A stretch of DNA of 64,000 bases, from positions 124,001-188,000 of the forward strand of contig NZ_JAIUDQ010000007.1 of assembly GCF_020164435.1 (NCBI RefSeq). The letters run 5' to 3'. The notes beneath the pieces are model-generated. The model was not told the DNA's origin and ran no database searches. It worked only from the letters and a program-made list of their open reading frames with translations. The first letter of the stretch is position 1; every line of letters starts with the position of its first letter. Of the stretch, positions 1 through 64,000 are shown piece by piece. Made by a program: the position numbers and the translations under genes. The DNA is from Phyllobacterium lublinensis. Its GTDB lineage: Bacteria > Pseudomonadota > Alphaproteobacteria > Rhizobiales > Rhizobiaceae.

Positions 1-211
1 ACATCTTTCGAAGCTGCTGACTTTCCTGGAGAGTTACGAACGGCCCAAATTTCCGCTGTCTGGCGGCGACATCCTTGACAGCGGACTGGACAAAGGACCT
101 GCAATTGGCGAAGTGCATCGCGCGCTTGAAGATGAATGGATCCAATCAGGCTTCACCCTTACGCGCGATGATCTGCTTGCCAAAATTCCCGGTTATGTGG
201 GGAAAGCCTGA
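1..211 (+). CDS. CCA tRNA nucleotidyltransferase / poly(A) polymerase family, C-terminal fragment
   Basis: Only the last 69 codons are in the window; the gene begins upstream. The frame reads through FPLSGGDIL, LDKGPAIGEV, LEDEWIQSGF and TLTRDDLLAK before TGA at 209-211. That block is the typical C-terminus of alphaproteobacterial CCA-adding enzymes, which repair or add the 3' CCA of tRNA in the cytoplasm. The catalytic head domain is outside the window, so the call rests on the tail alone. The stop abuts, without overlap, the stop codon of the convergent gene that follows. Confidence 0.72.
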   Translation, partial: HLSKLLTFLESYERPKFPLSGGDILDSGLDKGPAIGEVHRALEDEWIQSGFTLTRDDLLAKIPGYVGKA

Positions 212-394
212 TCAGGCGGCTCGGCCTTTCTCGGGCTGAATATTCGCCTTGATCGTTTCAAGCATCTGCTCACGAATAACGCCTTCGCCGTGGGTCTCGC
301 GAAGATGTTCTGTGGCGCGGCGGATGATTTCAGCTTCGGTGTCGTGACGTGTGTGCCACTGGCAACCGGGAACAATGCAATGAAGCTCTTTCAT
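212..394 (-). CDS. DUF1059 family small protein
   Basis: A 60-residue protein starting MKELHCIVPGC with a second conserved stretch THGEGVI. The paired Cys near the start and the Cys/His spacing (C6, C11, H14, H17) suggest a small metal-binding fold, as usually described for DUF1059. No enzymatic role is known to me. The frame stays open upstream to 490, but the ATG at 394 has a GGGAGAAAAGG Shine-Dalgarno and gives the usual family length, so I prefer it. It is probably monocistronic. Confidence 0.72.
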   Translation of the reverse strand: MKELHCIVPGCQWHTRHDTEAEIIRRATEHLRETHGEGVIREQMLETIKANIQPEKGRAA

Positions 395-522
395 GGCCTT
401 TTCTCCCTGTTGTGAGCCCGCAAACATTTGCCTGACGCGCTCGCTCGACAAGGCGCGGCCTTCACCGCACCAGCAAGCATCATAACGCATCGATGCGAAG
501 TTTGATCCCTAAAAATACCGGA

Positions 523-1437
523 TCAGGGCCATTTGACTGTCGGCGGCATAGAGGAAAGTATTGAATCGACGTTGCCTCCGGTTTTCAGTCCGAAGATCGT
601 GCCGCGATCGTAGAGCAGGTTGAACTCCACATAGCGGCCGCGTCGAACAAGCTGTTCCTGACGGTCCGCGTCGGTCCAATCGCGATTGAAATTCTGGCGT
701 ACGAGATAGGGGTAGACAACTGAGAAGGCCCTACCAACATCGCGTGTAAAATTGAAATCGGCGTCCCACCCGCCGTTCTCCTCCGAGGAATGGAGCCAAT
801 CATAAAAGATACCGCCAGTCCCACGTGGTTCTTTGCGGTGGGGAAGGTAGAAATACTCGTCGCACCAGGCCTTGAACTTTTCATGATTGGCGACTGCCGC
901 ATGCTTGTCGCAGACGAATTTCATCGCCTTGTGGAAGGCAACCGTATCGGAATCGTCCTGAGTGCGCTTGCGGTCAAGCACTGGCGTCAGGTCGGCGCCG
1001 CCACCAAACCACTGCCGTGTGGTAACCACCATGCGCGTGTTCATGTGTACCGCAGGCACAAAGGGGCTTTGCGGATGGGCAATCAAGGAAATGCCGGATG
1101 CCCAGAAACGCGGATCTTCATCGGCGCCCGGTATCTGCTTGCGAAATTCCTGGCTGAACTCGCCGTGCACCGTCGAGATATGAACGCCGACTTTCTCGAA
1201 TACACGTCCGTGCATGATGGACATGATGCCGCCTCCGCCCTTGCCTTGATCACGTTGCCACGGCGTTTGCTTGAACCGACCAGCAGCGCGATCCGACAGC
1301 GGTCCATCCAGCTCGTCTTCCAACTGTTCAAACGCTCCGCATATCTTGTCGCGCAGCTCTGCGAACCATGCGGTGGCGGCAGCTTTCTTGTCATCAAGCG
1401 CTTCTGGAAGAACGGCGGGAATATCGGGGCGGTCCAT
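523..1437 (-). CDS. hemF: oxygen-dependent coproporphyrinogen-III oxidase
   Basis: A 304-residue protein matching the aerobic coproporphyrinogen oxidase family along its full length. This soluble enzyme oxidatively decarboxylates coproporphyrinogen III to protoporphyrinogen IX in haem synthesis. Recognisable blocks are [10 protein letters not shown], the substrate-site region [10 protein letters not shown] (about residues 143-152), [20 protein letters not shown], and the C-terminal [20 protein letters not shown]. The ATG at 1437 is preceded by AAGGATT at good spacing. Haem supply fits the nearby bc1 operon functionally, but the two are not in one transcript. Confidence 0.95.
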
Positions 1438-1592
1438 GGCAAAGAATCCTTTTTGAGGCGGACAGTATCACATCGGCTGTTTGCCAAAAGGCAGGTATGT
1501 TTACTCAAATATCAAATGCACAAAAAATGACTCGTTTTCTGCCGGAACTCTCCCTAGTCTCTGTCATTGTAGGGTTCAGTGAGGGATACGAG

Positions 1593-1865
1593 ATGGCCTC
1601 CAAAGCGCCCCGGTCGCAGTTTCCAAAGCCGCCGCTTGACGGCTTGCGCAAGAGATTGAAGGAAAGCCGCGAGGGCGCCAACCAGCAGCGTGGCGCATTT
1701 GTCAGGGAGAGCTTCCGATTGCCCCGACTGGCTGCACGCGAAAAGGCCCGCGAGTGGTTTGAGCAATACCCGAAAGCTGCCTATTGGACCGAAATCGAAA
1801 GCTGGTACGAGCGGCCCGGCGATATCATCGAGTTCACGATGCGCCGCCTACCAAATGCGGACTAA
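1593..1865 (+). CDS. conserved hypothetical protein (about 90 aa)
   Basis: Predicted protein of 90 residues starting MASKAPRSQFPKPPLDGLRK, basic and soluble, with C-terminal motif YWTEIESWYERPGDIIEF. I do not recognise a domain, though it looks like a protein conserved in rhizobia. The frame is open back to 1368, but that extension lies antisense to the hemF start region; ATG at 1593 follows GAGGGATACGAG and is the likely start. An ATG at 1527 in the same frame is an alternative. It is divergent from hemF and its regulation is unknown. Confidence 0.6.
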   Translation: MASKAPRSQFPKPPLDGLRKRLKESREGANQQRGAFVRESFRLPRLAAREKAREWFEQYPKAAYWTEIESWYERPGDIIEFTMRRLPNAD

Positions 1866-2087
1866 AAACAGCAAAAAACGAAGATTCAACAATAAAATTG
1901 ATGGCTTTCTTTAAAAAATTGATCAGTTGGAGGCAAAAATGCTCCGATTCTCGGAGATTTATCAGATTTTCCGGCGTTCACGCAGAATTTCTATCAATCA
2001 TTGCTGACAGCCCAATACAAAGCCAGTAGAACTCTGCCAGCACCGGAGAATCGACCGGACGCACAAGAAAATTTCAAGGAGGAAACC

Positions 2088-3191
2088 ATGCGCTTATCAC
2101 TGATATCGGGCGTCGCGTTGGCCGCTGTCATGGCGATGACGTCGTTTGCCAAGGCTGACATCCTGGTTGGCATCATCGCACCGGTTACGGGCCCGGTTGC
2201 GGCCTATGGCTTGCAGGTGAAGAACGGCGTTGAAAGTGCCGCCGAGGCAATCAACGCCGCGGGCGGCATCAAGGGCGAAAAAATCGTCACGAAGATTTTC
2301 GACGACGCCGGTGAACCGAAGCAGGGCGTTTCGGTAGCGAACCAGGTGGTTGGCGAAGGTATCAAGTTCGTTGTCGGTCCGGTAACGTCGGGCGTTGCCA
2401 TGCCGGTTTCGGATGTTCTGGCCGAGAACGGCATCGTCATGGTCACGCCGACGGCAACGACCCCCGACCTCACGACGCGGGGTCTCGAGACGGTGTTCCG
2501 CACCTGCGGGCGCGATGACCAGCAGGCTGATGTTGCCGGCAAATACATCCTTGACAATTTCAAGGACAAGCGCATCGCCATTGTCTACGACAAGACGCCC
2601 TATGGCACAGGTATCGGCAATGGACTGAAGGCTGTCCTGAACAAGGGCGGCGTTACGGAAGTTGTTTTCGAAGGCATCAATGCAGGCGAGAAAGACTACA
2701 GTGCGCTGGTCACGCGCCTCAAGTCCGAAAAGGCCGATGTCATCTATTTCGGCGGATATCATGCTGAGGGCGGTCTTATCGCCCGCCAGTTGAGCGACCA
2801 GGGCATCAAGGCGCAGATCATTGGTCCAGACGGCCTGTCCAACACCGAATACTGGGCAATTGGCGGCGATGCGGCTGCTGGGACATTGTTCACCAACAGT
2901 GCGGACCCGACCAAGAATCCGGCTGCTGCCAAGGTTGTGGAAGCACTCCAGGCCAAGAACATCCCGGCAGAAGCCTTTACACTCAATGCCTATGCAGCAC
3001 TGCAGGTCATTGCCGACGGCATTGCAAAAGCCGGCTCGTCCGAGCCCACGGAAGTTGCGGCAAAGATAAAGTCCGGTGAGGCGATTCCAACCGTCGTCGG
3101 TGACCTGACCTATTCAAGCACCGGTGACCTGACCACGCCCGCTTTCGTGTTCTACAAGTGGGAAGGTGGCAAGGCAGCCCAGATCGACTGA
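2088..3191 (+). CDS. branched-chain amino acid ABC transporter substrate-binding protein
   Basis: A 367-residue periplasmic binding protein of the LivJ/LivK (Leu/Ile/Val-binding, type I fold) family. A signal peptide of about 23 residues ends in SFAKA. The mature part shows [41 protein letters not shown] and [10 protein letters not shown]. The ATG at 2088 follows a strong AAGGAGGAAACC site; the open frame from 2001 is 5' leader. The permease and ATPase genes (livHMGF) are not next to it, so it is an orphan receptor here that must pair with a transporter elsewhere. The exact ligand cannot be told from sequence. Confidence 0.9.
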
Positions 3192-3204
3192 TCCGGCTTA
3201 AGTT

Positions 3205-3231
3205 GCCGCCGGTCCACAACGGACCGGCGGC
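3205..3231. terminator. bidirectional intrinsic terminator between livK-like gene and trmL
   Basis: A perfect 11-bp stem, GCCGCCGGTCC / GGACCGGCGGC with loop ACAAC, lies 13 nt after the binding-protein stop and directly abuts the trmL stop. T-runs are poor on both sides, so it may act mainly as a 3'-end stabiliser for the two convergent transcripts. Confidence 0.7.
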
Positions 3232-3232
3232 T

Positions 3233-3748
3233 TCATGACGATAGCGACAGTTGCCTGAAGGCTTCTCCTACGGCGATTGCCGCTGAAAGCGCGAGATTCA
3301 ACGACCGAGCGCCCGGAGCCATGGGGATGATCAGCCTGGCATCTGCAGCGCGATGAACATCATCGGGTACACCCGCCGATTCGCGTCCGAGCAGCAATAT
3401 GTCTCCTTTGCGAAACGTAAACGCGGTATAGGGCTCGGATGCCTTGGTTGAAAACAGGAGTAGTCGCCGGTTCTCGCTCAGTCGCCATTCCTGAAATTGC
3501 TGCCAGTCGGCATGGCGCGTCAGCGCTGCTTTTTCGAGATAGTCCATTCCGGCCCGTTTCAAAGATCGGTCGGAAAGGTCAAAGCCTGCAGGCTCGATGA
3601 CATCAACAGCGATGCCGAAACATGCGGCCATGCGCAAAATCGTGCCGGTGTTGCCGGGAATGTCTGGCTGATAAAGTGCGATGCGCAAATCTGGTGCTGA
3701 GTCGATCAATGAAAAGTGCTCCGTCCGCAACACATCCGCAAGGACCAT
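3233..3748 (-). CDS. trmL: tRNA (cytidine(34)-2'-O)-methyltransferase
   Basis: A 171-residue SPOUT-class methyltransferase. The motifs LRIALYQPDIPGNTGTILR (start of the fold), LLLGRESAGVP (motif 2) and the knot region PMAPGARSLNLALSAAIAV (motif 3) are typical of TrmL, which 2'-O-methylates the wobble nucleotide of leucine tRNAs using SAM. The ATG at 3748 gives a 20-residue extension before the conserved LRIAL. It lacks a clear ribosome site, so a downstream TTG just before that motif is possible. The gene is convergent with the binding protein. Confidence 0.88.
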   Translation of the reverse strand: MVLADVLRTEHFSLIDSAPDLRIALYQPDIPGNTGTILRMAACFGIAVDVIEPAGFDLSDRSLKRAGMDYLEKAALTRHADWQQFQEWRLSENRRLLLFSTKASEPYTAFTFRKGDILLLGRESAGVPDDVHRAADARLIIPMAPGARSLNLALSAAIAVGEAFRQLSLSS

Positions 3749-4047
3749 CGCGCTTTAGATAGGCCCTCTCGCCTTTTGGGTTCATAATCGGTATAGGGGG
3801 CCTACCGCAACGCTAACTTTGGAGGTGTCGATGCCTGAAATTACCCGACTGCTTCCAAACCGGCCAATGTCCGGTGCCTCAAGCGGTTCTGTGGCCCTTC
3901 TTCCCGCATAGCTTTCGACGTACTGGCACAGCCGCAATCGTCCGTTATTACCACTGCAGGTCTGGTCCATGATTGTGTCGTGAGGCTCTCCTGCAATCCG
4001 GATATTCGGTCCGCCGTCTGAGTAAAGATATTCCCACATGAGGTTTG
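3749..4047. other. 299-nt intergenic region with one tiny ORF
   Basis: This region separates divergent trmL and the first ABC exporter. I see no known RNA motif and no long coding frame. The only candidate is the 26-codon ORF at 3831-3911, listed separately. The leader of the ABC gene presumably starts here, but no convincing -35/-10 pair stands out. Confidence 0.5.
3831..3911 (+). CDS. possible 26-residue leader peptide / small ORF
   Basis: ATG at 3831 follows a textbook TTTGGAGGTG site at 5-nt spacing and opens 26 codons (MPEITRLLPNRPMSGASSGS then VALLPA) ending in TAG. The peptide matches nothing I know. It sits about 140 nt before the ABC exporter gene. It could be a real small protein, a translated leader, or chance; the ribosome site is the sole argument. 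Confidence 0.28.
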   Translation: MPEITRLLPNRPMSGASSGSVALLPA

Positions 4048-5898
4048 ATGATGTTTCGCTGGTTTGAAGAAAGGCTCGAGCCGTTTCCACCCGACGAACC
4101 GGGAGAGCCACCCAAGACATTGGTGGCGTTCTGCCTGCACTACACGAAGGGCGTCTGGCCGTGGATCGCGGTGATGGCAGTTTGCACGTCACTTATCGCC
4201 ATCCTCGAAGTGTCGATGTATGCGTTCCTGGGCAATATCGTGGATTGGCTCTCGAACCATACGCGCGAAACGTTCCTGGCCGATGAAGGTTGGAAGCTCG
4301 CGCTGATCGCAGCTGTCGTACTCATCGTGATGCCGGGTATCGTGCTTGTCGATTCACTGGTCATCCATCAAACACTGCTGGGCAATTATCCGATGCGCAT
4401 CCGGTGGATGGTTCATCGCTATCTTCTGCGCCAGTCGATGACGTTTTTTCAGGATGAGTTTGCAGGCCGCATTTCTACCAAACTGATGCAGACGTCGCTG
4501 GCCGTGCGGGAAACCGTCATGAAGCTGCTCGATGTGCTCAACTATGTCATCGTCTATTTCAGTGGCACGTTGATCATTGCCGCCGCGGCTGATTGGCGAC
4601 TGATGATGCCCTTCGTCGTTTGGCTTGTCACCTATGTCGGCCTGATGCGTTATTTCATCCCGCGCTTACGGAGAATTTCTGAAAAGCAGGCGGATGCGCG
4701 TTCCGCCATGACCGGCCGCATCGTCGACAGCTACACCAACATCGCGACGGTCAAGCTGTTCTCGCATTCGAAGCGGGAAGAGAGCTATGCGCGCGAGGGG
4801 ATGCAGGATTTCCTTGGCACTGCCTATACCCAAATGCGCATGGTGACGGGATTTCACGTTGGCCTTTATGCTCTCAATTGCTTGTTGCTCCTGGCTGTCG
4901 GCGGGATTGCCATCTGGCTTTGGATCGGCTCGGCCATATCGGTCGGTGCGGTCGCAGTTGGCATCGGTCTCGTCCTTCGCCTCAATGGCATGTCGCAATG
5001 GATCATGTGGGAAATGTCGGCCCTGTTCGAGAACATCGGAACGGTGGAGGATGGCATTACGTCAATTTCGTTGCCACGACTTGTACAGGATGCTCCGAAT
5101 GCGCCCGATTTGAAGGTGAGCGCCGGTGCGATTTCCTTTGAAGCGATCGGTTTCCATTACGGCAAAGGAGCCGGCATCATTGATCGTCTGTCGCTGGATA
5201 TTCGCCCAGGTGAAAAAATCGGCCTCGTTGGGCGATCGGGTGCAGGCAAGTCGACATTGGTCAATCTGCTTTTGCGGTTCTACGACCTGGAAAGTGGACG
5301 GATTCTGATCGATGGGCAGGATATCTCCAAGGTTACGCAGGATTCGCTGCATGCCCATATCGGCATGGTCACGCAGGATACATCGCTCCTTCATCGCTCG
5401 ATCCGGGACAATGTCCTTTACGGCAGGCCTGATGCGACCGATGACCTGATGCTACAGGCCGTCAAGAATGCACAAGCCGATGGGTTCATAGCGTCCGCTA
5501 CCGATCCTAAGGGGAGGAGCGGATTTGACGCGCATGTCGGGGAGAGGGGCGTCAAGCTTTCCGGTGGGCAGCGTCAACGGATAGCGATTGCGCGCGTCAT
5601 GTTGAAGGACGCACCGATCCTGATCATGGACGAAGCAACCTCGGCACTCGATTCTGAAGTAGAAGCGGCAATCCAGGACAATCTGTATCGTCTGATGCAG
5701 GGAAAAACGGTTATTGCAATTGCACATCGACTTTCGACAATCGCAGCGCTTGATCGGTTGGTCGTCATGGACAAGGGGCGCATTGTCGAAAGCGGCAGCC
5801 ATGATGAACTCATTGCCGCCAATGGCATCTACGCCGGACTCTGGGCCAGACAATCGGGCGGGTTCCTTGGCCTTGACGATCAGGAAGCAGCTGAGTGA
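4048..5898 (+). CDS. ABC exporter half-transporter (fused TMD-NBD), first paralog
   Basis: Predicted 616 residues. The N-terminal half (about 35-330) is a type IV exporter membrane domain with roughly six helices. The C-terminal ATPase domain has GRSGAGKST (Walker A), LSGGQRQRIA (signature), ILIMDEATSALD (Walker B) and AHRLST (H-loop), so it should be catalytically competent. The substrate is unknown; relatives range over lipid, peptide and drug exporters. ATG 4048 is preceded by AGG; ATG 4051 and TTG 4045 are alternatives. Its paralog lies 590 bp downstream, so the two may form a heterodimer in the inner membrane. Confidence 0.9.
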   Translation: MMFRWFEERLEPFPPDEPGEPPKTLVAFCLHYTKGVWPWIAVMAVCTSLIAILEVSMYAFLGNIVDWLSNHTRETFLADEGWKLALIAAVVLIVMPGIVLVDSLVIHQTLLGNYPMRIRWMVHRYLLRQSMTFFQDEFAGRISTKLMQTSLAVRETVMKLLDVLNYVIVYFSGTLIIAAAADWRLMMPFVVWLVTYVGLMRYFIPRLRRISEKQADARSAMTGRIVDSYTNIATVKLFSHSKREESYAREGMQDFLGTAYTQMRMVTGFHVGLYALNCLLLLAVGGIAIWLWIGSAISVGAVAVGIGLVLRLNGMSQWIMWEMSALFENIGTVEDGITSISLPRLVQDAPNAPDLKVSAGAISFEAIGFHYGKGAGIIDRLSLDIRPGEKIGLVGRSGAGKSTLVNLLLRFYDLESGRILIDGQDISKVTQDSLHAHIGMVTQDTSLLHRSIRDNVLYGRPDATDDLMLQAVKNAQADGFIASATDPKGRSGFDAHVGERGVKLSGGQRQRIAIARVMLKDAPILIMDEATSALDSEVEAAIQDNLYRLMQGKTVIAIAHRLSTIAALDRLVVMDKGRIVESGSHDELIAANGIYAGLWARQSGGFLGLDDQEAAE

Positions 5899-6043
5899 CG
5901 TAACTAACCGAAGTTTAATTTGACGGCTGGCAGGACTCGCTCGAAGGTGTTTCGCCGGCCGTTGACGCGTTTCGTATACCGGTGTCACGTCAGCTAATTC
6001 TACCATTCGGCAATTCAAAGACTTTTCGGCGGAGGAAGACTGG

Positions 6044-6457
6044 ATGCCCGGTGAAACCGACCTGAAGAAGCTTCTGGCAAGCATGCGACCGATGCTTACC
6101 GATGGAACCTATCTGTTTGCCACATTGCCAGGAGGGCTTTCCGTTCCGCCTGGCGTACATCCCGTCATGACGTTTCGTGAGGCGGATGGCTTCACACTGA
6201 TTCTGGAAGAGTCGGAAGCCAGCCGCGCCGGGCTTGCGGGAACATTTCGGTGCCGCATGATTACGCTTGAAGTTCACTCGTCGCTCGAGGCGGTGGGATT
6301 CCTTGCTGCGATCTCGGCGCGTCTCGCCGCGGCTGGAATGGGTGTGAACCCTGTATCGGCTTATTACCATGATCACCTCTTTGTGCCGGCCGATCGCGCC
6401 GATGAGGCAATGCAAATCCTCGAGAGATTGGCCGAAGAGGCCGGACCGCCACCATGA
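6044..6457 (+). CDS. ACT-domain protein (DUF2241-like)
   Basis: A 137-residue soluble protein with a lead segment resembling DUF2241 (DLKKLLASMRPML, then TYLFATLPGG) and a C-terminal ACT-like fold (SLEAVGFLAAISARLAAAGM then NPVSAYYHDHLFVP). ACT folds usually bind small ligands such as amino acids. The start ATG follows GGCGGAGGAAG. It sits alone between two ABC exporter genes with short gaps (145 and 28 nt), so co-transcription with the second is likely. Whether it senses the transported compound is speculation. Confidence 0.8.
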   Translation: MPGETDLKKLLASMRPMLTDGTYLFATLPGGLSVPPGVHPVMTFREADGFTLILEESEASRAGLAGTFRCRMITLEVHSSLEAVGFLAAISARLAAAGMGVNPVSAYYHDHLFVPADRADEAMQILERLAEEAGPPP

Positions 6458-6485
6458 CAGGGACTCCAACATTGAAGTGGGTTGA

Positions 6486-8336
6486 ATGACACGCCTTTTT
6501 CGCCTGTTCGAAAGCTGGATAGACCCCTATGCAAGTTCTCCTGCGGATCGCGTTCCGAACCGGTCCCTGGCTTTCATGTGGTTCTACGTCCGGCAGGAAA
6601 AGTATGTCTTTCTCGCCATGCTGGTATGCGGCGGGCTCATTGCGCTGTTTGAAGCCGGACTGTTCTGGTTCGTCGGCAAGGTAATCGACATACTGTCATC
6701 GGCCGATCGGGCGCAGGGTTGGCAGGGTCTCCTTGACCGGCACGGCACCGCGCTTCTCCTGATGCTGCTTGCTGTGTTCATCGGGCGCACGATCGTGCTG
6801 TCGCTCGCGGCACTGGTGGAAGAACAGGCCATCGTTCCAGGCTTCAACAATCTTGTGCGCTGGCAGGCCCATAGCCTCGTCTATCGCCAGAGCCTGTCGT
6901 TTTTCCAGAACGATTTTTCCGGGCGCATTGTAACAAAGGTCTGGGCCGCCGGTCAGGCGCTCGGGGATTTCATGGTGACGCTGCTCCAGGCCGTATGGTT
7001 CAGCCTCGTCTATTGTGCGACTACCCTGTTCCTGATCGGCAGGCTCGACTGGCGTCTTGCTTCGGTGGTCGGACTCTGGCTCGTTGTCTTCGGGTTCACT
7101 GCGCGTTACTTCCTGCCCCGGGTTCGGCGCGCGGCAAGGGAAACGGCAGAAACAAGTTCGCTTGTCATGGGACGTCTTGTCGACGGATACAGCAATATTC
7201 AGACACTCAAGCTGTTCGGGACGACGCAGCGCGACGATGCCTACATGCGCCGTGGCATGGATCGCTGGCTTGCCGCAATCATGTCTCTTACACGCGGCCT
7301 GAGCGGCATCCGCATCTCGCTGGCGGCGACAAGCGGTATCATGATCTGCGCGGTCGCAGCTCTTTCCATCGATCTTTGGCTGACTGGCGAAATATCATCG
7401 GGTGAAGTGGCTTTCACCCTTGGCCTTGTTCTCCGTTTGAGCATGCTCCTCACTCGCATGATGGCCAATCTCAACGGGCTGCTGCGCAATTTCGGCACGA
7501 TCCAGAATTCGATGGAGCTCTTGGCAAAACCTGTCTCGGTGGTTGACCGGCCCGGTGCGTCGAGTCTGAGCGTCACGCAAGGTGCCATTGCGTTCGAACA
7601 GGTGAGTTTTCACTACGATACTGCCCGAAACGTCATCGAAAATTTTTCGCTCGATATTCAGCCGGGTGAAAAGATCGGCATTGTCGGCCGCTCCGGTGCA
7701 GGCAAGTCGACGCTCGTCAATTTGCTCCTCCGGTTCTACGATCTTGAAAGCGGACGCATTCTGATCGACGGCCAAGACATTTCGAAGGTTACCCAGGACT
7801 CGCTGCGTGCGCATATCGGCATGGTAACCCAGGATACGTCGCTGCTGCATCGTTCGGTGCGTGACAACATCTTGTATGGGCGGCCGGACGCCTCGGACGA
7901 ATTGATGCGGCAGGCGATCAGGAATGCGCAGGCGGATCTTTTCGTCGACTCCCTGACCGATCCGAAAGGCCGGCACGGCCTGGATGCGCATGTAGGCGAG
8001 CGCGGCGTCAAACTCTCCGGTGGGCAGCGCCAGCGGATCGCCATAGCAAGGGTCATGCTGAAGGACGCGCCGATCCTGATACTGGATGAAGCCACGTCAG
8101 CACTCGATTCCGAGGTGGAGGCGGCGATTCAGGACAGTCTCTATCGTTTGATGCGTGGCAAAACGGTCATTGCCATCGCCCATCGGCTGTCCACCATTGC
8201 CGCGTTGGACCGGCTAGTGGTGATGGACAAAGGTCAGATAGTGGAAAGCGGGACGCATGACGAGCTCATTACTTCCAACGGTATCTATGCCGGTCTCTGG
8301 GCACGGCAGTCCGGTGGATTTATCGGGCATGAGTGA
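6486..8336 (+). CDS. ABC exporter half-transporter (fused TMD-NBD), second paralog
   Basis: A 616-residue protein with the same architecture as the first exporter: membrane domain about residues 35-330, then an ATPase domain with GRSGAGKST, LSGGQRQRIA, ILILDEATSALD and AHRLST, all intact. The ATPase domains of the two paralogs are nearly identical in protein sequence from the Walker A to the C-terminus, while the membrane domains are clearly diverged. That pattern fits two subunits of one heterodimer or two exporters with different cargo. Start ATG lies 28 nt after the ACT gene. Confidence 0.9.
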   Translation: MTRLFRLFESWIDPYASSPADRVPNRSLAFMWFYVRQEKYVFLAMLVCGGLIALFEAGLFWFVGKVIDILSSADRAQGWQGLLDRHGTALLLMLLAVFIGRTIVLSLAALVEEQAIVPGFNNLVRWQAHSLVYRQSLSFFQNDFSGRIVTKVWAAGQALGDFMVTLLQAVWFSLVYCATTLFLIGRLDWRLASVVGLWLVVFGFTARYFLPRVRRAARETAETSSLVMGRLVDGYSNIQTLKLFGTTQRDDAYMRRGMDRWLAAIMSLTRGLSGIRISLAATSGIMICAVAALSIDLWLTGEISSGEVAFTLGLVLRLSMLLTRMMANLNGLLRNFGTIQNSMELLAKPVSVVDRPGASSLSVTQGAIAFEQVSFHYDTARNVIENFSLDIQPGEKIGIVGRSGAGKSTLVNLLLRFYDLESGRILIDGQDISKVTQDSLRAHIGMVTQDTSLLHRSVRDNILYGRPDASDELMRQAIRNAQADLFVDSLTDPKGRHGLDAHVGERGVKLSGGQRQRIAIARVMLKDAPILILDEATSALDSEVEAAIQDSLYRLMRGKTVIAIAHRLSTIAALDRLVVMDKGQIVESGTHDELITSNGIYAGLWARQSGGFIGHE

Positions 8337-8523
8337 TGCGACTGCTTAGCCCTGCGACATCCTGCCCTTATGGTGCCGTCAGGCTGGACAAGCTTAAGCG
8401 AGATGCTTAGAAACCACGCAATATGCTGGGGATTCCGCGAGGTCCATTTCTTGGGCCTGTCTTCTGTTATGCAGACATAGTGGACTCTCCCGCTGCGTTG
8501 TTATTCGGAAAGGAACAGGCCCC

Positions 8524-9087
8524 GTGAGCGCACACGATACGACCGAGCCGACACGGCGTGACTTCCTCTATATTGCGACAGGTATGGCCGGTGTGGTCGG
8601 TGCAGGAGCCTTTGCTTGGCCCTTCATCGATCAGATGAGACCGGACGCATCCACGCTGGCAGTCTCGTCTATCGAAGTTGATGTTGCGGCAGTTCAGCCA
8701 GGCATGTCTCTGACGGTCAAATGGCGTGGCAAGCCGATTTTCATTCGTAATCGGACACCCAAGGAAGTCGAGGAAGCCAAGGCAGTCGAACTGAGCCAGC
8801 TCAAGGATCCGGTTGCGCGCAATGCCAATCTGCCAACCGATGCCCAGGCAACTGATGCCGACCGCACTGCATCCAAAGAAAAGGAAAACTGGCTGGTGAT
8901 GGTTGGCGTATGCACCCATCTCGGCTGTATCCCCCTTGGTCAGCAAGGTGATTTTGGCGGGTGGTTCTGCCCATGCCACGGGTCGCACTACGATACGGCT
9001 GGACGTATCCGTAAGGGGCCTGCGCCAGAAAACCTGGCGATCCCGCCACTTTCATTCATTTCCGACACCGTCATCAAGATCGGCTAA
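8524..9087 (+). CDS. petA: ubiquinol-cytochrome c reductase, Rieske iron-sulfur subunit
   Basis: A 187-residue Rieske protein of the bc1 complex, which passes one electron of ubiquinol to cytochrome c1 on the periplasmic side. It has a Tat-type RRDF motif at 11-14, one N-terminal membrane anchor (about 15-37), and the two 2Fe-2S boxes C130-THLGC-135 and C149-PCHGSH-155. It uses a GTG start at 8524, chosen because of AAAGGAACAGG just upstream and because no in-frame ATG precedes the Tat motif. It is the first gene of the petABC operon. Confidence 0.97.
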
Positions 9088-9108
9088 GGTTCCACGGGGA
9101 GACACGAC

Positions 9109-10407
9109 ATGAGCGGTGGACATTCATCCTATACGCCGAACACTGGAATCGAAAAATGGATTGACGCGCGACTGCCATTGCCGCGGTTGGTGTATGATTC
9201 ATTCGTTGCCTATCCGGTTCCGCGCAATCTCAATTACGCATATGCCTTTGGCGGTATCCTGGCGATAATGCTGGTCTCGCAGATATTGACGGGTGTGGTG
9301 CTTGCAATGCACTACGCTGCCGATACCGGCCTCGCTTTCAACTCCGTAGAAAAGATCATGCGTGACGTGAATTCCGGATGGCTGCTGCGCTATCTGCACG
9401 CCAACGGCGCATCGATGTTCTTCCTTGCGGTCTATGTGCATATCTTCCGTGGTCTCTACTACGGGTCATACAAGGCGCCACGCGAACTGCTGTGGATTCT
9501 CGGTGTCATCATTCTGCTCCTGATGATGGCAACAGCCTTCATGGGCTACGTCCTGCCCTGGGGTCAGATGTCCTTCTGGGGGGCAACGGTTATCACCGGC
9601 TTCTTTACGGCATTCCCGATCATCGGTGATCCGATCCAGCAGTTGCTTCTGGGTGGCTTTGCCGTCGACAATCCGACGCTCAATCGCTTCTTCTCTCTGC
9701 ATTACCTGCTGCCGTTCATGATCGCCGGCGTTGTCGTCCTGCACGTATGGGCATTGCACGTGACCGGCCAGACCAATCCCACCGGTATCGAGGTCAAGTC
9801 AAAGACGGACACGGTCGCTTTCACGCCATACGCTACCGTCAAAGATGCCTTCGGTCTTTGCCTGTTCTTCATCCTCTTCGCCTATTTCGTGTTTTATCTG
9901 CCGAACTTCATGGGTCATCCGGACAATTACATCCCGGCCGACTCGCTGAAGACACCAGCCCACATCGTCCCTGAATGGTACTTCCTGCCGTTCTACGCGA
10001 TGCTGCGCGCAATCACCTTCAACATCGGACCGATCAACTCCAAGCTCGGCGGCGTTCTGACCATGTTCGGTTCTATCGCAGTGCTTTTCATCGTGCCGTG
10101 GCTCGATACTTCGAAGGTACGCTCAGCGGTCTATCGTCCCTGGTACAAGCTGTTCTTCTGGCTGTTCGTCGCCAATGCCATCATGCTTGGCTGGCTCGGA
10201 TCTCGCCCGGCAGAAGGTCTCTATGTCATCTTCTCACAGCTTGGAACGGCATATTATTTCGGCTTCTTCGTTGTCCTGATGCCGTTGCTCGGCCTGATTG
10301 AAACGCCGCGGCGCTTGCCAAACTCGATCACCGAGGCCGTGCTTGCCAAGAACAAGAGCGGCGGCCAACCCGTTGGCATTGCCGCGGCTCCGGAAACCAA
10401 AGGCTGA
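9109..10407 (+). CDS. petB: cytochrome b subunit of the bc1 complex
   Basis: A 432-residue polytopic membrane protein carrying both b haems and the quinol oxidation and quinone reduction sites. Clear landmarks are the haem-helix region [20 protein letters not shown], the Qo-site segment [17 protein letters not shown], the H-x(13)-H helix near [13 protein letters not shown], and the [15 protein letters not shown] motif. It starts 21 nt after petA and uses ATG with GGGGAGACACGAC. There is no fusion to c1, unlike the fbcH arrangement of Bradyrhizobium. Confidence 0.97.
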
Positions 10408-10436
10408 GAAACGTGAAGGGCTCAAAGGACTTCCCC

Positions 10437-11303
10437 ATGAAAAAAATCCTCCTCGGTCTCGCAGCCGCTGGTCTTGGAACATTGTTGGCATTTGGCGGCG
10501 CTTATGCCGCTGAGGAAGAAGGTCACAATGCTGCCGAGCCGACGCATTTTCCGATCAAGAAGCCGGCTGAACTCGACTGGACATTTGCAGGTCCATTCGG
10601 CCACTACGACAAACAGCAGCTGCAGCGCGGCCTCAAAATATATAAAGAGGTATGTTCGGCCTGCCATTCCATGAACCTGGTTGCCTTTCGCTCCCTGGAG
10701 GAGCTTGGCTATACGGAAGCGCAGGTGAAGGCATTTGCTGCAGAATATGAAGTGCCGGATGCGCCCAACGCCGATGGTGAAATTGTCAATCGCAAAGCCA
10801 TCCCAGCCGATCATTTCCCGTCGCCCTATGCCAACGCCCAGGCGGCTGCTGCGGCCAATGGCGGGGCCGTACCGCCAGACTTTTCCCTGATCGCCAAGGC
10901 GCGTGCGGTCGAGCGCGGCTTCCCGCTTTTCCTGGCTGACATCTTCACGCAGTATCAGGAGGGTGGCCCCGATTACATCCATGCGCTTCTGACTGGTTTC
11001 GGTGAAACGCCGCCGGAAGGGATGCAGATTCCAGAGGGAACGCACTACAACCCGTACTTCATTGCCGCCAAGTCGCTTGCGATGGCGCAGCCGCTGCAGG
11101 ACGGCCAGGTGACCTATGATGACGGTTCTCCCCAGACGCTGGACCAATATTCGAAGGACATTTCCGCATTTCTGATGTGGGCTGCCGAGCCCCACCTGGA
11201 AGACCGCAAGAAGACGGGTTTCCGCGTCATGGTGTTCCTCGTTCTTTTCGCCGGCCTGGTTTACGTTGCCAAGCGCCGGATCTGGTCTGACGTCGAGCAC
11301 TGA
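10437..11303 (+). CDS. petC: cytochrome c1 subunit of the bc1 complex
   Basis: Predicted 288-residue cytochrome c1 with a cleavable signal peptide (cut near AYAAE), one c-type haem site C73-SACH-77, and a C-terminal membrane anchor (about VMVFLVLFAGLVYVA) ending with basic residues. The open frame begins at a GTG at 10413, but ATG 10437 is preceded by AAAGGAC at 6 nt and begins the signal peptide exactly, so I use it. Last gene of petABC, followed by a strong terminator. Confidence 0.96.
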   Translation: MKKILLGLAAAGLGTLLAFGGAYAAEEEGHNAAEPTHFPIKKPAELDWTFAGPFGHYDKQQLQRGLKIYKEVCSACHSMNLVAFRSLEELGYTEAQVKAFAAEYEVPDAPNADGEIVNRKAIPADHFPSPYANAQAAAAANGGAVPPDFSLIAKARAVERGFPLFLADIFTQYQEGGPDYIHALLTGFGETPPEGMQIPEGTHYNPYFIAAKSLAMAQPLQDGQVTYDDGSPQTLDQYSKDISAFLMWAAEPHLEDRKKTGFRVMVFLVLFAGLVYVAKRRIWSDVEH

Positions 11304-11336
11304 GCTCGGATCGTTTCCAGAATACTGAACCGGAGA

Positions 11337-11360
11337 GGGCGCACGGCGCCCTTTTCTTTT
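11337..11360 (+). terminator. intrinsic terminator of petABC
   Basis: GGGCGC / GCGCCC stem with a 3-nt loop, followed directly by TTTTCTTTT. It lies 33 nt after the petC stop. Confidence 0.85.
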
Positions 11361-11414
11361 GAGCTGCAGGGACGCTAGATTGCGGGACCTGCAGCGGCAC
11401 GAAGGAGCGACGAA

Positions 11415-11960
11415 ATGGAATCCACCCTGAGGCAGACCCTCGTCGATGCCATTCGCAACATTCCCGATTACCCCAAGCCGGGTGTGATGTTCCGCGATAT
11501 CACGACGCTCCTTGGTAATGCGCGTGCGTTTCGCCGTGCTGTTGATGAACTGGTGCACCCTTTCGCAGGCGGCAAGGTGGATCAGGTCGCTGGGATCGAG
11601 GCCCGTGGTTTCATAATCGGCGGGGCCATGGCGCACCAGCTTTCGTCGGGATTTGTACCGATACGCAAGAAGGGCAAGTTGCCGCACGATACAGTGCGCA
11701 TCGCCTACAGTCTTGAATACGGTGTGGACGAGATGGAGATGCACCGCGATGCGATTGCGCCTGGCGACAAGGTCATTCTGGTGGACGACCTTATCGCAAC
11801 GGGTGGGACGGCAGAAGCCGCCGTCAAGCTGTTGCAGCAGATGGGCGCCGACATTGTCAGTGCCTGTTTCATGATCGACTTGCCTGACCTCGGCGGCAGG
11901 AAGAAGCTGGAATCACTTGGTGTGGACGTCCGTACTTTGGTCGCCTTCGAGGGCCACTAG
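11415..11960 (+). CDS. apt: adenine phosphoribosyltransferase
   Basis: A 181-residue type I phosphoribosyltransferase that salvages adenine to AMP with PRPP in the cytoplasm. The PRPP loop [16 protein letters not shown], the N-terminal FRDITTLL and the EARGFIIG segment are diagnostic. Length equals that of other bacterial Apt enzymes. ATG is preceded by GAAGGAGCGACG. It follows the petC terminator, so it has its own promoter or depends on readthrough. prs, which makes the co-substrate PRPP, lies about 4 kb downstream. Confidence 0.96.
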
Positions 11961-11974
11961 AGCCTTGGCTCTAG
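11957..11974. terminator. hairpin spanning both stop codons of apt and maoC
   Basis: Perfect 8-bp inverted repeat CTAGAGCC-TT-GGCTCTAG. The TAG stop of apt lies in one arm and the TAG stop of the convergent maoC gene in the other. No T-run, so a true terminator role is uncertain; it may protect both 3' ends. Confidence 0.4.
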
Positions 11975-12444
11975 CTATCAGGCAAAGCCACAAGGGCTGC
12001 GCTGTCGAACTCCAGGACTTTATCGCCAGTCTGATTGTATGCTGCAGACGACATCTGCATCATCGACCAACCGGGCCGCGACTGTAGTGCACGAACAGCT
12101 TTGAGTGTGCGCGTGAAGCGGACCGTATCGCCAGCATAGACCGGCTTGAGCCACTTCAGATTTTCGAATCCAGGGGAGGGGCCAAATTGCGGAGGAGTTT
12201 CACCACGAACGATAGCCTGCTGGACCTGAGATTTTATGTCCTCGACGTTCAAGCGCATCCACACGGCAGTGGTATGCCAGCCAGAGGCGCAAAGCGCGCC
12301 AAAGTTGCTCTTTGCTGCCGCCTCGGGATCCACATGAAAGCGCTGGGGATCATACCTGGTAGCGAAGCCAACGATCTCTTCGGCTGAGAAGGTGTGCGTG
12401 CCCAGGTCCTGCTCTACGCCAATCTGCTGCTTGATGCTGTTCAT
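11971..12444 (-). CDS. MaoC-family dehydratase (hot-dog fold), second of a pair
   Basis: A 157-residue single hot-dog protein with the hydratase-2 motif pattern: FATRYDPQRFHVDPEAA (catalytic Asp/His region), ALCASGWHT and YAGDTVRFTRT. Members hydrate trans-2-enoyl-CoA or act on related thioesters. It overlaps the upstream paralog by 4 nt (ATGA), so translation is coupled and a heterodimer is plausible. Both lie downstream of ychF on the same strand. The physiological substrate cannot be read from the sequence. Confidence 0.87.
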   Translation of the reverse strand: MNSIKQQIGVEQDLGTHTFSAEEIVGFATRYDPQRFHVDPEAAAKSNFGALCASGWHTTAVWMRLNVEDIKSQVQQAIVRGETPPQFGPSPGFENLKWLKPVYAGDTVRFTRTLKAVRALQSRPGWSMMQMSSAAYNQTGDKVLEFDSAALVALPDS

Positions 12445-12911
12445 GGCTCGATGGGCTCGCGCAGGGAAAACATGGCGGTGTGCTCCAATTCGCAGACCAA
12501 TTGGGCATGCTGATTGAAGAGGTCATGATGCATCTTTACAAAACCCAGAGAGGGTTTCGACCGGGATGTCCGCTGGTCCAGGATTGTCGTCTTGCCCGTC
12601 AACGTGTCGCCTGCAAGGACTGGGCGCTTCCATTTGACGTAATCTACGCCAGGTGCCCCTTGGGACGTTGAATCGAGCAGATAGGCATCGCAGAACATAC
12701 GCATGAACATGGATGCGGTGTGCCAACCAGACGCCGCAAGGCCGCCGAGTATGCTCGATTTGCCCACAGCCTCATCGAGATGAAATGGCTGTGGATCGAA
12801 CACGCTCGCGAAAGCAATAATCTCCTCGGCAGTTACCAATTTGGATCCGAGCGACCACTCGCTACCTATGGTAAAATCCTCATATGCATACCGGGGAAAA
12901 TGGTCGCTCAT
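12441..12911 (-). CDS. MaoC-family dehydratase (hot-dog fold), first of a pair
   Basis: Predicted 156 residues, paralogous to the following gene, with FASVFDPQPFHLDEA, LAASGWHTASMFMR and LAGDTLTGKTT. The same Asp/His hydratase signature is intact. The frame opens at a TTG at 12917, but ATG 12911 two codons later is the better start; no strong ribosome site is visible, which fits expression by readthrough from ychF only 12 nt upstream. Confidence 0.87.
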   Translation of the reverse strand: MSDHFPRYAYEDFTIGSEWSLGSKLVTAEEIIAFASVFDPQPFHLDEAVGKSSILGGLAASGWHTASMFMRMFCDAYLLDSTSQGAPGVDYVKWKRPVLAGDTLTGKTTILDQRTSRSKPSLGFVKMHHDLFNQHAQLVCELEHTAMFSLREPIEP

Positions 12912-12922
12912 GATCAAACCAG

Positions 12923-14026
12923 TTATGTATTAAATCTGAACAGCATAATGTCACCATCCTGCACGACATACTCCTTGCCTTCGTCGCGCGCCTTACCGGC
13001 TTCCTTGGCAGCTACTTCGCCGCCAAGCTTGACGTAGTCATTATAAGCAATCGTCTGGGCGCGGATGAAGCCCCGTTCGAAATCCGTGTGGATGACGCCA
13101 GCGGCCTGCGGTGCCCGGGAACCGCGCTCGACGGTCCATGCGCGTGCTTCCTTCGGGCCGACGGTAAAATAGGTAATGAGGTGGAGCAGCTTGTAGCCGG
13201 CTCGGATGAGCCGATCGAGACCCGGTTCGTCCAAGTTCATGGCGTCCAGGTATTCCTTCGCTTCCTCGTCGGGCAGTTGAGCCACTTCCGCTTCAATAGC
13301 AGCCGAGATGGTCACAGTTTCGGCGCCCTGGTTGGTCGCCATTTCCTCGACTTCCTCGGTGTATTCGTTGCCGGTCGCTGCATCGGCTTCAGCCACATTG
13401 CAGACATATAGCACGGGCTTTGACGTCAAGAGATTGAGGCCCTGCAGGATCAGAAGTTCCTCGGGAGCAATCCCGTTCAGCATGAACCGGACCGGCTTGC
13501 CATCCTGCAACAGTGCCAGGGCCTGTTCCATGACAGGCAGCACAGTGAGCGCTTCCTTGTCCTTGCTGCTGGCGCGCTTGCGGAACTGAACGATGCGCCG
13601 TTCAAGGCTTTCAAGATCGGACAGCATCAACTCGGTCTCGACGGTCTCGGCGTCCGAAACCGGATCGATCCGACCTTCGACATGGGTGATGTCGTCATCT
13701 TCGAAGCAGCGAAGCACGTGCACCACGGCGTCAACTTCGCGGATATTGGCAAGAAATTGATTGCCGAGACCTTCGCCCTTGGACGCACCGCGCACCAGGC
13801 CGGCAATATCGACGAAGCTGATGCGCGTTGGCACGATATTGGCCGACTTGCCAATCTTGGCAATGGCGTAAAGACGTGGGTCGGGCACGGCAACCTCGCC
13901 TGTATTCGGCTCGATCGTGCAGAAGGGATAGTTGGCGGCCTGGGCTGCGGCCGTCTTGGTCAGTGCGTTGAAGAGTGTTGATTTACCAACATTGGGCAGG
14001 CCAACAATGCCGCATTTGAAACCCAT
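12923..14026 (-). CDS. ychF: redox-regulated ATPase YchF (Obg-like GTPase family)
   Basis: A 367-residue P-loop protein of the Obg family. [14 protein letters not shown] (G1), [22 protein letters not shown] (G3 and switch), and the C-terminal TGS domain ([14 protein letters not shown] through [14 protein letters not shown]) are all visible. YchF proteins prefer ATP and associate with ribosomes. The neighbour pth is only 12 nt upstream, in the usual bacterial pth-ychF order, with rplY before it, which forms a translation-related transcript. Confidence 0.96.
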
Positions 14027-14038
14027 AATGAGCGATCC

Positions 14039-14755
14039 TTATTCTTTCTTGCCGAAAAGTTTGTTCAGCATGTCGGCCATGGGGCCAGATTTCGGTATGT
14101 TGACGGTCGGCTTTTGGGGCCTTGCCTGGCGGATATGGCTTTGAGCGGCCGGTTTTGCAACTGGCTTTTGCGCTGTGTCGCGCGGCTCCTTGCCCATTGC
14201 CAGCGCAACACGATTCATAAAGCCGGCATCGTCTTTTTTCACCAGCAGACCGGCATTGGCCGCGACCGCGTCCAGCAGGGGTTCCAGCCAGGCACTATCC
14301 GCTTTCGCAAAATTGCCCAGCACATGATTGGACACCATCTCCTTGACACCGGGATGGCCGATGCCGAGGCGAATGCGGCGATACTCCTTGCCGCAATGAG
14401 CATCAATGGATTTGATGCCGTTGTGACCGCCCGAACCGCCGCCTGTTTTCATCCGCATCTTGCCTGCAGGCAGGTCAAGTTCGTCATAGATCACGACAAG
14501 GTCAGCAACGGAAAGTTTGTAGAAGCGCATCGCTTCGCCAACCGATTGGCCCGACAGGTTCATGAAAGTCTGGGGCTTGATCAGGATCGTCTTTTCACCG
14601 TCAATCATGCCATCGGCAATGAGTGCCTGAAACTTCCTGGTCCACGGTGAAAGATTATGGCGGCGGTGTATTTCATCCGCCGCCATAAAACCGATATTGT
14701 GCCGGTTTGCAGCATATTGGGAGCCTGGATTGCCAAGACCAGCAATAAGCAGCAC
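14039..14755 (-). CDS. pth: peptidyl-tRNA hydrolase
   Basis: Predicted 238 residues. It frees tRNA from peptidyl-tRNA that drops off ribosomes. Conserved blocks are [22 protein letters not shown] (catalytic His), [21 protein letters not shown] (catalytic Asp) and [13 protein letters not shown]. The frame can begin at TTG 14770, but GTG 14755 gives the canonical N-terminus just before [10 protein letters not shown] and is preceded by GGGAGCGAGG. The C-terminal 45 residues are a basic low-complexity tail ending in LNKLFGKKE, as in other rhizobial Pth proteins. Confidence 0.95.
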
Positions 14756-14785
14756 GTGCCTCGCTCCCAATAGTCGCAGAGACGA

Positions 14786-15418
14786 TTACTCGCCGTCTTT
14801 TGCTTCGGTTTCGGTGGTTTCCGCAGCAGCTTCAGTGGTTTCCGCAACGTCTACAGCATGGCCCACAATCGTGGCGATCGTGAAATCGCGATCCTGGATG
14901 ACCGGAGTCACACCCTTTGGCAGGGTAACGGCGGAAATGTGTACCGAGTCACCGATCTGCAATCCCGTCAGATCAATGTCGATCGCGTCCGGGATAGCAT
15001 TTGCTGGCGCATGAAGCTCAACGTCGTGACGAACGATATTGAGAACGCCGCCGCGCTTGATGCCTGGCGATGCGTCTTCATTGTGGAAGTGGATCGGCAC
15101 ATGCACGTTCACGACCGACTTGGCCGAAATGCGCAGGAAGTCGACGTGTACCGGCCTGTCGGTAACCGGATCAAGCTGGAAGTCCTTGGGCAGGACCTGA
15201 ATCGACTTGCCATCCAAGAGGATGTTGGCGATCGTCGTCTTGAAGCCGCCGCCGTGAATCTTGTAGTACAGCGTCTTGTAGTCGAGGGTAATCGACACTG
15301 GTGCCTGCTTGTCACCATAGATGACTGCTGGCACTTTACCGTTGCGGCGAATTTCCCGGGCGGACCCCTTACCAACCCGTTCGCGCGCCTCGGCCTTGAG
15401 CTCGTATGCTTCGCTCAT
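14786..15418 (-). CDS. rplY: 50S ribosomal protein L25 / general stress protein Ctc
   Basis: A 210-residue long-form L25 with the 5S-rRNA-binding L25 domain (about 5-95, starting [20 protein letters not shown]) and the C-terminal beta domain of CTC-type proteins (to about 190), then an acidic alanine/threonine/glutamate tail. It sits between prs (upstream) and pth (31 nt downstream) in the conserved order. ATG at 15418 has AAAGGAAATGCC just upstream. Confidence 0.95.
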
Positions 15419-15616
15419 GGCATTTCCTTTCGAGGTTCAAATCTGGAGTGTTTCTTGATGCCAAACGTTGGCTGTCCAAAAAACATGAAGCGGCCCAACC
15501 TGACCGCCCCATTCCGCGTTGCCTCCAAGGGTGTCTACGCGGATGGCGGCTCTATAACGGAAAGACAGTTATTGTGCAAGTTGCTTGACCGGTGCCGGTT
15601 CAACCGGCTTGGACTG

Positions 15617-16549
15617 TCAGTCGAACAGGCTTGAAACGGATTCTTCTGACGCAGTGCGCGAAACCGCCTCACCAATCAGATCGGATATCGATAGTACCCG
15701 GATATTGTGTGCTGCTTCGATTGCCGGCGTAGGCTGGATTGAGTCCGTGATCACAAGCTCCTTCAGCTTGGAACTGGTGATACGGGTAACAGCGCCCCCG
15801 GAAAGAACGCCATGCGTGATATAAGCGGTTACGCTCGTGGCGCCCTTTGCAAGCAGTGCCTCGGCAGCGTTGCAGAGCGTGCCGCCCGAGTCGACGATGT
15901 CATCGAAAAGCAGACAGTCCTTGCCACGAACATCACCGATGACATTCATGACTTCCGATTCGCCCGGACGATCACGACGTTTGTCGACGATGGCGAGCTG
16001 CGCATCAATGCGCTTTGCCAGTGACCGGGCGCGGACAACACCGCCGACGTCCGGCGAAACGACCATGACGTTCGACGTCCCATAATGCGCGCGAACGTCA
16101 CGCGCGATAACGGGAACTGCATAAAGATTGTCAGTTGGAATATCGAAGAAGCCCTGGATCTGCCCCGCGTGCAGGTCGAGCGTCAGCACGCGGTTTGCAC
16201 CCGCCTCAGTAATCAGATTGGCCACGAGCTTTGCGGAAATCGGAGTGCGGGGACCTGGCTTTCGGTCCTGGCGGGCATAGCCGAAATAGGGGAGAACGGC
16301 CGTGATGCGTTTTGCCGAGGACCTGCGGAACGCATCGATCATGATGAGCAATTCCATCAGGTGATCATTTGCCGGAAATGACGTCGACTGCATGACAAAG
16401 ACGTCTTCGCCGCGGACATTCTCCTGAATTTCGACAAAGATCTCCTGGTCAGCGAAACGTCGAACGCTGGCCTTTCCGAGGGGAATATTGAGATACTTGG
16501 CAACAGATTCGGCGAGAACACGATTGGAATTGCCCGCGAAGAGTTTCAT
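15617..16549 (-). CDS. prs: ribose-phosphate pyrophosphokinase
   Basis: A 310-residue PRPP synthase, which makes phosphoribosyl pyrophosphate from ribose 5-phosphate and ATP for nucleotide, His and Trp synthesis. [20 protein letters not shown], the flexible loop and ATP region [20 protein letters not shown], and the PRPP loop [12 protein letters not shown] are intact, and the length matches bacterial class I enzymes. The two genes that use PRPP or serve translation, rplY and pth, follow on the same strand after a 198-nt gap. Confidence 0.96.
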
Positions 16550-16694
16550 GCCGTATTTTCCTCACGTCTTTTTCAGAGCGTCAGTTAAGTTAAGGATATG
16601 GCGGGCCTTTTACTGCGCTTGACGCACATTGCAAGCGGGCTAGCTAGATTCAAGCGTATTTCAACCGCAATATCGCACAAAACGCGTAAATATG

Positions 16695-17357
16695 TCACGT
16701 CTTGGCGCCTGACACCCACGCCAGATAGCCATCGATCGCCTTGTCGGCAATGCCTTCCATGACCTTGGGAGGCACCGAGTTCCACGGGTCCGTTCCGCCG
16801 CCTGGCACCTTTTCCTGGCCCTGTATGCGATGAAGGCGTGTTCCAGCAGGATCGAGGACGTCCCAGACATATATGATCGTTGTCTGGTTGCCGTCGGGAA
16901 GGGCGGAGAAATATCCCTTCATGATGTGGGTGTTGTCCGTGTCGGCGGAGGTGCCCAGTGTAATGCCCTTTGCCTTTGCAAGTGCAGACAACCGTTGTGA
17001 AAGCGGCGTTGCCGCTGCGATGGGGGCTCCGACAATGGGTGCAAAACGCAATTTCGCTGTGCGGGGGGAGCCCGGTGCGGCGGGTGCACCTGCCTGGTTG
17101 GGTCCGGATGTGGCGCCGCCCGCTGTCTGGACCGCAGGCGCGCTGCTTGGCGCGGCGGTTGCAGGGGCTCCGGTCGCCGTGGAAGGTGTTCCGGGCGTTG
17201 TTGCTGTGCCGGGATTTGTCGGCGCTCCTGATGCGTTCTGGCTGTTCTGCAGATCAGTTTTGGCGACGCCCATCGGGGCTTCCGAGCTGTTGCATGCCCC
17301 GAGCGCCAACGCCATCAGCAATGCGACTGCACATGTCAGTGAGTTACGCGACTTCAT
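16695..17357 (-). CDS. predicted lipoprotein with Ala/Pro/Thr-rich linker, function unknown
   Basis: Predicted 220 residues. A signal peptide ends in a good lipobox, ALALGAC (Cys at about 21). Residues 40-95 are a low-complexity Ala/Thr/Pro/Gly linker, likely an extended tether. The C-terminal globular part (KLRFAPIVGAP through YLAWVSGAKT) resembles lipoproteins conserved in rhizobia, but I know no function. ATG 17357 is chosen because it starts the signal peptide; the frame is open back to 17384. It lies 60 nt downstream of a peptidase gene and in an operon context with lgt, which would lipidate it. Confidence 0.78.
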   Translation of the reverse strand: MKSRNSLTCAVALLMALALGACNSSEAPMGVAKTDLQNSQNASGAPTNPGTATTPGTPSTATGAPATAAPSSAPAVQTAGGATSGPNQAGAPAAPGSPRTAKLRFAPIVGAPIAAATPLSQRLSALAKAKGITLGTSADTDNTHIMKGYFSALPDGNQTTIIYVWDVLDPAGTRLHRIQGQEKVPGGGTDPWNSVPPKVMEGIADKAIDGYLAWVSGAKT

Positions 17358-17417
17358 CTTCAGCCAAACCCCGTCATGAGCCATCTGTTAGTCCGCTTAA
17401 GAAAGCAGACAAAAGTT

Positions 17418-18569
17418 TTATTTTACGATCAAGTCAAGAGGTTGGCGGGAAAGCGTCTCTGCCTCGCCGTTGGTCGTGAGATATGTGCGCCCCAAAGTCA
17501 TGGCCGTGCCAGTATCGGAATCCATGATGATCATATGAGCAAACAGGGTCATATCGGGCTGTATCCGTTCGGGGTTGCCGGAATAAAACATCGGCATGTC
17601 CATCCACGATGGCGTAAAGCGGGCACCGACGGAATATCCGCACGCATTGAGGCGATGGCGGGTCAACTCATGCGCTTCCATCACCTTGGAATGTGCTTCG
17701 AACACATCCCCGAAAGTAGAGGCCGGCGTCATCGCAGCCTCAACCTCATGCAGCGCCTCATGGGCTGCCTCGTAAAGCTCCTGATGGCGTTTTGACGCCT
17801 TTCCAGTCAACACGGTTCGCATCATGGGGGCGTGATAGTGCCGGTAAACCCCGGACCATTCGAGCGTCAGCTGATCGTTCTTGGTCAGCTTGCGGCGGCC
17901 GGACTTGTAGCGGCATAGAAGGGCATCTTCACCCGAACCGATGATGAACTCATTGGCCGGATAGTCGCCCCCGCCGGAAAAAATCGCGGATTGCATGGCC
18001 GCGAGTATCGCGCCTTCGTCTGCTCCAGCCTTGATCAGCTTCAACCCTGCACTGAGAGCTTCGTCACTCAGCTCTGCGGCCCGTCGACAGTACACGATCT
18101 CTGCCGGGCTCTTCAGAACACGAAGCTTGTCAACTATACCAGAGATATCAACGAGTTGACCAAAGGCCGTGAGCTGCTCGTCAAGTTTTCGGCCGTTGGC
18201 GGCGGTCAAGCCGTGGGTTTGGTACTCGATACCGATACGGCAACCTAGCAGATCGAGATCGTTCAGGAGCTCTCGTAAGTCTGCTGCAGGATTTGCGTTG
18301 TCACGATCAGCCCAGACGATGATGTTTTCGATGTTCGAGGTCTGGCGCGCCTGCCGTAAGTCGGCAGAGCGGGTCATCAGGACGTTGCTGCCATCGGCCT
18401 TGACGACAAGGCACTGGAAGAAACAAAAGCCGAAAGTATCGTAGCCGGTCAGCCAATACATGCTCTCCTGAGCAAACAGCAGAATTGCATCCAACTTCTG
18501 CTCGGCCATCACCATCAACAGCCGGTCACGGCGGGCGGCAAATTCTTCCGGTTCGAAATGAAGGGCCAT
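17418..18569 (-). CDS. M24-family metallopeptidase (Xaa-Pro dipeptidase type)
   Basis: A 383-residue pita-bread-fold hydrolase with an N-terminal creatinase-like domain (about 1-150) and the M24 catalytic domain. Metal-ligand regions are visible as LTLEWSGVYRHYHAPMMRT and the late HRLNACGYSVG, but the first Asp pair of classical aminopeptidase P is not obvious (LEWSG where DxG is expected). It may therefore be a non-canonical or inactive member; an alignment would settle this. It begins 3 nt after the pgeF stop, so it is translationally coupled. Confidence 0.82.
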   Translation of the reverse strand: MALHFEPEEFAARRDRLLMVMAEQKLDAILLFAQESMYWLTGYDTFGFCFFQCLVVKADGSNVLMTRSADLRQARQTSNIENIIVWADRDNANPAADLRELLNDLDLLGCRIGIEYQTHGLTAANGRKLDEQLTAFGQLVDISGIVDKLRVLKSPAEIVYCRRAAELSDEALSAGLKLIKAGADEGAILAAMQSAIFSGGGDYPANEFIIGSGEDALLCRYKSGRRKLTKNDQLTLEWSGVYRHYHAPMMRTVLTGKASKRHQELYEAAHEALHEVEAAMTPASTFGDVFEAHSKVMEAHELTRHRLNACGYSVGARFTPSWMDMPMFYSGNPERIQPDMTLFAHMIIMDSDTGTAMTLGRTYLTTNGEAETLSRQPLDLIVK

Positions 18570-18572
18570 ACG

Positions 18573-19364
18573 TTACTCCATGATGGTGATCGCCGAAATC
18601 TGGCGGCCGTAGTCCGGTTCCTTGCGATGCGTCGTTCGCCGATAGGAGAAAAACTGATCCTCATCGGCATAGGTGCATCGTTCAAGCGATGAGGCGTTCA
18701 CGCCTGCCCGCTCAAGCCGCGTGATGATGAAGGCCCACAGATCGAACATCTTGTGGCCATCCTTGACCGAGTCGCGGAAGTAATCCTTGTAGGCAGGATC
18801 AGTGCCAACAAACTGATTGTAAAACTCACCGCCCACCTCGTAGTTGTCGGGGCCGATCGTGGGGCCAAGGACGGCCTGGATGCGATCACGCCGGGCGCCG
18901 AGGGCGATCATTGCGTCAACTGTATTTTCAAGCACGCCGCCAATAGCGCCCTTCCAGCCAGCATGGGCAGCGCCGACCACTTTGGCCTCGTTGTCGGCGA
19001 ACAAAATTGGACCGCAATCGGCAGAAAGAGCGCCAACCACGATACCTGGCGTTGCCGTTACGATGGCATCGGCGTCAGGCCTTGCGCCAGCGAATGGAGC
19101 TGTGACGGTGACCACATCGGGAGAATGGACCTGATGGACGGTTACAAGGTGCGATAACGGTGCACCGAGTGATTCCGCGACGCGCCGTCGGTTCTCCTTG
19201 ACGTGGTCCTGATTGTCGTTCGAACCGCTGCCAACGTTCAGACCACGATAGATTCCGTCCGAAACGCCGCCGTGGCGAGTGAAAAAGCCGTGTGCGATCC
19301 GATTCGTTTCTGGGGAACCCAACAGGGAGGAATGCAGTGGTACTGGTTTGTCGGACGTGATCAT
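18573..19364 (-). CDS. pgeF: PgeF-like laccase-domain protein (purine nucleoside phosphorylase family)
   Basis: A 263-residue protein of the YfiH/PgeF family, reported both as a peptidoglycan-editing factor and as a purine nucleoside phosphorylase/adenosine deaminase. The metal-site motifs are present: HGFFTRHGGVSDG, VHSPDV, ADCGPILF, AHAGWKGAIGGVLEN and the C-terminal CTYADEDQFFSYRR. Start ATG 19364 follows AAAGGCATCC. It is in the lgt-midA-pgeF-peptidase operon. Confidence 0.92.
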   Translation of the reverse strand: MITSDKPVPLHSSLLGSPETNRIAHGFFTRHGGVSDGIYRGLNVGSGSNDNQDHVKENRRRVAESLGAPLSHLVTVHQVHSPDVVTVTAPFAGARPDADAIVTATPGIVVGALSADCGPILFADNEAKVVGAAHAGWKGAIGGVLENTVDAMIALGARRDRIQAVLGPTIGPDNYEVGGEFYNQFVGTDPAYKDYFRDSVKDGHKMFDLWAFIITRLERAGVNASSLERCTYADEDQFFSYRRTTHRKEPDYGRQISAITIME

Positions 19365-19429
19365 GCCGGATGCCTTTCAAGGCTGCGGATGGTGGTTGAG
19401 CAATCGGATGAAGTCAATTGCCTGAATTT

Positions 19430-20512
19430 TCATTTCGCTTCGAAGGGAAAAATGTGGGTCGCGGGGTCGGTCACGCAAAGCGTCTTGAACAGCGTACCCA
19501 TCTGATCGGGACCGGCAAGTCGTTCAACATCGGCGCGGATCTGATTTTGCATGGCTTGTGATTTGTCCCGTCCGAGCACTCCGGCGCGATCCAGCAAACC
19601 CATCGCAATCAAAAATTCACCCTGGGTTTTTGCACTGGTCTTGCAACCTTCCGCGCGGGCGGCCTGGGCGAGGCTGTAGAAATCAACGTGGGTTGTCAGA
19701 TCGGCGGCACCAGGAATGTGCAGCACATCGACCGAAGCATGTTTGCTCAACGCTTGCAGGGTGTCACCAAAGCCCTGTTGCAAATGGCCATAGTCGAAAA
19801 GCAGGGCCGCACCCCTGTCATCGTGGATACGTCTCGCTATATCCTGCATCAAAGCACTGCGCGCGGGAGATATTTCGAAGATACTCCCTTCAGGCGCGTC
19901 GTCGCTGGCTGGCGGCAGCAGGGCTCGGTCGATCCGGGCAGAACCCCCAACAAAAACCAGGTTTTTATCGTTGTCGAGTGCAAGCATGCGTTCGACGAAG
20001 CCGTCACTTGTTTTTACATATTGGCGCGTGGGAATGGCGTCGAAAAGCTCGTTTGCGACGAGAATGAGCGGGCCGTGCTCGATGTCAGAAAACTGTTTGC
20101 TCCATGCGATCGCATGCCTGTGCGCATCAAGCGTTGCCTGCTGGATGTCGGTCAAACGCTCGCTGATCTCAACCATGTGGATTCTTGCGGCAGCAATGAA
20201 ATCCGGGGCGAGCTTGCTCGCGGCCCGGATGAGATCTTGCATGAGCGTGCCGCGTCCAGGGCCCATTTCGCAAAGTATGAACTTGTCTGGAGAGCCAAGG
20301 TCCCGCCACGCTCCGACGCACCATACGCCAATGAGTTCCCCAAACATCTGGCTGACCTCTGGAGCTGTAATGAAATCGCCATCCTTGCCGAAAGGCTCTT
20401 GCGTTGTGTAATAGCCTGCATCGCAGTCGAAGAGGCACATCGCCATGTATTCGGCAACGCTGATTGGACCTGCCGCCTCAATCTGGCGCATTATGCGTTG
20501 CTTCAGGTTCAT
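19430..20512 (-). CDS. MidA-family SAM-dependent methyltransferase
   Basis: A 360-residue homolog of mitochondrial MidA/NDUFAF7, the arginine methyltransferase needed for complex I assembly. It shows the family's [18 protein letters not shown] block, the SAM site [18 protein letters not shown], and [14 protein letters not shown]. Its ATG overlaps the lgt stop by 4 nt, so it is translated with lgt. Bacterial members are presumed protein methyltransferases; the target is not shown by sequence. Confidence 0.9.
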
Positions 20513-21360
20513 CGTCCTGTTGCTACTTCCGGGTTGCGAGCGGACAATACGAAGCCGAGGCCCACAAGCACCATGGGAATTGAAAGGATCATTCCCATCG
20601 TCAACCAGCCGTCGTAAAGATAGCCGAGCTGTGCGTCCGGTTCGCGGAAAAATTCGACGAACATTCGTGAAAGGCCATAAAGCGCGACAAACGCTCCACT
20701 GATGTAGCGCGGGCTTTTCAGCTTGCGGCCGTAAAAGATCAAAATCGCCAATATCGTGAACAGGACGATGCCCTCAAGAGCCGCCTCATAAAGCTGGCTA
20801 GGATGGCGTACGAAGGGACCTCCTGTTGGAAAGACGATGCCCCAGGCAACATCGGTCGGCCGTCCCCAAAGTTCGCTATTGATGAAATTGGCGATCCGGA
20901 CCAGTCCGAGTCCGATCGGCACGCCAGCCGCAATGGTGTCAAACATGCTGTAGACGTTGATCCTGCGCGACCTTGCAAAAAGCATCATCGCCGCTGCCGT
21001 TCCAAGGAAACCGCCGTGGAAGGACATGCCGCCTTCCCAAACTTTGAAAATATCAAGCGGATTGGCCAGATATCGGTCGAAGTCATAAAACAGAATGTAG
21101 CCCAGGCGTCCGCCCAGGACGACACCCAGCGCCGCCCAGAGTACGAAATCATCAAGATCAGCGGGTTTCATCGGGGGCGTGTTGTTTGCCCAAAGCCGGG
21201 GCTTGCTGATGAGTTTCTTGGCGTACCACCATGCAAACAGAATGCCGGCAACATAACCCAGGCCGTACCAATGGACCGAGAACGGCCCGATAGAAAATAT
21301 CACGGGATCAATGTCAGGAAATGCGATCGCAGCAAAAGTCGGAACAAGGAATTCGCCCAC
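20509..21360 (-). CDS. lgt: prolipoprotein diacylglyceryl transferase
   Basis: Predicted 283 residues, polytopic inner-membrane enzyme that adds diacylglycerol to the lipobox Cys of prolipoproteins. The Lgt signature [13 protein letters not shown] and [13 protein letters not shown], the catalytic loop [11 protein letters not shown], and [14 protein letters not shown] are all present. The frame is open to 21480, but GTG 21360 gives the normal N-terminus ([20 protein letters not shown]) with TGGAG seven nt upstream, so I choose it. First gene of the lgt-midA-pgeF operon. Confidence 0.94.
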
Positions 21361-21627
21361 AAAAACACTCCAGATTAGGATCGAATGTTGGCGGACCATG
21401 CGCGAGGGCATGCGGACCGTCAAGTTATGTTCCCGGTAACATTTGCGCGCAGGCTGCCCAATGGTCCAACTTGCTTGCAATCGCCTCGTGCGACGATTAT
21501 TTGATTGTGAAACCAGCGCATGATCTCAAAATCGAGGGTTGGTTTTAACGGTTGATGCGACAATCAAGGTGCTGCTGCGTGCTTAGGGCGCCAGGGAGCG
21601 CACAGTGCAGCAGAGGAGGTATTCGCC

Positions 21628-21945
21628 ATGACTAACGGATCATCATCGAACCGCGTACTTGATGAACTGGCAAAGCTTGTAACCGACGCAGCTGGAGCAG
21701 CCCAGGGCATGCGCCGAGAAGTTGAAACGGCGTTCCGTGGTCAGGCAGAACGGTTGCTGAACACCATGGACGTCGTGCAACGCGAGGATTTCGAAGCCGT
21801 GCGCGAAATGGCCATCCGGGCCCGGGCAGAAAATACTGCACTTCTGGCTCGGATAGAGGCTTTGGAGGCTCTTGTCGGCCAAAAGGACGCGGCGGGCAAG
21901 CCTGCCAAATCGGGGTCGGCCGCAGGGCGGGCCAAGAAGGATTGA
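21628..21945 (+). CDS. ubiK: UbiK / BMFP accessory factor
   Basis: A 105-residue helical protein of the membrane-fusogenic BMFP/UbiK family: N-terminal amphipathic helix, then a trimeric coiled coil (about 45-90; LNTMDVVQREDFEAVREMAI then LLARIEALEALVG), and a basic Gly/Ala/Lys tail. UbiK assists ubiquinone synthesis; the alphaproteobacterial members are less studied. Start ATG follows GAGGAGGT. Divergent from lgt, with its own terminator. Confidence 0.88.
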   Translation: MTNGSSSNRVLDELAKLVTDAAGAAQGMRREVETAFRGQAERLLNTMDVVQREDFEAVREMAIRARAENTALLARIEALEALVGQKDAAGKPAKSGSAAGRAKKD

Positions 21946-21971
21946 TTTCGACAATCATCGAATGAAGCGAG

Positions 21972-22004
21972 CCCATCGACCGGTAACGAGTCGATGGGTT
22001 TTTG
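21972..22004 (+). terminator. intrinsic terminator of ubiK
   Basis: Nine-bp stem CCCATCGAC / GTCGATGGG followed by TTTTTG, 26 nt after the ubiK stop. Confidence 0.85.
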
Positions 22005-22428
22005 TATTTTGGCGATACTCCAACAGCGACGTTCCCTGTTGCTGCAATTTCTTTCGAGTGCTTCTCGCTTCTTGGAGCCCGATTTCCATTTTCCCCAAAA
22101 TAAATCTTAAGAATTTATCAACAGGTGGAAACCGCCGAAAATCGTTGTCTTAGAGTCAGTTAAAGGCAGGTCGTGAATCTTTTTGACAGCATCTGTCCAC
22201 ATCCATTCTTGCCATTACACCAAAAGGGGGCTGGCGCTCAGACTCAGCATCAATACACTGAAATTACAGCATGATTCGTTTCAACGGTCGTGCCGCGGTT
22301 TACAAGGTTTCGTAACCGCGATCCGGCCGGCGCGTTCTTCCTGTCGGCGGGTTTTCAAGTGTTTGGTGTCTTTCGGGTGGGTGCGCTGTGCTCCCGCAGC
22401 GTTCATATGAAATTCGATTTAGCAGGTA
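22005..22428. other. 424-nt non-coding region before ybjN, partly structured
   Basis: No gene is visible. A consensus-like TTGACA lies at 22183-22188 on the plus strand without a clear -10. Further on, CGCGGTT (22294-22300) and AACCGCG (22314-22320) form a perfect 7-bp inverted repeat, followed by a GC-rich imperfect hairpin that ends in GTTTTC near 22360. This could be a long structured ybjN leader or a small RNA, but evidence is weak. Confidence 0.4.
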
Positions 22429-22434
22429 ATGGCG

Positions 22435-22935
22435 ATGAGCCTTCTGGAAATAGAAATTGCGCGTGATTTGCATCCGGTGGATGTGATTGAGCATGTGGCC
22501 CACACCAATGAATGGGCTTTTGAGCGCACCGGAGAAGATGAAATTGCCATCACCGTTGAAGGCAACTGGACTGACTACCAGATTTCGTTCTCGTGGATGG
22601 AAGATTTCGAGGCGCTGCATTTGGCCTGTGCTTTCGATATTGCCGTCAGCGAGCCGCGCGTCAACGAAGTCATGCGCCTGCTCTCGCTGATCAATGAACA
22701 ATTGCTGATGGGGCATTTCGATCTCTGGCGGCAGGAGGGCGCTGTCATGTATCGCCAGTCGCTGTTGCTGTCGGGCGGGGCAGAGCCGACGAGCAAGCAG
22801 GTTGAGGTGCTGCTCTCGAGTGCACTCGATGCCTGCGAGACATATTTCCAGGCGTTTCAGTTTGTCGTCTGGTCGGGATCGACCGCCCGCGAATCGCTGG
22901 ACAGCATTCTGTTCGAAACGGTAGGGTCAGCCTGA
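22435..22935 (+). CDS. YbjN domain-containing protein
   Basis: Predicted 166-residue soluble protein of the YbjN family, whose fold resembles type III secretion chaperones; the biochemical role is unsettled. Conserved stretches are [26 protein letters not shown] and [15 protein letters not shown]. Two in-frame ATGs compete; 22435 has AGGT at 7 nt whereas 22429 is only 2 nt from it, so I choose 22435. In relatives I know, proC usually follows; here the next gene is the tRNA-binding protein, 40 nt away. Confidence 0.85.
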
Positions 22936-22975
22936 CCCGGCGCAGTTGACAGGCTCCGATCAGCGGATTGAGACA

Positions 22976-23311
22976 ATGGCCATCAGTTTCGATGATTTTG
23001 AGAAAGTGGATATCCGTGTCGGCACCGTCGTCGACGCGGAAGCTTTTCCCGAAGCGCGCAAACCGGCCTTCAAGTTGAAAATCGACTTCGGGCCTGAAAT
23101 CGGCATCAAAAAATCATCCGCACAAATCACCAAGCACTATAGTCTGGAAGAGCTTAAGGGGCGCCAGGTCATGGCTGTCGTAAACTTCCCGCCGCGCCAG
23201 ATCGGCCCATTCATGTCAGAGGTCCTGACACTCGGGTTTCCCGACGAGGAGGGCGCTGTCGTCCTGGCGGCTGTCAGCAAGCCCGTGCCCAATGGCGGCA
23301 AGCTGTTCTAG
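22976..23311 (+). CDS. CsaA-like tRNA-binding protein (OB fold)
   Basis: A 111-residue stand-alone tRNA-binding domain like CsaA or the C-terminus of MetRS. Motifs: [39 protein letters not shown], and [21 protein letters not shown]. It binds tRNA or acts as a chaperone in described cases. The frame is open from 22946, but the conserved start is MAISFDDF at 22976. Likely co-transcribed with ybjN. Confidence 0.9.
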
Positions 23312-23332
23312 TCCCAGCAATATTGTTCGGGC

Positions 23333-24745
23333 TCAAGCCGGAATTCGAACGACTGCCCTCAGTCCGCCGGGCGGGCTGGCGTCGAGCGTAATATCACCCC
23401 CATGGCTACGAGCTATATCGAGTGCAATTGCAAGGCCGAGACCGGTGCCGCCTGCATCCTGGTTGCGGGCTTCGTCGAGTCGGAAGAACGGTTTGAACAC
23501 CTCGTCGCGCATTTCCTTGGGTATGCCGGGTCCGTCATCATCGATCGTGATTGTCAGCCAGCCCTCCCGGTGCTCTGCAGTCACGGAGACGTTTTTCGCG
23601 TAACGAAACGAATTCGACACCAGGTTGGATATCAGGCGGGAAAAAGCATTGGGCCGGACATGGATCTCTGGTTCGCCGCGGATGCTCGATACGAAACCAC
23701 GTTCGAGCAGCGTGCCTTCCTCTTTGAGTTTCGCAAAGAACCGCTCCAGATTGAACGTGCCCGTTTCTTCCTCTGCCTCACTGCGAGCGAAGGCCAGATA
23801 GCCTTCCAGCATTGACTGCATATCCTCAATATCCTGCTCCATCGCTTCAGTGTCGACCTTGTTACCAACCAGGGCGAGTTGGAGCTTGAAGCGTGTGAGG
23901 ATGGTGCGCAGATCGTGGCTGACCCCGCTCAACATGGTGGTGCGTTGCTCAATCTGGCGTTCGATTCGTTCCCGCATGACGATGAAAGCGGCTCCTGCCC
24001 TTCGAACCTCTTCGGCGCCACGCGGCTTGAAATCGGGCGGGGGTGCGCGGCCTTTGCCGAAACTGTCGGCGGCGCTGGCCAACTGTTGGATCGGCTTTAT
24101 CTGGTTTCGCAGGAAAAGGATTGCGATGGCCAGTAGGACCAATGCCGATCCCGCCATCCAAACGAGAAAAATCAGCGTGTTGGATGCATAGGCCTGGCTG
24201 CGGCGTGCAAAGACGCGCAGCACCTTGTCCTCAAGCTGAATGCGAATTTCAACCAGGTCGGAATCGCCAATCGTGTCAATCCAGAAGGGGCGGTTGATCT
24301 GTTTGGTGATCTCCTCGCTCAATATACTGTCGAGTATGGAAAAGAATGGCTTGGGACCCGGCGCGGGCAGGGGATCGGCCGGTAGGATTGAAATGTTGAG
24401 CGCCAATCGTTCTCGAGAAATCCGGATCAGGTTTTCATACCCTTGATCCTGGGGATATGTGTCCATCAGATCAATGATACCGGCGATATCACGCACGACT
24501 GCCGTCGACAGGCGCTGTGTTACCGTTTGCCAATGCCGTTCCATGAAGACAAATGCGATGACGGATTGTAGGAGCACCATTGGCGCGATGATGATGATCA
24601 ACGATCGGGCGTAGAGCCGCTTCGGCATCCAGTGCGCAAGCCATCGCGTGAACTTGCGCCATGGACCAAGTAGGGTGCTTCGCTTACGCCGCCAATGGCG
24701 CTTCCTGACTGCCAATGCGCGTTTTGCGGTGTCGGTCGGTGCCAT
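23333..24745 (-). CDS. membrane sensor histidine kinase (EnvZ-like)
   Basis: A 470-residue kinase: short basic cytoplasmic tail, TM1 about 46-68, a periplasmic loop of about 120 residues, TM2 about 190-212, HAMP to about 265, then the phospho-acceptor helix SGVSHDLRTILTRFKLQL with His277, an N-box (ISNLVSNSFRYA) and G-boxes (DDDGPGIP, GGTGLGLAIALDI). Gene order places it last after a MarR and a response regulator on the same strand, 46 nt downstream, so it is probably the cognate kinase. The stimulus is not evident. Confidence 0.92.
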   Translation of the reverse strand: MAPTDTAKRALAVRKRHWRRKRSTLLGPWRKFTRWLAHWMPKRLYARSLIIIIAPMVLLQSVIAFVFMERHWQTVTQRLSTAVVRDIAGIIDLMDTYPQDQGYENLIRISRERLALNISILPADPLPAPGPKPFFSILDSILSEEITKQINRPFWIDTIGDSDLVEIRIQLEDKVLRVFARRSQAYASNTLIFLVWMAGSALVLLAIAILFLRNQIKPIQQLASAADSFGKGRAPPPDFKPRGAEEVRRAGAAFIVMRERIERQIEQRTTMLSGVSHDLRTILTRFKLQLALVGNKVDTEAMEQDIEDMQSMLEGYLAFARSEAEEETGTFNLERFFAKLKEEGTLLERGFVSSIRGEPEIHVRPNAFSRLISNLVSNSFRYAKNVSVTAEHREGWLTITIDDDGPGIPKEMRDEVFKPFFRLDEARNQDAGGTGLGLAIALDIARSHGGDITLDASPPGGLRAVVRIPA

Positions 24746-24791
24746 CTGATAAGTATCCGCTCACGCATTTGAATACGTTGAGAGAGGGTGG

Positions 24792-25496
24792 CTACTCCAC
24801 GCTCAATTTATAGCCCACGCCGCGCACCGTCTGCAACCAAACCGGGTTGGCGGGGTCATTTTCGATTTTGCGCCGGAGACGGTTGATCTGAACGTCAATG
24901 GTACGTTCCCCAACGTCTCCCTCCTGGCCCGTCAATTCATGGCGAGGCACGGTTTCACCTGCACGAGCAGCAAAGATCGCCATGATGTCCTGCTCCCGGT
25001 CCGTCAGCCGGATCATTTCGCCCGAGCGCTTGAGTTCACGTTTGGCAATGACGAAGGTGTAGGGGCCAAACACAATCTGCTCGATCTTCGCCTGGGAGGC
25101 GGGAGCACCCCGACGCAGGATATTGTTGATGCGAAGGATCAACTCACGCGGGTCGAAGGGTTTGGGTAAATAATCATCCGCGCCCGCTTCGAGACCTGCA
25201 ATGCGGCTGTCAGTCTCCGACAGGGCAGTCAACATCAGGATGGGTACGTTTTTTTCCTGGCGCAGGGACTGCGTCAGAGCGACACCGCTCTCGCCAGGCA
25301 TCATCACGTCCAGGATAAGAAGATCGTAATCGATCCCGGCGAGCTTCCTTCGTGCCTCATCCGCATTGGCGGCAACCGTAATGCGAAAGCCGCTGCCCGT
25401 AAGATATTGGGACAGCAGATTTCGAATTCGGGTGTCATCGTCGACTATCAGCAGGTGCGGTGCATCGTCTGAAAGCGTGGTTTCGTCGCTCACCAA
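24792..25496 (-). CDS. petR: OmpR-family response regulator, PetR-like
   Basis: A 234-residue regulator with a receiver domain (phospho-acceptor Asp63 in ILDVMMPG, acidic pair at 19-21, Lys in LPKPFDP) and an OmpR-type winged-helix DNA-binding domain (RELKRSGEMIRLTDREQDI through LQTVRGVGYKLSV). The MarR-then-regulator order matches petP-petR, which in Rhodobacter lie directly upstream of petABC and PetR is needed for bc1-dependent growth. Here it is about 13 kb from petABC, so the name is an orthology inference rather than proven. Confidence 0.85.
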   Translation of the reverse strand: MVSDETTLSDDAPHLLIVDDDTRIRNLLSQYLTGSGFRITVAANADEARRKLAGIDYDLLILDVMMPGESGVALTQSLRQEKNVPILMLTALSETDSRIAGLEAGADDYLPKPFDPRELILRINNILRRGAPASQAKIEQIVFGPYTFVIAKRELKRSGEMIRLTDREQDIMAIFAARAGETVPRHELTGQEGDVGERTIDVQINRLRRKIENDPANPVWLQTVRGVGYKLSVE

Positions 25497-25553
25497 TTTC
25501 GTTCCTTTTCTTTTGTGGCCTTGGTGCCCGCTGCGCGGGTTTCTGGTGCGTTT

Positions 25554-26057
25554 CTACCCTGCCTTTGGCAAGCTGTCGATCTGTTGCCATTGCCCCGGAT
25601 TCACCATCGCCTTGAGGAAATGCTCTACGACCGTTCGATCGGAGAGACCGATCTGCTCCAATGCACTCGTAATACGGCGTGATTGCGGTGCCGCAAGTTC
25701 GAGCGCCAGTTCCCGTCCCTTCAATGTCGGGTAAAGTTCCCGTTGCCGCCGGTCACGGGGGCCGGGGATCTGGACGACGTGGCCTGTGTCGATCAACTGC
25801 TTAAGCACCCTTGCCAGACTTTGCTTCGTAATCTGCAAGACCTCGAGCAATTCGGCGACCGTCATGCCCGGCTTGCGGTTGATAAAATAGAGAACGCGAT
25901 GGTGGGCTCGGCCGAAAGTCAGCTTCTCCAGAATGAGATCAGGATCGGCAGTGAAGTCGCGATAGGCGAAGAAGAACAGCTCGATGATATCCAGTTCACT
26001 GGCATCATTTTTCGTCAGGGCTGTCTCGATATGCCGATTTGGTGTATAAGATTTCAT
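25554..26057 (-). CDS. petP: MarR-family regulator, PetP-like
   Basis: A 167-residue winged-helix regulator: KPGMTVAELLEVLQITKQSLARVLKQL is the recognition region and PGPRDRRQRELYPTLKGREL the wing. It begins the three-gene operon with the response regulator (57 nt on) and kinase. An imperfect palindrome lies 25 nt upstream of its start and may mediate autoregulation. The PetP assignment is based on order and general similarity; other MarR subfamilies cannot be excluded. Confidence 0.8.
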   Translation of the reverse strand: MKSYTPNRHIETALTKNDASELDIIELFFFAYRDFTADPDLILEKLTFGRAHHRVLYFINRKPGMTVAELLEVLQITKQSLARVLKQLIDTGHVVQIPGPRDRRQRELYPTLKGRELALELAAPQSRRITSALEQIGLSDRTVVEHFLKAMVNPGQWQQIDSLPKAG

Positions 26058-26081
26058 GCAGGATTCCCGCTCTTGGTGAAA

Positions 26082-26106
26082 ATTATGTCAGTCTTGTTGA
26101 CTTAAT
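26082..26106. promoter_or_regulatory. candidate MarR (PetP) operator
   Basis: ATTATGTCAG and TTGACTTAAT form an imperfect inverted repeat (8 of 10 positions) centred at 26094, directly upstream of the marR start and in the marR/ilvE divergent region. Size and position fit a MarR-dimer operator. Inference only. Confidence 0.4.
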
Positions 26107-26305
26107 TTTAGACTGCTGATAATTTTTGGCAAGCTGTTGGCCACATTTTGTATTAAACGAAAAGCCAATACGTGTTTCTGGGACATTTTCCTCATCGAAA
26201 CGCCTATTGCTTCGTGGGCGATGGTACACCAATTGGCAAACGGGACCAGTTGGCGCGATCCTAAAAACCCGCAAATTATCAGGAATCAAACGCCTGGAGG
26301 AAAAC

Positions 26306-27196
26306 ATGGCATCCGTTCCATTTGATCAGCTTGAAGGTTACATCTGGGTAAACGGCGAATTCGTTCGCTGGGCCGATGCGAAGGTTCATGTGCTGACCCA
26401 CGGCCTGCACTATGCAAGTGCGGTATTTGAAGGTGAGCGAGCCTATGGCGGTGAGATTTTCAAGCTGAACGAACACACGGAAAGGTTGCATGAATCGGCG
26501 AAGATCCTGGGGTTCACGATCCCGTACTCTGTGGAAGAACTAAACGACGCCTGCCGCAAGCTGTTAGCCAAGCAAGGCTTTCAGGACGCTTACGTTCGCC
26601 CGGTCGCATGGCGGGGCAGCGAGTCGATGGGTGTGGCAGCGCAAGCCAACAAGATCAATGTTGCGATCGCCATCTGGCAGTGGCCGAGCTATTTTGATCC
26701 TGCGCAAAAGCGCAAGGGCATTCGACTGGATCTTGCTGAATATCGCCGTCCGGATCCTAGAACAGCCCCGTCGAAATCGAAAGCAGCGGGTCTCTACATG
26801 ATCTGCACGATCTCCAAGCATGCGGCGGAGGCAAAGGGCTATGCGGACGCACTTATGCTTGACTGGCGCGGACAAGTTGCAGAAGCGACAGGGGCAAATG
26901 TGTTCTTCGTCAAGGACGGGGTCATTCACACCCCAATACCCGATTGCTTCCTCGACGGTATTACAAGGCGGACGGTGATCGATCTTGCGAGGCGTCGTGG
27001 ATATGAAGTCGTCGAGCGCGCCATCATGCCGGAGGAACTGGACAGTTTCGAACAATGTTTCCTGACCGGTACAGCGGCGGAAGTTACGCCTGTTTCCGAG
27101 ATTGGCCCGCATCGCTTCACGGTTGGCGAAATTGCCATCAACTTGATGAATGATTATGCTGCAGAAGTAATGCCAAAGAAAGTATCCGCCGAATAA
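26306..27196 (+). CDS. ilvE: branched-chain amino acid aminotransferase
   Basis: A 296-residue fold-type IV PLP enzyme that exchanges amino groups between Leu/Ile/Val and 2-oxoglutarate. Diagnostic segments: GYIWVNGEFVRWADAKVHVLTHGLHYASAVFEGERAY in pieces, the Lys-containing PLP region KAAGLYMICTISKHAAEAKG, and EATGANVFFVKDG plus FLTGTAAEVTPVSEIG. ATG 26306 has CTGGAGGAAAAC upstream; the open frame from 26126 is leader. Divergent from the petPR-like operon. Confidence 0.95.
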   Translation: MASVPFDQLEGYIWVNGEFVRWADAKVHVLTHGLHYASAVFEGERAYGGEIFKLNEHTERLHESAKILGFTIPYSVEELNDACRKLLAKQGFQDAYVRPVAWRGSESMGVAAQANKINVAIAIWQWPSYFDPAQKRKGIRLDLAEYRRPDPRTAPSKSKAAGLYMICTISKHAAEAKGYADALMLDWRGQVAEATGANVFFVKDGVIHTPIPDCFLDGITRRTVIDLARRRGYEVVERAIMPEELDSFEQCFLTGTAAEVTPVSEIGPHRFTVGEIAINLMNDYAAEVMPKKVSAE

Positions 27197-27223
27197 ACCC
27201 TAAAGTAGGAATCAAAATAGTGT

Positions 27224-27256
27224 TTGATACCTCGTAGTAGAGGTATCAAGTTGTTT
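27224..27256 (+). terminator. probable terminator of ilvE
   Basis: Perfect 10-bp stem TTGATACCTC / GAGGTATCAA with 6-nt loop, then GTTGTTTG. The T-run is interrupted, so efficiency is uncertain. Confidence 0.6.
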
Positions 27257-27332
27257 GACATTGCTTAAAACTTAGTCATCATGACAATTGTCAGGCATGA
27301 GTCTGGCTTGAAACGTTGACGGGGTGTCAATC

Positions 27333-27644
27333 ATGGAAGCGCTTCTTCCTATCATTATCCAGCTTATTTCAGGTGGTGTCGGCGGCAATATTGTCGGCGG
27401 ACTACTCAAGAACCTGAGCCTTGGCACGACGGGCAATACAGTTGCCGGCGGTATTGGTGGACTTATAGGCGGATATCTGACGCAATTCCTCGGCGCTGGT
27501 GGTGCCGAGATGGTAGCGAACGCTGCAGCATCATCCGGGCTGGACCTCGGCTCGATCATTGGCCAGGTCGCCGGAAGCGGCGTTGGTGGCCTGATTTTGA
27601 CGGCTATCATAGGCGCCATCAAGAATTCGATGGCCAGGACCTGA
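27333..27644 (+). CDS. small glycine-rich membrane protein, unknown function
   Basis: Predicted 103 residues with repeated Gly-rich hydrophobic segments (ISGGVGGNIVGGLLKNL, VAGGIGGLIGGYL, VAGSGVGGLILTAIIGAI). The pattern suggests glycine-zipper helices in a membrane. I do not recognise a named family. ATG 27333 is chosen over GTG 27324 because it is nine nt downstream of a GGGG-rich site. It stands alone between ilvE and the metallo-hydrolase. Confidence 0.7.
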   Translation: MEALLPIIIQLISGGVGGNIVGGLLKNLSLGTTGNTVAGGIGGLIGGYLTQFLGAGGAEMVANAAASSGLDLGSIIGQVAGSGVGGLILTAIIGAIKNSMART

Positions 27645-27753
27645 TTTCAAGGCATGGAATTTTACAGGGCGGTCCTTGTGGCCGCCCTTTTCATTTGGGT
27701 ACTCATTGCACTAACGTGGGTTGAGCAAACCGAGGAATCAGGACGAGCGTAAC

Positions 27754-28395
27754 ATGGGACAATTGCAGGCCGGTATTATTCCTGTCACGGCCTTTCAGCA
27801 GAACTGCACAATACTTTTCGACAGCGACGACAAGCATGGAGTTCTCATTGATCCTGGTGGGGACAACGATCAAGTGCTGAACGCGATCAAGTCAAATGGC
27901 ATTGTCATAGAAGCCATCTGGATCACGCATGGGCATATCGACCATGCAGCCGGGGCGATGGACATGAAGGACGCACTGGCGGTCGACATCATCGGACCGC
28001 ATGAGGCAGATCGCTTTCTATTGGACAGTATAGAGGCAAAGGCCGCGCAATACGGCGTTACTGACAAGGTGCGCAATTGTACACCGGACCGGTGGTTGAA
28101 CGATGGTGACCAAGTGTCGTTCGGATCACATGTGTTCGAAGTGCTGCATTGTCCGGGGCATGCGCCGGGGCACGTCGTCTATTTCAATCGTGCAGCGAAA
28201 TTCGCCCATGTAGGGGACGTGCTGTTCAACGGTTCGGTCGGGCGGACGGATCTGCCGGGTGGGGATCATGCTGCCTTGATCAATTCCATCAAGACGAAGC
28301 TCTTGCCACTCGGGGACGATATTGGCTTCATATGCGGGCACGGTCCTGGAGGCCGTTTTGGCGAAGAGCGCCGCTCCAACCCGTTCTTGACATGA
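27754..28395 (+). CDS. MBL-fold metallo-hydrolase (glyoxalase II-like)
   Basis: A 213-residue metallo-beta-lactamase-fold hydrolase with the two-metal motif ITHGHIDHAAGAM (HxHxDH), CPGHAPGHVVYF, AHVGDVLFNGSVGRTDLPGG and a final ICGHGPGG. This is the YcbL-type short glyoxalase II class. Frame opens at 27721, but ATG 27754 fits the family N-terminus QAGIIPVTAFQQNC. A strong terminator follows at once. Confidence 0.9.
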   Translation: MGQLQAGIIPVTAFQQNCTILFDSDDKHGVLIDPGGDNDQVLNAIKSNGIVIEAIWITHGHIDHAAGAMDMKDALAVDIIGPHEADRFLLDSIEAKAAQYGVTDKVRNCTPDRWLNDGDQVSFGSHVFEVLHCPGHAPGHVVYFNRAAKFAHVGDVLFNGSVGRTDLPGGDHAALINSIKTKLLPLGDDIGFICGHGPGGRFGEERRSNPFLT

Positions 28396-28407
28396 CAGAA
28401 GAAGAAA

Positions 28408-28433
28408 AAACCGCCGGGTTACCGGCGGTTTCT
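28408..28433. terminator. bidirectional intrinsic terminator
   Basis: AAACCGCCGG / CCGGCGGTTTC around loop GTTA. A-run before and T-run after the stem make it work in both directions, for the metallo-hydrolase and the convergent BA14K gene. Confidence 0.85.
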
Positions 28434-28440
28434 TGTTCGA

Positions 28441-28857
28441 TCAGTTGGCATTGCAGAAATGATCGCGTCCATCATAACCGCGGTATGTGCCGGTTTCGGG
28501 ATTGAACGAGCGATAACGATCGGAACAATAACGGTACCATTCGCGCGACCAGGGCTGGGCGCCGCCATAATAGCGGGGTGCTTCCTGATAAACCTGAACC
28601 GGGCGACGATAGTAACCGTCGTCATAGTCACGATAGATCACTTCGGGCTCCCTGGGCTGGGCGAGCGCGGTGCCAAGCAACGCGCCGGCCGCAAGTCCGA
28701 CTGCTCCCGCTGCCCAAGCATCGCCGTTGTTGTTGTTGTGATGGTGGCGATAGTACCGATTGCCACGCCAGGAGTCGGCGGATGCCGAGGCAAGAGGTAC
28801 CATGACCGTTGCCAGCGCGGCGGTTGCTAGAATGGCAATCTTGGTGCCTTTGTTCAT
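28441..28857 (-). CDS. BA14K family protein
   Basis: Predicted 138 residues: signal peptide (cut near ASASAD), a His/Asn-rich segment RHHHNNNN, one hydrophobic Gly/Ala-rich helix, then the BA14K signature WYRYCSDRYRSFNPETGTYR ending in DHFCNAN. The family is named after a 14-kDa immunoreactive Brucella protein with lectin-like properties and is widespread in Rhizobiales. The start at 28857 begins the signal peptide and is preceded by GGAGGCAC; the frame is open to 28962. Confidence 0.9.
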   Translation of the reverse strand: MNKGTKIAILATAALATVMVPLASASADSWRGNRYYRHHHNNNNGDAWAAGAVGLAAGALLGTALAQPREPEVIYRDYDDGYYRRPVQVYQEAPRYYGGAQPWSREWYRYCSDRYRSFNPETGTYRGYDGRDHFCNAN

Positions 28858-29149
28858 TTTGTGCCTCCTTGAAGCATCCTTGGTGAAGCCTTTTTGCCTC
28901 GCCGTGTCGTGTTGGCTGGACGAACAGTTGGGAGCGCCAGCCGTGATGCCTGTTTTATCCATTGCCGCATGAATGCAAGCTGAACGGAAGCCACAGGAAT
29001 CGCTTCACGGCCGGTCAACGCGCAATAGATACATTGAATATCAGCAAATCCAAGGCGGGAGCGTGGCGCGAACCAGTCGCTTGCAGAACTGCAAACGCTC
29101 CCGCTTCGCGGCAGAAAAGGCTGAGCCTTGCCGCGAGGTGGTTCAGAGT
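28858..29149. other. intergenic region between cspA-type and BA14K genes
   Basis: About 290 nt without a coding frame. It holds a strong nested stem-loop at 29055-29104, listed separately. No promoter could be assigned with confidence. Confidence 0.5.
29055..29104 (-). other. nested stem-loop, possible structured leader or small RNA
   Basis: GCGGGAGCGT (29055-29064) and ACGCTCCCGC (29095-29104) are perfect 10-bp complements. Inside, TTGCAG-AA-CTGCAA (29081-29094) is a second perfect hairpin. The element is downstream of the cold-shock terminator and about 200 nt before the BA14K start on the minus strand. It may be a BA14K leader structure or a repeat element. Confidence 0.4.
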
Positions 29150-29173
29150 TCAAAACCCCCGGCATTGCCGGGG
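29150..29173 (-). terminator. intrinsic terminator of the cold-shock gene
   Basis: Read on the minus strand: CCCCGGC-AAT-GCCGGGG followed by GTTTTG. It lies about 27 nt after the cold-shock stop. Confidence 0.8.
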
Positions 29174-29199
29174 ATCTTGGGCAGTTTCAACTGCCAGAA

Positions 29200-29415
29200 T
29201 TATTCAGTGACCGAAATGTTGACGGCCTTGGGGCCCTTGCCACGACGGTCAGGCTCGGTATCGAAGGAAACCTTCTGATTGTCTGCGAGACCTGTTAGAC
29301 CAGACGCTTGAACTGCGGAGATATGCACGAAAATGTCCGCTGCGCCGTCGTCCGGCTTGATAAAGCCAAAGCCTTTTTCACTGTTGAAGAATTTGACCGT
29401 ACCGGTCTGTGCCAT
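29200..29415 (-). CDS. cold-shock protein (CspA family), copy 1
   Basis: A 71-residue single-OB-fold RNA chaperone with RNP1 KGFGFIKP and RNP2 DIFVHISAV. It melts mRNA structure, typically in the cold or in stationary phase. ATG follows AAAAGGAACG. About 370 nt of non-coding DNA precede it, which leaves room for the long regulated 5' leader typical of csp genes. A diverged second copy lies at 57.3 kb. Confidence 0.93.
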   Translation of the reverse strand: MAQTGTVKFFNSEKGFGFIKPDDGAADIFVHISAVQASGLTGLADNQKVSFDTEPDRRGKGPKAVNISVTE

Positions 29416-29788
29416 GCTTCGTTCCTTTTCCTTACTTACCGCGTCCCCCTCCGGGTTTGCGGGATTGGTAGTGCCGCCTTCTGTAGTCTACGTTCGGCGG
29501 AAGTCATGCAGGCAGTTCTCGAATTCAGGAAAGGAGCCGATCATTGCCGGGATTGCTCCCGACCCGGTATTCTTGCGGTTCCGGCGCGCCGTTCTTCCAG
29601 TCTTCCAGTGTTCGCAAATGCCCGAACGCTTTGAGACTGCTAGAATAAGTGTTTTTTGGCAAGCAAAAGTTTTTCTGCAGTTTAGACGATTATATCGAAC
29701 AGCTGCGCAACTTAGATACTTGTAGGTAGAAGGTTCCTGTCGCTCCGGTGTTCGGGGTGCCTTGGGATGTCCGGGTAGGAAGTGGCTG
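29416..29788. other. 373-nt region upstream of the cold-shock gene
   Basis: No credible gene. Minus-strand cold-shock leader and promoter should be here, as well as the 3' end of the transglycosylase transcript, which is upstream on the same strand. I could not identify a specific -35/-10 pair or terminator. Confidence 0.45.
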
Positions 29789-30658
29789 CTATCGATTGCG
29801 CAGCACGATACATGCGCCTCCGGCGTCATGCAGCTTGGCACAGATCTGATTGGCTTCGCTGCGGCTGTCTGCACCGATGCGCACGGCATAGATACCGCGG
29901 CGCCCCATGGCCGAGCGCTTGCGACTGATGACGGGTTCATGCGTGTTGAGAATTGCTGGAAAACTTCGGCGCAGCCGCTGAAGCTGACCGACGGCCGCCG
30001 CACGGCGGAAATTGCCTGCAATCTGGATACCCCACGGCTTGGGCTTGATCTGAGACATGGCAATCGTTTCAAAACGGACGATCGGCAGCTGACGGCATGC
30101 CGCATCAAAGCTCAGCTTTGCGTTGAGAGGCCGTGCGTTGATTTCCGTGCCCGTGGCAAAATCGTCGGCCGCTTGCCCGGTTATGTCGAGGACATACTCT
30201 TCCGTTTCCAAAGGAAGGAAGCCTCCACTCGATAGCCAATTTGCCACCCTTGTTGGGCCGGCATTATAGGCTGCGGCCGCCAGGCCCCAATTGCCAAAGG
30301 ATTTGCGCAGGTCTTTCAGAAGCGCTGCAGAAGCGGGCAGTGCCTTGGTGAAATCGAACGGGTCATCGAGTTTTCGCTCTTTGGCGGTTCCGGGCATGAA
30401 CTGGGCTATACCCTGCGCGCCGACCGGGCTGGTTGCCTCAACATCAAAGCGGCTTTCTTTCCAGATCAGTCTGGCAAAGAAATCGCGCGGAACGCCATGA
30501 CCATCGGCGTGGGTGGCTATGGCTGCACATATTTGACCGACGGTTGGCGTTGGCGGCGTGACTGGCGTAGAAACGGACGGATTGTCTGCTGACCAGCCGT
30601 CAAAGGAGGGCAGAATCAAAAACGTTACGATCAAACTGAGCTGTCTGAGCCGAGTCAC
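29789..30658 (-). CDS. periplasmic lytic transglycosylase with SPOR domain
   Basis: Predicted 289 residues: signal peptide (VTRLRQLSLIVTFLILPSF then DGWSA), an SLT-type lytic transglycosylase domain with catalytic Glu in IWKESRFDVEATSPVGAQGI and QFMPGTA, then a C-terminal SPOR-like domain (WGIQIAGNFRRAAAVGQLQR to the end) that binds denuded peptidoglycan at septa. No ATG is near the signal peptide; I choose GTG 30658, with AAGGGGG upstream. The longer frame to 30946 overlaps the divergent lipoprotein gene and is unlikely. Confidence 0.87.
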   Translation of the reverse strand: MTRLRQLSLIVTFLILPSFDGWSADNPSVSTPVTPPTPTVGQICAAIATHADGHGVPRDFFARLIWKESRFDVEATSPVGAQGIAQFMPGTAKERKLDDPFDFTKALPASAALLKDLRKSFGNWGLAAAAYNAGPTRVANWLSSGGFLPLETEEYVLDITGQAADDFATGTEINARPLNAKLSFDAACRQLPIVRFETIAMSQIKPKPWGIQIAGNFRRAAAVGQLQRLRRSFPAILNTHEPVISRKRSAMGRRGIYAVRIGADSRSEANQICAKLHDAGGACIVLRNR

Positions 30659-30784
30659 TCTGTTATCATCCCCCTTAACCCGTATACAGGCATAAACCAC
30701 AGCCTTAATTCTGGTAAGAGGTTCAGGTGCACTGATTCCAATTTTTGATTGGATTGCGTAACGCTTGAATGAAGGGGGGTGGTC

Positions 30785-31219
30785 ATGCAAGTGAAGACAG
30801 CAAACTTCCGGACATGCGGCATGCTGATCGCAGCGGCAGCACTTATCGCTGGTTGTACGGTCTCGGACGAGTCCGCTCCCAGCCGTCAGCAACCGCCCAA
30901 TCCCCAACTCTGTACGCGAGAATATGCGCCTGTATGTGGTGTTCATGGATCGGTACGTCAGACCTTCGGCAATGCTTGCGAAGCACGCTCACGAGGCTAT
31001 CGCATTATCGGCACTGGAGAGTGCAGTAATCGCGGTACTAGGCCCGGAGCTGGCTGGAACAAAGGACCAGACCGACCCATGGACCCGGTTGCTCCCAGCA
31101 TGTGCACACAGCAATACGAACCGGTGTGCGCACGCCGCGGCGAGTCCGTTCGATCTTTCGGCAATGCATGCGAGGCTCGCAATGCCGGCTACAGAATTAT
31201 CGGCGAGGGGCGCTGCTGA
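30785..31219 (+). CDS. lipoprotein with two Kazal-type protease inhibitor domains
   Basis: Predicted 144 residues. Signal peptide ends in the lipobox LIAGC (about residue 24). Two tandem Kazal-like units follow: CTREYAPVCGVHG.. to GTGEC and CTQQYEPVCARRG.. to GEGRC, each with four Cys and the shared core FGNACEAR and GYRIIG. They are an internal duplication joined by a Pro/Gly linker. Kazal domains inhibit serine proteases, so a shield on the cell surface or in the periplasm is likely. ATG 30785 follows GAAGGGGGG. The HAD gene starts 1 nt after its stop. Confidence 0.85.
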   Translation: MQVKTANFRTCGMLIAAAALIAGCTVSDESAPSRQQPPNPQLCTREYAPVCGVHGSVRQTFGNACEARSRGYRIIGTGECSNRGTRPGAGWNKGPDRPMDPVAPSMCTQQYEPVCARRGESVRSFGNACEARNAGYRIIGEGRC

Positions 31220-31220
31220 C

Positions 31221-31922
31221 ATGCCTTCAAGAATTACGACGCTGGGCTTCGATGCGGACGACACGCTCTGGCAGAACGAACAATTCTTCCGAGCCTCCGA
31301 AAAGCATTTTGCCGATTTGTTGTCGGCGCATGCCAATGTCGACAATCTGTCAGACCGATTGCTTGCCATCGAAAAACGCAACCTTGATCTCTACGGTTTT
31401 GGCACCAAGGGATTTACGCTTTCACTGATCGAAACGGCGGTCGAAGTTACCGAGGGGCAGCTCCCGACGTCGGTCATTGCAGAGATCCTCGCCGCAGGTC
31501 GCGAAATGCTGCGTCATCCGGTTGAAACGCTACCCCACGTAAGGGAAACGCTGGAGCAGGTGGCCGATCAGTACCGGCTTGTACTCATCACGAAGGGAGA
31601 TCTGTTCGATCAGGAACGTAAACTGGCCCAGTCGGGTCTCGGTGATTTCTTTGATGCCGTCGAGATTGTCAGTACCAAGGACCAAGAGACATATAAGCGC
31701 GTTTTCAACCGACACGGCGACGGGCCGGAACGTGCGGTCATGGTCGGGAACTCATTGAAATCCGATGTGGTTCCTGCGATTGAGGCAGGCGGCTGGGGAA
31801 TCTTTGTGCCACACGAATTGACCTGGGTGCTCGAGCACGTCGAAGCGCCGGTGACCGAGCAGCGGTTCAGGCAGATCGACCATCTGGGAGAATTGCTGCC
31901 ATTGCTCGCGGAAATTGGCTGA
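31221..31922 (+). CDS. HAD-family hydrolase
   Basis: A 233-residue haloacid-dehalogenase-superfamily phosphatase. Motif I is GFDADDTLW, motif II LVLITKGD, motif III Lys near STKDQETYKRV, and motif IV MVGNSLKSDVVPA. Substrate unknown; relatives are small-molecule phosphatases. Its ATG is one nt beyond the TGA of the Kazal lipoprotein, so the two are translationally coupled although no functional link is obvious. Convergent with the HerA-like gene at 1-nt distance. Confidence 0.9.
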   Translation: MPSRITTLGFDADDTLWQNEQFFRASEKHFADLLSAHANVDNLSDRLLAIEKRNLDLYGFGTKGFTLSLIETAVEVTEGQLPTSVIAEILAAGREMLRHPVETLPHVRETLEQVADQYRLVLITKGDLFDQERKLAQSGLGDFFDAVEIVSTKDQETYKRVFNRHGDGPERAVMVGNSLKSDVVPAIEAGGWGIFVPHELTWVLEHVEAPVTEQRFRQIDHLGELLPLLAEIG

Positions 31923-33440
31923 CTACTCGGCCGCGTGCTGTTCCTGCCCGCTTTCGTCGGGGCCATTTGGATCGCCAGCGGCAGTTTCGCAGCCAAGATC
32001 CGGAAATGCGACAATACGATTGCCGGTAAAATCGGTGCGCACGACAATCAACCCCTGTTCTTCAAAGTAGGTAAGTAGCCGTCGGGCGCGGCGGGCCGAA
32101 TGAGTGCCGTAAGCGCGAGCCAAGGTTGCGTCCGTAGGGCAGGGATTATGTGTAACCGCAGCCTGCGCCACAATGAAAAACACACCCTGGACATCGTCCG
32201 GCAGGGTCTTGGACAATTCCAGCGCCTGTTGCCAGGGTTCGCTTTGAGCTGTTTCGCCATCAATTCCGGCTCGAGCCACGGCCAGTTTGCGGCGAAAATC
32301 GGGTAACGCCAGCGCTTCGCCCGGTACACGTCGGATACGACAACGAACCAGAAAATCCTGGTAGAGGACAGCGTCTGTGCGGAAGGACGCGTCTGGATCG
32401 CTGAGCATCTCATACAAGACGCTCTCGATCAGACTGTTGCGTTCCGCCTGGTCGATTTCTGGAAAAAGTGTCGGCGCGGGCATTTCAACCTGGGATATCG
32501 TTCCTGCCTGCGAAAGCTGGTTGAGAATGTCCGCCGTAGGCGTCGGTGTGGGTGGCGGGGGTGTGCGGCGGACGATGGCACGGCGTTCCTCCGGCGTGGG
32601 CGTGAAAATCAGATCGTGCGCATCCTCGCCGGGCTGCGGAAGCGGCGTGAGCTTGGGGCTCGATGATCGGGCCGATGTCTCCACCGGACCGATCGTCACC
32701 GGCAACGGGCGCCGGGACAGTGCTGGGCCGAGGGCCACGAAATGACCGCGCGCCAGATCGCGGAATTGCTCCGCCTGGCGCCGCTCCATTCCGAGAAGGT
32801 CAGAAGCGCGCGCCATGTCAATGTCGAGGAAGGTGCGGCCCATCAGGAAATTGGACGCCTCGGCCGCAACGTTCTTTGCAAGCTTTGCCAATCTTTGCGT
32901 GGCAATGACGCCGGCAAGACCGCGCTTGCGGCCTCGGCACATCAGATTGGTCATGGCACCGAGCGACAGTTTTCGCGCCTCGTCGGAGACCTCTCCGGCA
33001 ACGGCAGGTGCAAAAAGCTGCGCTTCGTCGACCACGACCAGCATCGGATACCAGTAATCGCGTTCTGCGTCGAACAAACCTCCGAGAAAGGCCGCGGCAC
33101 AGCGCATCTGCTGTTCGACATCTAACCCTTCAAGATCAAGCACGACAGATACGCGATGCTGGCGGATGCGCGCGGCTATGCGGGTGAGTTCGTTTTCAGT
33201 ACGAGCGCCATCGACGACCACATGACCGTACTTGTCGGCCAGCGTGACGAAGTCTCCCTCGGGATCAATGACGCACTGCTGCACCCATTGTGCGCTTTGT
33301 TCGAGCAGCCGCCGCAAAAGATGCGATTTGCCCGAGCCGGAATTACCCTGGACCAGGAGGCGTGTTGCCAGAAGCTCTTCCAGATCGAGCATGGCCTTCG
33401 CCGCGCCTGGCGCCGCCCCCATGTCGATATCGACTTTCAT
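31923..33440 (-). CDS. HerA-like (DUF87) P-loop ATPase with C-terminal helix-turn-helix-like region
   Basis: Predicted 505 residues. The N-terminal ATPase core has Walker A QGNSGSGKSHLL and Walker B LVVVDEAQLFAP, plus a conserved RGRKRGLAGVIATQRL segment, as in HerA/FtsK-type translocases. A Pro-rich linker (RRTPPPPTPTPTADIL) leads to a C-terminal part where TDATLARAYGTHSARRARRL and YFEEQGLIVVRTDF look like a winged helix. Bacterial members are thought to pump DNA but are poorly studied. ATG 33440 has TGGAGAACGG upstream. No nuclease partner is adjacent. Confidence 0.8.
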   Translation of the reverse strand: MKVDIDMGAAPGAAKAMLDLEELLATRLLVQGNSGSGKSHLLRRLLEQSAQWVQQCVIDPEGDFVTLADKYGHVVVDGARTENELTRIAARIRQHRVSVVLDLEGLDVEQQMRCAAAFLGGLFDAERDYWYPMLVVVDEAQLFAPAVAGEVSDEARKLSLGAMTNLMCRGRKRGLAGVIATQRLAKLAKNVAAEASNFLMGRTFLDIDMARASDLLGMERRQAEQFRDLARGHFVALGPALSRRPLPVTIGPVETSARSSSPKLTPLPQPGEDAHDLIFTPTPEERRAIVRRTPPPPTPTPTADILNQLSQAGTISQVEMPAPTLFPEIDQAERNSLIESVLYEMLSDPDASFRTDAVLYQDFLVRCRIRRVPGEALALPDFRRKLAVARAGIDGETAQSEPWQQALELSKTLPDDVQGVFFIVAQAAVTHNPCPTDATLARAYGTHSARRARRLLTYFEEQGLIVVRTDFTGNRIVAFPDLGCETAAGDPNGPDESGQEQHAAE

Positions 33441-33562
33441 CCGTTCTCCAGGTCCACGTGATTCTGCGCGCATTCGGCGCGCTGAGTCCTTAGCACCCCT
33501 TTGTTGCTCAGGAGAAGTCGATGTGTTGCTTCATGACGGAAACCCACAGCTGGTTTGACTAT

Positions 33563-34867
33563 TCACTCTGCCGGGACGGGTTGGGATATCGGACTGCCCT
33601 TGCCGCGCTTGCTTAACGTCAACACCAGCGGTGCCGCGATGAGGCAGAGAATTCCAGCGACCAGAAACGCTGGCAAATAGGTTGCGTATTCAGTGCGGGC
33701 GAAACCGCCGCCATAGGCAGCTGAAGCCGCTCCGAGCTGGTGCCCCGCAAAGATCCACCCAAAGACAAGCCCTGCTTTTTCGCGGCCGAAGCGGTCAGTT
33801 GCCAGTTTCACTGTTGGGGGGACTGTAGCGATCCAATCGAGACCGTAAAAAATGGCGAAGAGAGACAGCCCGTAAAAGGAGAAGTCGGAATAGGGCAGGT
33901 AGAGAAGCGATAAGCCGCGCAGTCCGTAATACCAGAACAGGAGCCATCGATTATCGACCCGATCGGATAGCCAACCGGAGCCAATCGTACCGAAAAAATC
34001 GAAAAGGCCCATCATCGCCAATACGCTGGCAGCGGCCACGGGGATCATGCCAAAGTCGCCACACAGTGCAACAAAGTGCGTGCCGATCAGGCCGTTCGTG
34101 CTTGCGCCGCACACAAAGAAGGTCGCGAAAAGTATCCAGAAAGTACTGCTGCGGGATGCTTCGTTCAGTACAACCAGAGGCATGGTGACCAGCGATACCA
34201 GGCCACCAGTAGCCGGTGGCGTCACGGCGATTTCCTTGTCACCATAGGCGGGAAGGCCGACATCCGATGGCCGATCGCGCATCAGGAAGTAAACGGCGAC
34301 AACTGCTATGATCAGCAATCCGCAGATCAGCATGACCGCTGTCCGCCAGCCGTAATAGTCACTGAGCGATGCCATAAGAGGCATGAATGCCAACTGTCCG
34401 GTCGCTGAACTGGCGGTCAGCATGCCGAGTACCAGTCCGCGCCGTTCGGTAAACCAGCGCGCGGCGACCGTGGCACCAAGCACGACTGCGGTGAGACCCG
34501 TTCCGAAGCCTACGACAACACCCCACAGCAGGATCAACTGCCATATCTCGGTCATGGCCAGCGAAGCCAGCAATCCGGCTGTGATCAGTGCCAGTGCGAC
34601 GCATACCACGCGACGTACGCCGAAATAGTTCATGAATGCCGCGGCAAATGGGCCCATGAGACCGAACAGCAATAGCCGAATCGAAAATGCTGTTGCGATC
34701 TGCTCGGTCTCCCAACCAAATTCCTTTTCCAATGGCACAATCAGGACGCCAGGCGCACCCACGGCCGCTGCCGTTACGAGCATGGTGAGAAACGTGACGG
34801 CAATAACAACCCAACCGTAATGAATATTGCGGCGGGCAAGCAAAGTGGCGAGGGGAGAGGCGATCAT
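33563..34867 (-). CDS. MFS transporter
   Basis: A 434-residue major facilitator with about twelve helices; the loop 2/3 region GLMGPFAAAFMNYFGVRRVV and the loop 8/9 motif GSGWLSDRVDNRW are typical. The general form resembles monocarboxylate/oxalate-formate-type permeases. It follows the aldo-keto reductase by 33 nt on the same strand and is presumably controlled by the same divergent TetR. Substrate is not readable. Confidence 0.88.
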   Translation of the reverse strand: MIASPLATLLARRNIHYGWVVIAVTFLTMLVTAAAVGAPGVLIVPLEKEFGWETEQIATAFSIRLLLFGLMGPFAAAFMNYFGVRRVVCVALALITAGLLASLAMTEIWQLILLWGVVVGFGTGLTAVVLGATVAARWFTERRGLVLGMLTASSATGQLAFMPLMASLSDYYGWRTAVMLICGLLIIAVVAVYFLMRDRPSDVGLPAYGDKEIAVTPPATGGLVSLVTMPLVVLNEASRSSTFWILFATFFVCGASTNGLIGTHFVALCGDFGMIPVAAASVLAMMGLFDFFGTIGSGWLSDRVDNRWLLFWYYGLRGLSLLYLPYSDFSFYGLSLFAIFYGLDWIATVPPTVKLATDRFGREKAGLVFGWIFAGHQLGAASAAYGGGFARTEYATYLPAFLVAGILCLIAAPLVLTLSKRGKGSPISQPVPAE

Positions 34868-34900
34868 GTCGGGCCCTTCATGGATGAGGCTAGTGCTGAA

Positions 34901-35944
34901 TCAGATCAATGGCGTAGATGAAAGATTGAGTAGTTCGAGTTTTCCGCCAGCGAGACGTTGTCTTGTGCGGATATCCGCAAGCAGTTCATGGGGCGCCCCG
35001 AGACTTACTACGCTCACACGGTTCAGTCGGTCGATGTGTGCTTCTGAAAGCACAAGCGCAACTGCACCCATGTTGTCTCGCAATTGTTCCAGCGTTTTCG
35101 GCCCGATGATGGGCGTCACACCTCTTGCTGCAACCCAGGCGATCCCGACCTGGCTGGGTGTGGCGCCGATTTCGGTCGCGATGGCAAGCACTTCGTCAAT
35201 GATTGCCGACCGTTGAGAACTGTCTTCATGTTGAATCACCGCGCCAAGGCCGGTAGCCCTACCTTCCTCACCCCGGCGATACTTGCCCGTGAGCAGTCCG
35301 CCGCCCAGGGGCGACCAGCCAACGACGCCAAGTCCAAAACCTTTTGCCATCGGCAGCAGTTCACGTTCGGCGCTTCGCTCGACGAGGCTGTATTCGGTCT
35401 GCAGGCCAGCCACTGGCGTCCATCCGCGCAGGGAGGCGATCGTCGCGCCACTCGCGATACGCCAGGCCGGAAAATTGGAGAAACCGGAGTAGATGATCTT
35501 CCCGGCGCGCACGAGATCGTCCAGGCCGCGGACGATCTCTTCGATTGGCGTCATTTCATCGGACATGTGAACCCAGAGAAGATCGATACGATCGGTCTTC
35601 AATCTCTTCAGGCTTGCCTCAACCGCCTGTATCATGGATTTGCGGCTATTGCCGACAACCAGAGGACCGGCATTTGCCGAAGCCCCATGGGAGTATTTCG
35701 TCGCAAGGACGAAGTTGTCGCGCTCAGGGGCTATAAAATCGCCGATAATCGTTTCCGATTGACCGAACTGGTAACTGTCGGCCGTATCGATGAAATTCCC
35801 GCCAGCCTCGGCATAGGCATCGAATATCGGGCGTACGACATCAGGTGTTGAGCCATATCCCCACCCGGTGCCGAAGTTCCCGGTGCCGAGGGCAAATTCT
35901 GAAACGCGCAAGCCAGTATGGTTGCCAAAAAGTTTGTAACGCAT
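34901..35944 (-). CDS. aldo/keto reductase
   Basis: A 347-residue NADPH-dependent reductase. N-terminal YKLFGNHTGLRVSEFALGTG, the catalytic region GGNFIDTADSYQFGQSE (Asp, Tyr), LATKYSH (Lys) and LLWVHMSD (His) are all present. Start ATG 35944 has CCCGGAGAAC; the frame upstream to 36010 crosses the operator and is not coding. First gene of the reductase-MFS pair and divergent from tetR across a 17-bp perfect inverted repeat. Confidence 0.92.
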   Translation of the reverse strand: MRYKLFGNHTGLRVSEFALGTGNFGTGWGYGSTPDVVRPIFDAYAEAGGNFIDTADSYQFGQSETIIGDFIAPERDNFVLATKYSHGASANAGPLVVGNSRKSMIQAVEASLKRLKTDRIDLLWVHMSDEMTPIEEIVRGLDDLVRAGKIIYSGFSNFPAWRIASGATIASLRGWTPVAGLQTEYSLVERSAERELLPMAKGFGLGVVGWSPLGGGLLTGKYRRGEEGRATGLGAVIQHEDSSQRSAIIDEVLAIATEIGATPSQVGIAWVAARGVTPIIGPKTLEQLRDNMGAVALVLSEAHIDRLNRVSVVSLGAPHELLADIRTRQRLAGGKLELLNLSSTPLI

Positions 35945-35977
35945 GAGTTCTCCGGGTCGCCCACATCTCTGCAGGTC

Positions 35978-36029
35978 TTTTATATGATGATCGTAATGAT
36001 TGACTATCAATGACGATCATCATATAAAA
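35978..36029. promoter_or_regulatory. TetR operator in the tetR / aldo-keto reductase divergent region
   Basis: A perfect 17-bp inverted repeat (TTTTATATGATGATCGT at 35978-35994 and its complement at 36013-36029) with an 18-nt AT-rich spacer. A second, off-centre palindrome ATTGA-CTA-TCAAT (35999-36011) lies in the spacer. It sits between the divergent starts, as expected for a TetR-type repressor that controls itself and the reductase/MFS genes. Confidence 0.72.
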
Positions 36030-36059
36030 AGTCAATCGGTGACTGAGAGGAATTTTTTG

Positions 36060-36629
36060 ATGCGGGTCAGTAGGGAACAAGTGGCGAAAAATCGGGAACG
36101 GATTATCGAGGTTGCCGGGCGGGCGTTTCGAGAAAAAGGCTTTGACGGGATTGGCGTTGCGGACCTGATGAAAGGCGCCGGTCTGACGCATGGCGGTTTC
36201 TATGGTCATTTTGCATCCAAGGACGATTTGATCGCTGAAGCCAGTGCAGCGGTCATGGACCGCTCGACCGTGAAATGGGAGAAACTCGCAGAAACTTCGC
36301 CAGATAAGGCCCTAGCAGCGATTGTCAGTTCCTATTTGGATAAGTCCCATAGGGACAACGCCGGGACAGGCTGCTTGATAGCTGCACTTGCACCTGACAT
36401 TGCGCGTCAGAAGGAGACCGTGCGCGCTCGGTTCACTCAAGGAACGCAATCCCTCCTTCGCGTACTCGCCAAGGCGATTCCCGGACAATCCGAGGCAGCC
36501 AGGCGCGAAAAGGCGATTGCCACGTTGGCAGGATTGGTCGGCACGATTGTACTGTCACGTGCCGTCGATGATCCGAAGTTCGCCGATGAGATATTGCATG
36601 CCGGGCAAGAGGTGTTCAGCCGCAAATAG
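36060..36629 (+). CDS. TetR/AcrR family regulator
   Basis: Predicted 189 residues. The N-terminal helix-turn-helix is clear: RERIIEVAGRAFREKGFDGI, GVADLMKGAGLTHGGFYGHF, ASKDDLI. The C-terminal ligand domain includes AGTGCLIAALAPDIARQ, as in the subgroup often found beside oxidoreductases. ATG 36060 follows GAGAGGAA; the open frame back to 36000 lies inside the operator. Very probably represses the divergent reductase-MFS operon. Confidence 0.9.
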   Translation: MRVSREQVAKNRERIIEVAGRAFREKGFDGIGVADLMKGAGLTHGGFYGHFASKDDLIAEASAAVMDRSTVKWEKLAETSPDKALAAIVSSYLDKSHRDNAGTGCLIAALAPDIARQKETVRARFTQGTQSLLRVLAKAIPGQSEAARREKAIATLAGLVGTIVLSRAVDDPKFADEILHAGQEVFSRK

Positions 36630-36647
36630 GTGCGGCCCGAACGTATC

Positions 36648-39461
36648 TTACCTACCCGGACGCCCCGTCTTGCCCGGCCTGCGCTTCTTGCGCCCATCTC
36701 CAGCGTCTTCGTACGAACCTGCACCTGTCCGTTCTCGCCGTATGATCGTTTGATCGTTGCGGTTGGTTCCGGTGAAGGCCGGCTTTGCAGGGACGTTGCC
36801 GATCACCGGCTTTTCCGTACGGCCGACAGTCATCTCGTCGAGCGAATTCTTGCGGAACACCCCGCCAAGCGGACGGGTGGTGTCACCGCCCATTTCGTCG
36901 AGATCAGGTTTGCGGAACAGTGATGCGTCCGGATTGTCGTCATCGGTGACCACACGGTGCATGGCCCGGCCGGCATTATGCCTGCCCTTGGTCCGACCTG
37001 TAACAGGACTCTCAAGCTCTACCTCGCGCGCCATCGGATCGTCCGAAATAGCCAGTTCCGTCTCGCGCAGCCGTTTAATCTCGTCGCGCAAGCGCGCAGC
37101 CACTTCGAAATCGAGATCATCCGCAGCATCGCGCATCTGCTTCTGGAGATGTTCGAGGTGTGACTTGAGATTATTGCCGATCATTGCGCCGGATTCGGCA
37201 AAGCCCGAGATATCTGCGCGGACATGGTCGCGCTCGTAGACGCTGTCGAGGATGTCACCAATGTTCTTCTTGATACTCGCAGGCGTAATACCGTGTGCAG
37301 TATTGTAGGCCTCCTGCTTTTCACGACGGCGGTTAGTCTCCGCCATTGCCCGCTCCATCGAACCGGTGACGTGATCGGCGTAAAGGATAACCTTGCCATC
37401 GATGTTGCGCGCGGCACGGCCGATGGTCTGGATCAATGATGTCTCAGACCGCAGGAAACCTTCCTTGTCGGCATCCAGGATTGCAACAAAACCGCACTCC
37501 GGAATATCGAGCCCTTCGCGCAGCAGATTGATGCCGACGAGCACATCAAAGGCGCCAAGTCGCAAATCACGCAGGATTTCGATACGCTCCAGCGTGTCGA
37601 TATCAGAGTGCATGTAGCGCACGCGTATACCCTGCTCGTGCAAATACTCCGTCAGGTCTTCCGCCATGCGCTTGGTCAGTACGGTGACGAGCGTGCGATA
37701 GCCCTTTGCCGAAGTTTCGCGAATTTCGCCAAGAACGTCATCCACCTGGGATTTGGCAGGACGCACTTCGACGGGCGGATCGATGAGGCCTGTCGGCCGA
37801 ATGACCTGCTCGGCGAAGACACCACCGGATTCTTCCATTTCCCATGTGCTGGGCGTTGCGGAAACCGCAACCGTTTGCGGACGCATGGCGTCCCATTCCT
37901 CGAATCGCAACGGACGATTGTCCATGCATGAGGGCAGGCGGAATCCATATTCCGCAAGGGTCGCCTTGCGACGAAAGTCGCCCTTGTACATGGCGCCAAT
38001 TTGCGGAACCGTCACATGGCTCTCATCGATGAAAACAAGGGCGTTGTCGGGGATGTACTCGAACAATGTGGGTGGCGGCTCGCCAGGTTTCCGGCCTGTC
38101 AGATAGCGCGAGTAGTTCTCAATGCCAGCGCACGAGCCGGTCGCCTCCAGCATCTCCACGTCGAATGTGCAGCGCTGTTCAAGCCGTTGCGCCTCGAGCA
38201 GGCGTCCCGCCGCATTCAACTCGACCAGCCGGTGCTTCAACTCTTCCTTGATGGATTTAATGGCCTGATTGAGTGTCGGGCGCGGCGTTACATAGTGCGA
38301 ATTGGCATAGATCTTTACCGAGCGCAGGTCGCCTGTTTTCTGGCCGGTAAGCGGATCGAACTCGGTGATTGACTCGATCTCATCGCCGAACAGGGAGATG
38401 CGCCAGGCGCGATCCTCAAGGTGGGCAGGAAAGAGCTCGATCGTGTCACCGCGCACGCGGAACGAACCACGCGTGAAATCCATCTCGCGTCGCTTGTATT
38501 GCTGTGCCACCAGGTCTGCGAGCAATGCTCTCTGGTCAAGACGGTCGCCAATCTTCATTTCGAAGGTCATGGCGGTGTAGGTCTCGACGGAGCCGATACC
38601 GTAAATACATGAGACTGAGGCGACGATAATTACATCGTCGCGTTCCAGCAGTGAGCGGGTGGCCGAGTGGCGCATCCGGTCGATCTGCTCGTTGATCGAG
38701 GATTCCTTCTCGATATAGGTGTCCGACCTCGGCACGTACGCTTCAGGCTGGTAATAATCGTAATAGGAAACGAAATATTCGACCGCGTTATTCGGAAAGA
38801 ACGATTTGAATTCGCCATATAGCTGCGCCGCAAGTGTCTTGTTTGGCGCAAGGATCAGGGCTGGACGTTGCGTTTCTTCGATTACCTTGGCCATGGTGAA
38901 GGTCTTGCCGGAGCCCGTCACACCAAGCAAAACCTGCGTCCTGTCGTCTTCCTTGATCCCAGAAACCAGATCCCGTATCGCGGTCGGTTGATCACCGGAA
39001 GGCTGGAAGTCGGTTTCCATCCTTATCTGAATGCCGCCTTCCGATTTTTCGGGGCGCGCCGGCCGGTGCGGCTGCCACGCAGTGCCATTCTTGAACAGTG
39101 GATTGCCGCTCTCGATCAATGCGGCAAGCGCGGCGACCGTGGCAGTGGCGCCACCGGGCATGATGTTGCTGGCATCCTCCAGACCGATGTCGAGGCCGGC
39201 TACAGGATTGAGTCCCGCTGCGGCCCGCGTTTTCGGGTCGGTGGACCCGCCAATGGACGTACCGCGCGATGTTCGCGAAGCACTGGATTGCGTGCTTGGC
39301 GCTTTCCTTGGTTTTGTCGCTTTCGCCGAAGTTTGTGCCGAGCTTTCGGTTATTTGCTTTGCCCAATCGCTGATCGCACCGGTTAACGGTACGCCTTCCA
39401 GCTCGGGTTGGGGCTTTTCGCCGAAACCTTGCACTTCATACTTGTCAGGAGATTTAGCCAT
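36648..39461 (-). CDS. uvrB: UvrABC excinuclease subunit B
   Basis: A 937-residue nucleotide-excision repair helicase that loads on damaged DNA with UvrA and then recruits UvrC. About 145 residues of low-complexity N-terminal extension precede the conserved start ([15 protein letters not shown]); Walker A is [10 protein letters not shown] (about 180-189), the beta-hairpin region is [12 protein letters not shown], and helicase motifs include FIDESHVT and [13 protein letters not shown] motif follows ([20 protein letters not shown]) and then a further ~120-residue basic tail. The two extensions make it about 260 residues longer than the E. coli protein. Confidence 0.96.
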
Positions 39462-39529
39462 AAGTTGAATATGGTGGGAGTCCGATAAAATGGGAAGAGC
39501 CGTGACTGGAAAAGTCGCCTGTGATCCGC

Positions 39530-39557
39530 TGCTCCTGACATAGTGCTGTCAGGAGCA
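39530..39557 (+). terminator. hairpin in the uvrB-HNH intergenic region
   Basis: Perfect 11-bp stem TGCTCCTGACA / TGTCAGGAGCA with loop TAGTGC, followed on the plus strand by TTTTACC. The HNH gene ends just beyond on the minus strand, where the T-run is absent. Orientation and purpose are therefore unclear. Confidence 0.4.
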
Positions 39558-39580
39558 TTTTACCTTAGAGCGTGCCGTGT

Positions 39581-40468
39581 TCAGCGCCGGAAGACGTTTT
39601 CGCGATGATAGCGCAGATAGTCCGGATGGGGACGATGGCTGTCGGTTTTCGGCAGCGCAATCTGACCCGATCCATTCAACAACCCGTCGATCCGTGTTTC
39701 GAAGTAACGACGGGATTTGAGTATCCGGTAATCGGCGTCAATCGACAGCAGACCCTTGTCGAACATCCAGTGCACGCAGCGTGAAAGTGCAATGCCGTTG
39801 CTCGCCGAATCGGGGCCTCCGGCCTCAACCGGCATGATATGTGCGCTTTCAACCTCGTAAGTCTGGTCTGGGGCCCGCATCGATATCCCAGTCATCGCGC
39901 AAGTCATGCCATAGGCATGTCCTACCAGTTGCCTGAAGGCCCGATCCCGCAGCGAGCGGGACGTCAGAATTCGTGTGCGTTCTTCTGCCGCCGGCCCGTC
40001 TTCGGCTAATCCTAGGGTAGGTTCCGATTCATGGTCGAGAGCGGCTCTGCCGAAAGCGGCCTCGATGATCCGGTAAAAGTTTCCATCGGCGATTGCCCTT
40101 ACCCCCTGTTGGTTAAGCGATGCATTTACCGATCCGTCGCTTTCGAGCATGCCGTCCTCGAAGTAAAGGATGGGTCCGTCGCGCACCTTGGAAGGGACTG
40201 GCTTCGGGAATTCGAGGAACTGCTCAAGTCTGGCCTCGCAATAGCCTGGATTGTTCGTGGAGATGTGGGCGGATGCGACATATGCTGCAGCAAAGTAACC
40301 CTCCGGACGGTTCCTTCGTTTGCCCGCTCGCCGCATTGGCAGATGGTAGATGATCCAGTCGCCAACGGCATCCCGAACTATTGCATAATATTTCTCTGGA
40401 AAGACAAACCGGCTTTCATAACTGTCGTTCGTATACGCCGTTGATTTAATATGGAATATCGCCACCAT
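39581..40468 (-). CDS. HNH endonuclease domain protein
   Basis: A 295-residue protein with an N-terminal domain of unknown fold (about 1-170, FPEKYYAIVRDAVGDWIIYH) and a C-terminal HNH nuclease core: CAMTGISM, VESAHIMPVEAGGPDSASNGIALS (the HNH His and Asn) and WMFDKGLLSID. This is the restriction-like HNH_2 type found as a single chromosomal gene in many rhizobia. No methylase partner is near, so classical restriction-modification is not supported. ATG 40468 or the overlapping GTG 40465 could be the start. Confidence 0.85.
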   Translation of the reverse strand: MVAIFHIKSTAYTNDSYESRFVFPEKYYAIVRDAVGDWIIYHLPMRRAGKRRNRPEGYFAAAYVASAHISTNNPGYCEARLEQFLEFPKPVPSKVRDGPILYFEDGMLESDGSVNASLNQQGVRAIADGNFYRIIEAAFGRAALDHESEPTLGLAEDGPAAEERTRILTSRSLRDRAFRQLVGHAYGMTCAMTGISMRAPDQTYEVESAHIMPVEAGGPDSASNGIALSRCVHWMFDKGLLSIDADYRILKSRRYFETRIDGLLNGSGQIALPKTDSHRPHPDYLRYHRENVFRR

Positions 40469-40593
40469 TAATCTGCAATCTGCCTGCCGAATAGAAACCT
40501 CGATTCAGCATGCTGGAGACCGCAACAGAGCGAAACGCATTTGAAATTGTATTTTCAGGATCCGTTCAATCTGGAATGGCGCCGGGCCATTGA

Positions 40594-40851
40594 TCAGCCA
40601 TAGCGGAGCTTGAGCCCGAGTATCGTCAGGATAAGCAGCAGTGTCACTCCGTTTGCCGCCATCACAGGCCACGAACCGATCATCATTCCGTAAATCAGCC
40701 AGAGGAAGACACCAAACACCAGCGAAATGTTCATGGACAAGGATATGCTTGCTGTATCGCGATGCCGCGCAATCTTGATGATCTGCGGGATCCAGCACAG
40801 TGTAGTAATCACGGCAGCAAGACTGCCGACGAGCTCAATATGGAGAGGCAC
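40594..40851 (-). CDS. SemiSWEET-family sugar transporter
   Basis: An 85-residue three-helix membrane protein of the SemiSWEET (MtN3/PQ-loop) family: the TLCWIPQIIKIARHRDTASI block contains the PQ motif, and the third helix ends GLKLRYG. Such half-units dimerise to make a sugar uniporter. It stands alone; the enolase-superfamily gene upstream on the same strand is 125 nt away, and a sugar-acid link is tempting but unproven. Confidence 0.85.
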   Translation of the reverse strand: MPLHIELVGSLAAVITTLCWIPQIIKIARHRDTASISLSMNISLVFGVFLWLIYGMMIGSWPVMAANGVTLLLILTILGLKLRYG

Positions 40852-40976
40852 GGAACGAACTTTCGATACGGGGAATGCGATTGATATATAAGAGGATTCT
40901 CCAAAGAAAATAAAGCGGATTCATGGCGTAAAGTTTGTGCGCGACAAATTTTTATTTGGCGCGTCGATAGCCCACT

Positions 40977-42173
40977 TCAGATGGTCAAAGGATCACGACC
41001 CATATTGAGGTGCAGGGCATGACCGTCATACGCGTTGGCTTCTGCTATCAATTCGTTCAACTCGACACCAAGGCCGGGTTCTGAGGATGGAATGACATAC
41101 CCGTTCTCCCAACGGATTGGCGTCTTGAGAATATCGGCATGAAATCCACTAAAGGCCTGAATGCATTCGAGAATAAGGAAATTCGGACTGCACGCTGAAA
41201 TCTGGATGTTGGCGGCACCGACGATTGGCCCGCAATAGAGATGCGGTGCTATCTGCGCATGAAACGTTTCGGCCATGCCGGCAATCTTCTTGGCTTCCAG
41301 GATCCCCCCTACACGACCAAGGTTCATCTGCAGGATGTTGGCGGCGCGGTTCACCAGCAAACGCTGAAACTCGTACTTCGTCGTCAGGCGCTCACCGGCG
41401 GCAATCGGAATAGACGTGTGTTGTTGCACGTAGCCCATGTTCTCCGGCATATCCGGCGGTACAGGCTCTTCAAGCCAAAGCGGATCGTAGGGTTCGAGCC
41501 GCTTTGCCAGTCTGACCGCACTCGTCGGCGTCATCTGACCGTGTGTGCCAAACAGCAAATCAGCCTTGGAGCCGACCGCCTCCCGCACAAGGCGGACGAA
41601 CTTCTCGCCGAGATCGAGCTGTTCGAGCGAGAGTTGGCGGGGATCAAACGAGGTATAGGGCGCTACAGGGTCGAACTTCACAGCAGTATAGCCTTGGGCG
41701 ACATATTCAGCGGCACGCTCGGCCGACGTCTCCGCATTCCAATAGATCTCGGATGTCTCGCCAAGTTCCGGCTTCGGGTAGAGGTAGGTATAGCTCCGGA
41801 GTCTCTCGTGCACCTTGCCCCCAAGCAACTCGTAGACGGGCTTGTCTGCCTCTTTGCCGATGATGTCCCAGCAGGCCATTTCAAGAGCCGATACCGCGCC
41901 CATGACCGTCACATCGGGCCGCTGTGTGAAGCCGCCGGAATAGGCGCGGCGAAAAAAGCGCTCGATGTGGTGCGGGTCTTCTCCGACGAGCCAGCGCTCC
42001 GCAATGTCCTCAATGACTTTGCGCATCACCTGCGGGCTGACGGTCGAGTTGTAGGCCTCGCCATAACCAACAACGCCGGAGTCCGTTGTAAGTTTGACGA
42101 ACAGGAACCAGGTCCCGCCAAACGATGGCGGTGGATTGCCAACCACGAAGGTTCTGACATCGGTGACTTTCAT
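40977..42173 (-). CDS. mandelate racemase/muconate lactonizing enzyme family (sugar-acid dehydratase-like)
   Basis: Predicted 398 residues, enolase-superfamily fold: capping domain (to about 125), then a barrel with the Lys-bearing YTAVKFDPVAPYTSFD strand and acidic metal ligands in LLFGTHGQ, LWLEEPVPP and AAGERLTT, and a late APHLYCGPIVGAAN. The pattern is closest to galactonate-type acid-sugar dehydratases, but the precise substrate is not decidable by eye. ATG 42173 has GCGGAGGGAGCC upstream; the frame is open to 42539 across the divergent thioesterase. Confidence 0.85.
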   Translation of the reverse strand: MKVTDVRTFVVGNPPPSFGGTWFLFVKLTTDSGVVGYGEAYNSTVSPQVMRKVIEDIAERWLVGEDPHHIERFFRRAYSGGFTQRPDVTVMGAVSALEMACWDIIGKEADKPVYELLGGKVHERLRSYTYLYPKPELGETSEIYWNAETSAERAAEYVAQGYTAVKFDPVAPYTSFDPRQLSLEQLDLGEKFVRLVREAVGSKADLLFGTHGQMTPTSAVRLAKRLEPYDPLWLEEPVPPDMPENMGYVQQHTSIPIAAGERLTTKYEFQRLLVNRAANILQMNLGRVGGILEAKKIAGMAETFHAQIAPHLYCGPIVGAANIQISACSPNFLILECIQAFSGFHADILKTPIRWENGYVIPSSEPGLGVELNELIAEANAYDGHALHLNMGRDPLTI

Positions 42174-42345
42174 GGCTCCCTCCGCACTCGTGAAGATACA
42201 GAGTAAGCCAGGCCCGTAACGATCCTGAAACTGCGCAACGACCCCGTATGTCGGGTTTCCGACAGTTGTTGCACGTCCCCCCTTTTCAATCCTGCCGGCG
42301 CACCGCATCATCGCGCGAACCAGCAACCACCCACGGAGACAGGAA

Positions 42346-42732
42346 TTGACCGAAGCGACAAAGCCAATTGGCGAACTGACCCTACGCACCCTTGCCATGC
42401 CGGCGGATGCCAATGCGGCGGGCGATATCTTCGGTGGCTGGGTCATGGCGCAGATGGATTTGTCCTGTGGTATCCGAGCGGCCGAAAGGGCACGCGGGCG
42501 TGTGGTGACGGCTGCGGTCAAGGAAATGGCCTTCGCCAAGCCGGTGAAGATCGGCGATACGCTCTGCGTTTATACCCATGTCGCCCATGTTGGGCGCACG
42601 TCGATCACGCTGAAGGTCGAAGCGTGGGCCCAGCGCTATCTGTCTGACCTGATGGAGCTGGTTACCCATGCCGACTTCGTCATGGTTGCCCTAGACAAGG
42701 ATGGCAAGCCGACACCCGTGCCTGCGATCTGA
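42346..42732 (+). CDS. acyl-CoA thioesterase, YciA type
   Basis: A 128-residue hot-dog thioesterase. PADANAAGDIFGGWVMAQMD carries the catalytic-site Asn/Asp pattern of YciA/BACH-type enzymes that hydrolyse acyl-CoAs, and VGRTSITLKVEAWAQR follows. It uses a TTG start at 42346: GGAG sits seven nt before it, and the first ATG is 17 codons in, after conserved family residues. Divergent from the dehydratase. Confidence 0.9.
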   Translation: MTEATKPIGELTLRTLAMPADANAAGDIFGGWVMAQMDLSCGIRAAERARGRVVTAAVKEMAFAKPVKIGDTLCVYTHVAHVGRTSITLKVEAWAQRYLSDLMELVTHADFVMVALDKDGKPTPVPAI

Positions 42733-42742
42733 TGGTTACCCT

Positions 42743-43159
42743 CTAGTCGCCGATCATGTACTTGTCCCAGTACCCGGCCTTTGATTCAATTTGCTCGACA
42801 ATGTCGACCCACAGACCGGAAGGGTCATGAAAACCGAACCGGCGCTGGCCGAACGGCTCGTCGGTCAGCGGATACTTGATATCGAGCCCTGTTGCGCTGA
42901 TCTTTTCAAATGCGGCCTTGGCATCGTCGACCTGAAGTTCGAAGCACATGCCTTTGCCGCTGAAACTTTCAGGTCCGGGTGGGGCGGATGGATGGTCGGG
43001 GGTCATGAAGGCGATCGAGGCTGACTGATCCTCGGTCGTGAGCCATGAGATCCACGTGCTGTCGAAGCCGCTAACGAAACCCAAGTGTCTGATCCAGAAA
43101 TCGCGACACGCTTCTTTGCGTGTGGTGACGATAATGGGATAGCGATCGGTAAAACGCAT
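42743..43159 (-). CDS. VOC-superfamily (glyoxalase/dioxygenase-like) protein
   Basis: Predicted 138 residues with the paired beta-alpha-beta repeats of the vicinal oxygen chelate fold: FWIRHLGFVSGFDSTWISWL early and MCFELQVDDAKAAFEKI, PFGQRRFGFHDPSGLWVDIVE later. The metal-binding set is incomplete by eye, so a catalytic role is not assured. ATG 43159 follows an unusually strong GGAGGAGGACC, which decides the start; the frame is open to 43525 but that part looks non-coding. Convergent with the thioesterase at 10 nt. Confidence 0.82.
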   Translation of the reverse strand: MRFTDRYPIIVTTRKEACRDFWIRHLGFVSGFDSTWISWLTTEDQSASIAFMTPDHPSAPPGPESFSGKGMCFELQVDDAKAAFEKISATGLDIKYPLTDEPFGQRRFGFHDPSGLWVDIVEQIESKAGYWDKYMIGD

Positions 43160-43491
43160 ATGGTCCTCCTCCGAATGGCGAATCCCCATATTAAAGGAGC
43201 CTTCAAAACGGTCAGGCAAGCCCCATTTGTCAGTAGCGTAAAAGACTATGTCTTCGGATGAGGCGGCGAACCGCGTGATATGCTGTATCCCACGTACGAT
43301 CTCTGATGCATCCATTGATGAAATCGTTGAATGTGTGAACTGCGTGGGGATCACCCATTCACAAACGTGGCAAATGCATGTTGTTCGAGTAGTGTCGCAT
43401 CCGATTCGTAATGTATTCGACAGTGAATGTTTTTGAACTTCGATACAACTGTCGTACCGGCAACAGTCATTCGCAAAATTGGGGTGCGGAC
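43160..43491. other. 332-nt divergent region between VOC gene and ltrA
   Basis: Minus-strand frame stays open across it by chance but has no ribosome site or recognisable domain. Promoters for both genes should be here. I see no clear operator or RNA structure. Confidence 0.45.
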
Positions 43492-44682
43492 GTGGCATTT
43501 TTCGGAGCGGTTCGAGACTACTCACGCAAGCGCGATGAGGCAGACAGCGCGAAGGTCGACTTTGTCGAACTGTTCTTCGATCTGGTTTTTGTCTTCGCGA
43601 TCACGCAAATATCGCATCTGCTGTTGCACGACCTGAGTATCAAGGGCCTTGCTGAAAGTGCCCTGATGCTCGCCGCCGTATGGTGGGTATGGGTCTATAC
43701 AATGTGGTGTACCAACTGGCTCGACCCGACAAGGTCACCGGTGCGGATTATGCTGTTCGTGCTTATGCTGGCGGGGCTTTTGTTATCAACTTCAATCCCA
43801 ACTGCTTTCGGCGAACGTGGACTGGTGTTTGCCTGTGCCTTTGTATTCATGCAAGTCGGACGCTCGACGTTCACGGTGTGGGCCTTGCGGCGTCACAATC
43901 ACTCCAACTACAGGAATTTCCAGCGGATCACGACATGGCTCGCCGTATCTGCCTGCTTCTGGATTGGCGGAGGTCTTGCTGAGCCAGAGGCCCGACTCTT
44001 CATTTGGACCGTCGCTTTGGCAATCGAGGTGGTTGGACCGGCATTTGGTTACTGGACACCGGGTCTGGGCTCGTCATCAACGACCGAATGGGATGTGGAT
44101 GGCAACCATATGGCGGAACGGGCCGCGCTCTTCATCATTATAGCTCTCGGTGAATCGATCCTGGTTTCGGGCGCCACTTTTACTGATCAGCAATGGAATT
44201 TGCTCTCTTTTTCGGCGTTTCTCACGACCTTTGTCGCGTCCGTTGCAATGTGGCTGATCTATTTCAACGTTGGCCAAGCAGTCGCCCATCACAAGATTGC
44301 GGCCACCAATGATCCTGGACGGATTGCCCGCGTGGCCTATACCTATATTCACATTTTGCTCGTCGCCGGCATAATCGTTGTGGCTGTGTCGGATGAACTC
44401 ATTCTGGCGCACCCGACAGGTCATTCGGATGCGGCTACGATCTGGACTTCCATCGGCGGAACGGCGCTCTATCTGGTCGGGAACCTGCTGTTCAAACTCT
44501 ATATCACTGGCAAGGTGCCACTCTCGCATCTGATCGGCCTTGGTCTCTGTGCTGTTCTGGCCTTCCTTGCCGCCGAGCTTTCACCCCTGTTGCTGGGTGC
44601 AACGACGAGCGCGATTCTGATCATCGTGACGGTTACGGAATATTGGGGGCGAGCAGAAGCTGATCATCCGGCTCAGTCGTAA
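43492..44682 (+). CDS. low temperature requirement protein A (LtrA) family membrane protein
   Basis: Predicted 396 residues, about ten membrane helices. KVDFVELFFDLVFVFAITQI is the LtrA signature, and HMAERAALFIIIALGESILV is the second conserved block. LtrA was named from a cold-growth phenotype in Listeria; the molecular function is unknown. GTG 43492 is chosen because GGGGTGCGGAC lies before it and the family N-terminus begins there; ATG 43411 is possible but adds a non-conserved stretch. Confidence 0.85.
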   Translation: MAFFGAVRDYSRKRDEADSAKVDFVELFFDLVFVFAITQISHLLLHDLSIKGLAESALMLAAVWWVWVYTMWCTNWLDPTRSPVRIMLFVLMLAGLLLSTSIPTAFGERGLVFACAFVFMQVGRSTFTVWALRRHNHSNYRNFQRITTWLAVSACFWIGGGLAEPEARLFIWTVALAIEVVGPAFGYWTPGLGSSSTTEWDVDGNHMAERAALFIIIALGESILVSGATFTDQQWNLLSFSAFLTTFVASVAMWLIYFNVGQAVAHHKIAATNDPGRIARVAYTYIHILLVAGIIVVAVSDELILAHPTGHSDAATIWTSIGGTALYLVGNLLFKLYITGKVPLSHLIGLGLCAVLAFLAAELSPLLLGATTSAILIIVTVTEYWGRAEADHPAQS

Positions 44683-44696
44683 CGACGGAACAGATG

Positions 44697-45668
44697 TTAC
44701 CGGCAGGCGCGGTGCCCGCTGCGCCGATGCATCAGGTCGAAATGGAAATGATCTCGGTGGAACCTGTCATAGCCTGGGCCAAGGACAGTCGTGAAGTAAT
44801 CGCAGGCGTCCGACCGCACTGAATTCAAAAGGCCGCGCTGGCGGAACGCGAAGAGACCGGGTTTCTGAACCTTGATCTGGCGGCCGTTGTTAAGCGTGAT
44901 CTTTGCTATGTCGAGCGCATTGCCCTTGGAATGCTCGGACATGCTCCGTCCGGGCTGACTGCTCATCGTGCGGCAGGAATAGCTGGATGCCTGGTGAATA
45001 GTGTTTATCCCGGACAGATAGCGAAGGCGGGTTGAAGGCGAGAGATCGCCCTTGACCCAGCGGGCGAACGCCAGGGTCATCTGGCAGTTCAGGGTGGCGT
45101 TCGGCTTGAGCTTGATGCGCCCGCTCGCGAATCCGCTCACCGTAAGCGGATGATCGATACGGCAAGCGCCTCCATTGTTGATCGGTTCGTGTTCCTGAAA
45201 GACGACACCAAGCCGCTTCAGTTGGGTTCGACAGGCGACCTCGCTGCCGGACATGGCATAAATACTTTCGCCCCGCGCTATTGGATCGCTTATGCCGCCG
45301 GCATATCCATAGCTATCGTCTTCAATGTCCTCGTTGGCGACTGGAGCTGGCTCCAGAGGGACGTCAAGCTGATTGTCCTGGTTGTCAAATTGCTCTTCTG
45401 GCGGTGTGGACAATGGCTGAACTTCTTCAGCGGCCATCTGTTCCGCCTCGGGGACTATGAGCCTTTGGGTGTCCTCGGCCGCTACCTGCTGGTTCTCTTC
45501 AGTGGCCAGGGACTGCTCTGCAACCATCGTACCCGTGCCGGTCCCGACGTCAGCCATTGGGCGCCGCACGTCGCCCATGCCGCAAGCGCTGAGCGCCGTG
45601 CACGAACCTAATACGACTATCGTTGAGATGCGCCTCAAGCGCTTAGCGGACGACAACGCAAAACTCAT
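44697..45668 (-). CDS. extensin-like (LAS/DD-peptidase-like fold) lipoprotein
   Basis: A 323-residue lipoprotein: signal peptide with lipobox TALSAC, an acidic low-complexity region (about 45-115, rich in Glu/Gln), then the extensin-like C-terminal domain. The latter has SEHSKGNALDIAKI and FHRDHFHFD, the His/Asp zinc pattern of LAS-type peptidases, so peptidoglycan cleavage is plausible. Convergent with ltrA. Confidence 0.86.
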   Translation of the reverse strand: MSFALSSAKRLRRISTIVVLGSCTALSACGMGDVRRPMADVGTGTGTMVAEQSLATEENQQVAAEDTQRLIVPEAEQMAAEEVQPLSTPPEEQFDNQDNQLDVPLEPAPVANEDIEDDSYGYAGGISDPIARGESIYAMSGSEVACRTQLKRLGVVFQEHEPINNGGACRIDHPLTVSGFASGRIKLKPNATLNCQMTLAFARWVKGDLSPSTRLRYLSGINTIHQASSYSCRTMSSQPGRSMSEHSKGNALDIAKITLNNGRQIKVQKPGLFAFRQRGLLNSVRSDACDYFTTVLGPGYDRFHRDHFHFDLMHRRSGHRACR

Positions 45669-45863
45669 GTCACCACATTCCCCTGCCTGATGCAGGTAAA
45701 AATAGTGCTAAATTGTAAAGGAAAGGTCAGCGCCGGCTTTAATGCCTGCGTAAGAAATGCGGCGCGAGCGATTGCCGCTTGCTTTCGGCGCTATTGGCAA
45801 TACATAGACGAAACCTGCCGAAACGCTGAATGAAGCTTCTCCCTCCTCCCAAAAGAGCCAGTC

Positions 45864-46214
45864 ATGCCAACCCTGCTTTCGCCCTCCGTCATGCCAATCC
45901 TGTTGCTCATCGTGTCGAATGTATTCATGACCTTCGCCTGGTATGGTCACCTGAAGTATCCGGCTGCGCCTCTGACCCCGGTGGTCTTTGGCAGTTGGAG
46001 CATCGCCCTGGTGGAATACTGGTTTGCGATCCCCGCAAACCGCATTGGCCATACGGTCTATTCTGCGGCCGAGCTGAAGACCATGCAGGAAGTGATCACA
46101 CTGGTCGTCTTCAGCGTGTTCTCGGTTTTCTACCTGAAGGAATCCTTTACCTGGCAGCACCTAGCAGGTTTCGCCCTCATAGCCGGGGGAGCGACATTGA
46201 TCTTCAAGGCCTGA
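45864..46214 (+). CDS. DMT-family small membrane protein (DUF486)
   Basis: A 116-residue four-helix membrane protein of DUF486, related to the drug/metabolite transporter superfamily. Conserved blocks: FMTFAWYGHLKY, WSIALVEYWFAIPANRIG, LKTMQEVITLVVFSVFSVFY. It has half the length of EamA proteins and probably dimerises. Its 3' end overlaps that of the convergent EamA gene by 11 nt. Confidence 0.87.
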   Translation: MPTLLSPSVMPILLLIVSNVFMTFAWYGHLKYPAAPLTPVVFGSWSIALVEYWFAIPANRIGHTVYSAAELKTMQEVITLVVFSVFSVFYLKESFTWQHLAGFALIAGGATLIFKA

Positions 46215-47094
46215 CATCGGCTCGACTGCGCAGAGCCGGAACAAGCTCGACTGCAATCATTGCTACAAAGATCAGGGCGCAGCCGATGGCGCCCTGGAAC
46301 GAAATGCGCTCTCCAAGAATCAAGGCGCCAAAAACCGCCGCGAACAGTGCTTCGGAAGACAACATGATGGCGGCTTGCGGCGCGGTCGTGAAACGTTGAC
46401 CCACGGCCTGCAGCGTAAAGGCTATGCCTGATGAGAATATACCGGCAAAGAGAATTTCCGGCGCCGCTGCCAACATTGCAAAGAGTTCGATGCGTTCCGT
46501 CGCGAGCGCGATGATAAGCCCGAGAACACCGCATACGATGAATTGTACGAGCGCAAGCATGATCGGGCGGCCACTTCGGATTGCAATGCGGTTGATGAAT
46601 ATGATCTGCAGTGCCCAGAACGCGGCGCATGCGACTGTGAGCCAATCGCCGATCGCCAATCCTTCGAGTTTGCCGCCGGACAACAAATAGATGCCGGCAA
46701 GCGCGGTCATTGCACAGGGCCATACGACCGGGTGGGGCCACTGCCAGAACAGCACGACGGCCAGGAATGGGACCATCACGACATATAACCCGGTCAGGAA
46801 GCCGGAGTTGGTCACCGACGTGGTCATGATGCCGATTTGTTGGAACGCCGCACCAGCAAAAAGAAGCAAACCAATAAAGACGTATCCGAAATAGTCCGAG
46901 CGTTCCAGTTTTCCGGGTGCATTTCGGGCCTCTCGATGGGCGAGGGGGAGGACGGTCAGGGCCGCGATCAGGAAACGAACTGCGACAAACATGAAGGGCC
47001 CAATGCTGCTCATGGCGCTCGATTGCGCCACAAAACCGAGGCCCCAGATGGCACCGGCAGCAAGCAGCAGGATATTGGCGCGGCCATGCGTCAT
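46204..47094 (-). CDS. EamA-domain (DMT) transporter
   Basis: A 296-residue, ten-helix transporter built of two EamA repeats (AAGAIWGLGFVAQSSAMSSI at the start of repeat 1; ACAAFWALQIIFINRIAIRS in repeat 2; LSSEALFAAVFGALILGE near the end). It moves unknown metabolites. ATG 47094 is chosen for the AGGGGGA site; the frame is open from 47166. Confidence 0.88.
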   Translation of the reverse strand: MTHGRANILLLAAGAIWGLGFVAQSSAMSSIGPFMFVAVRFLIAALTVLPLAHREARNAPGKLERSDYFGYVFIGLLLFAGAAFQQIGIMTTSVTNSGFLTGLYVVMVPFLAVVLFWQWPHPVVWPCAMTALAGIYLLSGGKLEGLAIGDWLTVACAAFWALQIIFINRIAIRSGRPIMLALVQFIVCGVLGLIIALATERIELFAMLAAAPEILFAGIFSSGIAFTLQAVGQRFTTAPQAAIMLSSEALFAAVFGALILGERISFQGAIGCALIFVAMIAVELVPALRSRADVRP

Positions 47095-47177
47095 GTCGAA
47101 TTTCCCCCTCGCGGATACCTGATCCCGCCCATGGGGATCTCTAATCGCTGGGATCTCGCGCGGCAAGGGGGATCGGA

Positions 47178-48323
47178 TCAGGTCTGGCGTGAGCGGGTCA
47201 GCCGGATGATTTCCCCATTGCTTTGATCCGTCAGGAGATAGACCGAGCCGTCAGGTGCAACGCGCACATCGCGGATGCGTCCGAATTCGCCGTCGAAGAT
47301 TCGCTCTTCGCCCTTGATGGCGCCTTTTTCGTCGCGGTCAAGGCGAGAGAGTAATTCAAACTTGAGAGAACCAACGAGTAGATCGCCCTGCCATTCGGGA
47401 AACATTTCCCCTTCATAGACTGCGGCGCCGGATGGGGCGATCGACGGATCCCAATAATAAAGGGGCTGTTCATAGCCTTCTGCTGCTGAACCCTTGCCGA
47501 TTTTTGCGCCCGAGTAATCCTTGCCGTAAGTGATTACCGGCCAACCATAATTCTTGCCAGGCTGCGGCTGGTTGACCTCGTCGCCACCCATGGCGCCGTG
47601 TTCTACGGTCCAGAGCGACTGTGTCACCGGATCCCAGACTGCTCCTTGTGGGTTGCGATGGCCTTTTGACCAAAGCTCCGGCAGGCCACGTTTTCCATCG
47701 GCAAACGGATTATCGGCGGGAATGGAGCCATCCGCATTGATGCGCAGGACAGAGCCCGCGTGATCCCGGAAGTCCTGCGCGCGCCGCTGTTGGCCTCGCT
47801 CGCCCATGGTTACGAACAGTTTGCCGTCGGGTGCTACGACGATGCGTGACCCGAAATGCTGTTCCCGCCGGCTTTTTCGGTTCATGGAAACCAGTACGGA
47901 GACATCCTCAAGGGACGCGCCATCCTCGTCGCGGACAAGTTTGGCACTGGCCAATGCCGTTCCGGCCCCACCTTTGCCGGGCTGCGAGTAGGTGAAATAG
48001 ATTTTGCCGCTCGTGGGGAAATCGGGGGCCAGCGCGACATCGAGCAAGCCGCCTTGACCCATGACAGCGACCTTGGGCACGTTTGCGATTGGCTCCGACA
48101 CCTTGCCATTGGTGACGAGGCGCATGTTGCCGACGCGTTCAGTCACAAGGAGCGTACCATCCGGCAGGAACGCAAGGCTCCAGGGATGGTCGAGATTGCC
48201 TGCGATCGTTTCCGTAGAGATGGTGAACTTTTCGGTCTTGAAATCCTTCGCGGACGCAGTGAGGCAGGAACCTGCAAGCATTGCCAATAGTCCGAAGGAT
48301 AGGGCACCAACTCTCCGCTTCAT
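47178..48323 (-). CDS. PQQ-type aldose sugar dehydrogenase (YliI/soluble GDH family)
   Basis: A 381-residue secreted six-bladed propeller. Signal peptide MKRRVGALSFGLLAMLAGSC, possibly a lipobox (AGSC) or a cut after TASA. Conserved: LDHPWSLAFLPDG, GGLLDVALAPDF, GSRIVVAPDGKLFVTMGERG, SKGHRNPQGAVWDPV, EHGAMGGDEVN. Members oxidise aldoses with PQQ in the periplasm. The EamA gene lies 83 nt downstream. Confidence 0.9.
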   Translation of the reverse strand: MKRRVGALSFGLLAMLAGSCLTASAKDFKTEKFTISTETIAGNLDHPWSLAFLPDGTLLVTERVGNMRLVTNGKVSEPIANVPKVAVMGQGGLLDVALAPDFPTSGKIYFTYSQPGKGGAGTALASAKLVRDEDGASLEDVSVLVSMNRKSRREQHFGSRIVVAPDGKLFVTMGERGQQRRAQDFRDHAGSVLRINADGSIPADNPFADGKRGLPELWSKGHRNPQGAVWDPVTQSLWTVEHGAMGGDEVNQPQPGKNYGWPVITYGKDYSGAKIGKGSAAEGYEQPLYYWDPSIAPSGAAVYEGEMFPEWQGDLLVGSLKFELLSRLDRDEKGAIKGEERIFDGEFGRIRDVRVAPDGSVYLLTDQSNGEIIRLTRSRQT

Positions 48324-48494
48324 TGACTGCTGTCCTCTTTGCGCTCGCGAAATCACGCTGTTATTTTGCGCAGAATCCTGGCCTACGTCGTCTCACAGTG
48401 ACGTGATTGATTGGATCATTCATGCCGGGTTGCTGATTGGCATGCGGTGTTGCGACATTTTCTACTTTCTTCGTGAAATTGCCTGAAACAGTGT

Positions 48495-48500
48495 TATATT
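48495..48500 (+). promoter_or_regulatory. candidate -10 element of the greA leader transcript
   Basis: TATATT lies just before a hairpin terminator, with a predicted start near 48507. No good -35 is found at 16-18 nt spacing, so this is tentative. Confidence 0.35.
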
Positions 48501-48516
48501 AAGGCACGGATGACTG

Positions 48517-48557
48517 AACGGTTCCGAGGTTTGAGCTTCGGTGACCGTTTTCTTTTT
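48517..48557 (+). terminator. intrinsic terminator inside the greA leader
   Basis: AACGGT pairs with ACCGTT (48517-48522 / 48544-48549), and CCGAGG with CTTCGG inside it (two G-T or wobble pairs, one bulge), loop of six, then TTTCTTTTT. It is 56 nt before the greA start and there is no other plus-strand gene upstream for at least 2 kb. It would abort transcripts started just upstream. A second stem (GTGCCG 48558-48563 / CGGCAC 48587-48592) follows. Confidence 0.68.
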
Positions 48558-48612
48558 GTGCCGCGCGGCTGCCCTGACGGGGTCGTCGGCACTGACTATG
48601 AAAGGAGAGGGC

Positions 48613-49086
48613 ATGGAAAAGGTCCCGATGACTCAGGCTGGTTTTGACAAGCTCAAGGAAGAATTGCGTTGGCGCCAACAGGAAGAGCGGCCCCGCATCA
48701 TCCAGGCAATATCGGAAGCGCGCGCCCATGGCGACCTTTCGGAGAATGCCGAGTATCATGCAGCCAAGGAAGCGCAGAGCCACAATGAAGGCCGCGTGGG
48801 CGAGCTCGAGGATTATACTGCACGTGCCGAAATCATCGATATTTCGAAGCTTTCAGGCGACAAGATCAAGTTTGGCGCCACGATTCAGCTGATCGATGAG
48901 GACACCGAAGAAAAGCGGACCTATCAGATTGTTGGCGATCAGGAAGCTGACCCAAAAGCAGGCCGCATTTCCATTTCATCGCCGATTGCGCGTGCACTGA
49001 TTGGCAAGAGCGAAGGTGAGACGATTGAAGTCAATGCACCTGGCGGTGCGCGGTCTTACGAAATCATCGGCTTCAGCTTCGTCTGA
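48613..49086 (+). CDS. greA: transcription elongation factor GreA
   Basis: A 157-residue secondary-channel factor that rescues backtracked RNA polymerase. N-terminal coiled coil ([20 protein letters not shown] through [17 protein letters not shown]) carries the acidic tip, followed by the FKBP-like C-domain ([20 protein letters not shown] to the end). ATG 48613 follows GGAGAGGGC; the earlier ATG 48598 is less well placed. The terminator in the leader suggests control by attenuation. Confidence 0.96.
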
Positions 49087-49091
49087 AATCA

Positions 49092-50156
49092 GTGCCCGCT
49101 GATCCCCTGAGCAGCGTCGAAGTCATCGCTCCCAATTTCAAGCGAAAGCTTTCCGGAGTAACTTCGACGATTGTTCAACTCATTCCACTGCAGCGCGCCA
49201 ATGGTCTCAACATTGTCACGATGGGCCCGGGATTGCCTGCGGACCTGCCGAACATCGGATGGACCTCGCTTCCGGGCCTTTGGTTCAAGCCGAGAACAAG
49301 GCCATTTCGTATCTGGCATGCACGCCGCAACAATGAAATGATTGCCGGTATTCTCATGCGCTCGGTGCTGCGCATGCGACTGAAGCTGTTATTCACCTCT
49401 GCGGCGCAACGTGACCACCGGCCTTTCACGAAGTGGCTGATTCGGCAGATGAACGGAGTGATTGCGACAAGTGGCAAATCAGGCAGTTTTCTGAAAGTGC
49501 CACACACTGTCATAATGCATGGCGTCGATACCGTCCTCTTCCACCCACCCGAGGACGATCAGGACAGCTTTGCAGCTTCGGGTTTGCCGGGACAGTTTCT
49601 GGTTGGCTGTTCGGGCCGGATCCGTCCTTCGAAAGGTACAGATCTCTTTGTCGAGGCAATGATCAATTTATTGCCGAAGCACCCGCAATGGACTGCTGTC
49701 ATGACGGGTCGCACAACCTCGGAGTACAGGGGATTCGAGCAGTCGCTTCGGGACAAGATCGCCCGCGCCGGGCTGACCGACCGTATCCTCTTCCTGGGTG
49801 AGGTTCCGGATGTACGCCTCTGGTATCGCCGGATGACCCTCTATGTGGCACCATCTCGAAATGAAGGGTTTGGCTTGACGCCGCTTGAAGCCATGGCGTC
49901 GCAAACCGCTGTGGTGGCGAGTGACGCCGGTGCCTATGCCGAAATGATCGGAGCCGGAACCGGAACGGTGGTTGCCGCGGGTGATGGGCCTGCGCTCGAG
50001 GCGGCCATTGCGCCTTATCTTGCGGACCCAGCAATTTGCAAAAGCGCCGGTATAGCGGCGCTGGCCCATGTCCGGAAAACTTTTCCACTACAACAGGAAG
50101 CCGCCAAAATCCTGGATGTCTACGAGCATCTGTTTGGCAACGGATCGAAGCCGTGA
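49092..50156 (+). CDS. lpsB: LPS core mannosyltransferase (LpsB/LpcC, GT4)
   Basis: A 354-residue GT-B glycosyltransferase. VIAPNFKRKLSGVTSTIVQL is the specific LpcC/LpsB start, VGCSGRIRPSKGTDLFVEAM the acceptor-binding strand, and PSRNEGFGLTPLEAMASQ the nucleotide-sugar site (EX7E-like). It builds the LPS inner core at the cytoplasmic face. GTG 49092 lies 5 nt after greA, so it is translated in the same transcript. The greA-lpsB order is known from Sinorhizobium. Confidence 0.9.
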   Translation: MPADPLSSVEVIAPNFKRKLSGVTSTIVQLIPLQRANGLNIVTMGPGLPADLPNIGWTSLPGLWFKPRTRPFRIWHARRNNEMIAGILMRSVLRMRLKLLFTSAAQRDHRPFTKWLIRQMNGVIATSGKSGSFLKVPHTVIMHGVDTVLFHPPEDDQDSFAASGLPGQFLVGCSGRIRPSKGTDLFVEAMINLLPKHPQWTAVMTGRTTSEYRGFEQSLRDKIARAGLTDRILFLGEVPDVRLWYRRMTLYVAPSRNEGFGLTPLEAMASQTAVVASDAGAYAEMIGAGTGTVVAAGDGPALEAAIAPYLADPAICKSAGIAALAHVRKTFPLQQEAAKILDVYEHLFGNGSKP

Positions 50157-50893
50157 AGGTCCGCGCATTCGTCATTCACCTGGAACGGGCGAAGAAGCGC
50201 GGCGAACATGTTCGCGGACTGATCGGACGCTTGCCGGTCGAGACCGAGATCATCGATGCCGTCGACGCGTTGAACATGAGCGATGACGAGGTGCGGGCTT
50301 TCTACACCCGCTCGCTGCACAGCCCTCACTATCCCTTTGCACTGCGTGTTTCGGAAGTCGCTTGTTTTCTCTCGCACCGCAAAGCGTGGCAGGCAATTGT
50401 TGAACACAACCTCGATGCTGGCCTCGTCGTCGAAGACGATGTCGACATTGACGACGCAGCATTTGCCGCCCAATTGTCGCTTGCCATGGATCGCATGCAG
50501 CCCAGCGACTACGTTCGCTTTCCGCGCTGGGCACGCGGCGAAAAGGGGCCTGAGGTCGCAACGGCAGGCGCGAACAGCCTCATACAGCCGGCCTTGCCCG
50601 GCCTTGGCATGCAGATGCAACTCGTCGGACGTGATGCTGCCATCGCGCTGCTCGCGGCGACCAGGCATTTCGACCGGCCAGTGGATACGACGATTCAGAT
50701 GCACTGGTTGCACCCTGTCCGTGTACTCTCAGCGCGGCCTATCACCATTCGCGAGATCGATTTCGACCTCGGCGGGACGGTGGTACAGGGTAAAAGCAAG
50801 ACGGTCCTGGAGCGGTTGAGCAGGGAGATTTTGCGACCATATTACCGCGTTGGCCTGTATTGCCACAGTCAGATGCGGAGAATGCGCGGTTAA
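50153..50893 (+). CDS. glycosyltransferase family 25 (LPS-type)
   Basis: Predicted 246-residue GT25 enzyme: KVRAFVIHLERAKKRGEHV (donor-binding strand), SEVACFLSHRKAWQAIVEH, and VVEDDVDIDD (DxD-like acid cluster). It overlaps lpsB by GTGA, so it is coupled, and GTG 50153 is the start. The longer frame from 50036 overlaps lpsB. Likely adds a sugar to LPS core; donor and linkage unknown. Confidence 0.88.
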   Translation: MKVRAFVIHLERAKKRGEHVRGLIGRLPVETEIIDAVDALNMSDDEVRAFYTRSLHSPHYPFALRVSEVACFLSHRKAWQAIVEHNLDAGLVVEDDVDIDDAAFAAQLSLAMDRMQPSDYVRFPRWARGEKGPEVATAGANSLIQPALPGLGMQMQLVGRDAAIALLAATRHFDRPVDTTIQMHWLHPVRVLSARPITIREIDFDLGGTVVQGKSKTVLERLSREILRPYYRVGLYCHSQMRRMRG

Positions 50894-51360
50894 AGCACCA
50901 TCAGCGGTTCATTCTTGACGGACCGAATGGTCAGTGACGTGCGGACGGAATCCACATTCGGTGTCGACGTCAGTTCTTCGATGACGAAGTTCTGGAAGGT
51001 GCTGAGATCGCTGGCGACACAGTGGAGCAGAAAATCCGACTCACCCGATACCATCCATGCTCTGCGCACCAGTATCCAGTCCCGCGTTTTCTCGGCGAAG
51101 TTTTTCAGGTCGGCATCCGATTGGCGATGCAGGCGTATCATGCAAAAGGCGACAATATCCTGGCCCAATATCGAGCCGTTCAAAATCGCCCGATAGCCTT
51201 GAATGACGCCGCTTTCTTCCAGTTTGCGCACCCGACGCAGGCAGGGAGGCGCCGAAATACCAACGCGTTCTGCCAGTTCCACATTGGTGATCCGGCCATT
51301 ATCCTGCAGCTGTTTCAGGATTTTCCAGTCGATCGCATCGAGGTCCGCCTTCAAAGGCAT
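50890..51360 (-). CDS. lrp: Lrp/AsnC family transcriptional regulator
   Basis: A 156-residue feast/famine regulator: N-terminal winged helix (IDWKILKQLQDNGRITNVEL then RVGISAPPCLRRVRKLEESG) and C-terminal RAM domain (FCMIRLHRQSDADLKNF through TSTPNVDSVRTSLTI). ATG 51360 has CAGGATATG; the frame is open to 51489. It ends overlapping the GT25 stop by 4 nt, and is divergent from trxB. The S. meliloti counterpart is lrp3, next to lps genes. Confidence 0.9.
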   Translation of the reverse strand: MPLKADLDAIDWKILKQLQDNGRITNVELAERVGISAPPCLRRVRKLEESGVIQGYRAILNGSILGQDIVAFCMIRLHRQSDADLKNFAEKTRDWILVRRAWMVSGESDFLLHCVASDLSTFQNFVIEELTSTPNVDSVRTSLTIRSVKNEPLMVL

Positions 51361-52668
<1,308 letters not shown>

Positions 52669-52685
52669 CAGCCACGAAATTGGAG

Positions 52686-52708
52686 CTGACCACCAAATGC
52701 GTGGTCAG
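52686..52708. promoter_or_regulatory. perfect inverted repeat between trxB and lysR
   Basis: CTGACCAC / GTGGTCAG with a 7-nt spacer, 20 nt before the lysR start. It could be an autoregulatory LysR site or an RNA hairpin attenuating trxB readthrough. It has no T-run. Confidence 0.4.
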
Positions 52709-52727
52709 AACGGGGAGAAACTGCGCA

Positions 52728-53624
52728 ATGTCGCTTGATTGGGACAAGCTGCGAATATTTCACGCTGCTGCGGAGGCGGGATCTTTCACCCATGCCGCCG
52801 AGACGTTGCATTTGTCGCAATCGGCCATTTCCCGTCAGGTCAGTGCACTTGAGCAGGATGTTGGGGTACCACTGTTTCATCGCCACGCCCGCGGCCTGAT
52901 CCTGACCGAGCAGGGCGAGGTGCTCTACCGTACAGCGCATGAAGTGTTGATGAAGCTTGAAAATGTCCGCTCGCGGCTCACCGAGAGCAAGGACAGGCCC
53001 TCGGGAAAACTGCGCGTGACCACGACGGTAGGACTTGGTTCGGGCTGGTTGATCGAGCGTGTACAGGAGTTCATCGAACTCTATCCAGAAGTACAATTGC
53101 AATTGCTCCTCGACAATGAGGAGCTCGATCTGACGATGCGCCATGCCGATTGCGCCATACGCCTGCGCCAGCCGCAACAGCCGGATCTTATCCAGCGGCG
53201 GCTGTTTACGGTGCACATGCATGTCTATGCGTCACCGGCCTATATTGCCAAGTATGGCAAGATAGAAAGCATCGAAGAAATCGACTCCCATCGCATCGTC
53301 AGCTTTGGTGAACCTGCGCCGTCCTACCTTACCAATCTCAACTGGCTTGAGGTAATCGGTCGGACTGATGGCAATTTGCGGCCGGCAGTGCTGCAGATCA
53401 ACAATCTCCTCTCCATCAAGCGGGCGATCCAGAGGGGTGTCGGTCTGGGCGTCCTGCCGGACTACATGGTCGAGAAGGATTCGACACTGGTCAGGCTGTT
53501 GCCGGAAATGGAATTACCATCCTTCGATACGTTTTTCTGCTATCCGGAGGGAATCAAGAATGCTGCCAAATTGCATGTGTTCCGAGATTTCCTTTTCTCA
53601 AAGGCTCGCACCTGGTCGTATTAG
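52728..53624 (+). CDS. lsrB: LysR-family regulator of the LsrB/VtlR type
   Basis: Predicted 298 residues. LDWDKLRIFHAAAEAGSFTH with LHLSQSAISRQVSALEQDVG is the LysR HTH, and the remaining part is a periplasmic-binding-like effector domain with Cys142 and Cys271. Location right after trxB and near lrp/lpsB matches S. meliloti lsrB and Brucella vtlR, which control symbiosis or virulence, oxidative stress and LPS; VtlR is known to activate an AbcR small RNA. ATG 52728 follows GGGGAGAAACTGCGCA. An AbcR-like gene with a LysR box lies just downstream. Confidence 0.86.
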   Translation: MSLDWDKLRIFHAAAEAGSFTHAAETLHLSQSAISRQVSALEQDVGVPLFHRHARGLILTEQGEVLYRTAHEVLMKLENVRSRLTESKDRPSGKLRVTTTVGLGSGWLIERVQEFIELYPEVQLQLLLDNEELDLTMRHADCAIRLRQPQQPDLIQRRLFTVHMHVYASPAYIAKYGKIESIEEIDSHRIVSFGEPAPSYLTNLNWLEVIGRTDGNLRPAVLQINNLLSIKRAIQRGVGLGVLPDYMVEKDSTLVRLLPEMELPSFDTFFCYPEGIKNAAKLHVFRDFLFSKARTWSY

Positions 53625-53751
53625 GCCTTCTGGTCAGCCGTATTGTGAAAAAATTTTCTTTCCAACCAAACGAGAAACGGCAGTATGATTTTGTCGATTT
53701 TCGGTCCGTTCAGTTCATAAGCGTTCCAATATCGCAACGAAATTAGCCGCT

Positions 53752-53766
53752 ATGCATTCGCTGCAT
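53752..53766 (+). promoter_or_regulatory. LysR T-N11-A box upstream of the AbcR-like RNA
   Basis: ATGCA-TTCGC-TGCAT is a perfect palindrome containing the T-N11-A pattern (T53753 to A53765). Its centre is about 65 nt before the predicted RNA start, the usual place for a LysR activator recognition site. The lsrB-like gene ends 127 nt before it. Confidence 0.65.
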
Positions 53767-53788
53767 GGGTGCGTTGCACAAATGGGTG

Positions 53789-53817
53789 TTGCGATGACGC
53801 GTCAAAACCCTCATATC
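53789..53817 (+). promoter_or_regulatory. predicted promoter of the AbcR-like RNA
   Basis: TTGCGA (53789-53794) and CATATC (53812-53817) with a 17-nt spacer give a start near 53824. Both elements are imperfect, as expected for an activator-dependent promoter. Confidence 0.55.
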
Positions 53818-53823
53818 CACATC

Positions 53824-53942
53824 ACTTGCCGGTGCGTCTCCTCCTCCCATTGCGCGCCCGCAAGTGTTCCCCTCTGGAGGTTTAGCCGGAAACGGCACCT
53901 TCAAAACTTAAGGCCGGGCAATTGTCCGGCCTCTTTTCTTTT
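53824..53942 (+). ncRNA. abcR: AbcR-like trans-acting small RNA (alpha-r15 family)
   Basis: Three structured parts. First, CACTTGC / GCAAGTG with GGTGCG / CGCGCC form a long stem (53823-53866) whose loop TCTCCTCCTCCCATTG holds an anti-Shine-Dalgarno. Second, an exposed TTCCCCTCT is followed by a stem with a GAAA tetraloop (GCCG-GAAA-CGGC, 53885-53896). Third, a terminator GGCCGG / CCGGCC (53912-53931) ends in TCTTTTCTTTT. Length about 119 nt, loop motif, and location next to an lsrB/vtlR gene all match AbcR, which represses ABC transporter mRNAs with Hfq. The start is predicted, not measured. Confidence 0.78.
53912..53942 (+). terminator. intrinsic terminator of the AbcR-like RNA
   Basis: Six-bp GC stem GGCCGG / CCGGCC, loop GCAATTGT, then TCTTTTCTTTT. 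It has no protein gene to terminate except lsrB, 290 nt upstream. Confidence 0.85.
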
Positions 53943-53962
53943 CCGGCTACATTAGCAGCGCG

Positions 53963-54943
53963 TTATCGATAGAGCGGCTCGCTCTCGAGGCCCGCATACA
54001 GTGACGCGACCTGTTCTCCATAGCCGTTGAACAACAGGGTCGGGACGGTTTCTCCGGTATGCAGGACGCGCTCCTGGGCCTGGCTCCAGCGAGGATGGGC
54101 GACCTCCGGGTTGACGTTGGCCCAGAAGCCGTATTCGTTCGAGGCCAAACCCTCCCAGAAGCTTACCGGGCGTTGATCGGTGAATGTGATCTTGCGGATG
54201 GATTTGATCGACTTGAATCCGTACTTCCAGGGTAGGGCGAGGCGTATGGGCGCGCCGAACTGGTTCAACAGAGGCTTGCCATAGGCTCCAGTGACGATGA
54301 ACGCCAGGTCATTGGCGGCTTCCGCCATCGTGACGCCTTCGACATAGGGCCAACTATAGAGGAAGCCATTCTGTCCACTTGCCATGGACGGATCGTTGAA
54401 CGTCTCGAACCGAATGTACTTCGCTGCTGCTGTTGGCTTGGCGAGTTCAACAAGCTTTGCCAAGGGGAATCCGGTCCACGGAATTGTCATTGACCAGGCC
54501 TCCACACACCGATGGCGATACAGGCGTTCTTCCAACGGGATTTTGGCTTCGAGGTCGACGAAGGCCACAGTGAAGGGCTTGTCCACCATTCCGTCTATCT
54601 CGATGTCCCAAGGATTGGTAATGAGTGTCTGCGCTTCCGTCCAGATGTCCTTGTCGCCGCCGAACTCATAGAAATTATTGTATTTCGAATTGATCTCTTC
54701 CGGGGTGAGACTGCGGTCGAGCTTGTAGGCTTCGTTGCGTTTTGCCGGATAGAGGGCAGGGTTACCGGATGCCTTGGGTGCGGCTTGTGCGTTTGCCAGC
54801 GCTGGGAGGAGCGCGCTTCCGGTTGCTGCCAGCGCACCCATGCCCCAGGCCTTAAGGATCGAACGCCGATTAAGGAACGCGTCTTCAGGGGTGGCCGAGG
54901 CTTCAGCAAGCGTCCAGCTCGGTTTTTGGTGAATAGCAAACAT
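53963..54943 (-). CDS. msrP: protein-methionine-sulfoxide reductase catalytic subunit MsrP (YedY)
   Basis: A 326-residue periplasmic molybdoenzyme that repairs oxidised Met. Tat signal NRRSILKAWG (about 33-42), cofactor-binding YNNFYEFGGDKDIW, the Mo-ligand Cys in YRHRCVEAWSM, and PWKYGFKSIKSI. ATG 54943 is chosen because GCGAGGAC precedes it; the ATG at 54967 adds eight residues. The membrane haem partner msrQ is not adjacent on either side, so it must be elsewhere or absent. Confidence 0.93.
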   Translation of the reverse strand: MFAIHQKPSWTLAEASATPEDAFLNRRSILKAWGMGALAATGSALLPALANAQAAPKASGNPALYPAKRNEAYKLDRSLTPEEINSKYNNFYEFGGDKDIWTEAQTLITNPWDIEIDGMVDKPFTVAFVDLEAKIPLEERLYRHRCVEAWSMTIPWTGFPLAKLVELAKPTAAAKYIRFETFNDPSMASGQNGFLYSWPYVEGVTMAEAANDLAFIVTGAYGKPLLNQFGAPIRLALPWKYGFKSIKSIRKITFTDQRPVSFWEGLASNEYGFWANVNPEVAHPRWSQAQERVLHTGETVPTLLFNGYGEQVASLYAGLESEPLYR

Positions 54944-55072
54944 GTGACCAGTCCTCGCATGCAACATTGGATCGAACGTACCCAGTTTTCAGCAACTGGT
55001 GTCACACAATGCTGTGAAGCTGGGACTCGCGAATGAGGGGCCAAACGGCCCCTCAAATTTGACGCCCTCAAT

Positions 55073-56380
<1,308 letters not shown>

Positions 56381-56519
56381 TCACATCATGCACTTTCTGT
56401 GCAGGGTGTGACATGGAATGGCGCAAGCATCAGTAATGCTTGCATGACGCTTCAATCAAAATGATTGGACATAGAGGGACGTAGCGGGAATATTTCGCCC
56501 GCCACAGGAGACCAGCACG

Positions 56520-57134
56520 ATGCCAAAACTCTATTCGCAAATCGATTCCGGAAACTGCTACAAGCCACGACTTCTAATGGCAAAACTGGCGGTCCCGTTC
56601 GAACACATCGCCATATCTTCAACCGATGGTTCAACACGCAAACCGGAGTTCCTGGCGAAGAATCCAAACGGCAAGGTCCCCCTGCTCGAGTTTGACGACG
56701 GTCGCCTGCTTGCGGAATCGAACGCCATCCTTTTGCACCTCGCCGAAGGCAGTCGATTTATTCCGGCAGACGCTTATGAGCGTGCGCTGATGTACCAATG
56801 GCTGTTCTTCGAGCAATATACGCATGAGCCCAATATCGCCGTCCGCCGCGCCTTGCTGGTATATCCAGAGCGGGCAAAGGACGCGACGCCGGAACGTCTG
56901 GCGGCCACCCTTGAAGGTGGCAACAAGGCGCTGCTCGTGATGGAAAACCAACTGCAGAAGTCGCCATACTTCACCGGAAGCAACATCAGCATCGCTGATA
57001 TCGCGCTCTATGCCTATACGCACGAAGCCAATCGTGGCGGCTTTGACCTTGCAGCCTATCCCTCAGTGTCCAAGTGGCTTGGCCGTGTTGCCGGCGATGA
57101 AGGTCACGTTCCGATCACATGGCTGCCGGGCTGA
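56520..57134 (+). CDS. glutathione S-transferase
   Basis: A 204-residue GST: N-terminal thioredoxin-like domain (YSQIDSGNCYKPRLLMAKL, then KVPLLEFDDGRLLAESNAIL with the cis-Pro and Glu-Ser that bind glutathione) and an all-helical C-domain (NISIADIALYAYTHEA). Ser/Cys near residue 10-12 is the likely thiol activator, a beta/nu-like arrangement. Substrate unknown. Start has CAGGAGACC. Confidence 0.9.
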   Translation: MPKLYSQIDSGNCYKPRLLMAKLAVPFEHIAISSTDGSTRKPEFLAKNPNGKVPLLEFDDGRLLAESNAILLHLAEGSRFIPADAYERALMYQWLFFEQYTHEPNIAVRRALLVYPERAKDATPERLAATLEGGNKALLVMENQLQKSPYFTGSNISIADIALYAYTHEANRGGFDLAAYPSVSKWLGRVAGDEGHVPITWLPG

Positions 57135-57248
57135 GCAGTCAATTGCCGCGCAGGCTTTCGATCAACTCGCCGGCTCGTTCAGGTGAGAGCATGGTTGAAG
57201 CCGCTCCGACTCCGATTCCCTTGAGCGGCGCAATCCGTTGATTTCAAA

Positions 57249-57282
57249 TAAAAAAGGCGGGACCAAAATCCCGCCTTTTTGA
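57249..57282. terminator. bidirectional intrinsic terminator
   Basis: AAAAAGGCGGGA / TCCCGCCTTTTT with loop CCAAAA. A- and T-runs flank both sides. It serves the GST gene and the convergent cold-shock gene. Confidence 0.88.
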
Positions 57283-57323
57283 ATTTATGTGCGTTCAGAA
57301 ATCCGACGATTCCCGTGGGCCTA

Positions 57324-57536
57324 TCAGCCGGCAACGCTGAGGTTGTCAGCGGACGATTTGCCCGAACGACGGTCTTGGACGATCTCGTAGTTGACCTTCT
57401 GGCCATCATTGAGACCGCGCAAACCTGCGCGTTCAACAGCGGAGATATGGACGAAAACGTCTGCACCACCAGTATCAGGCTGGATGAAGCCGTAGCCCTT
57501 AGTGCTGTTGAACCATTTCACTGTTCCCGAAGCCAT
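57324..57536 (-). CDS. cold-shock protein (CspA family), copy 2
   Basis: A 70-residue OB-fold RNA chaperone with KGYGFIQP and DVFVHISAV. Roughly two-thirds identical by eye to the copy at 29.2 kb, so an older paralog. ATG has AAAGGAATTTCCC. About 330 nt of non-coding DNA precede it, enough for a cold-sensing leader. Confidence 0.93.
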   Translation of the reverse strand: MASGTVKWFNSTKGYGFIQPDTGGADVFVHISAVERAGLRGLNDGQKVNYEIVQDRRSGKSSADNLSVAG

Positions 57537-57865
57537 GGGAAATTCCTTTCAGATATTAAGACAGGCAGCATGCACATATGCAGCCCAGGGAATCGAACCT
57601 ATGCAATGGAGTTCATCAGGAAGCGCAACAGGTTACGCAGGTCGCAAAGTCACTCGACCGATAAAATCGATGGCGGATTCATATGACAGAATTTCTGCCA
57701 AAACAAGCCGTATTCAATTGCAGTTATCGTCAGGGCCGATGGTACGGGGCGTAGGCGTAAATTTGGTTTGAAATTCCCTTTTGAATTTCAGCGCACCATT
57801 CGACATGTTTTAAGGGTAGATAGTAAGTCAACAGGCCGAATCGCGGTCGTCCACGGGGGAAACTC
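57537..57865. other. 329-nt divergent region between csp and the ABC gene
   Basis: No gene. It should hold the cold-shock leader (minus strand) and the ABC gene promoter. A perfect inverted repeat TGAAATTC / GAATTTCA (57769-57790, 6-nt centre) lies 76 nt before the ABC start and is a candidate operator. Confidence 0.45.
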
Positions 57866-59650
57866 ATGGCGAAGCAGAAGCAGAACCGATCCAAAGCCAC
57901 GGCCGTTGCGGGCGAAGTGGATGTAAGCCTCGCGGCCCAGCTACGTGTTATCGGCGACATCTACTGGATATCGCCGGTTCGCAATCGCCTGATTCTGATG
58001 ATTCTCGGCGTGTTCAGCATCATTATCGTAACGTCCGCCGGTCAGGTCCTGCTGAATCGTTGGAATGTTCCCTTTTACGATGCCTTGTCCAGGCGCGATT
58101 TCCCAGCTTTTGTTGACCAGTTAATGGTGTTCTTTGCTATTGCTTCGGTGCTGCTGGTCCTCAATGTAGCGCAAACCTGGCTGAACCAGATGACGCGGCT
58201 GAAACTGCGCGAAGGGTTGACGCGTGACCTGGTCGGCGAATGGCTGCAACCACGCCGTGCATTCAAGCTATCCAACTCCGGGCCGATAGGCGTCAATCCA
58301 GACCAGCGGCTTCACGAGGATGCCAGGCATCTTTCGGAAATGTCGACCGATCTGGGATTCGGCCTACTACAGGCCTCGATCCTGTTGATCAGTTTTGTCG
58401 GCGTCTTATGGACGTTTTCCAGCGGTTTCGTGTTCAATGTCTTCGGTTATAGTTTCTCCATCCCGGGATATATGGTGTGGGCCGCATTCCTGTACGCTGC
58501 CTCGGCGTCCTGGCTAAGCTGGCTCGTCGGGCGCAAACTGATCAAGTACAACGCGGATCGCTACCAGAAAGAGTCCGAACTACGCTTTTCGCTGATGCGG
58601 GTGAACGAGCATATCGATGCAATCTCCCTCTACAGAGGGGAGGCCGACGAGAACCGGAGGATTGGTTTTGATATTGATAGCCTTCTGGCTGCCATCCGCC
58701 TGCTTGTTACGGCGCTGACGCAACTCACTTGGGTCACATCGGGCTATGGGTGGATCACCATCGTAGCGCCCATTCTGGTGGCGGCGCCGGTCTACTTCGC
58801 GGGAAACCTCTCTTTTGGCGGGTTGATGGCCGCAATCGGTGCCTTCAATCAGGTGCATGATGCGCTGAAATGGTTCGTCAATAATTTTGGCGCCATCGCC
58901 GACTGGCGCGCTACCCTTCTTCGCGTAACCTCGTTCCGGCAAGCCGTGCAGGCCACTGACGTCAGGAACAGCCTGGAGCATCGCATCAAGTTCGCAGATT
59001 CCAGCTCGAACGAGATTGTTCTCGATTCGCTCAAGATTACCGCGCCACGGGCGACCGTTCGCTTGAAGCAAAAGAGGGCGGTCGTGAAGGAGGGCGAGCG
59101 GGTCCTGATTACCAGCGAACCCGGGATTGATCGCACCTTGCTCTTTCGTGCGATTGCGGGCCTTTGGCCTTGGGGAGCGGGTACTGTCAGTTTGCCTGCG
59201 AACACGAACATCCTCTTCATGCCGCGCCTGCCCTATTTTCCGCCTGGCACCTTGCGCGAAGCCATGTCCTATCCCGTCGGCAAGGACGGATTTTCTGACG
59301 AGGAGCTTGTATCAGCCCTGCGCGAACTTGGCCTGACTCGGCTCGAGACCATGCTTGATTTCAGGGCACGTTGGGACAGGGAACTGAGCGATGACGAACA
59401 GCAATCACTGGCCTTCGCCCGGCTCAAACTGCACAAACCGACCTGGGTGGTGATCGATGAAGCGCTTGACGGCATGGAGCCCGGCGCCCATGACCGGGTC
59501 ATGTCGGTCCTGCGCAATCACCTTGGCAAATCAACGGTCGTGCACATTGGACGCGAAGACAAGGGCGACCACGTCTTCGCCAAAGTGCTGCATTTCGTCA
59601 GCGACCCCTCGGGGCATGGCATGGAAGACGAGGGGCTCCAGGGAGTCTAG
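57866..59650 (+). CDS. ABC transporter of the SbmA/YddA type with degenerate ATPase domain
   Basis: A 594-residue protein: ABC_membrane_2-type membrane domain (about 30-350, NRWNVPFYDALSRRDFPAF is the SbmA/BacA-like signature) and a C-terminal ATPase domain. The Walker A should be GxxGxGKS but reads SEPGIDRT (417-424), without the lysine; the signature reads LSDDEQQ (508-514) instead of LSxGEQQ; Walker B WVVIDEALDG keeps its Asp and Glu. ATP hydrolysis is therefore doubtful. It may have become proton-driven, as SbmA/BacA are. Start ATG has GGGGGAAACTC. Confidence 0.85.
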   Translation: MAKQKQNRSKATAVAGEVDVSLAAQLRVIGDIYWISPVRNRLILMILGVFSIIIVTSAGQVLLNRWNVPFYDALSRRDFPAFVDQLMVFFAIASVLLVLNVAQTWLNQMTRLKLREGLTRDLVGEWLQPRRAFKLSNSGPIGVNPDQRLHEDARHLSEMSTDLGFGLLQASILLISFVGVLWTFSSGFVFNVFGYSFSIPGYMVWAAFLYAASASWLSWLVGRKLIKYNADRYQKESELRFSLMRVNEHIDAISLYRGEADENRRIGFDIDSLLAAIRLLVTALTQLTWVTSGYGWITIVAPILVAAPVYFAGNLSFGGLMAAIGAFNQVHDALKWFVNNFGAIADWRATLLRVTSFRQAVQATDVRNSLEHRIKFADSSSNEIVLDSLKITAPRATVRLKQKRAVVKEGERVLITSEPGIDRTLLFRAIAGLWPWGAGTVSLPANTNILFMPRLPYFPPGTLREAMSYPVGKDGFSDEELVSALRELGLTRLETMLDFRARWDRELSDDEQQSLAFARLKLHKPTWVVIDEALDGMEPGAHDRVMSVLRNHLGKSTVVHIGREDKGDHVFAKVLHFVSDPSGHGMEDEGLQGV

Positions 59651-59659
59651 ATCAGCAGT

Positions 59660-63145
<3,486 letters not shown>

Positions 63146-63479
63146 GGGTGCGTTCCTATCAACAGCGTGCTGCACAAAAAACCGCACGGGTTTGACCGTA
63201 CGGGCAGGCACATAATTCCAAATGCGAGGCTAAGGCTGCCTTATAGGCAAAGCCATCGCATTGCGTAACCCCAAAAACGCGCCATTTCACGCTTTTTCGC
63301 TGCAGTTTTTCGCCCCGTCCGACGGGTTATCGTCGCAACGCACCAATCACTCACGAAATTTGAGGCCCTATCCTGTGCGACTGCACGTTGAAAATTAGCA
63401 TCGTGCGTGAAACAAATAGCACTATACTAAACCATAATGGGTCGGCCGTTTGGCGCCGGCGGCGATCGGGAGACGGGAA
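63146..63479. other. 334-nt divergent region between carB and the metallopeptidase gene
   Basis: No gene visible. CarB leader and promoters of both genes should lie here. A TATACT at 63424-63429 could be a -10 for the plus-strand gene, without a good -35. No pyrimidine-responsive structure recognised. Confidence 0.4.
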
Positions 63480-64000
63480 ATGCGTTGGCAGGGCCGTAGA
63501 CAGAGTGACAATGTTGAGGATCAACGCGGCGAAGGCGGCGGGATTCCCGGCGGCATCGGCCGCGGTGGTGGCTTTCGCCTTCCGGGTGGCTCCGGCATCC
63601 GCACGGCACGAGGTGGCGGATTTACCGGCATACTCATCCTGGCCGCGATATTCCTGTTTCTGAAGTTCTGCACAAACATCGATCCGATGCAGATACTCGT
63701 CGATTCCGGGGGCGGAGGCGGTCAATTGGTGCCAGGGCAGAGTCAGGCTCCTTCGGGCGATGCGTCCGTCAAGAGCAATGATGAGATGACGCAATTCGTG
63801 AGAACGGTCCTCGCGGAAACCGAAGATGTCTGGAGCGGTATCTTCCAGGCCGAAGGGCAGCAGTATCCCGCCCCGACCATGGTGCTGTTCGACGGGCAGG
63901 TTCGGTCGGCCTGCGGCTTCGCGAGCGCTGCATCCGGGCCCTTCTACTGTCCGGGTGACCGCAAGCTCTATATCGACTTGAGTTTCTATGACGAACTCGA
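63480..64000 (+). CDS. neutral zinc metallopeptidase (YpfJ family), 5' part
   Basis: The first 173 codons are present; the gene runs off the window. It begins MRWQGRRQSDNVEDQRGEGG, has a Gly/Arg-rich segment, one membrane helix (GILILAAIFLFLKFC), a Ser/Gly-rich linker, and the conserved TMVLFDGQVRSACGFAS, ASGPFYCPGDRKLYIDLSFY. The HExxH zinc site should follow beyond the window end. The start ATG has ATCGGGAGACGGGA. Because it has no stop in the window it would be missed by ORF callers that demand one. Confidence 0.86.
   Translation, partial: MRWQGRRQSDNVEDQRGEGGGIPGGIGRGGGFRLPGGSGIRTARGGGFTGILILAAIFLFLKFCTNIDPMQILVDSGGGGGQLVPGQSQAPSGDASVKSNDEMTQFVRTVLAETEDVWSGIFQAEGQQYPAPTMVLFDGQVRSACGFASAASGPFYCPGDRKLYIDLSFYDEL

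Follow-up and report, generated by a model that had tools for sequence, protein, structure and literature searches.

A candidate LsrB-activated AbcR1-type small RNA beside lsrB in Phyllobacterium

The DNA considered here, referred to as the window, is a 64-kb stretch of the genome of Phyllobacterium lublinensis (G000:C42:124001-188000), and the genome that was searched along with it spans 4.53 Mb in 44 contigs and is 88% complete. On the plus strand, region 53752-53942 of the window carries an LTTR-type box and a weak promoter, followed by a three-hairpin RNA that ends in an intrinsic terminator. It is highly likely that this RNA is an AbcR1-type (ar15) trans-acting sRNA which is activated by LsrB and acts as an anti-Shine-Dalgarno repressor of transporter and catabolic mRNAs. 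The system itself is already known, and because activation of AbcR by VtlR or LsrB has been published for three genera, Agrobacterium, Sinorhizobium and Brucella, the novelty of the locus is lower than was implied in a first-pass annotation of this DNA. A term search of the available literature found no paper naming Phyllobacterium together with AbcR and sRNA, and the present analysis places this plant-associated genus firmly within the LsrB-AbcR circuit. The features of the locus are as follows, with +1 taken as the start of the Rfam match at 53824.

51694..52668, plus strand: trxB, thioredoxin reductase (Pfam Pyr_redox_2, 9.4e-52; start codon chosen by us)
52728..53624, plus strand: lsrB/vtlR orthologue encoding a 298-aa LysR-type regulator (Pfam HTH_1 and LysR_substrate)
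53752..53766, plus strand: perfect T-N11-A palindrome ATGCATTCGCTGCAT, centred at -65, upstream part of the candidate LsrB box
53753..53778, plus strand: extended candidate LsrB box TGC-N7-GCATnGnTGCnnTGCA, -71 to -46, zero mismatches in the genome scan
53763..53775, plus strand: published LsrB motif GCAT-N3-TG-N3-T, here GCATGGGTGCGTT, -61 to -49
53789..53794, plus strand: -35-like hexamer TTGCGA, its TTG invariant in the genus alignment
53812..53817, plus strand: -10-like hexamer CATATC, its CATAT unchanged across all 20 genus genomes
53824..53937, plus strand: AbcR1-type sRNA, Rfam RF02345 (ar15 = AbcR), model positions 1-112
53824-53865, plus strand: hairpin 1, with CTCCTCCC (53841-53848) inside the loop
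53841..53848, plus strand: aSD1 CUCCUCCC in the loop of hairpin 1, found in all 20 genus genomes
53867..53874, plus strand: aSD2 UUCCCCUC, CU-rich and exposed (TTCCCCTC), in the linker that joins hairpins 1 and 2, without variation among the 20 genus genomes
53875-53903, plus strand: hairpin 2, which includes the GAAA-loop stem
53911-53932, plus strand: terminator hairpin, followed by CTTTT (intrinsic terminator 53911..53937 in the terminator scan)

Assignment of the RNA to the AbcR family, which the first-pass annotation had proposed, is borne out by a covariance search in which RF02345 matched 53824-53937 over the full length of the model (67.3 bits against a cut-off of 40, E 1.4e-11). This was the sole Rfam match at gathering thresholds within the window. 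The loop motif, the exposed CU-rich stretch and the GAAA-loop stem described in that annotation were all located within the RNA, and the terminator it described was recovered by the terminator scan. Its estimate of ~119 nt for the length of the RNA has to be lowered, as the span of the Rfam model predicts an RNA of ~114 nt if the start at 53824 is assumed. The RNA has the traits of the ar15 family: three stem-loops with compensatory changes, an aSD1 located in loop 1, and an aSD2 in the stretch that separates SL1 from SL2. Its minimum free energy is -52.2 kcal/mol (z = -5.75), a value as low as which was reached by none of 200 shuffles. Covariation was counted on the window RNA's own MFE fold across 33 aligned lsrB-linked homologues, 24 of them distinct, with 20 from the genus and 13 from named relatives. 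Within this alignment 94.6% of the cells were paired, both sides had changed in 11 of the 33 pairs, and the covariation score was 0.272 compared with 0.035-0.083 when the partners were slid. Changes on both sides occurred in all four helices, including 3 of the 9 pairs of helix 4, which is the terminator. The outermost A-U pair was broken in 12 of the 24 alignment rows, and the GAAA-stem was unpaired in ~10% of cells, with a shorter loop in some relatives. Further pair types were not more numerous than in shuffles, 231 of 500 of which reached the same number.

The terminator hairpin begins 287 nt 3' of the stop codon of lsrB, and transcription of lsrB could end there as well. It might be supposed from this that no regulatory RNA is present and that the hairpins are no more than a transcription terminator, or the tail of the lsrB mRNA, and resemble AbcR by chance. 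This explanation is scarcely credible in view of the full-length family match, the both-side changes in every helix and the conserved seeds, and in view of the RNA's own conserved promoter and box and its separation from lsrB in one congener (G015, described below). RF02346 (ar35) was considered as the AbcR model and set aside, as it describes a different family whose three matches in the genome lie elsewhere. A degenerate tandem copy 3' of the RNA was also rejected because only 25 bases lie between the Rfam end at 53937 and the end of a minus-strand ORF at 53963, which leaves no room for one before the next gene. That gene encodes a molybdopterin oxidoreductase according to Pfam, and we take it to be msrP/yedY.

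The LysR-type protein encoded upstream of the RNA, which the first-pass annotation had taken for the probable activator, is an orthologue of LsrB and VtlR by alignment. It is 65-98% identical to the products of nine lsrB genes that lie beside ar15 matches (two of these matches, L033 and L034, fall just under the cut-off), and 99% identical to proteins of P. bourgognense and P. sophorae. The gene order in the window is trxB-lsrB-abcR, as published, and corresponds to the trxB-vtlR-abcR1 order of A. tumefaciens, where VtlR binds and activates abcR1 (PMC7486931). In A. tumefaciens these genes are followed by a tandem abcR2 and arsR (PMC7486931), whereas in the window the minus-strand molybdopterin oxidoreductase gene comes next. 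By analogy with these relatives, the lsrB gene beside the RNA very probably switches the RNA on. Window LsrB has exactly two cysteines, Cys142 and Cys271, which with an offset of 2 appear to be the equivalents of the conserved pair C144/C273 in A. tumefaciens LsrB, a protein in which changing C273 raised peroxide sensitivity (PMC11975290). Published relatives suggest that the circuit in Phyllobacterium may likewise be under redox control. Cys142 is kept in 80 of 80 named relatives and Cys271 in 42 of them. Alanine replaces the C273 equivalent in the other 38 (e.g., L066, L070 and L072), 33 of which are titled Mesorhizobium, and the boxes of many of these 38 read GCATGYGTGTGTT; redox sensing by LsrB of this alanine type may differ. 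One lsrB locus titled Bacillus subtilis (L059, JAHREI010000004.1) is 80% identical to that of the window and probably comes from a mislabelled or contaminated assembly.

The promoter of the window copy has its two hexamers 17 nt apart, as described in the first-pass annotation, and the core of its -10 element is invariant, but it is weak, and a scan for sigma-70 consensus promoters found none. Such a weak core promoter suggests the need for an activator. The LsrB motif GCAT-N3-TG-N3-T was placed at -61 to -49 of the S. meliloti abcR1 promoter (PMC8844928), and its position in the window is the same. This short motif has 906 matches in the genome, compared with 176 for a reversed-pattern control, and is so frequent that only its position and conservation lend it credibility. 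The palindrome reported by the first-pass annotation is indeed perfect, but its conserved form, ATGC-N7-GCAT, is on its own not above chance in the window, where 2 were seen and 2.5 expected. The palindrome gains meaning because it is conserved, with ATGC-N7-GCAT preserved by 19 of the 20 genus genomes amid flanks that have diverged, and because it adjoins the published LsrB motif. Since the extended box was derived from the genus alignment, its match in the window is not independent, while four further matches in the genome are. The Brucella VtlR motif CAATGCAGCCATGCA (reverse complement TGCATGGCTGCATTG) agrees with TGCATGGGTGCGTTG of the window at 13 of 15 positions (PMC12595884); an exact match of the window to the generalised form of this motif is exact by construction. 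Judged by sequence, 53753-53778 is very probably the LsrB site that drives the weak promoter.

The RNA and both anti-Shine-Dalgarno seeds are present in all 20 genus genomes; 19 of them have the extended box in exact form, at -70 to -72, and 19 have the published LsrB motif. The exception is G001, in which the upstream half-site is missing and neither the exact form of the extended box nor the published motif occurs. The lsrB gene lies directly upstream of the RNA in 19 of the 20 genomes. In G015 (L315, G015:C15:895000-904000) the insertion of an ORF of ~350 codons on the opposite strand has parted lsrB from the abcR box; lsrB is there ~1.5 kb upstream and the box remains with the RNA. Beyond the genus, 80 named lsrB loci were searched by pattern for AbcR seeds within ~1.7 kb downstream, and the seeds were found in 66. 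The pattern missed the RNA in 14 of the 80 loci, and for L043, L044, L046 and L053 an ar15 match lies ~1.5 kb past the searched stretch. The published motif stands upstream of the RNA in 62 of the 66 loci, 61 times at -75 to -81 from aSD1, and is missing from 4, though the 62 loci are not independent cases because many of the named species are closely related. Among 31 copies compared, 8 have a site of the extended-box form starting at -71, 3 of these 8 with 2-3 mismatches.

Alternatively, the RNA could be a genuine AbcR RNA that is constitutive or regulated in some other way, in which case the box would be an ancestral relic and the LysR protein would control other genes. Precedents exist, as Brucella, A. 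tumefaciens and S. meliloti each have one AbcR copy that does not depend on VtlR/LsrB (PMC7486931, PMC8844928). Dependence on LsrB is moreover disputed for S. meliloti, where deletion of lsrB changed neither AbcR copy according to one report (PMC7486931), whereas AbcR1 was undetectable in an lsrB mutant according to another (PMC8844928). A relic box is nevertheless unlikely, given that 19 of 20 congeners keep it at near-fixed spacing amid diverging flanks, including the one in which lsrB has been displaced, and that the published motif occurs at 62 of the 66 named loci. The weakness of the core promoter and the RpoH-type promoter found instead at the genome's other AbcR copy also argue for activation of the window copy by LsrB.

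That other copy modifies the statement in the first-pass annotation that a single copy was seen, which is true of the window but not of the genome. A second ar15 RNA (55 bits) is located at C12:194878-194973 (L005), on another contig and hence not in tandem, near acyltransferase-like and penicillin-binding-protein-like genes as judged by eye. Its promoter, CTTGAA-N16-CCTATTT, matches the S. meliloti RpoH1 consensus CTTGAA-N16-CCTATAT (PMC8844928) at 12 of 13 positions, and an equivalent of this copy occurs in 20 of 20 genus genomes with the CTTGA of the promoter invariant. We infer from this promoter that the second, non-tandem AbcR plays the part of AbcR2. Tandem second copies with RpoH-like promoters do lie beside lsrB in two genomes of the same family (G022 and G030), and one could ask whether the window copy is itself of the RpoH type, AbcR2-like rather than AbcR1. 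The consensus is absent from the window copy and is matched almost completely by the other copy of the genome, which makes this reading exceedingly improbable and leaves the window copy as AbcR1. Copies away from lsrB scored 9-11 of 13 against the consensus in the Brucella-group genomes examined, P. leguminum and two Mesorhizobium-like genomes, and tandem copies scored 11 and 12 in two of three same-family tandem genomes and 8 in the third. The RpoH score alone is not decisive, because three Mesorhizobium second copies scored 6-8 and the lsrB-adjacent copy of G021 scored 10. A division between LsrB and RpoH of the control of two AbcR copies can hold without a tandem arrangement. Each of the 20 genus genomes has 2 to 6 ar15 matches, one of the six in G001 being under the cut-off, and some congeners carry further AbcR copies, several with LsrB-like boxes. 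The genus genome G010 has the same three ar15 places as G059, the genome to which the P. bourgognense locus belongs. For Mesorhizobium huakuii 7653R, one paper states that Smr15C1/C2 (AbcR1/2) had not been discovered (PMC5596092); ar15 matches beside lsrB are present in the Mesorhizobium relatives examined. Four relatives have an ar14 RNA at a distance of 400-460 bp from an RpoH-type AbcR copy (G062:C1:214148-214793, G063:C1, G064:C1 and G070:C1).

Among published systems, AbcR1 (Smr15C1) of S. meliloti resembles the window RNA in lying beside lsrB, in having the LsrB motif at -61 to -49 and in forming three stem-loops (PMC8844928, PMC3712013), and its aSD1 CUCCUCCC and aSD2 UUCCCCUC are identical to those of the window (PMC8844928). 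It differs in that abcR2 is in tandem beside abcR1 (PMC8844928, PMC3712013). Brucella AbcR2 is activated by VtlR (PMC12595884, PMC7486931); it lies beside vtlR, with the other copy elsewhere, an arrangement shared by P. lublinensis. Work with reporters and mutants in S. meliloti demonstrated both the activation step by LsrB and the aSD1- and aSD2-mediated repression of transporter mRNAs (PMC8844928). Following these examples, LsrB would bind the box at -71 to -46 as a class-I-type activator and recruit RNA polymerase to the weak housekeeping promoter, giving rise to the RNA of ~114 nt. The RNA would expose its two anti-Shine-Dalgarno sequences, one in loop 1 and one in the linker, and by pairing at ribosome-binding sites these would prevent the translation of transporter and catabolic mRNAs. 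By the same analogy, the RNA probably depends on Hfq.

A scan of the genome for complements of aSD1 and aSD2 before ATG gave 25 and 16 matches, respectively. Matches followed by an ORF of 40 aa or more (putative starts) numbered 21 for aSD1, representing 20 genes, and 8 for aSD2, representing 7 genes. Pfam transporter domains are encoded by 5 of the 20 aSD1 genes and 2 of the 7 aSD2 genes, and a sixth aSD1 gene (L177) encodes a transporter-associated TOBE domain behind an apparent internal Met. The control AAGGAGGT had 9 matches, 5 of them with an ORF, and 2 of these 5 were ABC transporter genes. The genome-wide scan thus yielded plausible candidates and is compatible with repression of transporter mRNAs, but showed no enrichment of transporter genes over the control pattern. 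A candidate seed site precedes a LivK-type gene (L176).

The most interesting lead to come from the analysis, and one of more interest than the window RNA itself, concerns a possible connection of LsrB with DUF1127 genes and ar14 RNAs. NfeR1/ar14 RNAs are like the window RNA in being anti-Shine-Dalgarno RNAs with an LsrB box, but they constitute a different RNA family with three CCUCCUCCC loops (PMC10746234). Control of NfeR1 by LsrB (PMC10746234) and of DUF1127 genes by VtlR (PMC12595884; Atu1667: PMC7486931) has been published. At no more than one mismatch, the extended box has five matches in the genome, the window included, compared with ~0.4 expected for 15 fixed bases at equal base frequencies; at up to two mismatches there are 32 matches versus 7 for the reversed-pattern control. 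Four of the five precede AbcR or NfeR1-type (ar14) RNAs. Apart from the window, three of the four precede kinds known to be controlled by LsrB or VtlR, namely an NfeR1-type RNA or a DUF1127 gene:

C10:66827: candidate LsrB box with zero mismatches, 46 bp before an ar14 RNA of 83.1 bits (L162, C10:66661-66852)
C1:488587: candidate LsrB box, then a DUF1127 gene (Pfam 2.5e-15), then an ar14 RNA of 111.2 bits (L165, C1:488216-488612)
C6:95580: candidate LsrB box, then a DUF1127 gene (Pfam 1.8e-16), then an ar14 RNA of 101.4 bits (L166, C6:95580-95967)

No Rfam match was found near the remaining box (C1:406038, L164, at most one mismatch) at E 0.1. The ar14 RNA on C10 has three CCTCCTCCC loops. The DUF1127 gene and the ar14 RNA share a strand on both C1 and C6, and the box on C6 reads on the strand opposite to the DUF1127 gene. 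The box thus precedes three of the four ar14 RNAs of the genome; the fourth, on C9, has only a site with 4 mismatches. In other congeners, the box occurs at no more than one mismatch in 21 of the 24 ar14 loci examined (the misses being L238, L246 and L256), these 24 being the loci returned or fetched, a subset of the ar14 matches. Of 15 genus genomes searched, 14 show the order box-DUF1127-ar14, which also occurs in several related genera. From 17 genomes of related genera, 30 ar14 loci were returned, some of them neighbours in one array that share a single box, and 9 of the 30 have the box at no more than one mismatch. A DUF1127-like ORF lies within 500 bp upstream in 20 of these 30 loci, 14 of the 20 having a box at up to two mismatches. 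DUF1127 genes in other genomes were called by a loose text pattern, and the two of P. lublinensis by Pfam.

From this arrangement we are inclined, without great confidence, to think that LsrB serves as a single switch for nearly all anti-Shine-Dalgarno sRNAs outside the RpoH branch, and that box-DUF1127-ar14 forms one protein-plus-sRNA transcript. If so, a single LsrB-driven transcript would encode a DUF1127 small protein and contain the ar14 RNA within its 3' part. On this view, the DUF1127 genes that VtlR activates in Brucella and Agrobacterium would be protein-plus-sRNA units of the CIN1 type, and hidden RNAs would account for part of the VtlR/LsrB phenotype. Whether Atu1667-type genes act through the small protein or an sRNA was left open in the report on them (PMC7486931), and the conserved order in relatives suggests that both could be at work. 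Linkage of DUF1127 with cuckoo RNAs defines the CIN1 locus, which in Rhodobacter is under RpoH promoters (quoted in PMC10253847). In the portions of the literature available to the search, no paper joining LsrB, DUF1127 and NfeR1/ar14 in one unit was found, and among papers on LsrB the word 'cuckoo' was met in reference lists only; Reinkensmeier and Giegerich (2015), which lay outside the search, may say more. A further RNA family in the genome is ar35 (RF02346), whose three members (L001, L002 and L003) share TTGACCACGGATGTACTGGCACTG; every one of the 20 genus genomes has at least two matches to this family.
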